Source: Bryobacteraceae bacterium (lineage in GTDB: Bacteria; Acidobacteriota; Terriglobia; Bryobacterales; Bryobacteraceae). From it: DNA of 64,000 nt. The DNA is taken from NCBI GenBank assembly GCA_023384675.1, contig JAHDVK010000004.1, positions 214,486 to 278,485 on the forward strand, given 5' to 3'. Of the stretch, positions 1 through 64,000 are shown in pieces. Under the pieces are notes generated by a model, which was given only the letters and a program-made list of their open reading frames with translations, was not told where the DNA came from and ran no database searches. The position numbers were made by a program, and so were the translations under genes. Each line of letters opens with the position of its first letter. The first letter of the stretch is position 1.

Positions 1-625
1 GCAGGGCTTCAGGAATGGCCGCGCAGTTCACTTTCACCAAGCGTCTGGCGGCGCGAGGGGAATGGCGATGGATAGCGCGGGCTGCGAGTTCCTTGCCGGT
101 GCCGGATTCGCCGCGAAGCAGGACGGTGGAATCGCTGGGGGCCACCTGTCCAATTTGCTTGTAGACGCGCTGCATGGCGGGACCGGATCCGATGATTTCG
201 GGCTCCGGTTCGGGAGGCTCTTCTGCACGGTAGATTTCCAGTTCCCGGATGCGGCGGCGATTTCCGATGGCGCGTTCGAGCTGGATGAGGAGTTCGCTGA
301 AGTTGACGGGCTTGGCGATGTAATCGAAGGCGCCGAGAGTCATGGCTTCGATCGCGACGGTGCTGTTACCGTAGGCCGTCATGATCAGGACAGCGGGAGG
401 GTGGGGGGAGGCGCGAAGTTCGCGCAGAAGGGCGAGGCCGTCTTTGCCGGGCATGCGGATATCAAGCAGGGCAGCCTCGGGGGCGCACTGCGAGAAAAGG
501 CGCGATGCTTCGTGTCCGTCGGAGGCTTGAATGACGCGGTAGCCCTCGTCCTCGAGCAGCGCGGCGAGGGACAGGCGGGCCTGCTTTTCATCTTCGGCGA
601 CCAGTACCGTTGCCTTGTGGATCAA
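1..625 (-). CDS. NtrC-family sigma-54-dependent response regulator (3' end outside window)
   Basis: Only the first 208 residues are in the window. A receiver domain (about 5-118) has the acidic pair E11/D12, phosphoacceptor D55 in LLDIRMPG, the switch threonine in IMTAYG and K105 in AKPVNF. After a linker comes the start of a sigma-54-interacting AAA+ domain, with Walker A GESGTGKE at about 172-179. The expected C-terminal Fis-type HTH lies beyond the edge. I chose a TTG start because GGGAGGGA lies just upstream and the codon overlaps the TGA stop of the kinase (TTGA), implying translational coupling. It is the partner of the kinase at 622-2097 and should activate sigma-54 promoters; the target is unknown. 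Confidence 0.9.
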
Positions 626-2097
626 ATTCCCTCCCGGTTTTTGGGGAGCGTCAGGCGGAATCTGGCTCCGCTGCCGGTTTCCTCAAGCTCCAAGTTTCCG
701 CCATGGTTGACGGCAATTTCGCGCGAGACGGAGAGGCCTAGCCCGGTGCCATCGGGCCGGTTGGTGAAGAAGGCGTCGAAGATGTGTGGGGCGATTTCCT
801 GGGGGACGCCGGGTCCGGTGTCCTCGACGAGTACCTGAACGGCTTGTTCGGTGTCGCAGGCGGCGATCCGGACGGTGCTTTCCGGCGGACTTGATTCGAT
901 TGCGTTGAGAAGCAGGTTGATCAGCACCTGCTGAATCTGCGTGGCGTCGATATCAGCGACGATGGGGCCGTGGTCGGAGTTTAGGAGCGAGAGAGTGACT
1001 CGGCGCGACTGACCTTGTTCCTGGACCATGCGCATGGCTCCTTCGATAACGGGGATCAGTTCCTGAGGAGCACGGTCTTCGAGAGACGGGCGGCCGAAGG
1101 CCAGAAGGCGTCTCAGGATGAGATCGAGACGGTCAATTTCGCGGATGGCGGCTTCGACTTCCTCGGGGCTGGCAACCCCCTTGCGGGCACGGCGAACGAG
1201 CAATTCGAGGGTAAGCCGCATGGAGTTGAGCGGATTGCGGATTTCGTGGGCGACGCCGGCGACTACTTTGCCTAGGGCGGCGAGGCGGTCCTGGCGGGAC
1301 AGTTCGGTTTCGAGGGCATCGCGACGATCGGCCATCTGGTTGATAGCTTTTGAAATCCGACCGAAGTCTCCGTGAATGTCGGGAAGGCGGAACTTGAAAT
1401 CATCTTCCAGGCGGAGCAGTCCGGCCTGGACGTCCGTCACTCCGCGGCGCAGAGAGAACCAGATGGAGACGATGCCGCCAACACCCAGGAGGGTAGAAAG
1501 CACGAGCGCGGCGAGCCACATGCGGCGGTGCCGCGATGCGGGGTCCGAAGCGAGAACTACCCGTTTCAGGCTCCAGGCGGCGGGACCTCCGGCGGGAAGG
1601 GACTCTGCGACAACGACCACGTAGTGTTCACCGTCGCGAAAATCAATGGCAGCTGTCTTCCGCTCCTGCCTGGCCGCCTGAATCGCGGCGTCGCGGATTC
1701 GACTGGCTTCGCTGTCGATGGGGCCGGTTCTGCCGGCCGGGGAAGTAGGGAAGGCGTAGCCTGAGATGTCGCCGCCGTCCGGCCAGTAGAATCCGCCCTC
1801 CACACCTTCGTAGGAACGGAGGACTGCTGAACATAGACCACGCAAGGACAGATCGCGGGCGGAATCGGGAAGCTCCTGCAGTGCGTCGCCGCCGTAGGCC
1901 GACCACTCCTGGAACTGCCGGGACAGCTCTCGGGTAGCCGCGGTGCACTGCTGCCGCGCTTCGTTCACGAGGGTCCGCTCCGAACTGGCAATGGCTTCGG
2001 AGATCAGCAGGACAGCGAGCGCGGCCACCGAGAGGGAAGCGGCGGCAGCCACGGCCACCTGCGAGCGGAAACTCTGGAATATGCGGTGGCGGTTCAT
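622..2097 (-). CDS. Membrane sensor histidine kinase, NtrB/ZraS-like
   Basis: The 491-residue protein has an N-terminal membrane segment (about 14-34), an extracytoplasmic sensor region and a second membrane segment (about 193-216). A HAMP-like linker follows, then HisKA with H284 in [10 protein letters not shown], and an ATPase domain with N398 (LLLNAIE), DTGPGV (426-431) and GTGLGL (about 450-455). The ATG at 2097 was chosen because longer forms would read far into the upstream gene and place residues before the obvious membrane anchor. It is followed without a gap by the sigma-54 response regulator. The sensor region is not a fold I recognise, so the signal is unknown; co-transcription with a receptor suggests an envelope or nutrient cue. 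Confidence 0.9.
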
Positions 2098-2119
2098 CCA
2101 GGTTGATCCGAGGGCAGCA

Positions 2120-2761
2120 TCAGGGAAGGCGGGGCGGATCGGCGATGCGCACCGCAGCCTGCGCGAGCCGTTCCAACCCACTAACCAAGTAACCAGCCGC
2201 ATCCGCCAATTGCCGGGCCTTGTAGTATTCCCGGGCATCGTACGCGCTGCGCGCCTGCTGGTACAGCATCCGGGAATGCCGCACATACAAGCCAGTATCC
2301 TCCTCTTTGGCAATTGAGGCGAAGTATTCAGATTGCTGGACTCGGAAGTAGGTTCGTTCGAGTTTTCGGGCGATGTCTTCGCGATCGTCACCGTTTTTAT
2401 CGCGTTCGAGCTTGCGGGATTCAAAGATGTTTTCGCTCGATTCCAGCAGGGCGTCGGCGGCGCGGACGAGGCGGTCGAAGCGGTATTCCTCTCCGAAGCT
2501 ATCGCGGGCGCGTTCGATGAGTTCGGTGGCGCGGGCGTGGAGAAACTTGTTGGTCTCCGAGGGCTCCGGAACCGTCAGGCGCTTGGCGAGTTTCTTTGAG
2601 ACGTCATTCAGGCGCCCGCGCTGTTTGCGGAGCGCCCTTTCCGCGGCAGACTCTTTGCGGCGCTGTTCGGCGACAGCCGTGGTGGAGAAGACTGTGGCGG
2701 CAAGGGCACCGATCACGATCGCGGATATCAATTTCAGGAACAATCGCTTGTATCTTCTCAC
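2120..2761 (-). CDS. Exported helical protein of unknown function
   Basis: This is a 213-residue protein with an N-terminal signal peptide (about 8-31, ending near AVAEQ). The mature part is charged, helix-rich and repeat-like (many Arg, Glu and Ala residues; LERTYFRVQQSEYFASIAKE), suggesting a periplasmic helical bundle. The GTG start lies three bases after the stop of the receptor gene, and the kinase starts 22 bases downstream, so it sits inside the receptor-kinase-regulator operon. A role as a periplasmic accessory to the sensor is possible but is only inference from position. I recognise no family. Confidence 0.75.
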   Translation of the reverse strand: MRRYKRLFLKLISAIVIGALAATVFSTTAVAEQRRKESAAERALRKQRGRLNDVSKKLAKRLTVPEPSETNKFLHARATELIERARDSFGEEYRFDRLVRAADALLESSENIFESRKLERDKNGDDREDIARKLERTYFRVQQSEYFASIAKEEDTGLYVRHSRMLYQQARSAYDAREYYKARQLADAAGYLVSGLERLAQAAVRIADPPRLP

Positions 2762-2764
2762 GTA

Positions 2765-5317
2765 CTAGAACCTCACTCTCAACAGAACCTGGAGGCGGCG
2801 CGCGGGTCTGGCGGAGGCAGCGCGTCCAAAAAACGGGGAGCTTTGGTTGCCCACGTAGCTGGAGTAGTTCACGCGGTTCAGGACGTTGAAGGCGTCGAGC
2901 GCGAGGGTGGCACGAACGCGGCTGTCGATTCCTCTGCGGCTGAGGTTGAAATCCCGGGACCAGCGGAGATCGACTACGGCGGAGCCGGGTCCCTGGAGAG
3001 TGTTGCGCGGGACTCCTGCGGGACGGTCGCGGGCGATGCCATCGCCGTTATCGTCGCGGCCGGTGGTCAGGCTGTAGGGACGTCCTGAATCGAGCCCTAA
3101 TTGTATGCCCAGACGGAACCAGCGGCCGGGCTTCAGGGTGCCCGCGATATCGAACTGGTGCGGGCGGTTGAAGGAGGCGCGGGCCCATTCGCCGGAGAGG
3201 TCGTAGCTGTCGGCGGGCAAGGAATCGATCCCCTCCGTATCATTGTAGGCCCGGCCGGCTGCGTATCGCACCATGCCATTGAAATAGCGGGTGAGATCGC
3301 CGCGGACGGAGACCTGAAGGGAGTGGGATTGGAGCGAGCCGGAGGTTTCGATCTGGCGGAGGAGACCGAAGGAGGGATTCGGACGCGTCCCGTTGAAGGG
3401 GGCGTTGAGGTCGCGCGAGCGCAAGATCTTCCGGCCGCTAACGCTGTAGTAGGTGGCGGAGAGGCTGGTCCCTTTCCCCAGGCGGCGCTCGATGCCGAGG
3501 CTGGAATGGATGGCATAGGGCGATTCGATGTCCGGCGCGAAGCGGACGATGCCGGGGGGAGGGGAATCGATGCCTGCGTAGCCGGCGAAGGGGTTCGGGT
3601 ATCCGGGCTCCGCAAGGATCAGTTGGCGGAAACGGCTGCCATCGAACAGCAGGGTATCCCGCGGGGCTCCGCTGCTCATGCGGTCATAGAAAATGCCCAC
3701 ACCGGCCCGCAGTACGGTGTTCCGTGCTTCGCCTGGGGACCATGCGGCGGAAAGGCGCGGGGCGATGTTCCGGCCGGCGAGATACTTCTGTTGATTGATG
3801 CGGAGTCCGAGTCCGAGGGTGAGGTTGGGACGGAGGCGGAAGTCGTCCTGGATGAAACCGGCCAGTTCGTACGTCCAGAAGTTGAGGCGGCCATCGCCCT
3901 GCTGTTGTTCGAAGGCGTAGGGGCGGCCGGCGGCGTGGTCTTCCAGTGAGGAAAAGTAGTAGGTGCCTTCGCGGTTTCTGCGGTCGTGGAAGCCGCGGCG
4001 GCTGAGGTCGCGGAGGCTTGCTCCGGCGCGGACGAAGTGCCGGCCGGCCGACCAGGTGAAAAGATCCTGGAGTTCCAGCGAGTGTTCGTTCTTGTATTCA
4101 TCTGCCTGGCCGCCGCCGCTAGTGAAGGCGTCCTGGACCACGAGGCGGCGAGAGCCGGAGAGCAGACTGCGCGTTTCCTTGGTCTCGGATTCGAGGCGGA
4201 CCTGGAGTTCGTGGATGACGGACGGCCCGAGGATGTACTGGTGCTTGAAGCGGACGCTGTGTTCGCCGGCGGTGCGGTCGCTGGCGGTTTCCGGTAGGTG
4301 GAAGCCGCCGACACCGCGGCCTTCGTCGGATTCCCGCTCCGACTCATATTGGATCGAGAAGAGGGTCTTCTCGCTGGGCCGGTGATTGATGCGGGCAGAG
4401 AATTCGGTTTCGCGGGAGGGTGTCGGGAATTGCTCCTGCAGGATGCCTCGGGGCGTGCGCGCGAAGACGTTGGCGTACTCGTCCTGTTCCTCGCGCTCAG
4501 CGCTAATCAGGAAGGACGTGCGGCGGCTTTTTCCGAGCGGGCCGGTGAAGTGGCCTTCGAAACCACGGCGCTGCTCCTCCGGACGGCGGGCGGCAAAGGC
4601 GTTGCGGGCATTCAGGCGCCAGTCGCGCAGTCGGAATGAGAAGGACCCGTGGTACTGGTCGGTTTCCTGCTTCGTGATGACCTCGATGCGGCCGCGGCCG
4701 GGGCTCGAGTATTCGGCCGAGTAGGGATTCTGGTTGATCTTCACTTCCTGGATAGCCGAAGGCGAGAGGCGCAGCTTATCGGATTCCAGGCCATCGATTA
4801 CCAGGGACGCGCCGCCGGTACCGGCGGCGCCGGGGTCCAGGAACCGGGAGAGGGCCCCGATGACGTCGTCGTCCATGACAGGCAGGTAGTCCAGCAGTTC
4901 CCGGCTGACGACCACTGCGTCGGAGTTCGAGGCGGGCTCGGCGCTTACGGTCTCGTAGGAATCAGTGACGCTAACCTCCTGCTGTAGGTTATGGATTTTC
5001 AGGGGAATGCGGAGGGGCGGATACGGGGTACGCGTGATCTCTAAGGCAACGGTAGCTTCCTGGAAACCTGCGGCGACAACCTGCACTTCGTAGGCGCCGG
5101 GGCGGATGGCGTTGAAGCGGAAGGCGCCGCCGGGTCCGGTGAGCGTTTGAGCTACGAGTGTTCCTCCGGGTAGAAACAGTGAAATGGAGGCTTCGGGGAC
5201 GGCGCCGCCGGCGGGGTCGTGAACTTCGCCCGATAGCGTATAACGAGCGAGCGCAGGGTCAGCGGCAAGCGCAATGCCCGCGATTGCGAGGAATAGGAGG
5301 CAACGCAGAACAATCAT
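2765..5317 (-). CDS. Oar-like TonB-dependent receptor with carboxypeptidase-regulatory-like domain
   Basis: The 850-residue outer-membrane protein starts at ATG 5317, which gives a clean signal peptide (MIVLRCLLFLAIAG...ALA); a longer TTG-start form would bury it. After cleavage comes a carboxypeptidase-regulatory-like beta-sandwich (about 20-105; SGEVHDPAGGAVPEA). Then a plug domain (about 115-215, with VIDGLESDKL and IQEVKINQNPYSAEY), then a long beta-barrel ending in an aromatic residue (RVRF). It resembles the receptor at 29673-32210 throughout, including the C-terminal NVLNRVNY and SPFFG motifs. It leads an operon with an exported protein and a sigma-54-class two-component system. The substrate is unknown; such Acidobacteriota receptors are usually linked to glycan or oligomer uptake. 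Confidence 0.88.
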   Translation of the reverse strand: MIVLRCLLFLAIAGIALAADPALARYTLSGEVHDPAGGAVPEASISLFLPGGTLVAQTLTGPGGAFRFNAIRPGAYEVQVVAAGFQEATVALEITRTPYPPLRIPLKIHNLQQEVSVTDSYETVSAEPASNSDAVVVSRELLDYLPVMDDDVIGALSRFLDPGAAGTGGASLVIDGLESDKLRLSPSAIQEVKINQNPYSAEYSSPGRGRIEVITKQETDQYHGSFSFRLRDWRLNARNAFAARRPEEQRRGFEGHFTGPLGKSRRTSFLISAEREEQDEYANVFARTPRGILQEQFPTPSRETEFSARINHRPSEKTLFSIQYESERESDEGRGVGGFHLPETASDRTAGEHSVRFKHQYILGPSVIHELQVRLESETKETRSLLSGSRRLVVQDAFTSGGGQADEYKNEHSLELQDLFTWSAGRHFVRAGASLRDLSRRGFHDRRNREGTYYFSSLEDHAAGRPYAFEQQQGDGRLNFWTYELAGFIQDDFRLRPNLTLGLGLRINQQKYLAGRNIAPRLSAAWSPGEARNTVLRAGVGIFYDRMSSGAPRDTLLFDGSRFRQLILAEPGYPNPFAGYAGIDSPPPGIVRFAPDIESPYAIHSSLGIERRLGKGTSLSATYYSVSGRKILRSRDLNAPFNGTRPNPSFGLLRQIETSGSLQSHSLQVSVRGDLTRYFNGMVRYAAGRAYNDTEGIDSLPADSYDLSGEWARASFNRPHQFDIAGTLKPGRWFRLGIQLGLDSGRPYSLTTGRDDNGDGIARDRPAGVPRNTLQGPGSAVVDLRWSRDFNLSRRGIDSRVRATLALDAFNVLNRVNYSSYVGNQSSPFFGRAASARPARRLQVLLRVRF

Positions 5318-5777
5318 GTCTCTGGTGCTGCAGTTGGAGTTCCACGCGGAAGGTAATGAAGAGAAATGAGTTAGGGAAACCCTGGACAAGGCAGCGTGAT
5401 TTTTCCGAACGGCGGGATGTTCGGATTGCGAACGAGCAAGCGTGCCGACGCTGACCTTTGCGGCTACCTGGCTGGCTGGAAAGGCGGGACATGCCGGATC
5501 CGGACGCCGAGGTTGTGGGTGGCGGGGAGGTCAAGGGCGAGGAAGCCACGAGCGTCGATGCGGAGTTCGGACATTTGAGTTCGCCAATCTCAATTGGCCT
5601 CATCTGATGGTTTGAAATGGCCCCACCTGGACAGGCCGGGTCGTGGCAAGTGCCACGATGCCGGGATGGACAGACTCTCCGGATGGGCTGTTTACGCCCT
5701 GGTCGTGAGTCTGCAAACCCGGCGAGCTAATCCAGGAGGAAGTCCCTGAAGCGGCTTTCCCACAGACACTCGCAGCG

Positions 5778-5807
5778 ATCAACAGGTTTCTTGTTTTTCC
5801 TGTTGAT
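5778..5807. promoter_or_regulatory. 9-bp inverted repeat upstream of padR
   Basis: ATCAACAGG (5778-5786) and CCTGTTGAT (5799-5807) form a perfect 9-bp inverted repeat with a 12-base T-rich loop. Its right arm overlaps the predicted -35 element of padR, so it could be an operator. A terminator role is less likely because no T run follows on either strand. Confidence 0.5.
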
Positions 5808-5844
5808 TACCTACACAGAACGCGATATGCTGGCCCTGTAGGTT
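5803..5844 (+). promoter_or_regulatory. padR promoter with overlapping ACCTACA/TGTAGGT operator
   Basis: TTGATT (5803-5808) and TATGCT (5826-5831) are spaced 17 bases apart, a good sigma-70-type promoter. The inverted repeat ACCTACA (5809-5815) and TGTAGGT (5837-5843) brackets the spacer, the -10 and the probable start point. This layout fits repression by the PadR protein encoded immediately downstream. PadR family members commonly autoregulate through such dyads, but binding here is inferred. Confidence 0.65.
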
Positions 5845-5849
5845 GCCAA

Positions 5850-6221
5850 ATGAAGAGACACGGGCCGGATAAAGCCGACGTCCTGCAGGGGACGCTCATT
5901 CTGCTGGTGTTGCGGACTCTGGATGCGCTTGGTACACTGCACGGCTACGGCATTGCCCGCCGTATCGAACAGATCAGCCAGGACGTCCTCCATCTAAACC
6001 AGGGCACGCTCTATCCCGCGCTCCTGCGAATGGAGCAGGAAGGCTGGATCAGCTCAAAGTGGGGCGCATCCGATAACAATCGGAAAGCCCGCTTCTATTC
6101 AATTACCGCCGCCGGACGGAGGCGACTCATTCGGGAAACCGGTGAGTGGAAGCTTATGGCGTCCACCATCGAACGTTTTCTCGCATTCGATCCCGCCTCC
6201 CTGGCGGAGGAGCGCGAATGA
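5850..6221 (+). CDS. PadR-family transcriptional repressor
   Basis: This is a 123-residue winged-helix protein of the short PadR type. It begins with the family pattern of a Gln-Gly-Thr-Leu helix (LQGTLILLVLRTL), then HGYGIARRIEQIS, then the recognition helix and wing (LNQGTLYPALLRMEQEGWI...KARFYSITAAGRRRL). The stop overlaps the start of the ADOP permease by four bases (ATGA), so the two are translationally coupled. The pair padR plus ADOP permease is a very common arrangement in Acidobacteriota. It probably represses its own operon through the dyad at 5809-5843. The ligand is unknown. Confidence 0.93.
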   Translation: MKRHGPDKADVLQGTLILLVLRTLDALGTLHGYGIARRIEQISQDVLHLNQGTLYPALLRMEQEGWISSKWGASDNNRKARFYSITAAGRRRLIRETGEWKLMASTIERFLAFDPASLAEERE

Positions 6222-8866
6222 GTTGGCATCGAGTCTTCGTGGCGCGTCTTCGCGGTCTCATCGGTCGTCGCAAACGTGAGCGAGGGTTGGACCAGGAGAT
6301 TCAGTTCCATCTCGATCAGCTGACCGAAGCGAACCTTCGGTCGGGCATGAGTCCCGAAGCGGCGAGCTTCGCCGCGAGGCGAAGCTTTGGCGCCGTGGAG
6401 CCGATGAAGGAGCAATACCGTACTCGCCTGACGTTCGCCGTGCTCTCTACGCTGGCGCAGGATCTGCGCTATGCCCTGCGCACTCTCCGCAAGAGCGCCG
6501 GCTTCACCACGGCCGCCGTCACCACGCTCGCCGTGGCAATTGGTGCGAATACAGCCATGCTCAGCGTCGTCAACGCGGTCCTATTGCGCCCGCTACCTTA
6601 CCACGACACGGAGAGACTGGTGATGTTGTGGACCGAAAGCCCGAGTGAAAACCTGCGCGAAGGCAGAACGGGCTACTGGAATATTGAGGCCTGGCGTCAG
6701 AGCCAAAGCTTCGTAGGGATGGCCGTGTTCGATGGCGTCTCCGTGACTCTGACCGATGCAGGCCGCGCCGAGAGGATCACCTCCGCTCGAATCTCTTCCA
6801 GCTTTCTCTCCTTGCTGGGCGTCGTACCAGCCGCCGGGCGAATGTTCACCGATGAAGAAGCCGCGCAGCGGCGGCGAGTGGCCCTCGTCAGCCACGCCTT
6901 CTGGCAGGCGCATTTTGCGGGCTCACCAGGCGCCATCGGCGCCCAGATCGAGTTGGACGGTGTTCGCACACAGGTCATCGGCATCCTGCCCGCGGGCTTC
7001 CACTTCCCGAAACTCGATGCCCAGATTTGGGAACCACACACCCTGTTCCCGGATTGGGACGACCGACGTGCCGTGCGAGGCGTGGATACCTGGTCCGTCG
7101 TCGGTAGGCTCCGGCCCGGTATCTCCATCCAGCAGGCCCAAGCGGAAATGACTGCCCTTGCGCGAGGCCTGGATGAACACCTGCCCCCAGCCGAACGCAA
7201 TCGCGGCGTCACAGTCATGCCCCTCAGCCTCCATGTGGTGGGCCCGAGGGCGCGCTTCGCGTTGTGGATGCTCGCCGCAGCGGTTTTCTGTGTACTGCTG
7301 ATCGCCGCCACGAACGTGGCCAGCCTCGCGCTGGCCCGTGGCATCAGTCGCACGCGCGAATTTGCCATCCGCGCGGCCCTGGGTGCGTCGTCGTTCCGCA
7401 TTATCCGCCAGTTAACCGTCGAAAGCACCCTTCTCGCGGTCATGGCGGGAGCCGCAGGCTCGCTGCTGGCCTGGATGGCAATCCGCCTGCTGGGTTCGCT
7501 CGACGCGGACATCCTGGGCCTGCCATCTCCCATTGGTGCAATTGCCATGAATGGGACCGTGCTTGGCGTGGCCCTTGCGCTTTCACTGTTTATCGGATGG
7601 CTGGTCGGCCTTACGCCTGCTGCAATTCTCCGCCGCCGAAACCTCGACCTGAACTCCGACAGCGGCCGAAGCATCGCGGGCAGCGCTGCCACTCAACGGC
7701 TCCGCCGGGCTCTTGTTGTGGGTGAGTTCGCCCTCGCTATCGTTCTGCTCTTCTCCGCGGGACTCTTTCTCAGAAGCTGGCACCACGCCGAAGGCGTCGA
7801 ATCCGGATTTCAGCCCGAACGCGTCGTCACAATTGAACTCCACACCCCGCTACAACTGCCGCCTCCACAGCGCATCAACTTCTATAATCACGTCCTCCAG
7901 GAGGTCGCGTCCTTGCCCGGTGTGGAGAAAGCCGGCTTCACCAGCGACCTCTTCATTAGCAGCACTCGCGAATACGTGTTGACAACCGAGACCGGCGCTC
8001 GCAGCCTGCCAGATCGGGTCGAACTCCGCAGGGATGAGGTCAGCCCGGATTTCTTTAGTACTGTCGGCACCCCTTTGCTCGCGGGCCGCTTCTTCTCGCA
8101 CACGGATGGGCCGGATGCGCCACCGGTCGTTATCATCAACCAGTCGCTCGCGCGCCACCTCTGGCCCTCGAGTGAGGCGGTCGGCAGGCGTTTCAAATTC
8201 GGTCCGGCGGACTCTGGCGGGCCTTGGTTCAACGTCATCGGAGTTGTCGCCGACATGCGGCGGCAAGGAGCGGAGCGCAAACCTATCCCGCAGATCTTCG
8301 AATCGCTGGCGCAGAATCCCTCGGGCGGCGGCAGCCTGGTGGTCCGCACCGCACTCGATGATCCGCTCAGGATCGCGCCGGCCATTCAGTCAGCCGTACT
8401 GCGCATCGATCCCCTCGCGCCTGTCGCCGCCGCGGAAACACTCGAGACCCAGCTCGCCTCCTTCCTTCTGCCTCGCCGATTTCAGACGTTACTCATGGCC
8501 ACGTTCTCGGCCATCGCCCTTCTGCTCGCAGCCGTGGGGATCTATGGACTTATCCAGTACTCGGTCGTCACCCGGACAAAGGAAATCGGTGTCCGCATGG
8601 CAGTGGGCGCGCAGCGTGCCAGCATCTTCCGCATGATCCTCGGAGAAGGGCTGAAACTGTCCCTCGCCGGGCTCACCCTTGGACTCGTCGCCGCCATCCC
8701 AATAGGCCGCGCCTCATCCAGCCTCCTGTTCGGCATCTCAGCCTCAGACCCGCAATCATTGTTGGTAGGCGTATTCCTCCTGCTTGGAGTTTCCGTCCTG
8801 GCCTGCTACTTGCCAGCCCGCCGTGCGATGAACATCGAACCAGTGGCCGCCTTGCGCAACCAATGA
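6218..8866 (+). CDS. ADOP-type ABC transporter permease (MacB/FtsX-like)
   Basis: The 882-residue membrane protein belongs to the acidobacterial duplicated orphan permease group. It opens with the group's cytoplasmic helical region (about 17-60, GLDQEIQFHLDQLTEANLRSG). A first transmembrane helix near 92-115 is followed by a MacB-like periplasmic domain, an FtsX block near 345-470, a second periplasmic domain and a second FtsX block at the C terminus. It ends with the hallmark PARRAMNIEPVAALRNQ. No ATPase is encoded nearby, as is usual for orphan permeases. The ATG at 6218 was chosen because it overlaps the padR stop and begins at the normal family N terminus. Substrate unknown; export or lipoprotein/antibiotic-type stress roles are typical guesses. 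Confidence 0.93.
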   Translation: MSWHRVFVARLRGLIGRRKRERGLDQEIQFHLDQLTEANLRSGMSPEAASFAARRSFGAVEPMKEQYRTRLTFAVLSTLAQDLRYALRTLRKSAGFTTAAVTTLAVAIGANTAMLSVVNAVLLRPLPYHDTERLVMLWTESPSENLREGRTGYWNIEAWRQSQSFVGMAVFDGVSVTLTDAGRAERITSARISSSFLSLLGVVPAAGRMFTDEEAAQRRRVALVSHAFWQAHFAGSPGAIGAQIELDGVRTQVIGILPAGFHFPKLDAQIWEPHTLFPDWDDRRAVRGVDTWSVVGRLRPGISIQQAQAEMTALARGLDEHLPPAERNRGVTVMPLSLHVVGPRARFALWMLAAAVFCVLLIAATNVASLALARGISRTREFAIRAALGASSFRIIRQLTVESTLLAVMAGAAGSLLAWMAIRLLGSLDADILGLPSPIGAIAMNGTVLGVALALSLFIGWLVGLTPAAILRRRNLDLNSDSGRSIAGSAATQRLRRALVVGEFALAIVLLFSAGLFLRSWHHAEGVESGFQPERVVTIELHTPLQLPPPQRINFYNHVLQEVASLPGVEKAGFTSDLFISSTREYVLTTETGARSLPDRVELRRDEVSPDFFSTVGTPLLAGRFFSHTDGPDAPPVVIINQSLARHLWPSSEAVGRRFKFGPADSGGPWFNVIGVVADMRRQGAERKPIPQIFESLAQNPSGGGSLVVRTALDDPLRIAPAIQSAVLRIDPLAPVAAAETLETQLASFLLPRRFQTLLMATFSAIALLLAAVGIYGLIQYSVVTRTKEIGVRMAVGAQRASIFRMILGEGLKLSLAGLTLGLVAAIPIGRASSSLLFGISASDPQSLLVGVFLLLGVSVLACYLPARRAMNIEPVAALRNQ

Positions 8867-9002
8867 ATACGAATCCCTTCAAATGGGTTGCGAAAGTGGG
8901 GGAATGCGTTCTGGATGCAGTCGAGCGCCCTGCCGTACTGGTCTGCAGGATGAAGCCTGCGCGTCAGGTTGAGTCGAGTGGCCGGGTGTCAGCAGGGCGG
9001 AA

Positions 9003-9024
9003 CGTTCCCTGGCGGTTGAGAACG
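9003..9024 (+). promoter_or_regulatory. CGTTCC-N10-AGAACG site upstream of the first Gfo/Idh/MocA gene
   Basis: CGTTCC (9003-9008) and AGAACG (9019-9024) are separated by exactly 10 bases, about 90 bases before the ATG at 9114. One arm base differs from the perfect repeat seen at 22291 and 24099. The surrounding sequence could be an old insertion-sequence remnant, so this is a weaker member of the proposed operator family. Confidence 0.45.
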
Positions 9025-9113
9025 AACCCCCACTTACTGTCCCGAAAGCGGATGCCCCCATAATTAGGTCTGTTCTGCACAGATGATGACGAGATCAGAC
9101 GGAGGGATGGAAG

Positions 9114-10400
9114 ATGCTTCGCAGGAAATTCATGGACTTCGGACTCCGCGGGACCGTCGCCCTGAGGGCGGCGCGGAGCGCCGCCGTGGCGGCCAACGAC
9201 AAGGTCTCCGTGGCGGTCGTCGGCGTGGGCGGCATGGGCAATGGCCACGTGCGGATGCTGCTGGCCGCGCCCGGCGCGCACATCGGCGCGCTCTGCGACA
9301 TCAACCAGGAGAAGACCGAGCGCGCGGGCCAGCAGGTAAACCGCGAGAAGGGCCACACGCCCCGGCTCGAGCAGGACTTCCGCCGCCTGCTCGACGATAA
9401 GTCGATCGACGCCTTCGTAGTCGCCACGCCCCACCACTGGCACATTCCAGTCACCCTCCGGGCACTAGCCGCGGGCAAGGACGTCTATGTGGAAAAGCCC
9501 GCCAGCCACGTCTTCCGCGAAGGGCGTCTGTTGATCGACTCCGCGCGCAAGTACAAGCGCATTGTGCAGCACGGCACGCAGATGCGGTCCTCCGATACCT
9601 TCGCCAAAGCAGGCGAATTGCTCAAGTCCGGCATCCTCGGCGAGATCCGCATGAGCAAGGCGTGGAACATCCAGAAGCGCAGCCATCCCGAGCCCACCGC
9701 CGACAGTAAGACGCCGCCGGGCGTCAACTACGACCTGTGGCTTGGCCCGGCGCCATCGCGCGCCTCGTTCAACCCCAACCGCTTCGACCCCAACTGGCAC
9801 TGGTATCCCGAATACGGCAACGGCGACATTGGCGGCGACGGCATCCACGACCTCGACCTTGCCCGCTGGGGCCTCGGCGCCAACACGCATCCGGTGAAGA
9901 TCACCGCGCAGGGCAGCAGGACTTTCCTGAAGGGCGAACGCCAGTTCCCCGACAACATGATCGTCGCCTACGATTACGCCGATGGCAAAGTGCTCATCTA
10001 CGAGGACCGCATCTGGGTACCCTACGGCATGCACGGCTTCGATAGCGGCAACGCGTTCTATGGCAGCGAGGGCTACATGATCTTCTCGCGCCGCGGCTAC
10101 TTCCAGGTCTATCTGGGCGCGAAGGAAGAGAAAGGGCCGGGCCTCGAAAAGGGCGGCCGCGGCCAACCCGATCACATCCTCAACTTCCTCGACTGCGTGC
10201 GCACGCGCAAGCAGCCCGCCGCGCCGCCCGAGGCAGCGCACCTTTCCTGCGCCCTCGTCCACCTCGGCGAGATCGGTTACCGCGTGGGCCGCGTGCTCCA
10301 CTTCGATCCCGTGAAGGAAACCTTCCCAAAAGACGCCGACGCCACCGCGCGCCTCACCAAGACCTACCGCGACCCGTGGAAACTTCCGGACCCGGTCTGA
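9114..10400 (+). CDS. Gfo/Idh/MocA-family oxidoreductase (exported type)
   Basis: The protein has 428 residues. The N terminus MLRRKFMDFGLRG resembles a degenerate Tat leader. A Rossmann NAD(P)-binding domain follows, with VAVVGVGGMGNGHV at about 32-45, then PHHWHIPVTLRALAAGKDVYVEKPASH, whose EKP is the family's signature. The C-terminal domain contains the GDIGGDGIHDLDLARWGLG segment typical of the sugar dehydrogenase/glycosidase-like subgroup. GGAGGG lies upstream of the start. It is immediately followed by a predicted glycan-active protein and a dehydrogenase, suggesting oxidation of a sugar or sugar acid outside the cytoplasm. Exact substrate unknown. It resembles the gene at 12925-14199. 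Confidence 0.92.
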   Translation: MLRRKFMDFGLRGTVALRAARSAAVAANDKVSVAVVGVGGMGNGHVRMLLAAPGAHIGALCDINQEKTERAGQQVNREKGHTPRLEQDFRRLLDDKSIDAFVVATPHHWHIPVTLRALAAGKDVYVEKPASHVFREGRLLIDSARKYKRIVQHGTQMRSSDTFAKAGELLKSGILGEIRMSKAWNIQKRSHPEPTADSKTPPGVNYDLWLGPAPSRASFNPNRFDPNWHWYPEYGNGDIGGDGIHDLDLARWGLGANTHPVKITAQGSRTFLKGERQFPDNMIVAYDYADGKVLIYEDRIWVPYGMHGFDSGNAFYGSEGYMIFSRRGYFQVYLGAKEEKGPGLEKGGRGQPDHILNFLDCVRTRKQPAAPPEAAHLSCALVHLGEIGYRVGRVLHFDPVKETFPKDADATARLTKTYRDPWKLPDPV

Positions 10401-10409
10401 GGGATGTGG

Positions 10410-12041
10410 ATGAAGCTCCTCCTGGTCCTCGCACTGGCGGCCAGCGGCCTCGCCAGTGACGAGGCCGCATTCCTGCGGGCCGAGGACAGTGCCCGCCGCT
10501 TCGACGAGTCCGCCCACCGCATGGACCGCATGCTGCGAGCATGGATCGCGCACGCCGATCCGAAAACGCTGCTCATCCCCAACCGTCTTCCCGGTGGGCG
10601 CCCCGGCCGCGGGCTCGCCCCCGGCGAGCGCAGCCGCATCTACGAACCACACAACTCGGGAGCCGATCTTTACCCCTACCTGGTCCTGGCCGCTGAGTGG
10701 ACCGCCCCCGATCTCTATCGAGGCCCGCTGTTAGCCATGCTCCGTTCCGAGGTGCGCTACACAAGCGTTGCAGGCGGACTGACCGCCGAATCGCTGGACC
10801 TCAACACGGGCTCGCTCGGCCCGCCCAGCGTCTTTGCCGCCGCGGAGTACCTCAAGGACGGCCTCGTCCCGGTGGCCGAATACCTCGGCCGCGGACCCTG
10901 GTATTACCGCATGGTGGACCTCGCCGCCACGCTCATGGAAGGCGCCGCGGTGAAATCGGCCCACGGCCCGCTGCCCTCCACGAACAGCGAGATCAACGGA
11001 AACCTGCTTCAGGTGTGCGCGCGGCTGGCCTTGTCCGAACCGGACCCGCGTTTTCTCGAATGGGCGCGCCGCATCGCCGATGCCTACGTCCTCGAGGTCC
11101 TGCCGGGCAACCACGGTCTGCCGCCCACCGAGTGGGACTTCTCGAAACGCACTGGCGGCGGCCCGTGCCGGCTGCGCAATCACGGCAACGAGGTCATCTC
11201 CGGACTCGCCTTGCACTATGCCGTCGAATGCCAGCTTGACGGTACGCGCTGCGAAAGCTACCGCGCCACGCTGCGCACGATGTTCGACCGCATCCTCGCC
11301 TCCACCGACGCGGGCGGCATGCTCTATAACAGCATCAACCCAGGGACGCTCAAGCCCGAGGGCGAGCTTGCGGACCAATACGCCGACACCTGGGGCTATG
11401 TTTACGCCGCGATCTACTCCTTCTATCAGGTCACCGGCGAAACGAAGTACCGCGACGCCGCCCGCCACGTTTTGCGCAATTTGCCCAAGTACCGCGAAGT
11501 GGATTGGGGCGACCGCGGCTCCGTCAACGGCTATACCGACACCATCGAGAGCGCCATTTACCTGCTTGCCCGCGAGCCCGTCGGCGAGGCTTTCGAATGG
11601 GTCGAGTCCGAAATCCGAGTCATGGAGAAGGCGCAACAGCCCGGGGGACTAGTCGAGAACTGGTACGGCGACGGCAACTTCAGCCGCACGCTGCAACTCT
11701 ACGCCTTGATGCACAGCCAGGGCGCACGCCCCGCTCATTGGACGCCCGGCCGTGGCGTGGGCGCGGTGCGGCAGGGCGGCCGGCTGCTGCTAGCCATCCG
11801 CGCGGAAGGCCCGCTCGAAATCCGGTTCGACCCCGCGCGCCACCGCCGCAACTGGGGCTTCGCCCAAAGCTACACCCGCCTGAACGAGTATCCTGAGTGG
11901 TACGCCGTGGAGCCGAACCGGCTCTACCGCCTAGGCCCGCCCGGCGGCGAAGCGCAAGTTTACCTCGGCTCGGAACTAATCCAGGGCGCCACACTCCAGC
12001 CCGGCCGCTGGGTGCTTGAGCCGTTCGCACCGCGGCCGTAA
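10410..12041 (+). CDS. Secreted protein with predicted (alpha/alpha)6-barrel fold, possible glycan-processing enzyme
   Basis: The 543-residue protein has a signal peptide (MKLLLVLALAASGLAS). I preferred the ATG at 10410 over that at 10404 because GAGGG lies six bases before it. The body is rich in paired helices with aromatic and acidic residues (ADQYADTWGYVYAAIYSFYQVTG, then VNGYTDTIESAIYLLA), a pattern of six-hairpin glycosidases or lyases. The C-terminal part looks beta-rich (PLEIRFDPARHRRNWGF). No exact family is recognised. It lies three genes deep in an operon-like run with a Gfo/Idh/MocA protein and a hydroxyacid dehydrogenase, so polysaccharide or uronide breakdown is plausible. Confidence 0.7.
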   Translation: MKLLLVLALAASGLASDEAAFLRAEDSARRFDESAHRMDRMLRAWIAHADPKTLLIPNRLPGGRPGRGLAPGERSRIYEPHNSGADLYPYLVLAAEWTAPDLYRGPLLAMLRSEVRYTSVAGGLTAESLDLNTGSLGPPSVFAAAEYLKDGLVPVAEYLGRGPWYYRMVDLAATLMEGAAVKSAHGPLPSTNSEINGNLLQVCARLALSEPDPRFLEWARRIADAYVLEVLPGNHGLPPTEWDFSKRTGGGPCRLRNHGNEVISGLALHYAVECQLDGTRCESYRATLRTMFDRILASTDAGGMLYNSINPGTLKPEGELADQYADTWGYVYAAIYSFYQVTGETKYRDAARHVLRNLPKYREVDWGDRGSVNGYTDTIESAIYLLAREPVGEAFEWVESEIRVMEKAQQPGGLVENWYGDGNFSRTLQLYALMHSQGARPAHWTPGRGVGAVRQGGRLLLAIRAEGPLEIRFDPARHRRNWGFAQSYTRLNEYPEWYAVEPNRLYRLGPPGGEAQVYLGSELIQGATLQPGRWVLEPFAPRP

Positions 12042-12064
12042 CAGGAGGTCCACCGGATCCGCCA

Positions 12065-12928
12065 ATGTCCACTATTGACACGAAGAGCATCGGCATCATC
12101 GGCCTCGGCCTGCTGGGTGGTGCCATGTCCGAGCGCCTGCTCGCCTCCGGTTTCCACGTCACGGGACACGACCCTGTCGCGGAGAAGCGCGAAGAGTTGC
12201 GCGCGCTCGGCGGCGAGCCGGTGGACACGCCGCAGGAAGTCTGGGCTGCCTGCCCGCGCGTGCTGCTGAGCCTGCCAAACTCTTCCATCGCCGCTCAGGT
12301 CCTGGCAGAAGCCGCGCCTCACGTGCGCCCCGGAACCCTTGTTGTGGACACCACTACCGGCGATCCGGACGAAGTTGCCACCTTCGGCCCGCAACTCGAA
12401 GCCCTCGCCGCGGGCTACCTCGATGCCACGATCGGCGGCTCCAGCAAGCAGGTGCGCGCCACCGACGTCATCACCATGGTGGGTGGCCGCCGCGAACACT
12501 TTGAAGCTTGCGGCGACATCTTCTCCGCGTTCTCCCGCCACAACTTCCATGCCGGACCTTGGGGCAGCGGCGCGCGCATGAAACTAGTTACCAACCTTGT
12601 GCTGGGCCTGAACCGCCTGGTGCTCGCAGAAGCCCTGGGATTCGCTGAAGCCTCGGGCCTCGATCCCGCGCTCGCGCTCGAAGTCCTCAAGACCAGCTCG
12701 TCCTATTCACGCGTGATGGACATCAAGGGCCGCAAGATGCTTGAACGCGACTACGCACCCGAAGCCCGCCTGTCGCAACACCTCAAGGACGTCCGCCTCA
12801 TCCTGGAGAACGGAGAGCGGCAGCACGCGCGACTGCCGCTCTCCACGCTGCACCGCGCCCTACTGGAGGAGATGGAAGAGCGTGGCTTTGGAGATGTAGA
12901 CAACTCGGCTATCCGCGAAGCATTCTAA
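12065..12928 (+). CDS. NAD(P)-dependent 3-hydroxyisobutyrate dehydrogenase-family oxidoreductase
   Basis: The 287-residue cytoplasmic enzyme has an N-terminal Rossmann motif GIIGLGLLGGAMSERLL (about 10-26). The substrate-binding loop is DATIGGSSKQVRATD (family consensus D-A-P-V-S-G-G). The helical C-terminal domain carries the catalytic-lysine segment GSGARMKLVTNLVLGLN. The family reduces or oxidises beta-hydroxyacids such as tartronate semialdehyde/glycerate, 3-hydroxyisobutyrate or sulfolactaldehyde. With the DapA-family aldolase and TRAP transporter nearby, a tartronate-semialdehyde or sugar-acid route is reasonable. AGGAGG lies about 16 bases before the ATG. Its end overlaps the converging Gfo/Idh/MocA gene by four bases. 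Confidence 0.92.
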   Translation: MSTIDTKSIGIIGLGLLGGAMSERLLASGFHVTGHDPVAEKREELRALGGEPVDTPQEVWAACPRVLLSLPNSSIAAQVLAEAAPHVRPGTLVVDTTTGDPDEVATFGPQLEALAAGYLDATIGGSSKQVRATDVITMVGGRREHFEACGDIFSAFSRHNFHAGPWGSGARMKLVTNLVLGLNRLVLAEALGFAEASGLDPALALEVLKTSSSYSRVMDIKGRKMLERDYAPEARLSQHLKDVRLILENGERQHARLPLSTLHRALLEEMEERGFGDVDNSAIREAF

Positions 12929-14199
12929 AGCAGCTTCGGCGTGCCCCAGTGTGTGCGGTACGCGCGCCTGATGTATATGTTCGCCTCGGGATCGTTGATC
13001 ACGGTCTCAGTGCCGGCATCGAAGCGGATTTTGTGCCCCGTCCGCGCAACGATGTTCGCCAGATGGCAGTGAACGATCGATAGGTGAGCGCTGGCAATGT
13101 CCGCGTTCGGCAACTTGCGCGACCGCACGCAGTCGATGAAGTTCTGCTGGTGCCCTTCGCCATCGTCCGTATTGTCGTGATGGACCATCTTGCCCGCCTT
13201 ATCGAACACCTTGAAACCCCACCGCCGCGCGTACTGTCCGATGTGGACCATTCCCTCGGTGCCGTACACGCCCACGCCATTCTGAATGTCATTCATCCCG
13301 TACGGGTTCCAGATGCGCATCTCCCAGATCAGCGCCTTGCCCGGATACTCGAAAGTCACATTCATCGTGTCCGGAGTCTGCTGGTCGTCGTCGAAGAAGA
13401 ACTTGCCGCCCATGCCGCTTGCGCGCGACGGGTAGCCCACGCCCAGAGCCCAGCGTGCGATGTCGATCTGGTGCGCGCCATCGTTGCCAGCGTCGCCGGT
13501 GCCGAAATGCCAGTGCCAGTGCCAGCGGTAATGGAAGCGGTTCTCGTTGAAAGGAATCCACGGCGCCGGACCCAGCCACGTTTCGTAGTCCACGCCGGGA
13601 GGCACAGGGCCATCTTCCTTGTGGCCGATGTGGTCGCGAAGCTGGATGTTCCACGCCTTCGCCATCAGCACCTTGCCGATCTTCCCCGACCGGCAGTATT
13701 CAATGGCGCGGATGGTGGAGGCGCGGCTGCGCGATTGCGTGCCGAGCTGCACGATGCGGTTGTTGCGCCTCGCCGCGTCGATCACCAGCCGGCTCTCCCG
13801 CAGGTTATGCGAACCTGGTTTCTCCAGGTACACGTCCTTACCCGCGTCGCACGCCAGGATGGCGGCCGGGGCGTGCCAGTGGTCCGGCGTCGAGATCGAG
13901 ACCGCTTGAATCTCCTTGTCGTCTAGGACCCGGCGCATGTCGGCCGTGGTCTTTGCCGCTGGAAGTTTCAGCTGGGCCATCAACGCCTGCGTCTTCTCAA
14001 GTGAGGCCTGATCCGCGTCGCACAGGTAGGCGATGCGCGCGCCCGGAACCGAGGAAAACTCGCGCACCAGTGCCCGCCCACGCCCGCCCGCGCCGATAAT
14101 CCCGATGTTGATCTCGTCGCTGGCGGCAAACGCCATCCGCGGCTTCGGCGCGGCCGCGGCCGCAGCCGCGCCTAGAAAGAATCGCCGGTTTACTGACAT
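12925..14199 (-). CDS. Tat-exported Gfo/Idh/MocA-family oxidoreductase
   Basis: The 424-residue protein starts with a clear Tat signal (NRRFFLGAAAAAAAPKP). The Rossmann motif is IGIIGAGGRGRALV (about 32-45); the dinucleotide/substrate signature is DVYLEKPGSHNLRESR. The second domain holds WHWHWHFGTGDAGNDGAHQIDIARWALG, very close in layout to the gene at 9114-10400, suggesting paralogy. A periplasmic location with a bound, recycled cofactor is known for Tat-borne glucose-fructose oxidoreductase; whether that holds here is inference. It reads away from the DapA-family gene, sharing a promoter region that contains a palindrome at 14218 and a CGTTCC-N10-GCAACG site at 14303. Confidence 0.93.
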   Translation of the reverse strand: MSVNRRFFLGAAAAAAAPKPRMAFAASDEINIGIIGAGGRGRALVREFSSVPGARIAYLCDADQASLEKTQALMAQLKLPAAKTTADMRRVLDDKEIQAVSISTPDHWHAPAAILACDAGKDVYLEKPGSHNLRESRLVIDAARRNNRIVQLGTQSRSRASTIRAIEYCRSGKIGKVLMAKAWNIQLRDHIGHKEDGPVPPGVDYETWLGPAPWIPFNENRFHYRWHWHWHFGTGDAGNDGAHQIDIARWALGVGYPSRASGMGGKFFFDDDQQTPDTMNVTFEYPGKALIWEMRIWNPYGMNDIQNGVGVYGTEGMVHIGQYARRWGFKVFDKAGKMVHHDNTDDGEGHQQNFIDCVRSRKLPNADIASAHLSIVHCHLANIVARTGHKIRFDAGTETVINDPEANIYIRRAYRTHWGTPKLL

Positions 14200-14217
14200 G
14201 GTGTCTCCATTCGGGGT

Positions 14218-14231
14218 TTAACATATGCTAA
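14218..14231. promoter_or_regulatory. TTAACATATGCTAA near-palindrome before the Tat oxidoreductase
   Basis: TTAACATATGCTAA is palindromic except for one base pair and lies 19 bases above the start codon at 14199. On the minus strand it could also contain the -10 element (TATGTT). It looks like a repressor half-site pair, distinct from the CGTTCC family. Confidence 0.4.
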
Positions 14232-14302
14232 TCGCTCTAAAGCCCCCGGGCAAGTTCTGAGAAGTTCCCGCCCCAACTTCTCGCCGCAGCAGCGCCACAG
14301 AT

Positions 14303-14324
14303 CGTTCCGGCACGTTCCGCAACG
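14303..14324. promoter_or_regulatory. CGTTCC-N10-GCAACG site in the divergent promoter region
   Basis: CGTTCC at 14303-14308 and GCAACG at 14319-14324 are 10 bases apart, with one mismatch to the symmetric arm; another CGTTCC occurs at 14313. The site lies about 90-105 bases from each of the divergent start codons (14199 and 14412), as expected for a shared operator. Confidence 0.5.
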
Positions 14325-14411
14325 CGATGCTCGCCTATACCCGTGACATAATCAAGCACAACCGGCCCTCTCCAGCCGTTCAAGGCAGACCAGGGCCCCC
14401 CAGGAGAATCG

Positions 14412-15365
14412 ATGCCTTTGACCGCCCCCTTCCGCGGCATCCTGCCCGCGCTCCAGGTGCCTTATCTCGAGGATTACTCGATCGACGAAGCCGAATTTCG
14501 CCGCTTCGTCCGCTGGCTCGCCTCGCACCCCGGCATCGGCGGCCTGGTCACCAACGGGCACACCGGCGAGGTCTTCGCCCTTCGCGCCGAGGAGCGCGCC
14601 GAGGTCACCCGCATCGCCGCCGATGAAATGGCCGGCCGCGTGCCCGTGATCTCGGGCATCTGCTGCGAATCCATCGACGAGGCGGTGGAGCATGCCCGGA
14701 TGGCCAAAACCGCCGGCGCCCAGGGCCTGCTCGTGATGCCGCCCCACTACTGGCTCCGGTTCGGCATGAAGCCCGAGCACGTCATCGAGCACTTCACCGA
14801 AATCGGCAAGGCCGTCGAGATCAACCTGATCGTCCACATCTACCCGGCCTGGACCCGCGCCGGCTACTCATCGGAACTGCTCGCTGAACTGGCCCGGCTG
14901 CCTTGGGTCACAACCTTCAAGATCGGCACGCGGGAGATGTCGCAGTACGACCGCGACATCTTCGCAATCCGTGCCGCCGCTCCCGAGAAGTCGATCCTGA
15001 CCTGCCACGACGAATACTTGCTGCCAACGATGGTGCAGGGCGTCGATGGCGCTCTGGTGGGCTTTGCCTCGTTCATTCCCGAACTCATCACCGCGCTCTA
15101 CGCCGCGGTGTGCGAAGGGGACCTCCGGAAGGCCCAGGCCATCCAGTCCCGCATCTACGGACTGAAGGCGGTGGTCTATGCCGCCGGCGAGCCGTCCGGC
15201 GAAGCGCACGCGCGCATGAAGACCGCCATGGTAATGGCCGGGCGCTTCAAGTCCGATCGCACCCGCCCGCCCATCCGACCTCCCCAGGGCGAGTTCCGCG
15301 AGCGCATCCGAGCGGCGGTGGAAGCCGCGCAACTCGAGCCCCTCGCAGTTGCTGTCAAAGGCTGA
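14412..15365 (+). CDS. Dihydrodipicolinate synthase (DapA/NanA)-family aldolase
   Basis: The protein has 317 residues with a TIM-barrel class I aldolase layout. GLVTNGHTGEVFALRAEER (about 40-58) corresponds to the substrate-carboxylate loop. IVHIYPAWT holds the catalytic tyrosine, and VTTFKIGTRE (about 172-181) holds the Schiff-base lysine. No lysine-biosynthesis genes are near. The next two genes form a TAXI-TRAP transporter, so cleavage or dehydration of an imported sugar acid (keto-deoxy-acid, N-acetylneuraminate-like or related) is more likely than diaminopimelate synthesis. The start ATG follows CCAGGAGAATCG, a fair ribosome site. Confidence 0.93.
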   Translation: MPLTAPFRGILPALQVPYLEDYSIDEAEFRRFVRWLASHPGIGGLVTNGHTGEVFALRAEERAEVTRIAADEMAGRVPVISGICCESIDEAVEHARMAKTAGAQGLLVMPPHYWLRFGMKPEHVIEHFTEIGKAVEINLIVHIYPAWTRAGYSSELLAELARLPWVTTFKIGTREMSQYDRDIFAIRAAAPEKSILTCHDEYLLPTMVQGVDGALVGFASFIPELITALYAAVCEGDLRKAQAIQSRIYGLKAVVYAAGEPSGEAHARMKTAMVMAGRFKSDRTRPPIRPPQGEFRERIRAAVEAAQLEPLAVAVKG

Positions 15366-15374
15366 CCCGCCCCT

Positions 15375-16379
15375 ATGCTCCGCCTCCGGCGAATCCAGGC
15401 GGCCTTGCTCGCGGCCGCGCTACTTGCAGGCGCGGCATGTACGCCGGCGGGAAAGCGCGAGTACCTAAGCGTCGCCGCGATGCCACCCGGCACGTCCTGG
15501 TACGTCTTCGGTGCCACCCTCTCGAAGCTTCTCGAGGAAAGCCTCCCCGGCAACCTCACCGTCGAGGTGATCGCCCGAGGCGGCGGCATCGGCAATCCGA
15601 TTCTCGTGGAACGTAGGCAGGCGTCAGTCGCGATCTCACAGGCTGCTACCGCGGTCTGGGCATACAACGGAACCGGCGCCGTTTATCGCGGCCGCGAGTG
15701 CCCCAATATCCGCGCTCTCGCCGGCGGCCTCAACTCCGTCTGGATGACCGCCCTGCTCACCGAGGATTACATCGCCCGCACTGGCAACGACACGCTCGAA
15801 AAGGCCCTCACGTCGCGCCGCCCCGCGCGCGTCGTCATGAAACCCGCCGGCAGCGTCGTGCCTGTCGTTGCCGACATGCTCTTTGAATCCCTCGGCGTCA
15901 GCCGCCGAGACATCATCGCCCGCGGCGGCGACATCATCCAGGTCGCCTCCAATCAGATCCCCACACTGCTGCGCGACGGCCGTGCCGACCTCTATATCGA
16001 ATCTTCCATCCGCGGCCATCCCACCGTCACTGAGGTCACCACCACCGTCCGCATGCGCTTCATCGACTTCCCCGATGCCGTGCTCGACCAACTCAAGGGC
16101 CCCGGCGTCAAGGCCACCCCCATGCCCCAGTGGTTCAAGGGCCAGCCCGGACCCACGAAGGCCGTGGACATGGGCACCGTCCTCATCGTCCACAAGGACA
16201 TGCCTGACGATCTCGCCTACCTCATCACGCGCATCGTCTGCGAGCAGAAAGACGAGATGGTCAGCGCCCACAAGGCCTGGGCCGACTTCGACCCCGCCCT
16301 CGGCGGCGCCCTCGACAACACCGGCATCCCACTCCATCCCGGCGCTGCACGTTTCTACCGCGAAAAGGGCTGGCTGTGA
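15375..16379 (+). CDS. TAXI-family TRAP transporter solute-binding lipoprotein
   Basis: The 334-residue protein has a lipoprotein signal with lipobox LAGAAC (C22). The mature region begins with the TAXI-family pattern YLSVAAMPPGTSWYVFGATLSKLLEE, and continues with VEVIARGGGIGNPILVERRQASVAISQ. It binds a small organic anion in the periplasm and delivers it to the fused permease encoded next; the GTGA overlap of the two genes implies coupled translation. Lipid anchoring is somewhat unusual for TAXI proteins, which are often free. The substrate is probably a sugar acid given the upstream aldolase. Confidence 0.92.
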   Translation: MLRLRRIQAALLAAALLAGAACTPAGKREYLSVAAMPPGTSWYVFGATLSKLLEESLPGNLTVEVIARGGGIGNPILVERRQASVAISQAATAVWAYNGTGAVYRGRECPNIRALAGGLNSVWMTALLTEDYIARTGNDTLEKALTSRRPARVVMKPAGSVVPVVADMLFESLGVSRRDIIARGGDIIQVASNQIPTLLRDGRADLYIESSIRGHPTVTEVTTTVRMRFIDFPDAVLDQLKGPGVKATPMPQWFKGQPGPTKAVDMGTVLIVHKDMPDDLAYLITRIVCEQKDEMVSAHKAWADFDPALGGALDNTGIPLHPGAARFYREKGWL

Positions 16380-18244
16380 TCTCGCTGCTTGAAACCTCCG
16401 CCGCGCGCGCGGCCCGCATTGTGCTCGGCTTCGTCCTGCTCGCATTCCAACTGTTCATCATCATCAACCCGCAACTGCCAATGGTGGAGCGGCCGCTTCA
16501 CCTGATGATGACCACCGCGCTCGCCTTCCTCTGGTCACCGCTCAAGACCCCCGCCGGCTGGCGCGGCGTTGCCTTCAATGCGCTGGACCTGCTGATCCTC
16601 GCGGCCATCGCCGCCTGCACCGCCTATTACATGGTCTCCGTCACGCGCCTCACCGAGCGTATGGAGATGGTGGATCCCATCCTGCCGCACGACATCGCCT
16701 TTGGCGTTCTCTTTACGGTGGTCCTGCTCGAAGGCGTGCGGCGCACCGTCGGCTGGTCGCTGCTCAGCGTGCTGCTCGTCTTCCTGGCGTATGCGTGGGC
16801 GGGCCCGTGGATGCCCGGCTGGCTCAACTTCTCCGGCTTCGGTCTCGATGCCGTGGTCGAGATGCTGACCATGTCGCTCAACGGCATCCTGGGCATCACC
16901 ACCGAGACGTCGGTCCAGTTCGTCTTCTACTTCGTGATGTTCGGCGCGGTCTATTCGGCTGTCGGCGGCGGGCAGTTGTTCATCGACATCGGCCTCAGGC
17001 TCAGCGGCCGCTTCCAGGGCGGCGCGGCGAAGGCGGCCGTCATCTCGAGTAGCCTGATGGGCACCATCAGCGGCAGCGCCGTCGCCAACGTCGCCGCCAC
17101 CGGAGTCTTCACCGTCCCCCTCATGCGCAAGGCCGGCTATTCGGCCGAACACGCCGCGGCCATCGTCGCCATCGCCTCCACGGGCGGGCAACTGATGCCG
17201 CCGGTGATGGGCGTGGCCGCATTTGTCGTCGCCGAAATCCTGCAGATCGACTACATCAAGGTCGCCATCGCGGGCCTGATCCCCGCACTGTCGTTCTACA
17301 TCGCCCTGCTGATGATGATCGACCTCAATGCGCGCAAAAGCGGCATCGGCACATTGCCCCCAGGTGAGGCTGTGGCTCACGCACCCATCTTGCCGCGTAT
17401 CTACCTGCTAGTGCCGCCGGTGCTGCTGGTGGTTCTGCTTGTGACCGGCTATTCTGCCACGCTGTGCGCCGTCTATGCCACGGCCAGCGCGGTCGCTGTC
17501 TCTATCTTCAGCGAGAAGACCCGCATGAGCCTACGCAAGTTCATCACCACGGTCGCCGACGGCGCCAAGCAGGCCAGTCAGGTCGCCGTGCCCATTGCCG
17601 CCATCGGCATCATCATCGCCATTGCCATCCAGTCCAACCTCGCCCTGAAGTTCTCCACCAAACTCATCGGCTCCAGCGACGGCAGTTCCATCGGTGCCAT
17701 GCTGCTCATCATCGTAGGCTGCATCATCATGGGCATGGGCCTGCCCACGGTGGCCGCCTACATCATCGGCGCCGTGCTTTTTGTGCCCGCTCTACTCCAG
17801 TTGGGCATCACCCCGCTCGCCGCCCACTTCTTCGTGATGTACTACTGCGTGCTGTCAATGGTGACGCCGCCCGTGGCGCTCGCCAGCTATGCCTCCGCGG
17901 GTTTGGCCGGCGCCCACACCATGCGCACCAGTATGCTCGCCTTCCGCATGAGCTTCGTCTGCTTCCTGATTCCATTCGCGTTCGTTTTCGACCCGCGCCT
18001 TCTCGCGCAGGGCCAAAGCTGGTGGACCCTCGCCGCATTCCTGTCGATGATGGTGGCCACCGCCGCCTGGGCGGTCTCGCTCGCCGGCTATCTCAACCGC
18101 CCGCTTGGCTGGGCGTTCCGCGTGATGTTTGGCGCCTCCGCCGTCGGCGTCATCCTCTCGCCCACCGGCACTTCCTGGTGGTGGTACGCCCTCGCCGCTC
18201 TTGGCCTCGTCTCCGCCGCCGCGTGGCTCACGCGCCGGAAGTGA
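16376..18244 (+). CDS. TRAP transporter permease, fused 4TM/12TM subunits
   Basis: The 622-residue integral membrane protein is of the fused DctQ-DctM type that partners TAXI binding proteins. The N-terminal quarter forms the small-subunit helices; the large subunit starts near 170 with QFVFYFVMFGAVYSAVGGGQ. It includes conserved MGTISGSAVANVAATGVFT, GGQLMPPVMGVAAFVVAE and MGMGLPTVAAYII segments. The GTG start overlaps the binding-protein stop (GTGA). Transport is probably sodium- or proton-driven. A further four helices at the C terminus match the usual length of fused permeases. Confidence 0.94.
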   Translation: MISLLETSAARAARIVLGFVLLAFQLFIIINPQLPMVERPLHLMMTTALAFLWSPLKTPAGWRGVAFNALDLLILAAIAACTAYYMVSVTRLTERMEMVDPILPHDIAFGVLFTVVLLEGVRRTVGWSLLSVLLVFLAYAWAGPWMPGWLNFSGFGLDAVVEMLTMSLNGILGITTETSVQFVFYFVMFGAVYSAVGGGQLFIDIGLRLSGRFQGGAAKAAVISSSLMGTISGSAVANVAATGVFTVPLMRKAGYSAEHAAAIVAIASTGGQLMPPVMGVAAFVVAEILQIDYIKVAIAGLIPALSFYIALLMMIDLNARKSGIGTLPPGEAVAHAPILPRIYLLVPPVLLVVLLVTGYSATLCAVYATASAVAVSIFSEKTRMSLRKFITTVADGAKQASQVAVPIAAIGIIIAIAIQSNLALKFSTKLIGSSDGSSIGAMLLIIVGCIIMGMGLPTVAAYIIGAVLFVPALLQLGITPLAAHFFVMYYCVLSMVTPPVALASYASAGLAGAHTMRTSMLAFRMSFVCFLIPFAFVFDPRLLAQGQSWWTLAAFLSMMVATAAWAVSLAGYLNRPLGWAFRVMFGASAVGVILSPTGTSWWWYALAALGLVSAAAWLTRRK

Positions 18245-18252
18245 GCTCGGCC

Positions 18253-19146
18253 CTACAGCCCGGCTTCGGTCCGCCGCAGGTACTGGGCCGCTTCCTGAGC
18301 CACAACCTCGCCCGAGGGCTCGAAGTGGAACACTTCCACCGATACCCATCCCTGGTATCCGATCTCACGCAGCGTCCGGAGCACCAGCGCGAAATCATAT
18401 TCGCCCGCACCCGGATGCCGCCCGTCCATCTCGTTCACGTGCACGTGCCGGATGTGCTTCGCATACCGCCGGATCAGCGCATCGTGCGGCTCTGTCTCGC
18501 CCGCCGTGTTGTGCGTGTCGAACAGCGTCTGCACCGCCGGATGACCGATGCTCTCCACCATCGCTACTGTCTCGGCCATCGTCGTCAGCACGTTCGAGAG
18601 GTGCGGTGCCAGCGTTTCGGGCAACAAAGTCACTCCGCGCTCCGCCGCATGCGGCGCCAGCGTGGCGAGCCCATCGCGAATGCGCCCCACCGCTTCCTGC
18701 CTGCTAACTCCCTCCACCGCATCACGCTGCCTGCTCGACCCCAGCACTATACCCCCGCCGCCCAGGCCCGCGCACAGGTCGATCAAGCGCCGGAAGTACG
18801 CCCAGCTCCGCTCGCGCACGCCCGCGTCCGGCGTCGTGATGTGCAGCCCCTTGGGCGCGGCCAGCAGGTTGTGCAGCCCCACGAACTCGAGTCCCTCGCC
18901 TGCCATCATTCGGCGCAACTCCGCTCGCGCTCCCGCCGTCAACGCTGCCGGATCATCGCCCAGCGTCGCCGGGCCGATCTCCAGCCCGGTGTACCCGGTG
19001 GCCACCGCCAGCCGGCAAGCCTCCGCAAACCCGGCCTCTCGGAACGTGTTGTTGCACACCGCCAGCTTCATCCCGCTATCGCTCCCGCGCTTCGCGCACG
19101 CTGCCGCGGCCAGCCCCAGTAGCACTTCGCGCCGCCGGGGCTTCAT
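18253..19146 (-). CDS. Sugar phosphate isomerase/epimerase (xylose isomerase-like TIM barrel)
   Basis: The 297-residue protein has RRREVLLGLAAAACAK at its N terminus, a Tat-like leader with a lipobox-like AAAC. The barrel shows AP-endonuclease/isomerase metal-site signatures: glutamate in LLPETL, FDTHNT, HVHVNEMDG and VSVEVF. The ATG at 19146 overlaps the amidohydrolase stop (ATGA), which fixes the start; a longer reading would run through that gene. It is the last gene of a four-gene minus-strand operon. It probably isomerises or epimerises a keto-sugar produced by the Gfo/Idh/MocA protein upstream. Confidence 0.88.
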   Translation of the reverse strand: MKPRRREVLLGLAAAACAKRGSDSGMKLAVCNNTFREAGFAEACRLAVATGYTGLEIGPATLGDDPAALTAGARAELRRMMAGEGLEFVGLHNLLAAPKGLHITTPDAGVRERSWAYFRRLIDLCAGLGGGGIVLGSSRQRDAVEGVSRQEAVGRIRDGLATLAPHAAERGVTLLPETLAPHLSNVLTTMAETVAMVESIGHPAVQTLFDTHNTAGETEPHDALIRRYAKHIRHVHVNEMDGRHPGAGEYDFALVLRTLREIGYQGWVSVEVFHFEPSGEVVAQEAAQYLRRTEAGL

Positions 19147-20195
19147 AACCTGAACAGCCGCCGCGCATTCGTCGTAAAGATCTTCGTCTCCATGGAGGCA
19201 GGCAGCTTCAGGCTCTTCACCAGGCCCGTGATCATCTTCGGATCCACCCACGGATGGTCGCTCGCATAGAGCATCCGGTCCTCACCCGCGAAGTCGATCC
19301 CGTAACGGATCGCCAGCGCAATCGGCGACACCGTATCGAGCCACACCTGCTTCAGATACTCGCTCGGCGGGCGCTTGATGTTTTCCGCGCCTCGCTTCAA
19401 CACCTGCGTCTGATGGTCGAGCCGCCCGATCAGATACGGCAGCGTGCCGCCCACGTGTGGACACACCAGCTTGAGCGCCGGATACTGATCCAGGATGCCC
19501 GCCAGGATGATGCGCGCCAGCGCGATCGTGGTGTCGAACATCAGCCCCAGCCCCGCCGCCATCGTGTAGCCCTTCGTCGCCTCATACGTCATCGGATATG
19601 CCGGATGCAGCAGCACTGGCAGGTCCAGCTTCACTGCCTGCTCGAACATCGGGCGGAATTGGGGCTCGTCCGGCCACTTGCCCGCCAGGTTCGAATACAG
19701 CAGGATGCCCTTCATCCCCAGCCGGCCCACGCACCGCTCCATCTCCTTCAGCGACTCATCGATGTTCTGCAGCGGCAGCACCATCAACCCGAAGAACCGC
19801 GCGGGGTGCTTTCGCGTGATGTCCGCCACGTAGTCGTTCACCAGCCGCGCCACGGCCGGGCCTTCGGCCCCGAACAGTTCCGGTCCCGGATCGTTGATGC
19901 TGAGGCCCGTCATCGCGATGCCCGCCTCGTCCATGTCGCGCAGCTTGGCCCCGGCGTCGGTATGCTGCGGCTGCAGCCTTCGCACCCAATCGCCCACCAC
20001 CACCACTGTCCCGCCGTCCTGCTGCCGGACGTACGGCGGCTCGTTGCGCTTCTCCATCATCCGGATCAGTTCCGGCACGAAGATGTGGCTCTGGCAATCG
20101 ATCTTGCCGCTTTCGGCTGACTGCATCCCGCTCATCGTTGCTCCCAGGCCCGCGCCCAGCGCGGCGGATTGAATGAACTCACGCCGGTCCCTCAT
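19143..20195 (-). CDS. Amidohydrolase-2 (ACMSD-like) family protein
   Basis: The 350-residue protein has a Tat-like leader (MRDRREFIQSAALGAGLGA). The TIM-barrel shows VLLHPAYPMT, CPHVGGTLPYLIGRLDHQ and LYASDHPWVDP, typical of metal-dependent hydrolases/decarboxylases of the 2-amino-3-carboxymuconate semialdehyde decarboxylase group. The first metal motif reads DCQSHIF, so the usual H-x-H is Q-x-H here. Members with altered motifs exist, but metal content is uncertain. It lies between a Gfo/Idh/MocA gene (six-base gap) and the epimerase (ATGA overlap). Lactone or enol-acid hydrolysis is a plausible role. Confidence 0.88.
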   Translation of the reverse strand: MRDRREFIQSAALGAGLGATMSGMQSAESGKIDCQSHIFVPELIRMMEKRNEPPYVRQQDGGTVVVVGDWVRRLQPQHTDAGAKLRDMDEAGIAMTGLSINDPGPELFGAEGPAVARLVNDYVADITRKHPARFFGLMVLPLQNIDESLKEMERCVGRLGMKGILLYSNLAGKWPDEPQFRPMFEQAVKLDLPVLLHPAYPMTYEATKGYTMAAGLGLMFDTTIALARIILAGILDQYPALKLVCPHVGGTLPYLIGRLDHQTQVLKRGAENIKRPPSEYLKQVWLDTVSPIALAIRYGIDFAGEDRMLYASDHPWVDPKMITGLVKSLKLPASMETKIFTTNARRLFRL

Positions 20196-20201
20196 CGCGG
20201 C

Positions 20202-21227
20202 CTACATCCCCGAGGCTTCGATGATGCACTCCTGCACCACCAGATCCTCGTGCGGCGACACCAGCAGCGGCGCCTCGCCGCGAATCGCCTTGGCGAACTC
20301 CACGAAGTCATCTTCGAACCGCCGGTACTTCGGCAACTCAACGGTCTGCGGCCCCTTCTGATACGCCCCCGCTGCCTTGTGCAGGTCCATCGTCAGCTGC
20401 GGCGGTTCGATCGGCGACATGGTCGCCGTTCCGTTGCTGCCGCTCACCACGAAGCTGCGATAGCGGCTCCCATTGGGGTCCAGCGCCGAGCCGACGACCA
20501 CGCCCAGCGCGCGCGGGAACTCGAACACGGCGATCGTGTTGTCCGCTAGGTTGTCGGGGAACGCTCCGTGCTTCTTCAGGTACGGCGTAATGCGGTCCGG
20601 CCGCCCCATCAGCAGCACCATCTGATCGATGATGTGCGACCCCAGTTCGAACATCTGCCCCCCGCGGAACCGTGCCCATTCAGGCCGCCGCTCCGGCTCG
20701 AGCGTCTTGTTGATCTTGGCCTCCACCATGTACACCTCGCCGAGCCAGCCGCCGCGCACCGCCTCGGCTATTCTGCGGAAGCCCGGATGATGCCGCCACA
20801 TGTAGCCTTGCTGGAACACCAGCTTCCTGCGCGCCGCCAAGTCCAGCATGTTGCGGAACGCGGCCACGCCCAGCGACGGCGGCTTTTCGATGTGGACATG
20901 CTTGCCCGCCTCGAGCGCCAGCGCCGCGTGCCGCGCATGGTCGATGGTGTCCGACTGCACCACTACCGCCTCGACAGCCTTGTCGCCCAATATCCTGTCC
21001 AGCGTCAGCACCGTCTCGCCCCGCCTGGCGAACTGCGCCCGCACCTCCTGGTCTTCATCCCACACTCCGGCCAGCGCGAACTCCGGCGAGGTCTTCACCA
21101 CCTCGAGCTTGCCCCGCGTGTGCGAATGGCTCGCGCCCAGAAAAGCCGTCCTGATGGGCTTGCCCGCGCCGCGCATCGGCGTCGCCGCGGCAGCCAGCGC
21201 CGCTCCCAGAAACTGTCTCCGCTGCAT
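20202..21227 (-). CDS. Gfo/Idh/MocA-family oxidoreductase, Tat leader
   Basis: The protein has 341 residues. I chose ATG 21227, not the ATG at 21236, because GGGAG sits nine bases before it and the Tat motif QRRQFLGAALAAAA then begins the protein. The nucleotide-binding region is atypical (TAFLGASHSHTRGKLEVV in place of G-x-G-x-x-G). The signature GKHVHIEKPPSLGVAAF and the second-domain MFELGSHIIDQMVLLMGRP are standard. It is the second gene of the operon that starts with the DUF6807 protein. It is not closely similar to the other two family members in the window and so probably has another substrate. Confidence 0.9.
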   Translation of the reverse strand: MQRRQFLGAALAAAATPMRGAGKPIRTAFLGASHSHTRGKLEVVKTSPEFALAGVWDEDQEVRAQFARRGETVLTLDRILGDKAVEAVVVQSDTIDHARHAALALEAGKHVHIEKPPSLGVAAFRNMLDLAARRKLVFQQGYMWRHHPGFRRIAEAVRGGWLGEVYMVEAKINKTLEPERRPEWARFRGGQMFELGSHIIDQMVLLMGRPDRITPYLKKHGAFPDNLADNTIAVFEFPRALGVVVGSALDPNGSRYRSFVVSGSNGTATMSPIEPPQLTMDLHKAAGAYQKGPQTVELPKYRRFEDDFVEFAKAIRGEAPLLVSPHEDLVVQECIIEASGM

Positions 21228-21242
21228 TCGGACCATCTCCCT

Positions 21243-22214
21243 TCACTTCCTGGCCGCGTAATCCGCGAACATCCCGTCCAGCTTCGTCGCGGGCGTCTCT
21301 CCATCCATCACTACCACGCGGTACCGGAACGCCTGCTTGCCGCCCTCCGGAATTGTGAAGCCCCCGTCTCGCGTCTTGTCGCGCGTGAAGCTCCGAAGCC
21401 CGAACGGATTCGCGGCGAACAGGCCATAACCCCGCGCGTGCCACGTCGTCGGGTGACGCAGGTTCGACGGGTGATCGAGCACCGCCACGCCCGCCGTCTT
21501 CCCGTCCACCTTCGCCTCGTAGTGAACCCACTTCGCCGGCTTGCCCCAGATGTTCTCCGTGCCCACTAGTCCTTCGGAGTTCGCCAGCCGCGCCCCACGG
21601 TCCTGCCGGAATTCCTCCCGCAGCCGCACGCCGAAACCGCCATCGTCCGTGTCGCCGAACTTCAACGGCACGCCGCGATCCGCGCTCACCTCGATCACCA
21701 CGTCGATCAACCCCGCCTCGCCGTCGGGTCGGAACGTATACGTCTCGCGGATGCTGCCGATGACGCCAGACTTCGCGCTTTGCATATGCAACAGCGCTGT
21801 CAGACTCGCCCCGCTGACCGCCGGGGCGCCATGCAAAACGAGCCGCGAAGTTTTCTCCCGTCCCTGCTCGCGCCAGAAGTCCTCGCCGTTGATGTCGCCA
21901 TGCCCGAACCAGATCCCGCGGTGCCAAATGTGGTCCTCGGAATCGCCCGGCAACGGGCTCACCGGATACCCGCGCGACACCAATACGCCGGCCGGCGTCC
22001 GCAGCGGATGCAGAAACGGCTTGTCCCACTTCGCGTGATAGTGGAACGCGGTGTACGACCGCCCGCCCTGCATCACCTCGGCCTCGTCGTGACCGACGCG
22101 AATCGACACGGCGGCCGGCGATTGAGCGCCGGCCGTACCCGGCATCGAATTGCAACCCCAAAGCCATGCCGCCATCGCGGCGGCAATCGCAAGAAAGAGA
22201 TGTCGTTGGTTCAC
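21243..22214 (-). CDS. DUF6807 (PmoA-family) lipoprotein
   Basis: The 323-residue protein has a lipoprotein signal (lipobox-like WLWGC, C21). The body matches the family annotated as PmoA/DUF6807: FHYHAKWDKPFLHPLRTPAGVLVSR, then DHIWHRGIWFGHGDINGEDFW, with many His and Trp residues. Despite the old name these are not methane monooxygenase subunits. They recur in Planctomycetes, Bacteroidetes and Acidobacteriota sugar-utilisation loci next to Gfo/Idh/MocA genes. GTG start with GGGAGG upstream. It heads the four-gene minus-strand operon whose promoter carries the CGTTCC-N10-GGAACG site. Confidence 0.87.
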   Translation of the reverse strand: MNQRHLFLAIAAAMAAWLWGCNSMPGTAGAQSPAAVSIRVGHDEAEVMQGGRSYTAFHYHAKWDKPFLHPLRTPAGVLVSRGYPVSPLPGDSEDHIWHRGIWFGHGDINGEDFWREQGREKTSRLVLHGAPAVSGASLTALLHMQSAKSGVIGSIRETYTFRPDGEAGLIDVVIEVSADRGVPLKFGDTDDGGFGVRLREEFRQDRGARLANSEGLVGTENIWGKPAKWVHYEAKVDGKTAGVAVLDHPSNLRHPTTWHARGYGLFAANPFGLRSFTRDKTRDGGFTIPEGGKQAFRYRVVVMDGETPATKLDGMFADYAARK

Positions 22215-22290
22215 TCGCTGGCCTCCCGGCAGGAATCCCGCGCTCCTTTCGCAAGCGTAAGCCTCGCGCGCGGAACTTGGTAGTTTACTA

Positions 22291-22314
22291 ACGTTCCCGC
22301 CGGTCCCGGAACGT
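22291..22314. promoter_or_regulatory. ACGTTCC-N10-GGAACGT operator before the DUF6807 operon
   Basis: ACGTTCC (22291-22297) and GGAACGT (22308-22314) form a perfect 7-bp inverted repeat, 77 bases or more above the GTG at 22214. Immediately beside it, GGAAC (22272) and GTTCC (22293) bracket TAGTTTACTA, an overlapping imperfect palindrome. The same 6-base arms with the same 10-base spacing recur at 24099 and, imperfectly, at 14303 and 9003. Confidence 0.65.
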
Positions 22315-22318
22315 GAGC

Positions 22319-23983
22319 TTAGGGCTTACCCGTCCTCTGCATCGGCTCTGGTCTCTCCACCAGCCGCTGCACCCAACGGAACCGCGCCGGCGGCCGCGGG
22401 GCCTCCGACGTCCAATGCGCGATCATCGTGTACAGCCCGATCCGCAGATTCTCCCGCTTGCCTGTCAGCCGCACTCCATCCCCGATCGGAACGTACTTCC
22501 GCCCGTCCCTGCTCGCGGATGCTGTGAGGATATCGTCCCGCACGTCAAGCCGCAGGATCACCGGCGGCGCGCCGGGAAAATCGTTGATCCTCTGGTCCTC
22601 ATCGTGGGTGCGTTCGAGCGTGAGCATGTTGCTGTGGAAGTGTCGGCGCGAAAGGTGTGTGGAGCCGCTGCCGGTTCCGCGGACTACCAATCCGGCCGCG
22701 CTCCCGGACACCGGCAGGAAGTCCATCAATGTCGCGAAGCTCCAGTCACCCTCCGGAGCAGGTCTCGTGAAGTACCAATTGCAGCCCACCGCCGAGGGCG
22801 CGAAACCCACCTGCAGCGCGCCTCCGTACAAGCTGGCGCTGGTGTTAGCGCCGCAATCGCTATCCTCGCGCCAGGCGGGGAAGTCTGCTGCGCGGAAGGG
22901 TCCTTCCGGCCGGTTGTGGAATGCCGGTCCGGACCGGAAACCATTGAATGCCGCCACCGCCGAAGGTCCGTCCGAACGCCCGTTGTACGCATAGATCGCC
23001 GCCCGCTGCACCGGGGGCAGCCCCGGCACGTCCACCGGCGGCGCAAACCGGGTCCAGTCGAACCCGTCGGCGCTGATCAACGCCTGATAGCCTGAGCCGT
23101 CCCGCCGCAGCGACAGCCATCTCGGCCGCCCGAACTGTCCCAGCCGGTCCGCAAGAAAGTGGCTCTGGTTCTGATTCGGAACCGCGTTCACCTCAAAGCT
23201 CTGCTCGAGCATGGCCCGGTCTTTGAAGTGCTGCCCGAACCTGACAAAGTGATCCGCGTCGCCCAACACCATCACCCCCGCCTGCTGCGTGGCGCTTTCC
23301 GGCGCAAAGGTTAACTCCACAACCGCATCTTCGCCCTGCTCCAGTTCCGGTCCTACTCGAACTGCGTCCGCCGCCACGTCCAAAGGCTTGCCGCGCAGAT
23401 CGCCGCGCTGCGTCAGAATGACAATCGCCGAGGGAGCCTGCCCGCCTTCCGCCTCCGGCGGTGGCGCCCAACGCAACGCCAGCCAGCCGCCCACCGTCAG
23501 CAGCAGGGCGACTGGAACCAGCCACCAGCCGAAACGCCGCCTGCCCTGCGCCCGTGGCTCTCCAGAGGCCGCCGGCCCGGCCTGCTGCTCCGGTGATGTC
23601 TCCTCAACCACGCGATAGCGGAACCTGGGAATGTAGGACCGCCGCGGCAGGCTGATCACCAACTGCTCCGCCGCGCCCTCCCCCTCGAAGTACTCTTCCA
23701 GCTTGCTCCGCACCTGGCTCGCCAGTTTCCGCACCGAAGCGTCGTCCAGTGGATTGAAGTCCTCGTTCCGGTGCAGCACCTGCTCGGCGATCTCGTATTG
23801 GTCGATCTCCGTCCGCCCCTCCAGCGCCGCCTGACCTGTGAACTGCAGGAATTCGCTCATGCGCCGCGACCCGGCAAACGCCTCGCTATCGGTCACGCGC
23901 TGCAATGCCGCACGGAAGGCTTCCACCTCCGCCTTGCTCACCGCCGGTGCCGCCGCTGTGTCCGGTTCGTGTTTATCCATCAT
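22319..23983 (-). CDS. ToxR-like membrane regulator: OmpR-type winged helix, one TM, two jelly-roll domains (predicted)
   Basis: The protein has 554 residues, taking the ATG at 23983. Residues about 20-125 resemble an OmpR/CadC winged helix in the form common in Acidobacteriota (SRRMSEFLQFTGQAAL, DASVRKLASQVRSKLEEYF, LPRRSYIPRFRYR). Compare the IRRLRSKLE and GVGYLLR pattern of the regulator at 33605. One transmembrane helix follows (about 168-188, FGWWLVPVALLLTVGGWLAL). The extracytoplasmic part appears to be two concanavalin-like/DUF1349-type domains (LSLRRDGSGYQALISADG; LRLDVRDDILTASASRDGR). No enzymatic motif is seen. The order fits a one-component sensor that reads periplasmic glycan and binds DNA. 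It lies next to the operator at 24099, making it the best candidate regulator of the 9-28 kb cluster; this link is inference. Confidence 0.72.
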   Translation of the reverse strand: MMDKHEPDTAAAPAVSKAEVEAFRAALQRVTDSEAFAGSRRMSEFLQFTGQAALEGRTEIDQYEIAEQVLHRNEDFNPLDDASVRKLASQVRSKLEEYFEGEGAAEQLVISLPRRSYIPRFRYRVVEETSPEQQAGPAASGEPRAQGRRRFGWWLVPVALLLTVGGWLALRWAPPPEAEGGQAPSAIVILTQRGDLRGKPLDVAADAVRVGPELEQGEDAVVELTFAPESATQQAGVMVLGDADHFVRFGQHFKDRAMLEQSFEVNAVPNQNQSHFLADRLGQFGRPRWLSLRRDGSGYQALISADGFDWTRFAPPVDVPGLPPVQRAAIYAYNGRSDGPSAVAAFNGFRSGPAFHNRPEGPFRAADFPAWREDSDCGANTSASLYGGALQVGFAPSAVGCNWYFTRPAPEGDWSFATLMDFLPVSGSAAGLVVRGTGSGSTHLSRRHFHSNMLTLERTHDEDQRINDFPGAPPVILRLDVRDDILTASASRDGRKYVPIGDGVRLTGKRENLRIGLYTMIAHWTSEAPRPPARFRWVQRLVERPEPMQRTGKP

Positions 23984-24001
23984 GGATGGCCGTGGCTGCA
24001 T

Positions 24002-24397
24002 TGCAATCCCTGCCTCAGTGTTGACAGCTTACCATCGCATCCCGCCGGCCACAATGGCAGGCCGGCTTGGCAGGCCATCGCCAGCGCTTCACTTAAGAAC
24101 GTTCCTTGCACCCGAGGAACGATCCGGCACTTCTGCTGGCTCTGCATACCGGGTGTACACTGATTCAACTCGTTGCAAGGGGCGTCTGGAGTAATCACCC
24201 GGAGCCAGCCCCCGTCGTGGTACAGCCCTATCGGCGCATGTCCGCCGCAGAAGTTTCCGGTGATGGAAGAAATAATGAAAGCCCGGCGGAGTTCTCGTTT
24301 CCGCGGCAGATCCACATCCCGAACGCTCGGCCACACCGCCCTCAAGCGCCTGCGGATGATTACCGCGTTCGTAACTGCAATTCGAAGGAGATCAGAG
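24002..24397. other. Divergent control region between membrane regulator and receptor
   Basis: No gene is supported here. The region holds the operator at 24099-24122 and a possible long 5' leader for the receptor, whose start codon is at 24398. Short open frames read through it in several frames but lack a ribosome site and a recognisable product. Confidence 0.5.
24099..24122. promoter_or_regulatory. ACGTTCC-N10-GGAACG operator between regulator and receptor genes
   Basis: ACGTTCC (24099-24105) and GGAACG (24116-24121) are separated by 10 bases, the same geometry as the site at 22291. It lies about 115 bases above the regulator's ATG and about 280 above the receptor's ATG, so it could control both. 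Confidence 0.65.
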
Positions 24398-27388
24398 ATG
24401 AACATGCGAACTCTCGCAACCGCGCTGGCCATCGTCTGCGCCGCGCTGGCGCTTCACGGAACCGCCAGCGCGCAGGTCATTACGTCCACCATCTACGGCA
24501 GTGTGGCCGATCCCAGCGGCGCAGGTATCCCCGGCGCGAGGGTGACGGTCAGCAGTGATCGCACCGGCACCAGCGCCACCGCCACCACCGAACCCTCCGG
24601 CGAGTTCACCCTCTCGTCCCTTCAGGCTGGCATATACTCAGTTCAAATCGAAGCTAATGGCTTCAAATCCGTCCGCCGGACCGGAGTCGCACTCGCCTCC
24701 GGCGCCCGCACCCGTCTCACCTTTGAGCTCGAACTCGGCACCGTCGCCACTGCTATCGAAGTCTCCGGCGCCGCCCCGCTGATCAACTCCATTAACGCCG
24801 AGCAGCGGACGAACCTCGACACTTCTCAGGTTCGCGAGTTGCCCACCCAGCGCCGGAGCTGGCTCGGCCTGCTCAACCTCGATACCGGGGTCACCACCAC
24901 CGGCGGCCGCGTCGCCATGAACGGGCTCCCCCCGTCTTCGTTCCGGATCACTGTCGATGGCACCGACGCTTCCTCGGACAGTGAGCAGCCTTCAGTCACC
25001 ATGTCCGGCAACTTCAACTTTATCCAGGGAGTCAGCCTGGAAGCGGTCGATGAGGTGAACGTCGCCAAGGGCATCGCCTCGGCCGAGATCGCCAATACCA
25101 TGTCCGGCAACGTCAACGTCAACACCAAGCGCGGCACCAACGAAGTCCACGGCAGCTTATTTCACGTCAACGACGTCGAGAACACCAACGCCCGGAACCA
25201 GTTCCTCGCCGCGCGGCCGCCAGTTGTCTACAACCAATTCGGCGGCTCCCTTGGCGGGCCCCTCATACGCAATAAGCTCTTCATGTTCGGCGTCTATGAA
25301 GGCTACCAGCTCCGCGGCTTCCAGCAGTTGAACGGCAACGTGCCCACCCGCGAGTTCCGCGAACAGGCTACTGCCGCCGTCCCGGCCTACGGCGCCCTGT
25401 TCGACCTCTTCCCGCTGCCCACCAACCCCTATGCTGCCGGCGCCGTCACCGGCTTCTTCCAGGGGGCCGGCTCCGAAGTCGCCCGCGACAACCACGCCGT
25501 CCTCCGCGGCGACTACCACCTCGGCAGCAACACCATCCTCAGCGCTCGCTACACCCGCGGCCGGCCCTTCCGCCAGATCCCACGCGTCGCCTTCGCCAAC
25601 TTCCGCGACTGGGACGGCAAAACCGAGGTCGGCAGCTTCAACGTCACCCACTCCCGCGCCACTTGGGTTTCGGAGACCCGATTCGGCTTCAATTACAACT
25701 TCAGCCGCCGCATCGATAACATCTACACTCTGGGTGTAGCCGGCGTTGGCGGCGCCATCGGCTTCAGTACCAGCGGCGAGGACATCCTCCGTGACGGCAG
25801 CAACTGGTCCCTCGAACAGGTCTTCGGCAAAACCATCGGCCGCCACTCCCTCCGCTTCGGCGGCATCTATGGCCGGCTCCGCGTCACCCGGGAGAACATC
25901 GAAATGCCTGAGGTCCGCTACGCCAACATCAACGATTTTCTGGCGAACCAGCCCAACTTCGTCCAGGTCACCTTCGGCGTCGATGATTTCGCCATACTCG
26001 CCGCCAACTACGGGTTCTTCATCCAGGACGACTTCCGTCTCAGCCGCCGCCTCATGCTGAACCTCGGTGTCCGCTACGACTACTACACCGTGCCCCGCGA
26101 ACGCGACGGCCGGTTCTTCAATCGCGACGCCCCCTTCGGCGCCGGACCCTTCCGCGACCCCGAGAGCATTTACGAAGCCGACCGCAACAACTTCTCACCC
26201 CGCATCGGCTTCGCCTACACCGCCGACTCCGACGGCAAGACCGTCATCCGCGGCGGCTTCGGTATGTTCCATAGCCCCCTGCCGATCTTCGGCTCATCCA
26301 TCGACAACGTGCAAAACGCGGCCGATGAGCCCTTCCGCAGCCAGTTCTCTGCCGCCGATGTAGCCCGCTTCGGAGACGTCCTCCGCTACCCGGTGGTCAA
26401 CAGCCAGGTGCTCCCGCTCGTCAAGGGCCAGCCCGGTCTCGGCGGCGGCACTGTCGTGGATCCCGGCCTCCGCAACCCCTTCAGCTACCAGTGGACCCTC
26501 GGCGTCCAGCGCCAACTCGCCAACAACCTCGTGCTGGAGACCGCCTATGTCGGCAACCGCGGCGTCAACGGCATGATGGTCCGCGAGTGGAACCGGCCTG
26601 ACCGCGTCACCGGCGTCCGCCCCAACCCCAGCTTGACCACCTTTCGCTACCGCGATTCCGCCGAGTCCAGCAACTACAACTCCTGGCAAACCTCGCTCCG
26701 CAAGCGTTTCTCCCACGGCTTCAGCGCCAACCTGAACTACACCTGGGCGCGCCTGATGTCCTATACCGGTGATGCCGACCTGCTGCTGCCTGCCACCGTC
26801 CAGGATGTTGACAACATCAATGCCGACTACGGTCCCGCCAACCTCGATGTTCGGCACCGCTTGGTAGTTGACTTCCTCTATGAACTGCCCTTCGCCCGCC
26901 TCTCCGCCGCCAGCAACAGCCGGGCCGGCAGGCTGCTGCTCCGCGGCTGGCAGATCAACGGCATCATGACCGCCCAGTCCGGCAGCCCGCTCAACCTCTC
27001 TGATCCCACCGGCCTCGGAAGCAGCCGCCCCGACTACGTCGGAGGCCAGGTCTACACTGGTACCGGCCGCGAAAACCTCCAGTACATGAACCGCGCCGCA
27101 TTCGCCAATGTACCCCTGAATTCCGTGAGCAGACTCCCCGTCCGTCCAGGCAATGTCGGACGGAACGCCGTTTATGGCCCTGGCTGGTTCGACCTCGGCG
27201 CCAACCTCGCCAAATCCCTCGAACTGACGGAGTCCATGCGCCTCCAGGTCCGCGTCGAAATGTTCAACGCCCTCAACCAGACGTACTTCTCCGGCATCCA
27301 GGGCAATATCAACCAGGCCAACTTCGGCCGCTTCACCAGCACCCGCGGTGCCCGAGTCATCCAGCTCGGCGCCCGCTTGTCCTTCTGA
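24398..27388 (+). CDS. Oar-like TonB-dependent receptor (carboxypeptidase-regulatory-like domain)
   Basis: The 996-residue outer-membrane protein begins at ATG 24398, seven bases after AAGGAG, giving the signal peptide MNMRTLATALAIVCAALALHG. After it lies a carboxypeptidase-regulatory-like domain (about 30-115, STIYGSVADPSGAGIPGARV). Then a plug (ELPTQRRSWLGLLNLDTGV, GTDASSDSEQPSVTMSGNFN), then a barrel with GFFIQDDFRLSRRLMLNLGVRYD and the C-terminal phenylalanine of outer-membrane proteins. The extended barrel and the RHRLVVDFLYELPF segment are shared with the receptor at 44242. It probably imports oligosaccharide or binds substrate for the cluster. A hairpin follows before the sialidase-like gene. 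Confidence 0.92.
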   Translation: MNMRTLATALAIVCAALALHGTASAQVITSTIYGSVADPSGAGIPGARVTVSSDRTGTSATATTEPSGEFTLSSLQAGIYSVQIEANGFKSVRRTGVALASGARTRLTFELELGTVATAIEVSGAAPLINSINAEQRTNLDTSQVRELPTQRRSWLGLLNLDTGVTTTGGRVAMNGLPPSSFRITVDGTDASSDSEQPSVTMSGNFNFIQGVSLEAVDEVNVAKGIASAEIANTMSGNVNVNTKRGTNEVHGSLFHVNDVENTNARNQFLAARPPVVYNQFGGSLGGPLIRNKLFMFGVYEGYQLRGFQQLNGNVPTREFREQATAAVPAYGALFDLFPLPTNPYAAGAVTGFFQGAGSEVARDNHAVLRGDYHLGSNTILSARYTRGRPFRQIPRVAFANFRDWDGKTEVGSFNVTHSRATWVSETRFGFNYNFSRRIDNIYTLGVAGVGGAIGFSTSGEDILRDGSNWSLEQVFGKTIGRHSLRFGGIYGRLRVTRENIEMPEVRYANINDFLANQPNFVQVTFGVDDFAILAANYGFFIQDDFRLSRRLMLNLGVRYDYYTVPRERDGRFFNRDAPFGAGPFRDPESIYEADRNNFSPRIGFAYTADSDGKTVIRGGFGMFHSPLPIFGSSIDNVQNAADEPFRSQFSAADVARFGDVLRYPVVNSQVLPLVKGQPGLGGGTVVDPGLRNPFSYQWTLGVQRQLANNLVLETAYVGNRGVNGMMVREWNRPDRVTGVRPNPSLTTFRYRDSAESSNYNSWQTSLRKRFSHGFSANLNYTWARLMSYTGDADLLLPATVQDVDNINADYGPANLDVRHRLVVDFLYELPFARLSAASNSRAGRLLLRGWQINGIMTAQSGSPLNLSDPTGLGSSRPDYVGGQVYTGTGRENLQYMNRAAFANVPLNSVSRLPVRPGNVGRNAVYGPGWFDLGANLAKSLELTESMRLQVRVEMFNALNQTYFSGIQGNINQANFGRFTSTRGARVIQLGARLSF

Positions 27389-27400
27389 CCCATCGCCCCG

Positions 27401-27424
27401 GGCGGACCCCAAATGGGGTCCGCC
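27401..27424 (+). terminator. Hairpin between receptor and sialidase-like gene
   Basis: GGCGGACCCC (27401-27410), loop AAAT, and GGGGTCCGCC (27415-27424) form a perfect 10-bp stem. Only a weak T-rich stretch follows, so it may be a partial terminator or an mRNA-stabilising hairpin that lowers expression of the downstream gene. Confidence 0.6.
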
Positions 27425-27438
27425 TTGCCTTCTCCGCC

Positions 27439-28572
27439 ATGCCCGACCGAGCCATCGCACCTACCCGCCGCCTTCTGATTGCGCTCGGCCTTACCTCATT
27501 CCCGTCCCGGCTGGCTTCCAGCACCACTGCCAGAAACGTCGTCGTCCACCACCAGCCCGGCCGCTTCTGCGGATGGCCCGCAAACAACGGCGTGTGGATC
27601 TGGGGCGACGAGATTCTCGTTGGATTCGTGTACGGCCACTTCAAAGCCGATGAGAAATCGCACTCGATCGACCGTGACAAGCCACAGGCAAGTGTGCTCG
27701 CAAGAAGTTTGGATGGCGGCGAAACATGGGCCCTCGAAGACCCCGGTCACTTTGTGCTCGACGGCGGAAAGCCCGCCCCCAGCCCCGGCAACATTCAATA
27801 CGGCCACCCCGATTTCGCCATGCGCGTCGGCAATCACACGCTGATTGGCAACAAGGACGAGGAAGGGCTTTTCTTCATCTCCTATGACCGCGGCAAGCGC
27901 TGGCAGGGGCCCTTTCGATTTCCCTCCTTCGACCTGCCCATGACCTCGCGGACCGACTACCTTGTCGAAGGCTCCGAGTCTTGCTTGATCATGTTGTCCG
28001 CGAATTACCCCGGTGTGAAGGGCGGCAATTACCAGGACCGCGCCTTCGCTGTGCGCACCACCGACGGCGGTAAATCCTACCAGAAGCTGGGTTGGCTCGC
28101 CGGCCCCTCCATCGACGCGAGGAGCGTGATGCCGTCCACGGTCCGACTTGGCGATGGCCGCTATCTGACTGCATTGCGCAGGAAGACCAGCACGCCCAAT
28201 GGTCAACGCAACTGGATCGATGTGTTTGGCACCGATGACGGCGGTGCAACCTGGCGGTTTCGAAGCACTGCCGTCGATGGCCTGGAGCACAACGGTAATC
28301 CCCCGAGCTTGTGCCGCTTACTGGATGGCCGCCTCGTGCTCGCCTATGGCGACCGGACGCCGCCCTACAGCATCAAGGCCAGGATCAGTGCCGACCAGGG
28401 TTTGAGCTGGGGGCCTGCCATCATTCTCCGGGAGGATGGCCGCAACTGGGACATCGGATACACTCGGACCGTCCAGCGCCGTGACGGCAAGCTCGTCACC
28501 ATCTACTATTTCACGACCACCCAACTCCCCGAAATGCACATCGCCGCCACCATCTGGGAAGCCCGCAAATAA
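27439..28572 (+). CDS. BNR/Asp-box sialidase-superfamily protein
   Basis: The 377-residue protein has a weak N-terminal export signal (about 10-27). It has a beta-propeller organisation with Asp-box repeats: SLDGGETWALED, SYDRGKRW, TTDGGKSY, TDDGGATWRF and SADQGLSW. An arginine in TVRLGDGRYLTALRRK and the late YTRTVQRRDGKLVTIYYF segment match the sialidase/glycosyl-hydrolase-33-like superfamily. Whether it cleaves sialic acid cannot be told; many members act on other sugars or none. It ends the catabolic cluster, 51 bases after the receptor, separated by a hairpin. Confidence 0.85.
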   Translation: MPDRAIAPTRRLLIALGLTSFPSRLASSTTARNVVVHHQPGRFCGWPANNGVWIWGDEILVGFVYGHFKADEKSHSIDRDKPQASVLARSLDGGETWALEDPGHFVLDGGKPAPSPGNIQYGHPDFAMRVGNHTLIGNKDEEGLFFISYDRGKRWQGPFRFPSFDLPMTSRTDYLVEGSESCLIMLSANYPGVKGGNYQDRAFAVRTTDGGKSYQKLGWLAGPSIDARSVMPSTVRLGDGRYLTALRRKTSTPNGQRNWIDVFGTDDGGATWRFRSTAVDGLEHNGNPPSLCRLLDGRLVLAYGDRTPPYSIKARISADQGLSWGPAIILREDGRNWDIGYTRTVQRRDGKLVTIYYFTTTQLPEMHIAATIWEARK

Positions 28573-28977
28573 GGTACCGGTTGCCGATACCGCTTAGCTT
28601 CCAATCTTTTCCGGACTGCTCTTGCCGTTGACGAGGTTGTTGTCGTTAACCTGACTTTCGCAGTTCGCGCCCATTAGGACCGGGGCCAGAAATACCCATT
28701 GGGGAAATCGGCCCCCCTTGTTTCGCGATTCGATCCGCCAAGTGTACTCGGAGGGCCGTCCGAATCAAGGTGAAATGGCGGCAGGCTCCTGCCTCTTCGT
28801 AGATGAGTGTCCATGCCTGCCAGTGTGAAGGTCAAGATCAGAATGCGGCGCGAGGTTTTCCTAAGCCATGCCGCCGCGCAGCGAATTGCAGGAAGTAGCG
28901 GGCATGGTAGCGCTGGGACCCCGGAAATGAGGGTGAATCAGGGGAAATGAGGGGAAGTCAGGGGAACGCGTGGTTAA

Positions 28978-29033
28978 CTTCAGGTTCTGGTGGGAGCAAT
29001 CCCGTGGAGGTTCAAGTCCTCTCATCCGCACCA
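28978..29033 (+). pseudogene. 3' half of tRNA-Leu(CAG), left repeat
   Basis: The sequence starts in the anticodon loop (CTTCAGGT, anticodon CAG), continues through the anticodon 3' strand TCTGG and a class II variable arm GGGAGCAATCCC. It then has a perfect T arm (GAGG-TTCAAGT-CCTC) and an acceptor 3' strand ending in encoded CCA. The bases before 28978 do not supply the matching acceptor, D arm or anticodon 5' strand, so only the 3' half is present. This is what remains when an element integrates into a tRNA gene. Confidence 0.82.
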
Positions 29034-29052
29034 ATAAAATCAACAAGTTACA

Positions 29053-29087
29053 AAAAAAATGCCGTCAGAGATGGCGGCTATCTTTTT
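29053..29087 (+). terminator. Degenerate terminator after the left tRNA-Leu fragment
   Basis: GCCGTCA (29061-29067), loop GAGA, TGGCGGC (29072-29078) form a 7-bp stem with one wobble pair, flanked by an A run before and TATCTTTTT after. It occupies the same place as the perfect terminator in the right repeat and seems to be a decayed copy. Confidence 0.65.
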
Positions 29088-29313
29088 GGCATGGTAGCGC
29101 TGTTGGTCAGTCTGGCGAGTTGACGAGCACCGAAGAGACCCGCCGTGGCGCCTGCAAGTGATTGATCGCACGTGAGACCGAAGTGGGGTACCGACGAAAA
29201 TCACTACGGGGACTACTACTCCTTTCTAGTTCGCCTGATGGACATTCAGGCAGAATCGGGATGAGTTAAGTCCTTGAAGAACAGAAAAGCTCGTTAACCA
29301 GGCGAAACGTGCC

Positions 29314-29364
29314 GCCGGGCCCATAACCCAAAGGTCGAAGGTTCAAATCCTTCTCCCGCAACCA
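29314..29364 (+). pseudogene. Degenerate 3' half of an initiator tRNA-Met
   Basis: Loop CCCATAA with anticodon CAT, then CCCAAAGGTC, a perfect T arm (GAAGG-TTCAAAT-CCTTC) and TCCCGCAACCA match the 3' half of bacterial initiator tRNA-Met. The universally conserved U33 is C, two anticodon-stem pairs are broken and no 5' half precedes it. It is therefore a non-functional fragment, perhaps a second integration scar beside the tRNA-Leu scar. Confidence 0.7.
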
Positions 29365-29672
29365 CCCCCTCCCGCAAGTCTCACCTGATCAACAACTTCC
29401 AGAGACAGCAAATAAGGAGCAGCGAGCGAAGGGCGAGCCTTCTACCAAGGCTTCTACCAAACGGTTTCGGATTCCCTCCAGTCGAGGCTGGCGATGCGCC
29501 CGGTGGCGATATCACCGAGCCCAATGTTTATGCGGGTTTCGTGAATTGGCGGGCTCGGCGTGACGTCTTGTAGAGGGTGGACGTTTGGGCCGCAACACCA
29601 ACGAGCAGAAGGCAACTCAGATTGCGAGTGGAGATAGCGAGATGGCGATCTCTCCATGACTTCGATTGCAGG
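29365..29672. other. Gene-free stretch between tRNA fragment and receptor 3' end
   Basis: I see no supported gene, RNA or terminator here. CTTCTACCAAGG and CTTCTACCAAACGG repeat in tandem near 29438-29463, and GCGAGCGAAGGGCGAGC precedes them; the significance is unclear. Confidence 0.4.
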
Positions 29673-32210
29673 TCAGAATTGAAACCGGACGCCGAGTTGC
29701 AGCCTGCGTGAAGGCTGGGTGGCGACTGCTTGGCCAAAGAACGGCGAGGTCAGCGATCCGGCGAAGTTTTGGTAGTTGACCCGGTTGAGGATGTTGAAGG
29801 TATCCATCGCGAGAGTAACGCTGGGGCTCTTATCCTTTCGGGCCGGCAGCAGGCGAATGTCGCGATACCAGCGCAGATCGACAATGGCCGCTCCGGGCCC
29901 GTTTCCCGTGTTCCGGGCGATCCCGATTGGCCGGTCGAGTGCCATGCCGTCGCCATTTTCGTCGCGTCCGGTCGTGATGTTGAACGGGATGCCGGACAGC
30001 AGGGAAACCGAGAGCCCAAAATTCGCCCATCGGTGGAGTGTGGCCGTGCCGAGGAAGTTGAATTGCTGGCGCCGGTCGGTGTCGGCGCGGCCCCACTCGC
30101 CGGCGGGCGCGAAGCTGTTGGCGGGGAACCAGTTCACTCCACCGGTGTCGGACATCGTCTTGCCAAACACATACTGAACCATCCCGTTGACCCGCGGACC
30201 CAGGCCGCCGCGCAGGTTCACTTCGAGCGCGTTCGCTTCGAGGCGACCGGCGGACTCGATGTCGCGCAAGACGTTGACGCGGCCGTCAGGCCGAATGGCG
30301 AACCCCGGCGGCAGTGGTGCGTTCGCGTCTCGCGAACGGAGCAATTGCACACCGCGCGTGCCCACATAGTTCACACTCAGCGTCGTCCTCTTGGCCAATT
30401 GATGTTCGACCCCGAGATTGAACTGCATCATATTCGGGAGTCCGGCGCCAGCTTGAAGCCGGTGAATGCTGGTGGGCAAGGCGCCCAGCTCGGGCGGGAT
30501 GGCGCCGTTGATGACGTAGCGCCGCAGTTGGCTGCCATTGAATCGGAGGATGTCCCAAATCGGCCCGGGGCCGGAACGGTCAAAGAAGTATCCGGCGCCG
30601 GTACGGATCACGGTCTTTCGCGACTTGGCCGGCGCCCAGGCGATGGAGAGGCGAGGAGCGAAATTGTTGGTGTCGCCGAAGTAGTTCTGCCAGTCATAGC
30701 GCAAGCCCGCGGCAATCGACAGCCCAGGACGAACTTGCCACTCATCCTGGAAGAAGCCGCCGACGTTCTTTTCGATGAAGATGGTCCGCGGGTCACCGTG
30801 CTGGAGCACAGCGGCGAAGGGGCGGTTTGCGGCAAAGGCGTCGAGGGAGGCGAAGGATAGCGTCCCGATCTGGTTCGCCCGGTCAGAGAGGCCGCGACGG
30901 CTCCAGTCCGGAATGTTGAAGCCGTACTTGAGCGTGTGTTTGCCCAAGGTCTGCGTCAGCAGCCAAGTGATGGAGGTGTGAAATTCGGTGGACAGGCGAT
31001 CTGCCTGCGCACCCCCGCCGGTGAAGGCGTCGATGACGGACACGCGGGCAGCGTCGAGATTACTCTTGGTGGGCGCCCAATAGCGCCCCACCAGGATGCG
31101 GAACTGCGACAGCAGATTCTTGTTGACAATCGCGCGGTGGTTGAAGACGAACTCGTCTTCCCGCATCCGGCTTTGCGTGCCCGCCTCGCCGAGCGTAATA
31201 CCACCAACCCCCAGATTGTTCTGCCATCGATCCTGGAAGTTGTACTGCCAGAAGATGGCCTGCTGGTCGTTGAACTGGTGGCTGATACGCAGCGAGGCGA
31301 CAGTGTTCATTTGCGGCGTGGGCACGTTCTCGTTGACCGGCCCGCCGGGTCCCCTGGCGAAGACCACGGCGAACAGGTCCTCTTCCTCGCGCGCGGCGGA
31401 GAGAAGAAACGAGGTCTTCTTGCTTCTGGCCACCGGCCCGAACAGGCTGCCTTCCCAGATGCGCCGCTGCTCCTGAGGCCTCGTGGCGGCAAGGGCGTCC
31501 CGCGCGTTCAGCCGGTAATCGCGGAACAGGAAGTTGAGTGTCCCGTGATAGGCATCCGCCGAGGACTTCGTGATCACTTCGATGCGCCGCCGACTCCAGC
31601 GCGGGTATTCCACCGTGTAAGGGTTGTTGTTGATGCGGATCTCCTGGATGGCCGAAGCGGTGACGCCTGCATTCCGCATCTCCATTCCATCCACCACGAT
31701 GGTGGTTCCGGAACCCCCAGGCGTGCCGGGATCAAGGAACCGTCCCAGCGCTGACAAGTAGTTGTTGTCGAGAAACGGAAGGTTGTCCAGCATGGTTCGC
31801 TCGACCGAGATCGCGTCGGCATTGCGGTCGACCTGTGGCTTAACCGTTCGATCGCCCTCTGAGACGTTCAGTTCCTCCCTGATCGCGGCAATCGTGAGCC
31901 GCAGCCGCAGCGGGCGGTTCGAGCGTGGTCCCGTGCGCACGCGCTGCGCAATCCGGTCAAATCCGGGCACGTCGCACCGTAATTCGTAGCTGCCCGGCGG
32001 AACGTTGTCGAAACGGAACTGCCCCGTTGGACTGGTCGATGCTTCCCAGGCCTGGCCGCCGCCGGCCAGCACGATCCTGACCGCCGGCACGGGAGTATCG
32101 GATGGGTCCACGAGCGTGCCCGTCAGCGGAGCTAACGCAATCGCACGCTGGGGCGGCTGGGCGAGGCCGCTGACGGTAGTCACGAGCAGAAGGCAAAGCA
32201 GTTCGAGCAT
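29673..32210 (-). CDS. Oar-like TonB-dependent receptor, paralogue of the 2765-5317 protein
   Basis: The protein has 845 residues. The signal peptide is MLELLCLLLVTTVSGLAQ, and the carboxypeptidase-regulatory-like domain (about 28-110) contains TGTLVDPSDTPVPAVRI. The plug includes MLDNLPFLDNNYLSALGRFLD and VVDGMEMRNAG; the barrel ends RLQLGVRFQF. Plug wording, TGRDENGDG, FNILNRVNY and SPFFGQA all parallel the receptor at 2765-5317, so the two are paralogues. The ATG follows the kinase stop directly (TGAATG), so it is the third gene of a regulator-kinase-receptor operon. The pairing suggests the two-component system senses the receptor's substrate or the metal/heme stress handled next door. 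Confidence 0.9.
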   Translation of the reverse strand: MLELLCLLLVTTVSGLAQPPQRAIALAPLTGTLVDPSDTPVPAVRIVLAGGGQAWEASTSPTGQFRFDNVPPGSYELRCDVPGFDRIAQRVRTGPRSNRPLRLRLTIAAIREELNVSEGDRTVKPQVDRNADAISVERTMLDNLPFLDNNYLSALGRFLDPGTPGGSGTTIVVDGMEMRNAGVTASAIQEIRINNNPYTVEYPRWSRRRIEVITKSSADAYHGTLNFLFRDYRLNARDALAATRPQEQRRIWEGSLFGPVARSKKTSFLLSAAREEEDLFAVVFARGPGGPVNENVPTPQMNTVASLRISHQFNDQQAIFWQYNFQDRWQNNLGVGGITLGEAGTQSRMREDEFVFNHRAIVNKNLLSQFRILVGRYWAPTKSNLDAARVSVIDAFTGGGAQADRLSTEFHTSITWLLTQTLGKHTLKYGFNIPDWSRRGLSDRANQIGTLSFASLDAFAANRPFAAVLQHGDPRTIFIEKNVGGFFQDEWQVRPGLSIAAGLRYDWQNYFGDTNNFAPRLSIAWAPAKSRKTVIRTGAGYFFDRSGPGPIWDILRFNGSQLRRYVINGAIPPELGALPTSIHRLQAGAGLPNMMQFNLGVEHQLAKRTTLSVNYVGTRGVQLLRSRDANAPLPPGFAIRPDGRVNVLRDIESAGRLEANALEVNLRGGLGPRVNGMVQYVFGKTMSDTGGVNWFPANSFAPAGEWGRADTDRRQQFNFLGTATLHRWANFGLSVSLLSGIPFNITTGRDENGDGMALDRPIGIARNTGNGPGAAIVDLRWYRDIRLLPARKDKSPSVTLAMDTFNILNRVNYQNFAGSLTSPFFGQAVATQPSRRLQLGVRFQF

Positions 32211-33608
32211 TCAGTGGTTCTCCAGAGGCATATCGACGCGAAACGTGCTGCCTTGATTGACGGTGCTTTCGACCAAGATGGCGGCTTGGTGCGCATCGGC
32301 GATCCACTTGGCCAAAGCGAGACCCAGGCCAGAGCCGCCCAAGTCGCGGCTTCGGGACTTGTCCGCGCGGTAGAAGCGCTCGAAGATATGCGGCAAATCC
32401 ACGCTGTCGATGCCCGCGCCGGTGTCTCTCACTTCGAGGTGAAGCCGGGAGCCAGCCACGCTCGCACGCAGGGAGACTGAGCCTCCGGCGGGCGTGTACT
32501 TCACCGCGTTGTCCAGCAGGATCAGCAACAGGCGCCGCAGCGCCGCCGCGTCGGCCAGCACGCGTGGCGCGGATTCAAACGCGTCGAGACGAAAAATGAG
32601 ATTCTTCCGGGCGGCGAGTTTGCGCGCCTGTTCGCCAACATCGAGCAACAATGCCGGGATGTCGACGAGAGTGCGTTCGAGTTGCGCCTTGCCGGCATCG
32701 GCTCGCGCCAGGATCAGCAGGTTCTCGATGAGTTCGGTGGTCCGCTCGGATTCGGCCAGGACCTCCGAAAGCGCCTGCCGGTATTCCTGCTCGCCGCGTT
32801 GCTTTCTCAGGGCGAGTTCCGCGGTCGTCCGCATCAGGGCAACGGGAGTCCGCAGTTCGTGGGAAGCGTCGGCGGTGAACTGTGTCACGCGCTGGAAAGC
32901 TTGCTCGATCCGTTCGAGCATCTGATTCAGCGTCCGGGAGAGACGTTCCAATTCGTCGTTGGATGGGGGAACCGGCAGACGCTGGTTCAAACTGCGCTCG
33001 CCGATCGAGCGCGCCGTTGCCGTGATCTCATCCACCGGAGCAAGCGCCCGGCGGCTCATCCACCAACCGCCCGCGGAGGCTGCTGCCAATACAAGCGGGA
33101 TCAGCAGGAGGAGGGTCGCGCGAAAGCGATTCAGTCCCTCCTCGATCTCGCCCGTGAGAGCGGCCACCTGCACGGTATAGGGCTTGCCGAGGACCGTCAC
33201 CGGACGGCTGAGGAAGCGGACGCTGACCTCCTTCACCATGCGGTTCTCCCGGCTTCCCTTTTTCGTCAGCACGGAGGGAAGCTCGATCGGTACGCCGGCA
33301 TCTTCGAGGGATGCGGAACGGTAGAGCCAGATTCCGTGCTCATCGCATACCTGGAAAAGATCGCCGCCCGGCCCAAGCACCGAGTGTTCCTTGAACTCAT
33401 CGCGGATCTCCTCGACCGAAAGCGCGCCAATCTGGTTGTCCATGAACTTTCGCACGCCCTCTACACGGTCTTCGAGCTCTTCGTCGACGGCGTGAAACAA
33501 CACCTGCTTTACCACCAGCCAACTCGTCAGTCCGAACAGGCCGAGCGACAAGGCGAGGACGGCGGTGTACCAGGCGGTGAGCCGGAAGCGGATCGATCCT
33601 GGGTTCAT
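32211..33608 (-). CDS. Sensor histidine kinase, OmpR-partner type
   Basis: The protein has 465 residues: membrane helices near 10-33 and 164-184, periplasmic sensor between them, HAMP (about 185-238), HisKA with H250 in DASHELRTPVALMR, and an ATPase domain with LLDNAVKYTP, DTGAGIDS and GGSGLGLALAKWI. This is the architecture of CusS/QseC-like kinases. It overlaps the response regulator by four bases (ATGA) and abuts the receptor gene. The metal-efflux genes lie just beyond the divergent promoter, so a metal or envelope signal is possible, but the sensor has no obvious His/Cys metal cluster. Confidence 0.93.
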   Translation of the reverse strand: MNPGSIRFRLTAWYTAVLALSLGLFGLTSWLVVKQVLFHAVDEELEDRVEGVRKFMDNQIGALSVEEIRDEFKEHSVLGPGGDLFQVCDEHGIWLYRSASLEDAGVPIELPSVLTKKGSRENRMVKEVSVRFLSRPVTVLGKPYTVQVAALTGEIEEGLNRFRATLLLLIPLVLAAASAGGWWMSRRALAPVDEITATARSIGERSLNQRLPVPPSNDELERLSRTLNQMLERIEQAFQRVTQFTADASHELRTPVALMRTTAELALRKQRGEQEYRQALSEVLAESERTTELIENLLILARADAGKAQLERTLVDIPALLLDVGEQARKLAARKNLIFRLDAFESAPRVLADAAALRRLLLILLDNAVKYTPAGGSVSLRASVAGSRLHLEVRDTGAGIDSVDLPHIFERFYRADKSRSRDLGGSGLGLALAKWIADAHQAAILVESTVNQGSTFRVDMPLENH

Positions 33609-34285
33609 TCCTCCCCTCCGGCGCGTAGCAGATAGCCGACTCCCCGCACGGTGTGGATTAGCTTCGTCCCGGAGTCGCCTTCCAGCTTGGAGCGCAGGCG
33701 CCGGATAAAGGCGTCCAGCGTGTTGCTCTCGACGTCGCGGTCATATCCCCAAACGCCTTCAATCAATGTCGCGCGGGGAACTGCCTGTCCGGCGCGGCGC
33801 ATGAGGAATTCGAGCAACAGGAACTCCGTACGGGTGAGAGAAACCTGTTCCGCCGCACGGAACACCAGATGCGATGCCGGGTCGAGCCGCAGCGGACCGG
33901 CTGTCAGTTGAACCTGGTGCGGCGCCGGGCCACGCCTCAGCAAGGCGCGAATCCGGGCGAGCAGCACCTCGAACGAGAAGGGCTTGGTCAGATAGTCGTC
34001 CGCCCCGAGGTCCAACCCGCGCACGACATCAGGAGCGGCGTCGCGCGCCGTCAACATGAGGATCGGCGTCCGGATACCACCTTCCCGCAGGCGGCGGGCG
34101 ATCGTGAAGCCGTCGATGCCCGGCAACATGATGTCGAGCAGGATGAGGTCGAACTCGCTCGACTGGGCCATCGCCAGCCCGGACCTGCCATCTCCGGCGA
34201 CCGCTACGGCGTAGCCCTCTTCGGCAAGGCCTCTCTTGAGGAGGGCGGCCATGCGGGCTTCGTCTTCCACCAGCAACAGGCGCAT
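33605..34285 (-). CDS. OmpR/PhoB-family response regulator
   Basis: The 226-residue protein has a receiver with E7/D8, phosphoacceptor D51 (LILLDIMLPG), T79 in LMLTARD and K101 in YLTKPFSF. The C-terminal winged helix (about 128-222) has LTRTEFLLLEFLMRRAG, DAFIRRLRSKLE and HTVRGVGYLLR. It heads the minus-strand operon. Between it and the plus-strand heme-domain gene are two opposed 11-bp-period heptamer pairs (34316-34357), the expected type of binding site for this family, so it probably controls both directions. Confidence 0.95.
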   Translation of the reverse strand: MRLLLVEDEARMAALLKRGLAEEGYAVAVAGDGRSGLAMAQSSEFDLILLDIMLPGIDGFTIARRLREGGIRTPILMLTARDAAPDVVRGLDLGADDYLTKPFSFEVLLARIRALLRRGPAPHQVQLTAGPLRLDPASHLVFRAAEQVSLTRTEFLLLEFLMRRAGQAVPRATLIEGVWGYDRDVESNTLDAFIRRLRSKLEGDSGTKLIHTVRGVGYLLRAGGEE

Positions 34286-34315
34286 GTCTTCCAGTTCCCA
34301 GACTACCGGTTGAAC

Positions 34316-34357
34316 CTGAAGATCGTCTGAACCTACGGTCCGTCAGACAATCTTCAG
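34316..34357. promoter_or_regulatory. Two opposed OmpR-type boxes forming a 15-bp inverted repeat
   Basis: CTGAAGATCGTCTGA (34316-34330) and TCAGACAATCTTCAG (34343-34357) are inverted copies with one mismatch and a 12-base spacer. Each arm is itself CTGAAGA-N4-CTGA, a direct repeat with 11-base period, as OmpR/PhoB dimers recognise. The boxes point at the divergent regulator (34285) and heme-domain protein (34380) genes. The right box ends 22 bases before the latter's start. Confidence 0.65.
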
Positions 34358-34379
34358 ATGGCGGGCGGACAATCAGTAC

Positions 34380-35270
34380 ATGCGATATATTGCGCTGGCT
34401 ATGAGTTGCGCCTGCTGGGCGGCAAGCCTGTTCGCGCAGGGCAGCGGCTGGTCGCTGGATGGGTCCCCCATCGTCTGGGAATCGGCCTTCGTGAAGACGG
34501 CACCGAGGCTGGACGGTCTGAAGGATTCGGTCTGGGCGAAAGCCACGCCGGTTACGGTGTATGTCCGGGAGGCGATGGGAGGCGATCATCCGCGTCCGGT
34601 CATCTTGCGCGCGCTCCACACCGATGACTCGATCTACATCGCCGCCGAATGGGAGGACCCCACCAAGAGCGATATGCGGGATCCATACCTCTGGAACGCG
34701 GCGCAGAAGAACTACGAACGGCCGTCCAGGCCTGACGACCAGTTCGCGATTGAGTTTCCCATCAGCGGCGACTTCGCGATCAGCATGTTGACGGTCGAAC
34801 GCGAGTACAAGGCCGATGTCTGGCATTGGAAGGCGGGACGCGGAAACCCCATCGGTTGGGTGGACGACAAGTATCACGTGATCAGCCAATCGCCAGTGCC
34901 GAATTCAAAGGAACACAAGCTGCACAGCGGCCGGCGGGTCTTCATTGCCCGCGTCCAGGATGCCGGCAAGCCGCCGTACTTGCTGAAGCCTGAGCCCGCG
35001 GCCTTTGCCGGGGATGTCGTGGACTCGTTCGTCCAGCAGGAACCGGAGGGCAGCATGGCTGACATCCGGGGCAAGGGCGCGCACAATGGCAAGGGATGGT
35101 TCCTCGAGATGGGCCGCAAGTTTGCGACGGGGCATGATGATGACGCCGTGATCGATCCACGAAAGGATAACCCGTGCGCCATCGCCATCCTGAACGATGA
35201 GCTCTACGAAGAGCATTCCGTCTCGACGCTGATCCATCTGCGGCTCAAAGGAGGTCCGGGGGTGAAATGA
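34380..35270 (+). CDS. Ethylbenzene-dehydrogenase-type heme-binding domain protein
   Basis: The 296-residue exported protein has a signal peptide at about 1-20. The body resembles the gamma-subunit-like domain of ethylbenzene dehydrogenase/chlorate reductase that holds one b heme: TAPRLDGLKDSVWAKATPV, VILRALHTDDSIYIAAEWEDPTKSD, DDQFAIEFPISGDF and a late GWFLEMGRKFATGHDDD. Such domains occur alone in Acidobacteriota as presumed periplasmic electron carriers. The stop overlaps the next gene (ATGA). Control by the adjacent two-component system is suggested by the boxes at 34316-34357. Partner enzyme not found in the window. Confidence 0.85.
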   Translation: MRYIALAMSCACWAASLFAQGSGWSLDGSPIVWESAFVKTAPRLDGLKDSVWAKATPVTVYVREAMGGDHPRPVILRALHTDDSIYIAAEWEDPTKSDMRDPYLWNAAQKNYERPSRPDDQFAIEFPISGDFAISMLTVEREYKADVWHWKAGRGNPIGWVDDKYHVISQSPVPNSKEHKLHSGRRVFIARVQDAGKPPYLLKPEPAAFAGDVVDSFVQQEPEGSMADIRGKGAHNGKGWFLEMGRKFATGHDDDAVIDPRKDNPCAIAILNDELYEEHSVSTLIHLRLKGGPGVK

Positions 35271-35923
35271 TGCGCCGCCTTCTTCTGCTCTCGCTTGTTG
35301 CTTTACTTGGATCCGCGGCGGAGATCGACTTCCGCCGCGAGAAGCCCGGCACGGTTCCCAAGGACTGGGTTGTGGCCATGACCCACGAAGGCGGCGCGCC
35401 TAAGTGGGAGATCGTGGAGGATGCCTCCGCGCCTTCGCCGCCCCACGTGCTGGCGCAGACCTCGACCGACAAGACTTCCGGGCGATTCCCCCTGGCGGTC
35501 TACCAGAAAGCAAGCTTCGCCGATGGGAGGGTTTCCGTTCGCTTCAAGCCCGTCGCTGGAGAAAGGGATCAGGCTGCGGGTATTGTGTGGCGCTACCGGG
35601 ATCCGGACAATTACTACATCGTCCGTGCAAACGCTTTGGAGGACAATGTTGTCCTCTACAAGGTGGAGGACGGTAAGCGCATCTCGCTCGAGCCCAAAGG
35701 CACGCCTTCCAAGTCGTACGGGGTCAAGCAGAAGGTTCCGAAGCTGACTTGGAGCGCGCTGAGCGTGGACTTCCGCGGCTCTACCTTCGAGGTCTTCTTC
35801 AACGGCGCCAAGATTATGGTCGTCATCGATTCGACTCTCCAGTCCGCCGGCAAAACCGGGCTTTGGACCAAGGCCGACAGCGTGACTTATTTCGACGACT
35901 TCTACTTCGAGAAAAGAAAGTGA
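35267..35923 (+). CDS. Secreted DUF1080/LamG-like jelly-roll protein
   Basis: The 218-residue protein has a signal peptide (MMRRLLLLSLVALLGSAA). One beta-jelly-roll follows, of the kind found in 3-keto-disaccharide hydrolase-like DUF1080 proteins: GRVSVRFKPVAGERDQAAGIVWRY, NYYIVRANALEDNVVLYKV, GKTGLWTKADSVTYFDDF. It has no second domain or clear catalytic motif; a binding role is more likely. Translationally coupled to the heme-domain gene by ATGA overlap, so the two probably work together in the periplasm. Confidence 0.82.
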   Translation: MMRRLLLLSLVALLGSAAEIDFRREKPGTVPKDWVVAMTHEGGAPKWEIVEDASAPSPPHVLAQTSTDKTSGRFPLAVYQKASFADGRVSVRFKPVAGERDQAAGIVWRYRDPDNYYIVRANALEDNVVLYKVEDGKRISLEPKGTPSKSYGVKQKVPKLTWSALSVDFRGSTFEVFFNGAKIMVVIDSTLQSAGKTGLWTKADSVTYFDDFYFEKRK

Positions 35924-36227
35924 CCGCCCGCATCCACGCTCAGACCACTATCACGTTACCCGACTCCTTGATCCAAGGGTTTCACGCTTCATCCAGGATG
36001 GGGCTGCGAATGAAGTGGATTCGGATTCGACAGGGAGCGGATCCCGCGTCAGAGTGAATGTCTGCCGCCCAGGTGATCTGCCCCCGCCGGTCGCGGAAGT
36101 CCCGCCCCTGAATGCGGATGCCTTCAGTTCCGTCGGGATCAACCCGCAACGCGGCTGGTCATCCCGCTTTCTCGCGGCGCCGCTGGAATGCAATCCCCGT
36201 CACTCCGTTGTGGTACCCTAACTCCTC
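35924..36227. other. Intergenic stretch before the metal-efflux operon
   Basis: No gene is supported. A promoter for the efflux operon should lie near the right end; TGGTACCCTAA at about 36211-36221 could hold its -10, but no -35 match or metal-regulator operator could be identified. Confidence 0.35.
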
Positions 36228-36593
36228 GTGGGGAGAGTGTTCCATCATGGTTTGGCCGTGGCTCTGCTGGCTGCGTTCCTGCAGTCGCCTTTCGTCCACA
36301 CCCATGATGATGCCGCGGACCATGTGCACTGGGATGACCTGCTGCATCTGCGACTGGCTGATCTGTCCACAAAGGGAGTGAGCCTGGAAGCGCCGGACCA
36401 CGGCTCCGATGCGCGTTTTCAGGACTGGGTATCCAGCAGGGGCGAGGTCCGGGCGCAGTTGTTGGCCGGTCTGTGCACGCCGACTCAATCGACTTCCCTG
36501 CGAAGCCGTCCGGCTCCCCGCATCTGGAAGGCTCCGCGCACCCACGACCCTCCCTGGCGGCTAACCCTCTCACCGCGAGCCCCTCCCGCCTAG
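36228..36593 (+). CDS. Small exported His-rich protein at head of metal-efflux cluster
   Basis: The 121-residue reading frame has a GTG start, a hydrophobic N terminus (about 7-20, GLAVALLAAFLQ) and then a His/Asp-rich stretch HTHDDAADHVHWDDLLHLRLAD that could bind metal. The C-terminal half is Arg/Pro-rich and unlike a folded domain. It lies 78 bases before the outer-membrane efflux gene, and small His-rich exported proteins commonly begin such operons. A coding role is likely but not certain; an alternative is a leader region. Confidence 0.5.
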   Translation: MGRVFHHGLAVALLAAFLQSPFVHTHDDAADHVHWDDLLHLRLADLSTKGVSLEAPDHGSDARFQDWVSSRGEVRAQLLAGLCTPTQSTSLRSRPAPRIWKAPRTHDPPWRLTLSPRAPPA

Positions 36594-36671
36594 TTCTGCC
36601 TTCTTTTGCACACGATTCGTGTGCGCAGATTCCTTCACCCATCTAAATGTTGTGTTGACTGAGGAGATGCC

Positions 36672-37895
36672 ATGACTTCATGTCTTCGCTTCCTCGCCCT
36701 CGCCGTTTGCACGGCACTTTCTGTGCAGCCGAGTCCGGCGCAGGAGTGGACGGAAGAGCAAGTGGTCCGGAGGTTTCTGGACCAGAGTCCGTGGGTCCGC
36801 GATGCCCGTGCCCGAACTGCCGTGGCGGCGGCCGAGGCGAGAAGCAGAACGCTGTACTCGAACCCGAGGGTCCGGTACGTCCGCGAAGGTGCGGGCCTGA
36901 CCGAGTTCCTGCAGGCCGAGCAGACGATCCACTGGAGCGGCCGGCTGGGCCTGCTCCGCAAGTCGGGAGTTGTCTCGGCAGGCGTAGCAGAGGCAGAGGG
37001 AGCGCTCGATCTGTGGGAGGCCCGAACGAGTCTGCGACTGGCTTTCTACCAGGCGCTGGCCGGTCAGGAGCTTGGGGCTGTCTATGAGGATGGCCTGAAG
37101 GAGATTGACGAGGTCAACCGGGTGCTTGCGGAGCGGGAGGCGGCGGGTGAGATCGCTCGTTTTGACCGGCTCCGGGCTGAGCGCGAGAGGGCGCAACTGG
37201 TGGCGGAGTGGGCCCTGGTGCAGGCGGAGACGGAGTTGGATCTCGGCCGTCTGCGCGGCTTCCTGCCTGCCGATGTCCAGATCGCCAGGGTTTCCGGTCG
37301 GCTGGAGACCTCGCTCAGCGGCGGGCTGGACGCAGAGACGCTGGCGCGGAGGGCAATGGCTGCACGGCAGGACTTCCGGGCGGAACAGCAGCGGCTCACC
37401 TTCTTTCAGCTCGAACAGCGCGCCGCGGAGAGGCTGCGTATTCCAGAACCTGTGGTGAGCGCCGGATACAAGCGGGCCGACATCGGAATGAACCAGATTG
37501 TCCACGGTGGTGTCGTCGAATTATCCGTTCCGTTGCCGCTTTTCAATAAAGGGCAGGCGGAGGTTTCACGATTCTCGGCCGAGCAAGAGCGTTCGTCGGC
37601 CCGGCTCCAGATTCTGTCACGGCAAATCCGCGCCGCGGTGGATGGCACTGTCCGGGCGTTCAATGCCCGCAGGGAGGCGAAGGACCGTTTCAGCCGCGCA
37701 TTGTCCGATAGCGGTCCGGAACTCGTCCGCATCGCCACTGTCGCCTATCTCGAGGGTGAGATCGGAATCCTGCAACTGCTGGATGCCTACCGGTCGCAGC
37801 GGGAAGCGCAAATGCGAATGCTGGAGATCGAATTGGCCGTCAAGGAAGCGCAGATCGAATTGGAGCGGGTGGTTGGGGAGGAATTGGACCAATGA
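36672..37895 (+). CDS. Outer-membrane efflux protein, CusC/CzcC (TolC-like) family
   Basis: The 407-residue protein has a signal peptide (about 1-23, ending SPAQE) and the helical, heptad-rich architecture of outer-membrane efflux proteins. LYSNPRVRYVREG and SAGYKRADIGMNQIVHGGVVELSVPLPLFNKGQAEV are typical of CzcC/CusC-type members. The final helices include EGEIGILQLLDAYRSQREA. It starts the tripartite operon and overlaps the membrane fusion gene by four bases (ATGA). It forms the exit duct for the RND pump encoded at 39433. Confidence 0.93.
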   Translation: MTSCLRFLALAVCTALSVQPSPAQEWTEEQVVRRFLDQSPWVRDARARTAVAAAEARSRTLYSNPRVRYVREGAGLTEFLQAEQTIHWSGRLGLLRKSGVVSAGVAEAEGALDLWEARTSLRLAFYQALAGQELGAVYEDGLKEIDEVNRVLAEREAAGEIARFDRLRAERERAQLVAEWALVQAETELDLGRLRGFLPADVQIARVSGRLETSLSGGLDAETLARRAMAARQDFRAEQQRLTFFQLEQRAAERLRIPEPVVSAGYKRADIGMNQIVHGGVVELSVPLPLFNKGQAEVSRFSAEQERSSARLQILSRQIRAAVDGTVRAFNARREAKDRFSRALSDSGPELVRIATVAYLEGEIGILQLLDAYRSQREAQMRMLEIELAVKEAQIELERVVGEELDQ

Positions 37896-39421
37896 GAAAG
37901 CTACTCTGTCTGGCAATCCTGTTGAGTGCTTACGGATGCCGCCAGCATTCCCACGTCGGGGAAGCCGCGGCGGAACATGAGCCCCACCCGGAGAGTTTTT
38001 CCCACTGGACGACGAAGACGGAACTGTTCGCGGAATACCTGCCGCTGGTGGCCGGTGAGACAAGCCGCTTCACGGTGCATCTCACGCGACTTGACACATT
38101 CAAACCGGTGGAGTCGGGGCGCGTGGAAATTCGCCTGCAGGACGCGGGGGGCGCGGGACAGTCCTTTACGGCGGCCAACCCGGCCCGTCCGGGCATTTTC
38201 GAGGTGGACGTGAAGCCGGCTCAGGCCGGGCAATATCGGATCTCCGTTCAATTGTCCGGGGGACCGCTCGAGGACACCCACGATTTGGGCGTGATCGACT
38301 GCACTGCGACGAAGGCGGAGGCACTGCACGAACACGGCCCGGGAACGGAGGAGAAGGTCGCATTCCTGAAAGAGCAGCAGTGGACCATGGACTTCGCGAC
38401 GGCCATCATCGAAGATCGCCAACTGCGGGTGAGCATTCGAGTACCGGCCGAGGTGCTGCCGCGTTCCGGTGGGGAAGCTGAGGTCGCAGCGCCCTTCGAC
38501 GGGCGGCTGGTCGTGGAAAACGTGCCCGCCATCGGAGCCCGCGTGCAACAAGGACAGGTCCTGGCATCGCTCCTGCCGCCGACCAGCACTCCCAGCGACC
38601 TCGCCTCGCTCAGGCTCAATCGCGAGGAAGCCCAACTGGCCCTGCAGTTGGCGAGCAAGGACCGCGAGCGCGCCGAGCGGTTGGTGAAATCGGGCGCGGC
38701 TCCCGCGAAGCGGATTGAAGAGGCGCTCACCGTCGAGGCCACCCAGCAGGCGCGTCTCCGCGCCGCGGAAGAACGGCTCGCCCAATACGATAACTCCAGC
38801 ATCGCCGATGGCGAAGCCCGGGGAGCAAAACTGTTCAGCCTGCGAGCGCCAATCTCCGGGGTCCTCACCCTTGTGGATGTGGCTCCGGGCGCGAACGTGA
38901 AGAGCGGCCAGACGCTGTTTCGCATTGTTGACGCCGACACGGTCTATGTCTCCGCCATCGTGCCGGAGGCGGAACTGCCGCGGGTGAGGGAACTCAGCGG
39001 GGCAAAACTCGAGATCCCGGGTGGTGGCGAATTGAAGACCCTCACGAATCTTGTCTCGATCGGACGCGTGGTGGACCCCGAATCACGAACCTTCTCGGTG
39101 GTCTATCAGGTGGACAATCGCGACCGCGGCATTGCCATTCACCAGACCATCCATGTCCATCTGCTCAGCCGCCTCGCCGAGGTGGCTCCGGTGGTGCCGG
39201 AGGCGGCGGTGGTGGATGATTCCGGGCGCCCGGTGATTTTCATCCAGGAGTCCGGCGAGACTTTTGTGCGCCGGCCCGTGAAGCTGGGCATTCGCGAGAG
39301 CGGCTACGTGCAGGTGTTGGAAGGTGCGTTTCCCGGTGAACGGGTTGTCACCATGGGCGCCTACCTGATTCGACTGTCAGCCCTGTCGAACCAGGTGCCG
39401 GCACACGGCCATGTGCACTGA
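37892..39421 (+). CDS. Periplasmic adaptor lipoprotein of RND metal efflux (CusB/CzcB-like)
   Basis: The 509-residue protein has a lipoprotein signal with LSAYGC (C16). An extra N-terminal region (about 17-150) with His-rich stretches (RQHSHVGEAAAEHEPHPE; EALHEHGPG) may be a metal-binding module. It is followed by a barrel-sandwich hybrid domain (ASIA-type PFDGRLVVENVPAIGARVQQGQVLASL), an alpha-helical hairpin (about 245-300) and beta-barrel/membrane-proximal domains. The family norm is about 400 residues, so the first 130 are an addition. It bridges the outer-membrane channel and the RND pump. Confidence 0.92.
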   Translation: MRKLLCLAILLSAYGCRQHSHVGEAAAEHEPHPESFSHWTTKTELFAEYLPLVAGETSRFTVHLTRLDTFKPVESGRVEIRLQDAGGAGQSFTAANPARPGIFEVDVKPAQAGQYRISVQLSGGPLEDTHDLGVIDCTATKAEALHEHGPGTEEKVAFLKEQQWTMDFATAIIEDRQLRVSIRVPAEVLPRSGGEAEVAAPFDGRLVVENVPAIGARVQQGQVLASLLPPTSTPSDLASLRLNREEAQLALQLASKDRERAERLVKSGAAPAKRIEEALTVEATQQARLRAAEERLAQYDNSSIADGEARGAKLFSLRAPISGVLTLVDVAPGANVKSGQTLFRIVDADTVYVSAIVPEAELPRVRELSGAKLEIPGGGELKTLTNLVSIGRVVDPESRTFSVVYQVDNRDRGIAIHQTIHVHLLSRLAEVAPVVPEAAVVDDSGRPVIFIQESGETFVRRPVKLGIRESGYVQVLEGAFPGERVVTMGAYLIRLSALSNQVPAHGHVH

Positions 39422-39432
39422 GGAGCCACACG

Positions 39433-42400
39433 ATGCTTGATGCGATGATTCGTTGGTCCCTGAGGCACCGCTTCACGGTAGTGCTCCTCACTTCGGCGCT
39501 CTTGATTTGGGGCGGCTACACACTGACGTCGATCCCGCTCGATGTGCTACCCGATTTGACCGCGCCCACGGTTACCGTTCTCGTCGAAGCGCGAGGCATG
39601 GCGCCGACCGAGATGGAAGCATTGGTGACTTTTCCGATCGAGTCGGCGATCAATGGCGCACCGGGAGTACGCCGGGTGCGCTCCGCCACCGCCGTCGGGG
39701 TGGCCGTCATCTGGGTGGAATTTCAGTGGGGCCAGGAAATCTACCGCGCCCGGCAAACCGTCAATGAAAAGCTTGCGCTGGTGTCCACCGTCCTGCCCGC
39801 CGAGGCGGACCAGCCGTTTCTAGCCCCGATCTCCTCGATCATGGGCGAGATCCTGTTCGTTACGCTCGAGTCGGACCGGCACTCCCGCATGGAATTGCGG
39901 ACCGCCGCGGACACCTTGCTCCGGCGGCGCCTCCTGGCTGTGCCCGGTGTGGCGCAGGTGGTTCCTACGGGAGGTGAACAGAAGCAATACCAGGTCCTGG
40001 TCTCCCCGGAGCGCCTCAGGCAGTATTCGGTGTCACTGGACGGCGTGCAGAACGCGCTTCGCACGGGCAGCCAGAATACTTCGGCCGGCTTTCGCGTGGC
40101 GGGCGGGCAGGAATATTTAATCCAGGGCATCGGGCGGGCGGCTTCTGAGTCCGCGATCGAAGGCATTGCGGTGGGATCCCGGAACGGCCGGCCGATCTTC
40201 GTCCGCGATGTGGCGCAAGTCCGGATTGGGCCTGCACTGAAGCGCAGCGAAGGTTCGCACAATGCGGAACCGGCGGTGGTGCTTGGAATTCAGAAACAGC
40301 CCAGAGCGAACACGCTGGAACTGACGCGCCGGCTCGACGCCACTCTCGACGACATCCAGGCTGGCTTGCCCGAGGGCATGCGCATCGACAAGAACGTTTT
40401 TCGTCAGGCCGACTTCATCGAGCGCGCTCTCGCTAATCTGACCATGGCGCTGCGTGACGGCGCATTCCTCGTCATGATCGTCGTGGCCATCTTCATGATG
40501 AACTTCCGGGCTGCCTTCATCACGCTGCTGGCGATTCCGATTTCGCTATTGACCGCCGTGCTGACGATGAACTGGTTCGGCTTCACGCTCAACAGCATGA
40601 GCCTGGGTGGCCTGGCCATCGCCATCGGCGAACTGGTGGACGACGCCATCATTGACGTGGAGAACGTCATGCGGCGGCTTCGCGAGAACAGCCTGAAACC
40701 GGAGGGCGAGCGCTTGCCCGCGATGGAAGTGATCTATCGGGCAAGCAGCGAGATCCGCGGATCGGTCTTCTTCGCCACCGTGATTGTGGTGCTGGTTTTC
40801 CTGCCGTTGTTTGCGTTGAGCAGCGTCGAAGGGCGGCTGCTGATGCCGCTGGGGTTTGCCTACGTCGTCAGCCTGGCTGCTTCGCTCGTGGTCGCCCTCA
40901 CCATCACGCCTGCGCTCTGTTCGTTCCTGCTGCCCCAGGCGCGGTCCGTGCTCGAAGGCCACGAGCCCTGGCTTGTGAGACAGCTCAAGCGGATCTACTT
41001 GCCTTCGCTTGAGTGGTCGCTGCGGCATCCAGCCGTGCTGGCACTCTGCTCCGTGGTGCTCGTGATTGGAGCGGCAGTTGCGCTGGGGCGCACCGGCCGG
41101 TCCTTCTTGCCTGAATTCAACGAGGGTACGCTGACGATCAGCGCCGTCACGCTGCCCGGCACCAGTCTGGCGGATTCGGACAAGCTGGGGCGCGGGCTTG
41201 AAAAGATTCTGCTCGGCGTGCCTGAGGTGGTGAGCACGGCGCGGAGGACGGGCCGTGCCGAATTGGACGAACACGTGCAAGGGGTTGAGTCAGCGGAATT
41301 GGAAGTGGCGCTCCGCATGGGCGACCGCTCTAAATCCGAGGTGCTCGCCGATATTCGCGAACGCGTGGCGGTCCTGCCCGGGATGAATGTCACCATTGGA
41401 CAGCCGATCTCACACCGGATTGACCACATGCTCTCCGGGACCCGCGCGAACATCGCGGTGAAGATTTTCGGCGACGATTTAATCACACTGCGCGCGATTG
41501 CCCGGCAGGCCGAGGCGGCCATCCAGGGGATTGATGGCGTGGTGGACTTGTCCATCGAGCAGCAGACCGATATCCCCACTGTGCGCGTCGTCGCCCGTTC
41601 CGCGGATGCGGCTCGCTATGGCCTGAGCCCCGGCGATGTCGCGGCCCGCATTCAGACCGCCTTCGTGGGCGTCGAAGTGAATCGCATCCTCGAAGGTCAG
41701 ATCAGTTTCCCGCTGGTGGTTCGATATCCGGAAACGCGGATGGAGGACTTGAGTGAGATTGGACGTACTTTGCTCGATTCACCAACCGGAGCCAAGGTTC
41801 CCCTGGAAGCCGTAGCGGACATTTACGAGGACCGAAGCCCGAACTTCATCAGCCGCGAGGGAGCGCAAAGAAAAATCGTGGTTCAATGCAACGTCGCGGG
41901 ACGGGATCTGCTCAGCGTGGTCAACGCGATCGAGGAATCCGTGGCCGCCAACGTCCAATTCCCACAAGGCTACCGCGTGGAATACGGTGGCCAGTTCGAA
42001 AGCGAAGCGGAGGCCTCCCGCCGCCTCCTGGTGCTCGGCGCAGGCATCATTGTGGCGATCTTCATGATCCTGGCCACCGCCTTCCACTCCACGCGCGACG
42101 CCCTGATTATCATGCTGAACCTGCCTCTGGCGCTGGTGGGCGGTGTCGCCGGCGTGTACCTGGCTGGAGGTATCCTCTCAGTGGCTTCCATCATCGGCTT
42201 CATCACGCTGTTCGGCATCGCCACGCGCAATGGCATCATGATGGTCTCCCACATCCGGCACCTGAGAGAAAAGGAGGGAGTGTCGGAGCTTCGCCAGGCG
42301 GTGACGACCGGCGCCCTGGAACGTCTCGCGCCGATTCTTATGACTGCGCTCACGGCGGCCCTGGCTCTCGTACCTATCGCCGCCGGCATGGGCAAGCCGG

Positions 42401-42528
42401 GGAGCGAGATCCAAGCGCCGATGGCGATGGTGATTTTGTTTGGCTTGGTCACATCCACTGCCTTGAACATGGTGGTGGTCCCGGCCGTCTACTATGCGGC
42501 CGGGCGGAGGGATGTCAATCAACAATGA
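39433..42528 (+). CDS. RND efflux pump, heavy-metal (CusA/CzcA-like) family
   Basis: The 1031-residue inner-membrane protein has full RND length and layout: TM1 at about 13-32, two large periplasmic loops, and TM groups near 335-490 and 865-1020. TM4 contains GGLAIAIGELVDDAIIDVENVMRRLREN, where the acidic pair is the presumed proton relay. Periplasmic SHRIDHMLSGTRANIAVKIFGDDL is typical of the heavy-metal class. Methionine pairs of the copper-specific CusA relay were not demonstrated, so the metal is undetermined. Third gene of the efflux operon, 11 bases after the adaptor, with a ribosome site AGGAG. Confidence 0.94.
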   Translation: MLDAMIRWSLRHRFTVVLLTSALLIWGGYTLTSIPLDVLPDLTAPTVTVLVEARGMAPTEMEALVTFPIESAINGAPGVRRVRSATAVGVAVIWVEFQWGQEIYRARQTVNEKLALVSTVLPAEADQPFLAPISSIMGEILFVTLESDRHSRMELRTAADTLLRRRLLAVPGVAQVVPTGGEQKQYQVLVSPERLRQYSVSLDGVQNALRTGSQNTSAGFRVAGGQEYLIQGIGRAASESAIEGIAVGSRNGRPIFVRDVAQVRIGPALKRSEGSHNAEPAVVLGIQKQPRANTLELTRRLDATLDDIQAGLPEGMRIDKNVFRQADFIERALANLTMALRDGAFLVMIVVAIFMMNFRAAFITLLAIPISLLTAVLTMNWFGFTLNSMSLGGLAIAIGELVDDAIIDVENVMRRLRENSLKPEGERLPAMEVIYRASSEIRGSVFFATVIVVLVFLPLFALSSVEGRLLMPLGFAYVVSLAASLVVALTITPALCSFLLPQARSVLEGHEPWLVRQLKRIYLPSLEWSLRHPAVLALCSVVLVIGAAVALGRTGRSFLPEFNEGTLTISAVTLPGTSLADSDKLGRGLEKILLGVPEVVSTARRTGRAELDEHVQGVESAELEVALRMGDRSKSEVLADIRERVAVLPGMNVTIGQPISHRIDHMLSGTRANIAVKIFGDDLITLRAIARQAEAAIQGIDGVVDLSIEQQTDIPTVRVVARSADAARYGLSPGDVAARIQTAFVGVEVNRILEGQISFPLVVRYPETRMEDLSEIGRTLLDSPTGAKVPLEAVADIYEDRSPNFISREGAQRKIVVQCNVAGRDLLSVVNAIEESVAANVQFPQGYRVEYGGQFESEAEASRRLLVLGAGIIVAIFMILATAFHSTRDALIIMLNLPLALVGGVAGVYLAGGILSVASIIGFITLFGIATRNGIMMVSHIRHLREKEGVSELRQAVTTGALERLAPILMTALTAALALVPIAAGMGKPGSEIQAPMAMVILFGLVTSTALNMVVVPAVYYAAGRRDVNQQ

Positions 42529-42544
42529 ATGGGAGACGATCAGA

Positions 42545-42898
42545 ATGAAGAAGATTTGTGGATTCATGGGCGCCTTCGCGATGATGGCGATCTTGAGCGC
42601 GGCTCTCTGGGCGCATGACGACAAGATCCATAAGGCGACCATCGGGGAAGCCGCCGCCGTCGCCGCCGACGGGCTTGATCTGAAGACCAAGACCGGCGTG
42701 GTGAAGGTGAAGTATTCGAGCCGGACCAAGTTCGAGCGCGATAAGAAACCGGTGGACCGTTCCAACGTCCGCGCGGGAGAGGCGCTCGGCGTCATCGGAA
42801 ACAAGTTGCCCACCGGGGAATTGATGGCGATCGAGGTTCTCCTGGGACGCGATGTCCAGAAAGAACTCGATGAGCAGAAGGGTGGACATAAACACTAA
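42545..42898 (+). CDS. Small periplasmic protein ending in GGHKH, after the RND pump
   Basis: The 117-residue protein has a signal peptide (about 1-23, ALWAHDD). The remaining ~90 residues form a small beta-barrel-like sequence (KTGVVKVKYSSRTKFERDKKPVDRS, AGEALGVIGNKLPTGELMAIEV), like DUF5666-type OB-fold proteins, and the C terminus is Lys/His-rich (GGHKH). I chose ATG 42545 because GGGAGA precedes it and the signal peptide starts there. A metal-chaperone or periplasmic buffer role is inferred from position only. Confidence 0.78.
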   Translation: MKKICGFMGAFAMMAILSAALWAHDDKIHKATIGEAAAVAADGLDLKTKTGVVKVKYSSRTKFERDKKPVDRSNVRAGEALGVIGNKLPTGELMAIEVLLGRDVQKELDEQKGGHKH

Positions 42899-42942
42899 CC
42901 GGTGGCCGGTTTGATTCACCGAAGCGGCGTATTCATTGAGTC

Positions 42943-42993
42943 CGCCGGCTGGACGTGTCTGGAGATCGGCCGATCTCCCGTATCCAGCCGGCG
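42943..42993. repeat. Nested palindromic hairpin between efflux and DUF5009-like genes
   Basis: CGCCGGCTGGA (42943-42953) and TCCAGCCGGCG (42983-42993) form a perfect 11-bp stem. Inside it is the perfect 18-base palindrome GGAGATCGGCCGATCTCC (42961-42978). No T run follows, so this is not a standard terminator; it may be an mRNA-stability or regulatory structure, or a short palindromic repeat. Confidence 0.75.
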
Positions 42994-43053
42994 GCGCTGA
43001 ACACGCTCAACGTCCCTTCGCTGCGTTGAACTGCGGCCAGAAGGAGGGTCCGC

Positions 43054-44160
43054 TTGATTAATGCCAAAGCAGAGACTGGAACTGCCGGCCGGCTCGTCTC
43101 GATCGATCAACTCCGGGCCTACGCCATCTTTGGGATGGTCATCGTCAACGCGAAAGCCTTCTTTCTGGATCCGGTGCAATCCACTCTCGCGGGATCGCCC
43201 TTTGCAGAGTATTTCGGCCTCCTTCTCCATCAATTAAGCCATCATGATGCCGGGTTTACCTATGCGGACTCCATCGCGCCTCTGTTCGTCTTTGTCGTCG
43301 GCATGGCAATGCGCCTCTCCTGGCTCAAGAGGACTGCACGGGCCCACGACCCCTGGGCCGTGCGCCGTTCGATGGCCAAGCGTTTCTCTCTGCTGGTTCT
43401 GATCGCCTTCGCCATTTATCCCGGCTGGCTCTGGGATGCGCTGATGGACATCGGGCTGGCCGGCTTGCTCGCAATCATGCTGATCGACAAAAGGCCAGGC
43501 GTCCGCGCCGCCGCCGCCTTCGCTTTTGTCGCGGCATTCCAGTGCATTCACACCTTCACCTCGTACGGCACCTGGTCCTCCTTCGGGCGGTTCTCCATGG
43601 ATGATTCGGGGTACAAGCCCGTCCTCGTCCGGCTGCTGCCTCTCCACGAGGAACTGTTTCGCGCCAACCTGAACGGCGGACCGCTGGGACCCCTCAGTTG
43701 GGTGATGATGCTACTGTTCGGCGCGAATGCCTATGATCTGCTGGCGGGCGAAAGTCGCCGGAAGTTCGTCCGCACCTGCCTACTGTGGGTCTTCGGTTTG
43801 TGCTCCCTTGCACTGCTCCTGCAACTGGAATGGCCTGGCGTGAAAGAAGCCTGGCCCTTCTCCGCTCGTACGATGACCGCCCCCTTCCCGCTGTGGGCCA
43901 CCGGGCTCTGTATGTTCCAGCTTGTTGGGTTCCACCTGCTGTGTGACCGGCTTGGCGTGATTATTCCAACGTTTGCGGCGGTTGCACTGAACCCCCTCGC
44001 CATCTATATCGCCCAGCATCTGATCCTCGATGTCGCAGGCGGATTTAAGCCGGAACGATTGCGCCTGGCGGAAGGCGTTGCGGGTCTTGCGCTGTTCTGG
44101 ATCCTTTTCGCGTCCGCGGCCTGGTTCATGCGGAAGAAGGAGATCTACATCAAGCTCTGA
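43054..44160 (+). CDS. DUF5009/HGSNAT-like membrane acyltransferase
   Basis: The 368-residue polytopic protein resembles the heparan-alpha-glucosaminide N-acetyltransferase/NagX family: RLVSIDQLRAYAIFGMVIVN at the first helix, HHDAGFTYADSIAPLFVFVVGMAMRLS, then about ten membrane helices, and a final NPLAIYIAQHLILDV. The His in the early loop is the probable catalytic residue by family analogy. TTG start with a strong AGAAGGAGGG ribosome site five bases upstream. It lies between the metal-efflux genes and a receptor; a cell-surface sugar acylation role is possible. Confidence 0.85.
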   Translation: MINAKAETGTAGRLVSIDQLRAYAIFGMVIVNAKAFFLDPVQSTLAGSPFAEYFGLLLHQLSHHDAGFTYADSIAPLFVFVVGMAMRLSWLKRTARAHDPWAVRRSMAKRFSLLVLIAFAIYPGWLWDALMDIGLAGLLAIMLIDKRPGVRAAAAFAFVAAFQCIHTFTSYGTWSSFGRFSMDDSGYKPVLVRLLPLHEELFRANLNGGPLGPLSWVMMLLFGANAYDLLAGESRRKFVRTCLLWVFGLCSLALLLQLEWPGVKEAWPFSARTMTAPFPLWATGLCMFQLVGFHLLCDRLGVIIPTFAAVALNPLAIYIAQHLILDVAGGFKPERLRLAEGVAGLALFWILFASAAWFMRKKEIYIKL

Positions 44161-44241
44161 CCTGCTGGGGGCGCGCCACTCTGGCGGCCGGGAGAAGATG
44201 CGCGGGCACAATTCGTGTCGTCTTGTTAAGATGACACTGTT

Positions 44242-47200
44242 GTGCTGACGCGCCATCTCGCATTCCGCCGCGCGGTCGTTAGTCTCTGGGGCGCAGTTGT
44301 CCTGTCCCAACTTCTGCCGGCTCAGTCCACGAAAGCTGAACTCTATGGCACAGTTCGCGATGCCACGGGCCGGACCGTGCCGTCCGCAATCGTGGAACTC
44401 CTCGGCCATGGCGACGGGCAACTGAGACAGTCCGTCGCCAGCATGGACGGCAGTTATCATTTTCTGGCTCTGCCCGCGGGAAGGTTCCGGATCGACATCT
44501 TTGCCGAGGGATTTGCGCCGTTACGCCGGGATGGAATCGTCCTCCGGGTGGGCGACCGCCTGTCGCTGGATTTCGAACTTGAGGTGGGTGGCGCGGCGCA
44601 GGCGATCGAGGTCACAGCGGCGCCCGACCTGCTCCGGGCGAGCCGGGGCTCGGTGGGCTTCGTGGTCGAGCAGGAGAAGGTGGTGACGCTCCCATTGGAC
44701 GGGCGGGACTTCGTCCCGTTGATCGCGCTCGCTCCGGGCGTCAGTTTGCCTCCGGGTAGTGTCCTGCCGCGGATCAACGGCAGCCGCCCGCGAGTGACTG
44801 AGTATATCTACGACGGCATCAGCGTCCTGCAGCCCGAGCCGGGGCAGGTGGCCTATTATCCCGTCATTGACGCCATCGACGAGTTCCGCGTCGAGACCAA
44901 CAGCTACTCCGCCGAATACGGCCGTTCGAACGGCGGCGTGATCATGGTGAACCAGAAGTCCGGCTCGAATGAACTGCACGGAACGCTGTTCGAATTCTTC
45001 CGTAACGAGCGTCTGAATGCGCGCAACCTGTTTGCCGGAACCAAGCCGAAGCCGCGCTTCCGCCGCAACCAGTATGGCTTCGTTCTGGGCGGTCCTATTC
45101 GCAGAAACAAGACCTTCTTCTTCGGCGACTGGCAGGGAACGCGGCTCAGCACGGGTGTGGTGCGGATCAGTACGGTGCCGGCCACCACGGAACGCGATGG
45201 TGTCTTCACTATGTCCATTTACGATCCCGCCACGACCAGCCGTGCGTATTCGCGGTCGCCGTTTCCCGCCAACACGATTCCGGCGGACCGCTTTGACCGG
45301 GCGGCGCTCCACCTGGTGTCCCGCTATCCCGCGCCCAACGTGTTGAACGCCGCCGGAGCCACGCCCGCCGCGAACAATTACCGCAGGCTTGGCAACAACA
45401 ACACAGCGGCGGACCAACTCGACGGCAGGATCGACCATTACTTCACTTCCAACCACCGCTTCTTCACCCGCTACTCGTTCATGCGCGATGACAGCACGCC
45501 CACGCCCCCACTCCCGGACGGCAGCGGCGCGCTGACTTCGGGTGTGATCGGAGACACGCTGACGCGCGCCGGCAGCCTGGCTGCCGAGCATAGCTGGACC
45601 GTCACACCTTCCGCCGTGAATTTGCTGCGCTTCGGCTACACCCGTCGCGGCTTCGAACGCGAGTCGCTCCGCACGGGCCAAACCGCCAGTCAGGCTACGC
45701 AGGTCCCAAACATCCCCGTTACTTCGTTTTCCGACGCGCTGCCCACGTTCGACGTGGTGGGTTTTCAGCAACTCGGCCCGCCCGCCAGCGCCAACTCGCG
45801 CTTCAGCACTTCGGTGACGCAGTTGATTAACACGTTCTCCTGGATTCATGGGCGCCACAGCCTGAAAGCCGGCGCGGATCTCCGCCTTGCCACCCTCGAC
45901 ATCCTGCAGCCGCCCAGCCCGGCAGGGCACTTCCGGTTCACCAATGTTTTCACCGCCGGGCTCACTCCGGCAGGCTCGGTGATGGCTTCGACGGGCAACA
46001 GCCTCGCGTCATTCCTCCTCGGCCAAACCAGCCGCTTTTCCATCGACGCCCAACCCGAAACACTGAAGCCGCGCGCCTCCATCGCCGAATTCTTCCTCCA
46101 GGAGGACTGGCAAGCCACCCGGCGTCTCGCTCTGAGCCTGGGCGTCCGTTACACGCTCAACTTCCCCTCGACCGTCGCGGGCGACCGCGGCGCGGTCTTC
46201 AATCTCGATTCGCAGCGCCTCGAGTTTTTGGGCGTGAACGGAGTGCCGCGATCAGTCCGGGATCTCGAGAGGGGGAATCTCGCTCCGCGTCTGGGCGTGG
46301 CCTTCCGGGTCACGGATTCGTTCGTTCTCCGCTCCGGGTATGGTCTTACGTGGATTGAACAGGCCGGGATCACGACACCGTTCACCACGCCGCTCTTTCC
46401 TTTCATCCAGACTCTCGGCGAACAGTCGCTCGACAATCTGACGCCGGCGTTCATTCTGGCCCAAGGTCCAACCGTACGATTGCAGGCCCCCGGCCCAGAC
46501 TCCGGTCTGGGCCAGGGCGTCTTTGGCGTTCAGCGTGATAACGGCAGCGGCTATGCGCAGCAATGGAACTTCATGCTGCAGAGGACCTGGGGAAACGACT
46601 GGAGCGTCGAGGCGGGCTACCTCGGCTCGAAGCTGACCCGGTTGGGCGTGCCGGACGTCAACCTGAACCAACTCACGGTGGAACAGCTTGCCCTCGGCTC
46701 GTCGCTCACCCAACAGGTGCCCAACCCCTTCTTTGAACAACTCCCACCGAACACCTCGCTCAGCACGCCGGCGATTGCCCGCGGGCAACTTCTGCGCCCC
46801 TATCCCCGGTTCACCACCGTGGCCCTGTATCGCAATAACGTTGGCCACTCGACCTACCATTCATTCCAGGCGCGGATCGAGAAGCGCTTCATCCGGGGCC
46901 TCACCTTCACAGGCTCTTACACCTTTTCGCGCCTGATTGACGACGCTGGAGCCGTCTTCGATTCGGCCATCCTGACAGGTCCGGTGATGAACTTCCAGGC
47001 TGCCGACAGTCACAACAAGCGCCTGGAGAAGGATGTCTCCACCGGCAACATCCCTCACGTCTTCTCCAGCGGCTTTGTTTATGAACTGCCGTTCGGACGG
47101 GGGCGCGCCGTGCCGCTCAGTGGGTGGCGGGATTGGGTGTCCGGGGGATGGCAGGTTGCGGGTGTGGTCCGGTTGCAGTCGGGGAGTCCGGTGGCTGTCA

Positions 47201-47586
47201 CCCAGGCCACGAACCTGAACGCCTTCGCCGGATTCGGCATCCAGCGGCCGAACCGCGTGGCGAACCCGGCGCTTTCTCCTGCCGAGAGATCCACCGCGCG
47301 TTGGTTTAACACCGCCGCTTTTGCTCAGGCGCCGCAGTTCACCATCGGCAACAGTTCCCGCAATCCGGTCCACGGTCCCGGCTATCGGACGGCCGATGTG
47401 ATGGTGGGCAAATCCTTCACCCTGCGCGAGGGCCTCATTGCGGAGTTCCGGGCCGAGGCTTTCAACGTGACCAACACCCCGCCGCTCGGCAACCCGAACG
47501 GGAGTTTCGGCGCCCCGGGCTTCGGCGCCATCACCACCGCGCTCGACCCTCGCGTCTTCGAGTTCGTACTCAGGCTGAGGTTCTGA
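44242..47586 (+). CDS. Oar-like TonB-dependent receptor, large
   Basis: The 1114-residue outer-membrane protein has a signal peptide (about 10-29, LPAQS). It has a carboxypeptidase-regulatory-like domain (about 33-115, ELYGTVRDATGRTVPSAIVEL), a plug (LPLDGRDFVPLIALAPGVSLPPGS; YDGISVLQPEPGQ; VETNSYSAEYGRSNGGVIMV) and a large barrel. The end FVLRLRF has the C-terminal phenylalanine. The GTG start is used; no better start precedes the signal. It lacks an adjacent two-component system but is followed 41 bases later by an XRE-PBP regulator that could control it. The substrate is unknown. Confidence 0.92.
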   Translation: MLTRHLAFRRAVVSLWGAVVLSQLLPAQSTKAELYGTVRDATGRTVPSAIVELLGHGDGQLRQSVASMDGSYHFLALPAGRFRIDIFAEGFAPLRRDGIVLRVGDRLSLDFELEVGGAAQAIEVTAAPDLLRASRGSVGFVVEQEKVVTLPLDGRDFVPLIALAPGVSLPPGSVLPRINGSRPRVTEYIYDGISVLQPEPGQVAYYPVIDAIDEFRVETNSYSAEYGRSNGGVIMVNQKSGSNELHGTLFEFFRNERLNARNLFAGTKPKPRFRRNQYGFVLGGPIRRNKTFFFGDWQGTRLSTGVVRISTVPATTERDGVFTMSIYDPATTSRAYSRSPFPANTIPADRFDRAALHLVSRYPAPNVLNAAGATPAANNYRRLGNNNTAADQLDGRIDHYFTSNHRFFTRYSFMRDDSTPTPPLPDGSGALTSGVIGDTLTRAGSLAAEHSWTVTPSAVNLLRFGYTRRGFERESLRTGQTASQATQVPNIPVTSFSDALPTFDVVGFQQLGPPASANSRFSTSVTQLINTFSWIHGRHSLKAGADLRLATLDILQPPSPAGHFRFTNVFTAGLTPAGSVMASTGNSLASFLLGQTSRFSIDAQPETLKPRASIAEFFLQEDWQATRRLALSLGVRYTLNFPSTVAGDRGAVFNLDSQRLEFLGVNGVPRSVRDLERGNLAPRLGVAFRVTDSFVLRSGYGLTWIEQAGITTPFTTPLFPFIQTLGEQSLDNLTPAFILAQGPTVRLQAPGPDSGLGQGVFGVQRDNGSGYAQQWNFMLQRTWGNDWSVEAGYLGSKLTRLGVPDVNLNQLTVEQLALGSSLTQQVPNPFFEQLPPNTSLSTPAIARGQLLRPYPRFTTVALYRNNVGHSTYHSFQARIEKRFIRGLTFTGSYTFSRLIDDAGAVFDSAILTGPVMNFQAADSHNKRLEKDVSTGNIPHVFSSGFVYELPFGRGRAVPLSGWRDWVSGGWQVAGVVRLQSGSPVAVTQATNLNAFAGFGIQRPNRVANPALSPAERSTARWFNTAAFAQAPQFTIGNSSRNPVHGPGYRTADVMVGKSFTLREGLIAEFRAEAFNVTNTPPLGNPNGSFGAPGFGAITTALDPRVFEFVLRLRF

Positions 47587-47627
47587 TTCCAGTTCCCTCG
47601 GACTGCGCTACATTGGGGCGACAAGCG

Positions 47628-48749
47628 ATGCAATCGAGCGTGAAGAACCAGCTTGGGGCGGTACGCCGCGGCCGCGGCGTGGGGGCGGCAGAACTGGCAA
47701 GGCGGGTGGGTGTGAGCCGCCAGACCATCTATGCGATCGAAGCCGGCTCGTTTGTCCCGAACACCGAGGTGGCGCTGCGGTTGGCGCATGAGCTCGAAGT
47801 GGCGGTCGATGCCCTGTTCACGCTCGAAGCCGAGGGACCCTTCCGGCGGAAACCGATCAAGGCCGAGGTGCTCAGCCCAAGCGCGCCGGTCGCCGGGCAA
47901 GGCGTGCAAATCTGCCGCGTGGGCGATCGTCTGGTGAGCGTTCCGGTGAACGCCGTGCCCTACTTTCTCCCGGAGGCCGACGGCATCATCGCGAAGCCCG
48001 GGCGCAAGGCCGGCACCGCCGAACTCATGGTGTTCTCCCCGGAAGAGGGCTCCACGAAACGCCTGGTGCTGGCCGGCTGTGACCCCGCCACGGGACTGCT
48101 GGCGCGCATGGTCGAGCGCGAGGCGGGTGTCGAGGTGATCTCCGCCGCCGCTTCCAGCCGGCTCGCCTTGAACTGGCTCCTGGACGGCAAAGTCCACGTC
48201 GCCGGCAGCCATCTCAAGGATGCCGAAACCGGTGAGTTCAATTTGCCGATCCTGCGGCGCGACTATCCGGGAGAGGACTTCGCGGTCGTCACTTTCGCGC
48301 GTTGGGAGGAAGGCTACGTGACCGCCAAGGCCAATCCCGCAAAAATCAGGACCGCCGCGGATCTGGCCCGGCCAAAGATCCGCCTGGTGAACCGCGAGGT
48401 GGGCGCGGGCAGCCGGGCACTGCTCGACTATCTGCTCGCACAAGCCGGAATCCCCACTGCGAAGGTCAATGGCTATGATCGGATCGCCTTCGGCCACCTG
48501 GCTGCGGCTTACGCAGTGCACGCAGGCGAAGCCGACTGCTGCATCGCCACGCGCGCCGCCGCCCAGGCTTTTGGCCTCGACTTCATCCCCGTCCAAAGCG
48601 AGCGTTATGACTTCGTCGTCCGTCGCAGGAATCTCGATCTGCCAGCTGTTCAGAGTCTCCTTGATGTGCTGATGAAAGCGAAACTCCGCCGGAAACTGGA
48701 AGTGCTTGCAGGCTACGACACATCGCAGACCGGCGTCGTGCAGGCATAG
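47628..48749 (+). CDS. XRE-HTH regulator with periplasmic-binding-protein-like effector domain
   Basis: The protein has 373 residues with the ATG at 47628; a TTG fifteen bases upstream is less likely. Residues about 1-60 form an XRE helix-turn-helix (NQLGAVRRGRGVGAAELARRVGVSRQTIYAIE). The C-terminal two thirds is a PBP-like domain (LVLAGCDPATGLLARMVEREAGVEV; AGSRALLDYLLAQAGIP; VHAGEADCCIATRAAA), of the type found in molybdopterin-related and LysR-like regulators. It probably senses a small anion and regulates the receptor upstream or itself. A short terminator follows. Confidence 0.86.
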   Translation: MQSSVKNQLGAVRRGRGVGAAELARRVGVSRQTIYAIEAGSFVPNTEVALRLAHELEVAVDALFTLEAEGPFRRKPIKAEVLSPSAPVAGQGVQICRVGDRLVSVPVNAVPYFLPEADGIIAKPGRKAGTAELMVFSPEEGSTKRLVLAGCDPATGLLARMVEREAGVEVISAAASSRLALNWLLDGKVHVAGSHLKDAETGEFNLPILRRDYPGEDFAVVTFARWEEGYVTAKANPAKIRTAADLARPKIRLVNREVGAGSRALLDYLLAQAGIPTAKVNGYDRIAFGHLAAAYAVHAGEADCCIATRAAAQAFGLDFIPVQSERYDFVVRRRNLDLPAVQSLLDVLMKAKLRRKLEVLAGYDTSQTGVVQA

Positions 48750-48759
48750 CTTCGCGCAG

Positions 48760-48782
48760 CGCCCGGAGGGCCTCTTTTTTCT
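48760..48782. terminator. Short bidirectional terminator between regulator and kdpE
   Basis: GCCC-GGA-GGGC followed by CTCTTTTTTCTC reads as a small rho-independent terminator on the plus strand. It lies in the 61-base gap between two converging genes and may also serve the kdpE side, though no T run exists there on the minus strand. Confidence 0.5.
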
Positions 48783-48810
48783 CTGCGGGGCGCCAACCGG
48801 GCGCCATGGA

Positions 48811-49506
48811 CTACTCCACCATGAACCGGTAGCCCACGCCGGGTTCGGTGCGCAGGTGGCGCGGGCGGGCCGGGTCGGTCTCCAACTTACGGCGCAGGTG
48901 CCCCATATAGACGCGAAGATACTGCGCCTGTTCGCTGTGCTGGGGCCCCCAGACCTCGATGAGCAGTTGCCTTTGGGTGACGACCTTGCCCGCGTGCCGG
49001 ATCAGCGTCTCCAGCATCCGGAACTCGATGGGTGTCAGATGGACTTCCGCTCCGCCGGCACGGACGACTCGCGCCTCCAAGTCGACCATGATGTCGCCAG
49101 CGCGAAAGGTCGTGCCTTCGGACCCGTCCCGGATGGTGGCGGCCCGCCGCAGCGCTGCGCGGATGCGCGCCAGCAGTTCTCCCACCGCGAATGGCTTGCT
49201 CACGAAATCATCTGCGCCGAGATCAAGGGCCTCGATTTTGTCCTTCTCCTGCCCCCGGGCGGACAGCACGATGATGGGTGTCTGGGTGCTGAGCCGCAGA
49301 ACCCGGATCACTTCCAGCCCATCGGTATCGGGTAAGCCGAGATCGAGCAGAATCAGGTCCGGCTGGCGTGCTTGCGCTTGCGCGATGCCTTCCGTTGCCG
49401 TGACCGCCTCGTGATAACGGAACTGCTCGGCGGCCAGCGTGGCGCGCAGGAAACGCCGGATTTGCGGATCATCCTCGACGATCAGGATCTCGGGCGCGTT
49501 AGTCAA
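48811..49506 (-). CDS. kdpE: KdpE, OmpR-family potassium response regulator
   Basis: The 231-residue protein is of KdpE type: receiver E11/D12/D13, phosphoacceptor D55 (LILLDLGLPDTDG), VLSARGQEKDKIEALDLGADDFVSKPF, and a winged helix with LTPIEFRMLETLIRHAG, VWGPQHSEQAQYLRVYMGHLRRKLE and EPGVGYRFM, all characteristic of KdpE. I chose a TTG start at 49506 because GGAGGT lies five bases before it. It overlaps the end of the kdpD reading frame by eight bases, so it was translationally coupled to kdpD. It appears intact even though the rest of the operon is broken. Confidence 0.93.
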   Translation of the reverse strand: MTNAPEILIVEDDPQIRRFLRATLAAEQFRYHEAVTATEGIAQAQARQPDLILLDLGLPDTDGLEVIRVLRLSTQTPIIVLSARGQEKDKIEALDLGADDFVSKPFAVGELLARIRAALRRAATIRDGSEGTTFRAGDIMVDLEARVVRAGGAEVHLTPIEFRMLETLIRHAGKVVTQRQLLIEVWGPQHSEQAQYLRVYMGHLRRKLETDPARPRHLRTEPGVGYRFMVE

Positions 49507-52071
49507 CCGGGACCTCCGGAGGCGGGCCCGGTTGGGGCAACCGGATCCGGACGACGGCTCCCCCCTCCGGCTGGTTGGCCGCATCGATGCGGCCTCCGTG
49601 CGCAGTCACAATGGCACGGCAGATCGGCAGGCCGAGTCCCGCGCCACATGCCCCCGCCGCCCGCCCGCGGTAGAACTTGTCCCACACCAGGAGTTCTTCG
49701 CCGGAGGCGAACCCAGGTCCGGAATCGCTGATCTCCATGGCCACTCCCTCATTGTCTTCCCAGGCGGCGATCGAAATGGGGGAGCCGGCAGGCGTGTACT
49801 TTGACGCATTCTCCAACAGGTTCCAGAGGACCTGTTCGAACAAGACCGCGTCAACGGAAACCATCAGGTCGGGAGGCAGGCTGGTGGTGACCTTGCGGCC
49901 TTCAAGTACGCGATCGAGCCGGGTTAACGCCGCGCCGGTCAGTTCTTCCAGCGGATACCATTCCCGCCTGACCTGCACGCTGCCGGCTTCAATCCGGGTC
50001 ATTTCGAGCAGGTTGTTCACCAGGCGGCTCAGCCTCTCGGCTTCGGATTCGATGCTTTCAAGCAACTCGTGTCGGGTGTCCTCGCTGAGTTGTTGGCTCT
50101 GCGATCTGAGACTGCTGGCCGCGCCCGTGATGGCCGCGAGTGGGGTCCGCAGGTCGTGAGAAACCGCACTGAGCAGACTGCTGCGCATTTGCTCGGTTTC
50201 CGCGCGGAGCTGCGCTTCGCGGGCGGCGTCCGCGGATTGAGCACGTTCGATGGCAAGGGCCGTCTGGCTGGCGAAGATATCGAGCAGATGGAACTGCTCC
50301 GGCGAGTCGAGATGGGCGGACTCCTCGGGGACGACGGCCAACACGCCCACATGGCCCTGCGAGCCCTTCAGCGGAAGATAGAGGGTGGTGGCGCCGGGCA
50401 GTGTGTCTGTTCCCTTGCCCGCCTTCTGGCCGTGGTCAAAGGCCCACTGCGCGATGCCGGCTTCGCCAGCCGGAACGGGAAGATCATCCGTCGTGCGCTG
50501 GTCAAGCGAAATCTTGCCGCCCTCTTCGGGAAAAACATGACGATTCGCGTGCCGAAGACCTCCCGGGCGATAGTGGTGGCGGCGCGGGCGGCTTCCATCC
50601 AGCGGGTCTCGCTGCTCAACTGTCTGGTGAGCCGGTACAAAGCCTGGGTGCGGGCCTCCCGCTGGGACGCATGTTCCGCCTGCAACCGGACTCTGATCGT
50701 CAAAGAAGCGATAAGCCCGGCCACAATCAGCATGACCGCAAAGGTCAGGAGATATTCGTAGTCGGAGACCGCGAAAGTCAGATAAGGCGGCACACAGAAC
50801 AGGTCGAAGGCCGCCACGCTCAGCACACACGAGAACAGCGCCACCCCACGGCTGGACCGCATCGCCACAGCGACGACGCCCAGAAAGTAGAACATCGCCA
50901 GGTTAACGGGATTCAGGGCACCTCGCAGTGGAATGGACACTGCCGTGGTGAGAGCGACGATGGCCGCCGCCCATGCCACCTCCCGCCACGGGAATGGCTC
51001 CGCGCGCGCCACTTGCGGCGTTGGGGGCATGGGGGCTTCGGTTTCACCGGAGATGGCGATGATCTCAATGTCACCGCTCTTGGCCACCAGATCGTCGAAG
51101 ACCGAGCCCCTCCAGAGGCGCTTCCACAGCGGCCCCGCCTGCTTGCCGAGCACGATGCGCGAGACGTTGCGCGAACGGGCGTAATCAAGCAGGGCGTCGG
51201 CGACGTTCGGGCCCGTCAGGGTGACCGTCTCGGCACCCATCCGGTCTCCGAGGCGGAGAGCGGACTGGACCCTGCGGCGCGTCTCCTCGCTGGCTCCGGC
51301 CTGCGCCGGAGTCTCGACGTAGGCGACGATCCATTCCGCATCCAGGCGCTCAGCGATGCGTTTGGCCGAACGAATCAGCTTCGCCGAAAACGGACTGGGG
51401 CCGACGGAGACGATCAGGCGTTCAGTGACCGGCCAACTGGAGCGGATCGAGTGGTCCCACCGGTAGAGTCGCATCTGTGCGTCGACGCGGTCGGCCGTGC
51501 GCCGCAGGGCAAGCTCCCGGAGTGCAATCAGGTTCCCCGGACGGAAGAAGCCTGTCATGGCGCGCTGTGCCTGATCAGGCACGTACACCTTGCCTTCCTC
51601 CATCCGCTTGCGCAGTTCCTCGACGGGGAGGTCAATCAGTTCTATGTCATCGGCCTGGTCGAGGACTGAGTCGGGCAATGTCTCGCGCACGACGATGCCG
51701 GTGATCTGTGCGACCACATCGTTGAGGCTGTCCAGATGCTGAACATTGAGCGTCGTGTAGACGTCAATGCCGGCGTCGATCAATTCGAAGACATCCTGCC
51801 AGCGTTTGCCGCGGCCTTCGGCCATCGCTTCGGCGAAATTGCCAAACAGAACCGTGAACCAGAGCCAGAGGCTGATGGAGAGAATGAAGCCGGCGGGCGC
51901 CTCGCCCTGTCCGGCAAGGGCCTGAGCGCCCAGCGCCGCAGTCAGCAGGCTCCCCACGAAGACGACGAACACCACCGGGTTCCGCATCTGGTGGCGGGGG
52001 TCGAGCTTGCGAAACGAGTCGCGGAGCGCCTGACGGACGATGTCGCCCTCGAATAGGTTGCGCTTTGTCAT
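49499..52071 (-). pseudogene. kdpD: In-frame kdpB'-'kdpD fusion with a frameshift (decayed kdpB-kdpC-kdpD)
   Basis: Residues 1-88 read as the KdpB N terminus ([40 protein letters not shown]). The next residues, [31 protein letters not shown], are KdpD from just after its Walker region. The missing segment is the rest of KdpB, all of KdpC and about 130 residues of KdpD, including Walker A and B; the junction is at about 51803-51810. The fusion then continues as normal KdpD: USP domain, four membrane helices, GAF. At 50531-50535 a run of five T (minus strand) changes frame after IVMFFP; kinase motifs continue in the other frame (SAVSHDLRTPLAAI, LLENASKYTP, GAGLGLPICRAI). Two lesions make a working KdpD unlikely. 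Confidence 0.9.
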
Positions 52072-53684
52072 TGCAGTGCCTCCACGATCGGACCGAGAGC
52101 GAGCGCCGGGATGAACGCCAGCGCGCCAACGATCAGTACGGCTCCCGCCAACAGGACGACGAACAGAGGCGTATGCGTGGATAATGTGCCGGGCCCTGCG
52201 GGGATCGTGTTCTTTGCCCCAAGCGAGCCCGCGATCGCCAGCACCGGCAGCGCCACCCAGTAGCGGGCCAGCAGCATGGCGAGGCCCCCGGTGAAGTTCA
52301 CCAGCGGATTATCCGCTCCATAGCCCGCGAACGCGCTGCCGTTGTTGTTCCCCATCGAGGAGAACGCGTACAGTATCTCGCTGAAGCTGTGCGGGCCGCG
52401 GTTGGCGCGGCCGCTCAGCCCCATTGGGGTCACCACGGCGATCGCGGTTCCGGCAAGCACGCACAACGGCGGCACAAGGATCGCAATCGACGCCATCTTC
52501 ATCTCGAAGCTCTCCACCTTCTTGCCGAGATACTCCGGCGTGCGGCCGACCATCAGGCCGGCGAGGAAGACCGCGATGACGGCGAAGATGATCATCCCGT
52601 ACAAACCGGAGCCGGCGCCTCCAAAGACGACCTCTCCCACTTGCATCAGAAACATCGGAACCAGCCCACCGATGGGCGTGTGGGAGTCGTGCATGGAGTT
52701 GACCGAACCGTTCGAGGCGGCCGTTGTGGCCACCGCCTATAAGGCTGAGTTACTGGTTCCGAATCGAGTCTCCTTGCCTTCCAGGTTGCCTTGCTCGGCA
52801 TGCACCGCCACGAACAGAAGCGGAACGAATATGACCAACATCGCCGCCAGAAGCGCCCACCCCTGCCTCCGGTCTTTGACCAGAAAGCCGAAGGTGTAGC
52901 ACATCGCGGCAGGAATCAGCAGCAGAGCGAGACACTCCAAAAAATTCGACAGCGGGGTGGGATTCTCGAACGGATGCGCCGAATTGACATTGAAGAAGCC
53001 GCCGCCGTTCGTGCCCAGTTGCTTGATGGCTACCTGCGATGCGGCCGGTCCCATCGGAAGGACCTGCTCTGAATCCGCGACTTTGACGGACGCGTCGAGG
53101 TTCAGAATCACCCCCTGTGAGACCAGGGCGAGACAGAGCAGGGCGGAGAGCGGCAACAGGATGTAGAGAGTGCCGCGGACCAGATCGGCCCAGAAGTTGC
53201 CGATCTCCCGAACGCCGCGCCCCGCCAGCCCGCGAGCCAGCGCCACGAGAATCGCCATCCCGGAGGCCGCGGACACGAAGTTCTGCACGGTCAGGCCCGC
53301 CATTTGCGTGAAGTAGCTAAGCGTCGCCTCACCGCCGTAGTTCTGCCAGTTGGTGTTGGTCGCAAAACTCACGGCGATGTTGAATGCCGTATGCGGGGCA
53401 ACAGGCCCCATCGTCTGCGGATTCCAGGGCAGCCATTGCTGCGCGCGCAGCAGAAGGTAAACGAGCAAAAAGCCCACGGCGTTGGACGCCAGCAGCGCAC
53501 CCGCATAGGCCTTCCAGTGAATCGATGCCGGGCGGGCGATGCCCGCAAGCCGGTAGAGCCAGCGCTCGGGCGCTGATTCCCACCGCCCGCCGTAGACCCA
53601 GGCCATATAGCTGCCAAGCGGCTTCACCAGCACGAGCAGAACCGCCATGTAGAGCGAAATCTGAATCCAGTCACTGCCTGTCAT
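52068..53684 (-). pseudogene. kdpA: kdpA with an in-frame amber codon
   Basis: The frame encodes a KdpA-like potassium-channel subunit of about 538 residues with the family selectivity motifs ([55 protein letters not shown]). At 52737-52739 the codon TAG replaces the expected Phe/Tyr in [23 protein letters not shown]. Reading frame is preserved on both sides, so this is a single nonsense change, not a frameshift. The upstream stop overlaps KdpF (ATGA) and the downstream stop overlaps the KdpB start (ATGA), the normal kdp order. Without suppression only the N-terminal 316 residues are made. Confidence 0.88.
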
Positions 53685-53773
53685 GAGAAGATCTCCGGCT
53701 TGAGCAGCGCCACAAACAGATACAACAGAAGGCCGATGGCCACCAGTCCGCCCACGAGGTAAAGAGCCGTCAT
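53681..53773 (-). CDS. kdpF: KdpF, small membrane subunit of the K+-transporting ATPase
   Basis: This 30-residue single-helix protein reads MTALYLVGGL then VAIGLLLYLF then VALLKPEIFS. The terminal A/V-LL-(K/R)-PE-x-F is the KdpF signature. It is too short for normal gene finders. Its TGA overlaps the kdpA ATG (ATGA), as in other kdpFABC operons. In working systems it stabilises the complex; here kdpA, kdpB and kdpC are disrupted or missing. Confidence 0.88.
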   Translation of the reverse strand: MTALYLVGGLVAIGLLLYLFVALLKPEIFS

Positions 53774-53775
53774 GG

Positions 53776-53859
53776 TCAGACCCCCACCGCTCGCTTCAAC
53801 AACAGCCAGGACCCGGCGAAAAACAGGGCCGCCAACCCAATACAGAGCGCGTCGTCCAT
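53776..53859 (-). CDS. 27-residue single-helix membrane peptide upstream of kdpF
   Basis: A 27-residue frame begins MDDALCIGLA, continues with ALFFAGSWLL and ends KRAVGV. It starts with GAGGTG about six bases before the ATG, and ends two bases before kdpF. It is one hydrophobic helix with a positive C-terminal tail. Similar tiny frames occur before kdpF in some bacteria and might be a further kdp microprotein. Coding is supported by the ribosome site and tight spacing, not by homology I can prove. Confidence 0.55.
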   Translation of the reverse strand: MDDALCIGLAALFFAGSWLLLKRAVGV

Positions 53860-54215
53860 CGAATCACCTCGCATCGCTGATGGGGACTCAAGTCCCGCTA
53901 CCCAAAGCGTAGGGATATGCGTGTAGAGGCCGCGCTAAAGAATCTTCCCCGCGCATTAAGATTCCGCAAAAATCCTCACCCGAGTTCGCGGGTCTTCACT
54001 CCGTCCGGGTGACCAACCAAGGTGCAGTATCCGGATTTCCGCAGTGTGGATGGCGGCGATGGCAGGTCTGGCGAGCCTTTACCGATCCGCGGGTCACGCG
54101 CCATGCCGGTGCGGGGACTCTCGAGCAGAAGTTCCTTCCCTCACTCGAATGCCAAGGCGGCGCGCAAGGCGAGGCAGGTGTCACCGAAATGCTATTGCAT
54201 GTGATAGTAGCCGTG
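53860..54215. other. kdp promoter region and gene-free stretch before the PIN gene
   Basis: The left part is the kdp control region with the inverted repeat at 53940-53964. The right part (about 54000-54215) can be read through in the plus frame into the PIN gene. That extension has no recognisable domain and passes at least three better starts, so I leave it out of the gene. Confidence 0.4.
53940..53964 (-). promoter_or_regulatory. Possible KdpE-type operator
   Basis: GAATCTT (53940-53946) and AAGATTC (53958-53964) form a perfect 7-bp inverted repeat with 11-base spacing, about 80 bases upstream of the first kdp microgene. The region is A/T-rich by local standards. KdpE binding is inferred from position only. 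Confidence 0.4.
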
Positions 54216-54647
54216 ATGCGGGTTGTTTTGGATACGGATGGGTTGGCCGCTGCGCTTCGCAGCGACCAGGGCGCCTCGCGGCAACTCCTTCTGGCGGCCT
54301 TGGACCGGCGGTTCGTATCGCTCGTATCGGTTCCGTTGATGCTCGAGTATGAGGCTGTATTGACGCGGCAGGAGCACCGGGCCGCGGTCGGCATCACGAC
54401 GGAAGACGTGGATGTTGTGCTCGATGCGTTAGCTGCGGTGATCGAGGCCGTCCGACTGAGCTTCCTTTGGCGGCCGACACTCAAAGATGCCGCCGATGAA
54501 ATGGTGCTTGAAACTGCGGTGAACGGCAAGGCGGATCGCCGGGTGACCTTCAACCTGAAGCATCTGGGTAAGGCTGCCTTGGAGTTTGGGATTCGAGCCA
54601 CGAGGCCTGGCGGAGCTTTGAGGGAGATTACGGAGAGACAGAGATGA
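54216..54647 (+). CDS. PIN-domain ribonuclease toxin (COG1569-like)
   Basis: The 143-residue protein is of the PIN type, starting MRVVLDTDGLAAALRSDQGAS with the first catalytic aspartate D6. Later are the acidic residues of LEYEAVLTR and LKDAADEMVLETAVNGKADRRVTFNLKHLG. The common D-T-N-V at the start reads D-T-D-G, and the usual C-terminal P-D-D-D is A-A-D-E, so activity may be altered. The start ATG is chosen at the normal beginning of the PIN strand. Overlaps its presumed antitoxin by four bases (ATGA). Confidence 0.85.
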   Translation: MRVVLDTDGLAAALRSDQGASRQLLLAALDRRFVSLVSVPLMLEYEAVLTRQEHRAAVGITTEDVDVVLDALAAVIEAVRLSFLWRPTLKDAADEMVLETAVNGKADRRVTFNLKHLGKAALEFGIRATRPGGALREITERQR

Positions 54648-54889
54648 GAAGAAGCAACGTTGCGCTGAGATTGCAGACGTCGCTGCTGGACGAAGCGCGC
54701 CGGGTGGCAGAGAGCGAAGGTGTCGCCGTCAACCAGTTGATCTACGTGGCGGTGGCGGAGAAGTTGTCAGCGTTGCGGACGGAGGACTACTTTCGGGAGC
54801 GCGCGGCCCGGGCCAGCATCACCAAGGCCAAGAACGTGTTGAAGCGCGCCGGCAAGGGAAAGCCCCCGGCGCCCGGCGACGAGAAGTAG
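54644..54889 (+). CDS. Antitoxin, ribbon-helix-helix/HicB-like
   Basis: The 81-residue protein reads NVALRLQTSLLDEARRVAESEGVAVNQLIYVAVAEKL, a ribbon-helix-helix DNA-binding pattern common in HicB-C-terminal and related antitoxins. A charged tail (RAASITKAKNVLKRAGKGKP type) could cap the toxin. It follows the PIN gene with an ATGA overlap, giving a toxin-first order. The pair lies just inside the right copy of the flanking repeat, as is typical for stabilising modules of islands. Confidence 0.83.
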   Translation: MRRSNVALRLQTSLLDEARRVAESEGVAVNQLIYVAVAEKLSALRTEDYFRERAARASITKAKNVLKRAGKGKPPAPGDEK

Positions 54890-55462
54890 CCGCTTCTGCG
54901 ACGAGTCTTCCGCCACGTTGGGAGTCGCCTGCCGCATGTTCGCCAAGAGAATACCGGGAATGATGCTGCGCGGCCAACCGACATATCCGAGGCCCAGCTC
55001 TTGCGGTAGGCCACTGCCGTCGAGCCTGGCATGTGTCGAGCGGGCATGCGAAACCGTGGGTGGCGGGATGCGCTACCCCTTCGCGTGTGACATCGGCCGG
55101 TCGCAGCGGGAACTGTTCGTCCCGGGGGTCCAAAATACCCATTGGGGAAAATTGCCCCCCCTTGTTTCGCGGTCCGATCTGCCAAGCGCCCTGGGAATGC
55201 CATCTTAATCCAGGTGAGTAGCCGCCTTGTTCCTGCCTCTCTGTTTCATAGCGGCCATAACTACCGGGGTGAAGATCGAGATCAGGATGTGGATCGACGT
55301 CATCCTGTGCCATGCTGCCGGACTGCAGTTTGCGGGAAGTAGCCAGCATGGTAGCGCTGGGACCCCGGAAATGAGGGTAAATCAGGGGAAATGAGGGGAC
55401 GAAAATGCGCTCAAGTCGTTGAAAGCGGGAGGTGAGGGGAAGTCAGGGGAACGCGCGGCTAA

Positions 55463-55518
55463 CTTCAGGTTCTAGTAGGAGCAATCCTGTGGAGGTTCAA
55501 GTCCTCTCATCCGCACCA
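55463..55518 (+). pseudogene. 3' half of tRNA-Leu(CAG), right repeat
   Basis: Same structure as the left fragment: CTTCAGGT with anticodon CAG, TCTAG, a variable arm AGGAGCAATCCTG, a perfect T arm (GGAGG-TTCAAGT-CCTCT), and a CCA end. The variable-arm pair is compensated (AGGA/TCCT against GGGA/TCCC in the left copy), suggesting each came from a functional gene lineage. The 5' half is missing. Confidence 0.82.
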
Positions 55519-55538
55519 ATGAAATCAATGAGTTACAA

Positions 55539-55568
55539 AAAATGGCCGCCCGGTAGGGCGGCCATTTT
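55539..55568. terminator. Perfect 13-bp terminator after the right tRNA-Leu fragment
   Basis: AAAATGGCCGCCC (55539-55551), loop GGTA, GGGCGGCCATTTT (55556-55568) form a perfect A/T-flanked hairpin that would terminate transcription in both directions. Being retained with the tRNA 3' half, it is probably the original tRNA gene's terminator. Confidence 0.85.
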
Positions 55569-55731
55569 CTTGGCATGGTAGCGCAAAGGGTAGCGCATGG
55601 TAGCTCTGTTGGTCAGTCTGGCGAGTTGATGAGCGCCGAAGAGATCCGTCGTGGCGCCTGCAAGTGATTGATCCCACGTGGGGCCAAAGTGGGTTGCGGA
55701 AGAAAACCGTGACAGGGACTACCACGCCTTT

Positions 55732-56070
55732 CTAGTTCGTCTTATGGGGATTCAATACGTGGCGGACCCAGTTTCGCGCCGAGTCCCGGCCCGTCCGCGG
55801 GAGACCGAATAAGCTCAAGATCCGCCACGGCTGGTTCTTCCATGCCGCGATAATTCCGCAGGCCTTGGTGTTGGCGCTGCAATCGTCTGCTCTAGCGCCA
55901 CAGCAATGCTCGTATTCCTGCGCGAGTCTCAGCGGCGATCTGCCGCACGTTTGGGAGTATACAGGTAGAGGAGCATTAAGCTTGGTATTAATGAACACAT
56001 CTTGGTGGCCGTCCGCCGGCACGCCGCTCAGGTTCCCGCAGTTGAGCCGGTTGTCGCAGGGGCTTGGCAA
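55732..56070 (-). CDS. Possible gene or gene fragment of unknown function
   Basis: A 112-residue frame with several Cys and Trp residues (SQTCGRSPLRLAQEYEHCCG; KACGIIAAWKNQPWRILSLFG; ARNWVRHVLN). The amino-acid make-up looks like real protein rather than noise, but no ribosome site or family is recognised and the N terminus is uncertain, so it may be a remnant. Its last codons (LNPHKTN-stop) lie inside the repeat; R1 holds the diverged counterpart LNVHQAN-stop. Confidence 0.35.
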   Translation of the reverse strand: MPSPCDNRLNCGNLSGVPADGHQDVFINTKLNAPLPVYSQTCGRSPLRLAQEYEHCCGARADDCSANTKACGIIAAWKNQPWRILSLFGLPRTGRDSARNWVRHVLNPHKTN

Positions 56071-56228
56071 GAAGTCCTGGACGCGGGATGATTTGCATGA
56101 CCGCTGGGCGTTACTTGGAGGCAGTGTCTTTCAGCAAACGGCTCCTGCTCCGGCTCATTCCATCGTTTCAGTATCACATGGCCCATTTGTTCTGATCCCC
56201 GCTTCCGTCTTAAGATTTTGTTCGATAG

Positions 56229-56921
56229 GTGCCGACTTTGCGAATACTGGTGATCGAAGACGAGCCCAAGGTTGCGCGTGCCCTCCAACAGGGCCTGGAG
56301 GACGAGTCCTACGGGGTGACCCTGGCCCAGACCGGCGAAGAGGGGTACTTCCTCCTCACCTCCCAGCGCTATGATCTGGCGATTATTGACGTCATGCTGC
56401 CGGGGCGCGATGGTTTTGAGATCCTCGAGGCGGTGCGGCGCCAGGGTTGCAGAACTCCCGCAATCATGCTGACCGCACGCGATGCCCTGGAGGACCGGGT
56501 TCGTGGGCTCGATCTCGGCGCAGACGATTATCTGGTTAAGCCGTTCGCCTTCCCGGAACTCTCGGCGCGCGTCCGTGCGCTGCTGCGCCGCAGCCAACCG
56601 CAGCCCCCGGCTCTGCTCTCGCTGCTCGATCTAGAGATCGATCCCGTCGCCCGCTGCGGGCGGCGCGGCGGCAAGCCCCTCGATCTCACGCCGCGCGAAT
56701 ACGAACTCCTGGAGTACCTGCTTCGCCACCAGGGTCGAATCGTGAGCCGGGAGATGCTCACTCGCGACATCTGGAAAGAGCCGGTGCGCCACACCCCTCT
56801 TGATAACGTGATCGACGTGCACATGGTCCGGCTGCGAAGAAAGGTGGACGAGGGGTGCGCCGTACGCCTGCTCCACACTGTGCGCGGCGTGGGTTTCACC
56901 TTGAAGGCCGGACATCCATGA
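56229..56921 (+). CDS. OmpR-family response regulator
   Basis: The 230-residue protein has a receiver with E10/D11, phosphoacceptor D54 (LAIIDVMLPGRDG), T82 in MLTARD and K104 in YLVKPFAF. The winged helix has LTPREYELLEYLLRHQG, DVHMVRLRRKVDEG and HTVRGVGFTL. GTG start. It overlaps the kinase by four bases (ATGA). The three-heptamer repeat at 58339-58367 in front of the cytochrome operon is the expected target, so this pair probably controls respiration-linked genes downstream. Confidence 0.94.
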   Translation: MPTLRILVIEDEPKVARALQQGLEDESYGVTLAQTGEEGYFLLTSQRYDLAIIDVMLPGRDGFEILEAVRRQGCRTPAIMLTARDALEDRVRGLDLGADDYLVKPFAFPELSARVRALLRRSQPQPPALLSLLDLEIDPVARCGRRGGKPLDLTPREYELLEYLLRHQGRIVSREMLTRDIWKEPVRHTPLDNVIDVHMVRLRRKVDEGCAVRLLHTVRGVGFTLKAGHP

Positions 56922-58330
56922 TTGACCTTCGCCCGCGCCGAGTTCGCACCCGCCTCACACTCTGGTATACCGGGGTTCTGGCGGCGATTCTGGCGCTGGC
57001 TGGTGCGGCGGTCTCGATGCTGTTTTTGTACGAACTGCGAGACCAATTGGATATCCATGCCATTGAGCAACTCGAAGCGGTCGAGACGAAGTTCCAACTA
57101 CTGCCGGACGGTACCGTGCAACTGCCCGAGGAGCAGCATCATCACCCGTATCCGGCGACCGAAGAGATCCGATTCATCGAGGTCCTCTCGGGTGGCGGTG
57201 CAATTCTTTACCGCAACGAAGAGCTTCAAGGACGGGCTCTTGACTGCCCGCCGTCACTCGGCGAAGGAGTGGTTTCCTATGGGCCTCGTTCGGTGCAATT
57301 GGCTGGAGGCGTCCGGGTCCGGGTCGTCAGCCAACGTTACCCGGTCGGAGGTGAAGAAGTCCTCATCCGCATGGGCCTGAGCGAAGAGCCGATGTGGCGG
57401 CGGTTCCGTCACTCCATCCTCATGATGCTGCTGGGTTTCCCAGTGGCGCTGGGCCTGGCCGCATGGGGTGGCTCGTTTCTTGCCGGCCGGGCCCTTGCCC
57501 CGATCAGTGCGCTCGCGCGCAAGGCGGAGGAGATCAACGCCGAACAACTCCACGACCGCCTGCCCCTTGAGAACCCCCAAGACGAGATCGGCCGGCTCGC
57601 CAGTGCCTTCAATGCCACTCTTGCCCGCCTCGAATGCTCCTTCCAGCAACTGCGGCGCTTCACCGCCGATGCGGCGCATGAACTTCGCACGCCCCTGACC
57701 GCCATCCGCAGCGTCGGAGAGGTCGGTCTGAGCCGCCCCGGTAATGCGGAAAGCTATCGCGAAACCATCGAAAGCATGCTCGAAGAAGTGAATCGCCTGG
57801 GATTTCTCGTCGAAGGCTTGCTGGCCATGACACGAGCGGACAGCGGCCAATTCCGTCTGAAACCTCAGCCCGTTTGCTTGCTCGGCCTTGCGCGCGAAGC
57901 GGCCGACTTCTTAAGCGTGCTTGTGGAGGAGCAAGGCCAAAGCCTGGCCATCGAAGGTGCGAGTGTCAAAGTGCCCGTAGACCCGATGATTGTCCGGCAG
58001 ATCGTGATCAACCTGCTGGACAACGCCATCAAGTACTCGCCCACGGGTTCGCCCATCCGCATCCGGGTGTTTCCTTCCCAAGCCGGTTTCGCGGCGCTTG
58101 AGGTGGAGGATGCTGGTCCAGGGATCCCGGCAGAGCACCGGCCGCACATCTTTGAGCGTTTCTACCGTGTCGAGGCTGGTCGAGAGCGGGGCCGGGGCGG
58201 CGCCGGGCTTGGTTTGGCGATCGCCGCCTGGGGGGCCAAGGTTCATGGTGGAAACCTCACGCTGGAATCCGGGAGCGGTGGCTGCGTTTTTCGCTTGTCG
58301 TTGCCTGTTCAGCCCCAAGCGCAAACCTGA
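56918..58330 (+). CDS. Sensor histidine kinase (CusS/QseC-like layout)
   Basis: The 470-residue protein has membrane helices near 15-37 and 166-188, and a periplasmic domain of about 125 residues with a His cluster (EEQHHHPYPA, 71-80). HAMP spans about 189-240. HisKA has H254 in DAAHELRTPLTAI. The ATPase domain has LLDNAIKYSP, DAGPGIPAEH and GGAGLGLAIAAW. The His run could bind metal or heme, but that is speculative. The start overlaps the regulator stop, and the downstream cytochrome operon begins 69 bases after its end. Confidence 0.93.
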   Translation: MIDLRPRRVRTRLTLWYTGVLAAILALAGAAVSMLFLYELRDQLDIHAIEQLEAVETKFQLLPDGTVQLPEEQHHHPYPATEEIRFIEVLSGGGAILYRNEELQGRALDCPPSLGEGVVSYGPRSVQLAGGVRVRVVSQRYPVGGEEVLIRMGLSEEPMWRRFRHSILMMLLGFPVALGLAAWGGSFLAGRALAPISALARKAEEINAEQLHDRLPLENPQDEIGRLASAFNATLARLECSFQQLRRFTADAAHELRTPLTAIRSVGEVGLSRPGNAESYRETIESMLEEVNRLGFLVEGLLAMTRADSGQFRLKPQPVCLLGLAREAADFLSVLVEEQGQSLAIEGASVKVPVDPMIVRQIVINLLDNAIKYSPTGSPIRIRVFPSQAGFAALEVEDAGPGIPAEHRPHIFERFYRVEAGRERGRGGAGLGLAIAAWGAKVHGGNLTLESGSGGCVFRLSLPVQPQAQT

Positions 58331-58338
58331 AGCGCCGT

Positions 58339-58393
58339 TCAGGAAGTCATCAGGAAATCGTCAGAGGCTTTACAGGATAAACGGGTCTATAAA
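58339..58393 (+). promoter_or_regulatory. Three-heptamer OmpR/PhoB-type operator and promoter of the cytochrome operon
   Basis: TCAGGAA (58339-58345), TCAGGAA (58350-58356) and TCAGAGG (58361-58367) are direct repeats with an exact 11-base period (N4 gaps), the geometry read by PhoB/OmpR-type winged helices. Eight bases downstream is GATAAA (58376-58381), a possible -10; TATAAA (58388-58393) is an alternative. Repeats replacing a -35 next to a -10 suggest activation. Confidence 0.7.
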
Positions 58394-58399
58394 TGAACT

Positions 58400-58786
58400 A
58401 TGTCGACGGTTCAGGACCCAGTGGAAGCCCTCTGCGCGCCGCCAGGCGAGCAACTGCCGATCCTGCGAAATGAACCGCGGGTGCGGGCCAAGGGACTCGC
58501 GAAGGGCGATTCCTCGGCGGGGTTCTTGCCAGGCGCCATTCAGCAGCCGGACGGCATAGCCGACGCGGCGGCGATGGCCGCCAAGACTCTCGCACAACCC
58601 GCCTCGCTACTGCCGATGACCGTAGTTTCTGCCGCCGGCGTTGCCCTGGTGGCGCTCGGCCTTTGGTTCGCCCTTCGTGAACTGCGGCTTGCTGGCCTAC
58701 AGTCGCGATGGGCTTGGCAGGTCCCGGCGATTCTGCTGGCTGGAGCCTATTCCGGGGTGGTTTTCCGGTGGGGTAATTTGTCGTGA
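58400..58786 (+). CDS. Small membrane protein of unknown function, cytochrome operon
   Basis: The 128-residue protein has a polar N-terminal half and one or two membrane helices in the C-terminal half (about 71-92 MTVVSAAGVALVALGLWFAL; about 105-122). No Cys-His motif or known domain. It is the first gene after the three-heptamer operator and is followed 13 bases later by a lipoprotein and then the cytochrome. It may anchor the cytochrome or pass electrons, but nothing in it shows cofactor binding. Confidence 0.68.
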   Translation: MSTVQDPVEALCAPPGEQLPILRNEPRVRAKGLAKGDSSAGFLPGAIQQPDGIADAAAMAAKTLAQPASLLPMTVVSAAGVALVALGLWFALRELRLAGLQSRWAWQVPAILLAGAYSGVVFRWGNLS

Positions 58787-58799
58787 GGATCCGAACCAT

Positions 58800-59288
58800 A
58801 TGAACCGCAAAACGACAATCGGCCGCCGCCCCGTGCGTAACCTCTCAATCCTTGTGTGTCTTCTGCTCGGCTCGATGCTGGCTGGTTGCACCTTCTCCGA
58901 CGCCACGCCGCGGGCGCCACGCAATCCAGTTCGCGAAGCGGAGGAAGCGTTGCCGCCAAAATCGCTGGAAGCGCTGCAGGCGCTCCGCCTGCTTGGAGCC
59001 GTCCAGGTGGTGCGCTACAGCAGCGCAGGCAGCTATGCCTCCCCTCAGGAGTTGATTCAGGCCGGAATGCTCGACCCGGAGTGGCCCCGGGTGGACAAGG
59101 ATCATTATCAAGTCTCTTGTGAAGTCTCTTCCGACCGGGAGAACTTCACCTGTTATGCCGACGCGCTACGCCAAGGCCTACCATGGTTCCGGATTGACGA
59201 TTCCCAACGCGTGCGCGTGGAATCCAGCCGGCGCCCAACCCCAACCAGTCCCGTTTTTGGCCTTCTGATGGAGGGAGGCAAACAATGA
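58800..59288 (+). CDS. Lipoprotein with pilin-like C-terminal segment, cytochrome operon
   Basis: The 162-residue protein has a lipobox LAGC (C30) after a positively charged N terminus. The mature region (SLEALQALRLLGAVQVVRYSS, SYASPQELIQAG, DHYQVSCEVSSDRENFTCYADAL) resembles the C-terminal globular part of acidobacterial type IV pilin-like proteins, with a cysteine pair. The ATG at 58800 was chosen because the longer reading would overlap the upstream gene. It overlaps the cytochrome by four bases (ATGA), so the two are probably made in a fixed ratio and may form one outer complex. Confidence 0.78.
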   Translation: MNRKTTIGRRPVRNLSILVCLLLGSMLAGCTFSDATPRAPRNPVREAEEALPPKSLEALQALRLLGAVQVVRYSSAGSYASPQELIQAGMLDPEWPRVDKDHYQVSCEVSSDRENFTCYADALRQGLPWFRIDDSQRVRVESSRRPTPTSPVFGLLMEGGKQ

Positions 59289-61033
59289 ACCGAAACCTAA
59301 GGATGGCAATCCCCGCAGCTTTTATTTTCTTCTTCGTGTCCCTGGGTGTCAGTGAGGCCGCGCGCAATGTGGACCGTTCGCAGGGCGCACGCCTTGCGAA
59401 CGAAATCACCCGCCAATTCGGCGCCAGCGCCACTTACTCGAAGTTCTATGTGGGGTCCGACGTCTGTCTGGCCTGCCACAGCGAATACGCCGGGTTCAAG
59501 AACACCATGCACTACTCAGGCTTCAAGCGGACCGACAGTGACCGCTACAGTCTGGTGGACCGCAAGGGCGTAGTCGCCGACTACAACCTGAACGGCATCG
59601 ACGACTTTAAGGAAGGTCTCGATTTCAATCAGATCAGCAGCGCGTTTGACCGCTATAAACCCAATGCCCCGATTCTTGGCTATAACCCTCAGAAGGGTTA
59701 CACCGCCAAGATCGGCCAGGTCGAGTACGTGGTGGAGTTCGCGTACGGTGGCAGCGGCGTCTATAAGCAGCGCTATGTCACACGGATACCCGTGACGGAT
59801 CTGCCCGGTGGTCTCAGCGCCAGCCGCTACCTGCTGCCGCTTCAGTTCAACGAATCCTACCGGAACTGGACTGCCTACAACGCGGGCAATTGGTACGACA
59901 CGAACAACCAGCCCATTTTCGGACCGTCGGCCACGTCGACGCTAGCAGCCACGCGTGGCAACAACTTTGATCGCGGATGCAGCGGTTGCCACTTCACGGC
60001 GTTGGCCATTTCGAAGACGCCACAGGGCGAGTATGTTGCCGTGGCTCCCACCGCCATTGTCACCAGGCCCGACGACCCCCATGTGTTCGACTACAGCGGC
60101 GATGGAGAGATGAATGAAATTACCACCGGCTGTGAGCGCTGCCATGGGCCGGGTTCGATGCATGTCATCAGCGTCGGCAACCCCACACGCATCATCAATC
60201 CCGGCCGCGACATGACGGTCAAGCAGATGGACAATCTCTGCGGCAGTTGCCACGTCCGGGGCGCCTCGAAGGGAGCGGGCACCTTCGGTTTTCCGATTGA
60301 GGAAGCAACGCTGCGTCCCGCCGCGGAAGCGATCGGTGAGGACATCTTCGACAAAATGTTCGTTGCCCGCCCGGCAGTGTGGCCCGGGACCATGGAACCC
60401 GTCCAGCACCGGCAGCAGATCCACGAACACCGCACGTCCGCCCACGGCAATTCCCGCTTCGGCGACGTCGGTTGCGTGACGTGCCACGATGTTCACAACA
60501 GCGTTCGCAGCAACATCCGCGAGGCCATGATCGGGCGTGACGCGGCCGGCCTGCCCTACACCATCATGACCAAGGTGCAGGACAACTCCGCCTGCCTCGT
60601 ATGCCATGCCGGGCATGGGCCGTTTTCCGAACTCAAGGTCACGGACCTGCTCGATATCCAGGGAAGCCGCGACGTGATCGCCCGTGTGGTCAGCCGCCAC
60701 TCGTACCATTCCTACCGGCCCGAAGGACCGTCCGGCGTCAGCCGCTGCACGGAGTGCCACATGTCGAAGATGGGCTCTTCAGGCAATCCGCATGACGTCC
60801 CGTCGCATACCTTCGATGTCCCGCCGCCGGCCAACACGATCAAAGCCATGGCCAACAATGGCGCGGGCATGCCCAACGGCTGCGCAGTGCGCTGCCATAA
60901 GCCGCTGGCGATCTTCTTCGGGCTTCCGCCGCAGCCCAGCCAGGGCGTGTGGAACACCGGAGCCGATCGCATCCAAAGCGAATGGCTGATGCAGTTCTAC
61001 GGCCCGAACGGGCTGTGGTGGCGGCGCGAATAA
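59285..61033 (+). CDS. Octaheme-type c cytochrome with one CX3CH site
   Basis: The 582-residue exported protein has a signal peptide (about 6-25). Seven CxxCH motifs begin at C61 (CLACH), C232 (CSGCH), C283 (CERCH), C319 (CGSCH), C397 (CVTCH), C437 (CLVCH) and C488 (CTECH). An eighth, C533-AVR-C537-H538, has the rarer CX3CH spacing. The spacing with long gaps and many extra His residues (MHYSG, HEHRTSAHGN, SYHSYRP) fits c554/hydroxylamine-oxidoreductase-like multiheme proteins. The electron donor/acceptor is unknown; periplasmic or outer-surface electron transfer is likely. A strong terminator follows. Confidence 0.92.
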   Translation: MNRNLRMAIPAAFIFFFVSLGVSEAARNVDRSQGARLANEITRQFGASATYSKFYVGSDVCLACHSEYAGFKNTMHYSGFKRTDSDRYSLVDRKGVVADYNLNGIDDFKEGLDFNQISSAFDRYKPNAPILGYNPQKGYTAKIGQVEYVVEFAYGGSGVYKQRYVTRIPVTDLPGGLSASRYLLPLQFNESYRNWTAYNAGNWYDTNNQPIFGPSATSTLAATRGNNFDRGCSGCHFTALAISKTPQGEYVAVAPTAIVTRPDDPHVFDYSGDGEMNEITTGCERCHGPGSMHVISVGNPTRIINPGRDMTVKQMDNLCGSCHVRGASKGAGTFGFPIEEATLRPAAEAIGEDIFDKMFVARPAVWPGTMEPVQHRQQIHEHRTSAHGNSRFGDVGCVTCHDVHNSVRSNIREAMIGRDAAGLPYTIMTKVQDNSACLVCHAGHGPFSELKVTDLLDIQGSRDVIARVVSRHSYHSYRPEGPSGVSRCTECHMSKMGSSGNPHDVPSHTFDVPPPANTIKAMANNGAGMPNGCAVRCHKPLAIFFGLPPQPSQGVWNTGADRIQSEWLMQFYGPNGLWWRRE

Positions 61034-61055
61034 ACATCGTCCGCTTGTTTTCTCC

Positions 61056-61104
61056 ACGGCGCGAAGCCATCAGGTTTTCTGATGCGCCTTCGCGCCGTTC
61101 TTTT
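61056..61104 (+). terminator. Strong rho-independent terminator after the cytochrome
   Basis: ACGGCGCGAAG (61056-61066) pairs perfectly with CTTCGCGCCGT (61088-61098). An inner stem CATCAG/CTGATG (61068-61073 and 61079-61084) extends the hairpin, and TCTTTTT follows. This ends the cytochrome operon and separates it from the RIT element. Confidence 0.88.
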
Positions 61105-61216
61105 TATAGAGTCTGCTGCACATTGCATTTCCGATTATCGTTGACGATAATCATAATCCTATCAGCCCGTGGTAAAAGTCCCCCAGAACATGTGACCTCG
61201 GAAAAGTTTGGGACGT

Positions 61217-61522
61217 CTATGTAGACATGGCGATGGGACGGCGCAAAGCGAAGCAGCAGGAGCTGTGCCGAAGGCGGATGTTCCTGGAACCAGCGCTGTT
61301 TCCTCGAGCCTCCTCCAGGTGGCCCAAGAAGTCCACGATGAGCGGAGCCTCGATCTGCTCCAGGTTCAGTGCTGAGGGCGGAACCTTCAGGCGCTCGCTG
61401 GCGCACTGGAACAGGAGTCTGAACGCGTGCGCGTAGGAGTCGCAGGTGTTCGGGCTCGCCCGCCGCTCAACCGGCAAGCGTTGTTGGAGAAAGGCGGCGA
61501 TATGGGGCGCGATCAAGGTCAT
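61217..61522 (-). pseudogene. Truncated third tyrosine recombinase of the RIT element
   Basis: Only about 101 residues remain, the N-terminal SAM-like DNA-binding domain (IAAFLQQRLPVERRASPNTCDSYAHAF; LEQIEAPLIVDFLGHLEE; SAGSRNIRL...FALRRPIA). The whole catalytic domain with Arg, His-x-x-Arg and Tyr is missing; the frame ends at TAG just after the first domain. The ATG overlaps the stop of the second recombinase (ATGA). Family members are about 330 residues. The loss suggests deletion or insertion at this end and a non-autonomous element. Confidence 0.85.
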
Positions 61523-62430
61523 GGCCGACCTCCTGCAAAGAAGATCTGGCATGAATCGGCAATGCTGCTCATCAGTTCCGGTGTCGCTTCCAGATACCAG
61601 TAAGTGTCGGCGACTTTGCTGTGCCCGAGATAGGTGGATAGGGCCAGCATGTGCTGCGTGATTCGATCTCGACCGTCCGGGCAGTTCTCCAGAGATCTGA
61701 CTGCGAAGGTGTGCCGCAACGAGTGAATCGTCGGGCGCGGAAGCCCGGGTTCGCGCTTTAAGCCAATCTCCTGTGCTGCGGTCCGGAATGCGGTTTCGGC
61801 GTCGCCCACAAGCAACGGGCGCCTGCGCAACGAGACGAAGACGTGATCATCGAATGGAGCAAAAGGGCGTCTTTTCTGCAGATACCGTTCCAAGCCAACC
61901 TGTGCGGTGGTGTGCAATGGCACCAGGCGGCTTTTTCGAAACTTGGAACAACGGATGATTAGTCCGTCCGCGGTAACGTCTTCAAAGCGAAGCCTGATCG
62001 CCTCCGACACGCGAAGCCCTGTGCATGCCAGCAGCGAGAAGAACGTGCCGTAGGTCTGTCCACGAAATGGATTGCGCCGCCCCAGTTCGGATGCTGCTTG
62101 GACGAGCCGTTTGACGTTGTCCGCGGAGAAAATGGAAGGTACGGGCCGTGGGCCTTTCTCGTTCCCGAACACGGCGTGCGGAAGCTCATGACGTTGGTCC
62201 TCCGCCCGAAGGTATCGCGCAAGCCGGATTACTTGACCAAGTCGGCGTGCTCGCGTTGTGATCGATCGCGCCAAACCCGCCCACTGGATGGCGGTTTCCG
62301 TGCAGATGTGGCGCTTACTCTCTATGTCGGAGTACTTCGCGAAGCTATGCAGCAGGCTGCCTTCGGAGTGCAGCGCGAAGCCCATGGCCCGTCGGACTTC
62401 GAGGTACGACTCCACGCCTCGAGTCAGCAT
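61519..62430 (-). CDS. RIT-type tyrosine recombinase, second gene
   Basis: The 303-residue protein has an N-terminal core-binding domain and a catalytic domain with Arg in ACTGLRVSEAIRLRFEDV, Lys region CSKFRKSRLVPLH, HSLRHTFAVRSLE (His-x-x-Arg) and the LGHSKVADTYWYLEAT tail carrying the nucleophilic Tyr, so all catalytic residues are in place. It overlaps the first recombinase by seven bases and the third by four. These enzymes move DNA by site-specific strand exchange. Confidence 0.92.
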   Translation of the reverse strand: MLTRGVESYLEVRRAMGFALHSEGSLLHSFAKYSDIESKRHICTETAIQWAGLARSITTRARRLGQVIRLARYLRAEDQRHELPHAVFGNEKGPRPVPSIFSADNVKRLVQAASELGRRNPFRGQTYGTFFSLLACTGLRVSEAIRLRFEDVTADGLIIRCSKFRKSRLVPLHTTAQVGLERYLQKRRPFAPFDDHVFVSLRRRPLLVGDAETAFRTAAQEIGLKREPGLPRPTIHSLRHTFAVRSLENCPDGRDRITQHMLALSTYLGHSKVADTYWYLEATPELMSSIADSCQIFFAGGRP

Positions 62431-63671
62431 GAGGTCACCTCCGGCCAGGGTTGTGCGATCTGTCGAAGCGCAGCCACAACCACTTTGGCGTAGATCTCTG
62501 TGGTTGCGATGGATCGGTGTCGAAGCACGACTGCGATATCTTGCAGCGAGGCTCCTTGCCGAAGCATCGAGCTTGCTACCGAATGTCGAAGAACATGTGC
62601 GGCGCCCCGGCTTGGACAGCGAACGCCCGCACGGCGCATGGATTGCGCCACGATCATAGAGATGGCACAGTGGCTGGCGAACGGACCAAACGGTGCGCGG
62701 GATCGAATGAAGAGCGTGTCGTTGTCGATCGGATGCCTGCCATTCATAAGGTAGGCGACGATCGCATCACCAACCTCCTGAGTCATCGGCAGCAGGGTCT
62801 GGCGGCGACCTTTTCCGGCAACGCGAATGGTGGCCTCCTTCCAATCCAGGTCGCTGCGGCAAAGCCGCAGGATATCGCCGGCGCGAAGACCGAGGCGGGC
62901 GAGCAGCAGGAGAATCGCGCGGTCTCTGATACCTGCCGACGAGGTGGCGCTGCATGAGGCAATAACTCGCTCGACTTCCTCGGGTTGCAGATAACGTGGC
63001 AATGACGAAAGGCGCCAGTGCGCGAGCGCCGGAATGCATGCGTCGAGGCCCGCCGCGCACTTGCCATCCGCTATGAGATAATGCAGGAACGCTCGCACGG
63101 CGGTGGTGCACTGTTTCCCAGATGCCCAACCGCAGCCCTGACTTGTCTCTTGAACGAACTGCCGGAGGCTCCGAGCCTCGAACTTGCTCGTGTCATCTCC
63201 TACGGGCCTCAGCAGCGCACGAAGATGTTGAGAGTAGTTGTAAATGGTCGCGTCACATGTTCCCCGATGGCTGCGCATCCAGTCGCGGAACAGCACCAAG
63301 ACATGCGGGTCTTCGGGGGTTTCTTGAGTGGATGGGATCGGCAGAAGCCCAGCGCCGCGAAGGCTGCCGATAAACAAACGAGCACCCCTCTGCAGATCCC
63401 GCCGGTACGTGCGGCCGTAGCCCTTACAGCGGCATCGAGGGAGGTGGCGGGCGAACTCCTCTAACGTGTGCTCATCGAAGGTTGCGGACGAAATGTCCTT
63501 TCGTTTTGCCCAATAGAGCAGGTGCTCCACGGCTCGGATATGTCGCCGTGCCGTGATCTTGGCAAACCCTGATTGCCGAAGCTCTTGAGCGAAAACATCG
63601 AGCAGTTGGCCGTCTTGGCCGCCGCGTAGTTGAAGAATGCGGAACGGGGATTCGAAGAACTCTGTCATCAT
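62424..63671 (-). CDS. RIT-type tyrosine recombinase, first gene
   Basis: The 415-residue protein is longer at the N terminus than the second gene. The catalytic domain has LARLGLRAGDILRL (Arg), KGRRQTLLPM, HVLRHSVASSMLRQG (His-x-x-Arg) and LRHRSIATTEIYAKV (His, Tyr), so it looks complete. The ATG pair at its start follows GAGGAGG, a good ribosome site. It is the promoter-proximal gene of the RIT element. Confidence 0.92.
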   Translation of the reverse strand: MMTEFFESPFRILQLRGGQDGQLLDVFAQELRQSGFAKITARRHIRAVEHLLYWAKRKDISSATFDEHTLEEFARHLPRCRCKGYGRTYRRDLQRGARLFIGSLRGAGLLPIPSTQETPEDPHVLVLFRDWMRSHRGTCDATIYNYSQHLRALLRPVGDDTSKFEARSLRQFVQETSQGCGWASGKQCTTAVRAFLHYLIADGKCAAGLDACIPALAHWRLSSLPRYLQPEEVERVIASCSATSSAGIRDRAILLLLARLGLRAGDILRLCRSDLDWKEATIRVAGKGRRQTLLPMTQEVGDAIVAYLMNGRHPIDNDTLFIRSRAPFGPFASHCAISMIVAQSMRRAGVRCPSRGAAHVLRHSVASSMLRQGASLQDIAVVLRHRSIATTEIYAKVVVAALRQIAQPWPEVTSC

Positions 63672-63777
63672 GACGTCCTCCTCAGGACGCCACGATTATG
63701 CGAAGCTTCTGCGGAGCGAGACAGCCGTCAAACCCTTACCAAGTCGAACATGCCGCCCATCTCACGCGATGTCTGTA

Positions 63778-63804
63778 CGCATTAAACTGGACTCCGCATT
63801 AAAC
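63778..63804. repeat. CGCATTAAAC direct repeat flanking the RIT element
   Basis: CGCATTAAAC occurs at 63778-63787 and 63795-63804 (period 17), with a partial third unit ACTAAACC near 63811. The stretch lies between the first RIT gene and the next recombinase gene, where element ends or recombinase binding sites would be. Confidence 0.5.
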
Positions 63805-63964
63805 CGGTTGGACTAAACCGCTTCGCGGTATTCGTGTAGCACGGCGAGTTGACCGCAGTAGGCCTGCGCCGTCGCGTCTTGCCCCCTCCCTCCTCTGAGA
63901 ACTCCCACGCGAAAGGATGGATGAGCTGCTTGCAGCCCATTCCATTTCGCAAAAGGAGTCTCTC

Positions 63965-64000
63965 ATGACATCACTTCGGCAACGCATGACCGAGGACATG
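63965..64000 (+). CDS. N terminus of a tyrosine recombinase/integrase (runs off window)
   Basis: Only 12 codons are inside (MTSLRQRMTEDM), preceded by AAAAGGAG seven bases before the ATG. The sequence resembles the usual opening of integron-like or IS91-associated tyrosine recombinases (M-T-x-L-R-Q-R-M-x-E-D-M). Identification from so few residues is tentative. Confidence 0.55.
   Translation, partial: MTSLRQRMTEDM

Follow-up and report, generated by a model that had tools for sequence, protein, structure and literature searches.

The kdp operon in the 64,000-nucleotide stretch analysed here (the window) carries three lesions, namely an in-frame join of kdpB to kdpD, a stop within kdpA and a frame change within kdpD. 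Catalogue relatives that are 85–94% alike (P0002–P0004) have open copies, and taken together these observations fit a recently broken kdp operon. We conclude, with a probability of about 0.85, that the operon was recently inactivated and that the 567-residue chimera encoded across the join is a by-product and not a new working protein; this is gene decay of the ordinary sort with an unusual product. The genes lie on the minus strand in the order kdpF-like ORF, kdpA, kdpB′, ′kdpD and kdpE. The initial annotation of this DNA had drawn attention to the join, but did not link it to the stop in kdpA or to the change of frame in kdpD, both of which are signs of operon decay.

The kdpB–kdpD join and the chimeric frame

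The chimeric ORF (50368..52071, minus strand) comprises a KdpB N terminus, a partial KdpD domain, a USP domain and a DUF4118 domain, and ends out of frame. In BLASTP alignments, residues 1–95 match KdpB from three related loci (L051, L065 and L033) with 69–77% identity, and residues 89–521 match residues 126–558 of the catalogue KdpD protein P0003 with 93.8% identity. The KdpB remnant, residues 1–88 (51808..52071, minus strand), is recognised both by BLASTP and by TIGR01497. Alignment of the relatives places the join at 51802..51810 (minus strand), where KdpB residue 88 is followed by a shared lysine, Lys89 of the chimera and residue 126 of P0003, and then by KdpD. These alignments bear out the initial annotation, both in the place of the in-frame join (residues 88–90 of the ORF from 52071, approximately 51802–51810) and in its reading of the two sides as KdpB N terminus to residue 88 and KdpD past its Walker region. 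The organism's own genome contains the exact junction string a single time. A degenerate form of it, which a diverged junction could escape, was searched for in 257 genomes of the order and is present in one, again the own genome.

Against TIGR01497 (KdpB) the chimera scores 84.0 bits, over positions 4–96 only and far from the cut-off of 527.9. The KdpB motifs TGES (157) and DKTGT (311) fall past residue 88 in three relative KdpBs and are thus missing from the chimera; the KdpB frames of three relatives are 686 residues each. On the KdpD side, the match to PF02702, the KdpD N-terminal domain, covers profile positions 100–210 only, and the Walker A (GVGKT, 37) and Walker B (DELAHTN, 112) sequences of P0003 precede the join at 126, so that neither is in the chimera. 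The USP (PF00582, 34.1 bits) and DUF4118 (PF13493, 92.8 bits) domains both score above their cut-offs. The HisKA and HATPase_c domains are absent from the chimera's own chain and are found only in the ORF at 49499–50830, in another frame. The earlier description of the product as a USP–kinase hybrid is therefore right as to the USP domain and wrong as to the kinase.

Hydropathy analysis shows hydrophobic stretches at residues 29–80 (KdpB-derived) and 364–464 (KdpD-derived). If made, the product would sit in the membrane through two KdpB and about four KdpD helices, and its USP domain would be cytosolic. Its predicted chain has neither the ATP-binding serine-kinase site nor a histidine kinase, and would have no enzymatic activity that we can name.

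Translation of the chimera could still be possible, judging from a ribosome-binding-site-like GGAGG 7 bases upstream of its ATG. This open frame of 567 residues, and a hydropathy consistent with a membrane protein, are what would be expected if the chimera were a selected, membrane-anchored sensor fragment, touching KdpE, for example, through its N-terminal/USP part. In Escherichia coli, isolated KdpD 1–395, according to the available text of one report, causes constitutive kdpFABC expression and stabilises the phosphorylated KdpE–DNA complex (PMC2714519). We nevertheless regard a working chimera as very improbable, given that the frame contains no kinase and neither Walker motif, that the pump to be regulated is no longer present, that the junction pattern is confined to the one genome among 257, and that in two other chimeras of the protein catalogue, described below, the KdpD match likewise ends short of the kinase.

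Extent of the deletion and origin of the join

The corresponding kdpABC–kdpDE loci of Bryobacterales (L063–L065, L051, L033, L032 and L056) have the same neighbours as the window, with 59–90% protein identity of the in-frame pieces, but their kdpB and kdpD are 2.7–4.6 kb apart at the join points. Ten relative loci were viewed; L031 duplicates the record of L063, and the stretch of L066 has no kdpB match. In the remaining eight (L063, L064, L065, L056, L032, L033, L051 and L067) KdpB residue 88 and the corresponding position in KdpD are separated by, in ascending order, 2723, 2728, 2730, 2759, 2770, 2826, 3846 and 4593 bp. L063 and L065 have ∼1.1 and 1.9 kb extra between kdpB and kdpD compared with the other relatives.

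KdpC was not found in the own genome (G000; one genome searched, 97.4% complete, in 60 contigs), and KdpD residues 1–122 were not found anywhere in it. Nine KdpB match rows are present, all under the family cut-off; one is at the kdp locus, and the eight elsewhere look like other P-type ATPases. Relocation of the pump was rejected, since KdpC, the KdpB body and KdpD 1–122 are not elsewhere in the genome sequence. The eight relative loci and these searches support the proposal in the initial annotation that a deletion took most of KdpB, all of KdpC and the N-terminal part of KdpD. Such a deletion would span about 2.7 kb or more, from kdpB codon 88 to the middle of the KdpD N-terminal domain, and could have preceded or followed either of the lesions in kdpA and kdpD.

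The suggestion that a short shared sequence of AAACGC type might explain the join does not survive comparison with the relatives. On the KdpB side, the lysine codon (AAA or AAG) precedes GCG or GCT in six of the eight, and the other two have AAG GCC (L056) and AGG GCA (L032). The base after this codon is thus G in all eight, compared with C in the window, so that microhomology of this type is absent on the KdpB side. On the KdpD side the relatives have, for example, GTC AAA CGA (L032) and GCC AAA CGC (L067). Any overlap shared by the two sides would be, as inferred from these sequences, at most about CAAA (∼4 bases); a deletion with such an overlap would make the join, the frame being kept by chance.

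That the genome is in 60 contigs lends some weight to the alternative of an assembly or sequencing fault, in which join, stop and frame change would all be errors and the organism's operon would be intact. Some four shared bases, the most that the relatives allow at the join, are however too few for an assembler to collapse as a repeat, and the missing segments are not on other contigs. The 567-residue protein is also listed, letter for letter except for its start, on two catalogue contigs, the longest of 278,485 bases, and the 315-residue first piece of KdpA is listed on a catalogue contig of 224,976 bases. A second record thus seems to show the same broken operon, although the records may share the same reads. 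In the light of these observations, and of the state of the rest of the window (below), we consider a fault of this kind improbable. The join may also be a population variant.

Lesions in kdpA and kdpD and the state of the operon

The kdpA gene is divided into a first part of 315 residues (52737..53684, minus strand; PF03814 profile 2–326), which ends in an in-frame amber stop at 52737–52739, and a second part of 221 residues (52068..52733, minus strand; PF03814 profile 330–548). The four closest KdpA relatives among the matches listed (P0198–P0201; best 120 of about 8000) are open at the stop site, and no stop separates the two parts in any of the eight relative loci that have both (seven distinct genomes); the L064 contig ends within kdpA. 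One codon past the stop there is a GTG in the same frame (52731–52739, minus strand), and from the sequence a translation restart there, giving a split KdpA, is possible in principle.

The closest of the listed KdpA relatives, P0198 (96% identity in the N-terminal part; on a 38,427-base JGI contig), is itself out of frame at 362–470. This lesion is different from that in the window, and may mean either that kdpA is decaying in the sister lineage too or that P0198 contains a sequencing error. The presence of such a block, whether error or decay, gives a sequencing fault in the window some plausibility, against which the Pfam comparison described below argues.

In kdpD, the internal frame change falls at 50525..50540 (minus strand), as judged from the mapping of P0003 and from a codon-usage frame scan. 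The match to P0003 extends in one frame as far as 50509 and starts in a second frame at 50533, and the scan switches at 50527/50528. It is because of this frame change near 50530 that the chimeric product ends after its USP and DUF4118 domains, at 567 residues. The C-terminal remnant of KdpD (49499..50527, minus strand) continues in the other frame with 94% identity to residues 551–887 of P0003, and the ORF that contains it, at 49499–50830, matches GAF (PF13492), HisKA (PF00512) and HATPase_c (PF02518).

A kdpF-like ORF of 30 residues (53681..53773, minus strand), read by eye, overlaps the start of kdpA. The response regulator gene kdpE (48811..49584, minus strand) has an intact frame with Response_reg and Trans_reg_C domains, and its product is 60–77% identical to the regulator adjoining kdpD in all ten relative loci, L031 being the same record as L063.

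The scan divided the 64-kb window into 48 segments, of which 39 are coding; 14 of these 39 were flagged, by a stop offset of more than 45 bases or an internal stop, and two of the 14 are the kdp lesions. When 18 ORFs lying at or next to the remaining flagged sites were searched with Pfam, no pair of neighbours carried successive parts of one family. Most carry different families, and four of them gave no match; for the pairs 2120–2761 with 2765–5389 and 9114–10400 with 10404–12041 the result comes from one partner. It is less clear-cut for the small flagged segments next to 54118 and 61308 and for the sequence following 58330. With no split family at these other sites, there is no visible abundance of broken genes in the window.

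Amino-acid changes were polarised using the window, a sister and an outgroup sequence, with 40 background sequences. The KdpD piece has 16 changes on the window side and 9 on the sister side, or 10 and 9 without six window changes that lie past the frame change. The corresponding numbers are 10 and 6 for the C-terminal part of KdpD and 7 and 3 for the N-terminal part of KdpA, giving 27 window and 18 sister changes for the three pieces, an apparent, weak excess. If the count is restricted to columns with at least 95% conservation among the 40 background sequences, and the same six changes are dropped, there are 5 window changes (0, 2 and 3 in the three pieces) and no sister changes. When P0002 is the comparison for the KdpD piece, the ratio is 8:6, or 4:6 without four changes past the frame change. 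The C-terminal part of KdpA was left out of the sums, with 3 window and 62 sister changes, because the sister P0198 is out of frame there. An excess as small as this is one of the points in favour of a working chimera. It fits either very recent decay or continuing constraint on certain pieces; it is thus compatible with a very recent loss, and does not prove that selection was lost.

The Kdp pump cannot assemble without KdpC and the KdpB body. A full pump comprises KdpA, KdpB and KdpC; here there is no KdpC, KdpB is below its cut-off and KdpA is split by a stop. Lacking KdpC and the body of the P-type ATPase, the organism would make no K+ pump from this operon, and KdpE would be left without a partner. 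The own genome contains two TrkH-type loci and no Kup was found in it, so that K+ uptake is likely to proceed through Trk and would now be carried by these two loci; replacement of Kdp by Kup was rejected for want of a Kup match. Among 61 genomes searched around the own one, 35 have no match to the chimera, and some of the 26 that match do so only partially, indicating that Kdp is patchy in these genomes.

Several other features lie close to the operon. At 54009–54889 (plus strand), adjoining its kdpF side, a gene for a PIN-domain protein (PF13470) is overlapped by a downstream 81-residue ORF that has no Pfam match; together they look like a toxin–antitoxin pair. A second two-component system (56229–58330, plus strand), comprising an OmpR-type regulator and a HAMP histidine kinase, is found near the broken kdpDE. 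A recombinase of the phage integrase family (PF00589; 61519–62430, minus strand) lies ∼8 kb from the kdpA start.

Other chimeras and known Kdp systems

The initial annotation knew of no precedent for such a protein. Among the titles and abstracts listed on KdpB–KdpD fusions and on kdp decay there is no such fusion, but the protein catalogue contains two further chimeras, P0121 and P0122, which weakens that statement. With a 101-residue query across the join, the window's own protein (P0001) scores 208 bits, P0121 127 and P0122 110, and the next match, an ordinary KdpD, 98. Like the window protein, both have a KdpB N terminus joined to KdpD past Walker A and no kinase domain, but the join points are different: P0121 is KdpB to about residue 196 and KdpD from about 107, whereas P0122 is KdpB to about 134 and KdpD from about 54. 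The KdpD match stops before the kinase, at about residue 583 of P0121 and 317 of P0122, in what from the sequences we read as frame changes. Their identities to three reference KdpD proteins (45–49% for P0121 and 61–67% for P0122) assign them to other lineages. Both come from short ENA contigs, of 2677 and 2800 bases respectively, and may be chimeric assemblies.

All three chimeras among the matches listed thus have neither the KdpD Walker A nor a kinase. Selection for the frame cannot be shown by this agreement, because a protein search sees in-frame joins only. In all, three of the 316 proteins fetched (196 through the chimera searches and 120 through the KdpA search) match both KdpB and KdpD; each search listed the best 120 of some 8000 hits, a limit that could leave more distant chimeras undetected. 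With so few proteins matching both, and the junction pattern in a single genome of the order, a conserved fusion architecture was rejected.

Decay of kdp has been described elsewhere. Francisella tularensis SchuS4 has kdpA and kdpE pseudogenes, a decay like that in the window, and the available text of that study describes no kdpB–kdpD join (PMC6584805). In functional systems, as far as the accessible part of one account goes, KdpE is phosphorylated by KdpD when K+ is low, and the Walker A and B motifs of KdpD belong to an N-terminal domain that acts as an atypical serine kinase and inhibits KdpB (PMC11018627). The same text describes natural short versions of KdpD (KdpD/Usp only, or without DHp-CA) that, as in the chimera, have no histidine kinase; these retain the serine-kinase domain at their N terminus "in almost all versions", whereas the chimera has lost both Walker motifs (PMC11018627).

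It is conceivable, though we give it very little credence, that in-frame kdpB–kdpD chimeras arise repeatedly in different bacteria through deletions that take away KdpC, the body of the pump and the serine-kinase site of KdpD in a single step, leaving an expressed and temporarily useful membrane-anchored KdpD–USP piece. On the reading that we prefer, recent inactivation of the operon, a multi-gene pump and its sensor were lost in an apparent single deletion that happens to keep a long open frame. The case also cautions against taking gene calls and domain catalogue entries at face value, since such chimeras will be presented there as proteins. The three chimeras, with different joins and all without the KdpD Walker A region, form a small test set for the question of whether loss of the pump is coupled to loss of the serine kinase that inhibits it, or whether gene order alone accounts for the pattern.
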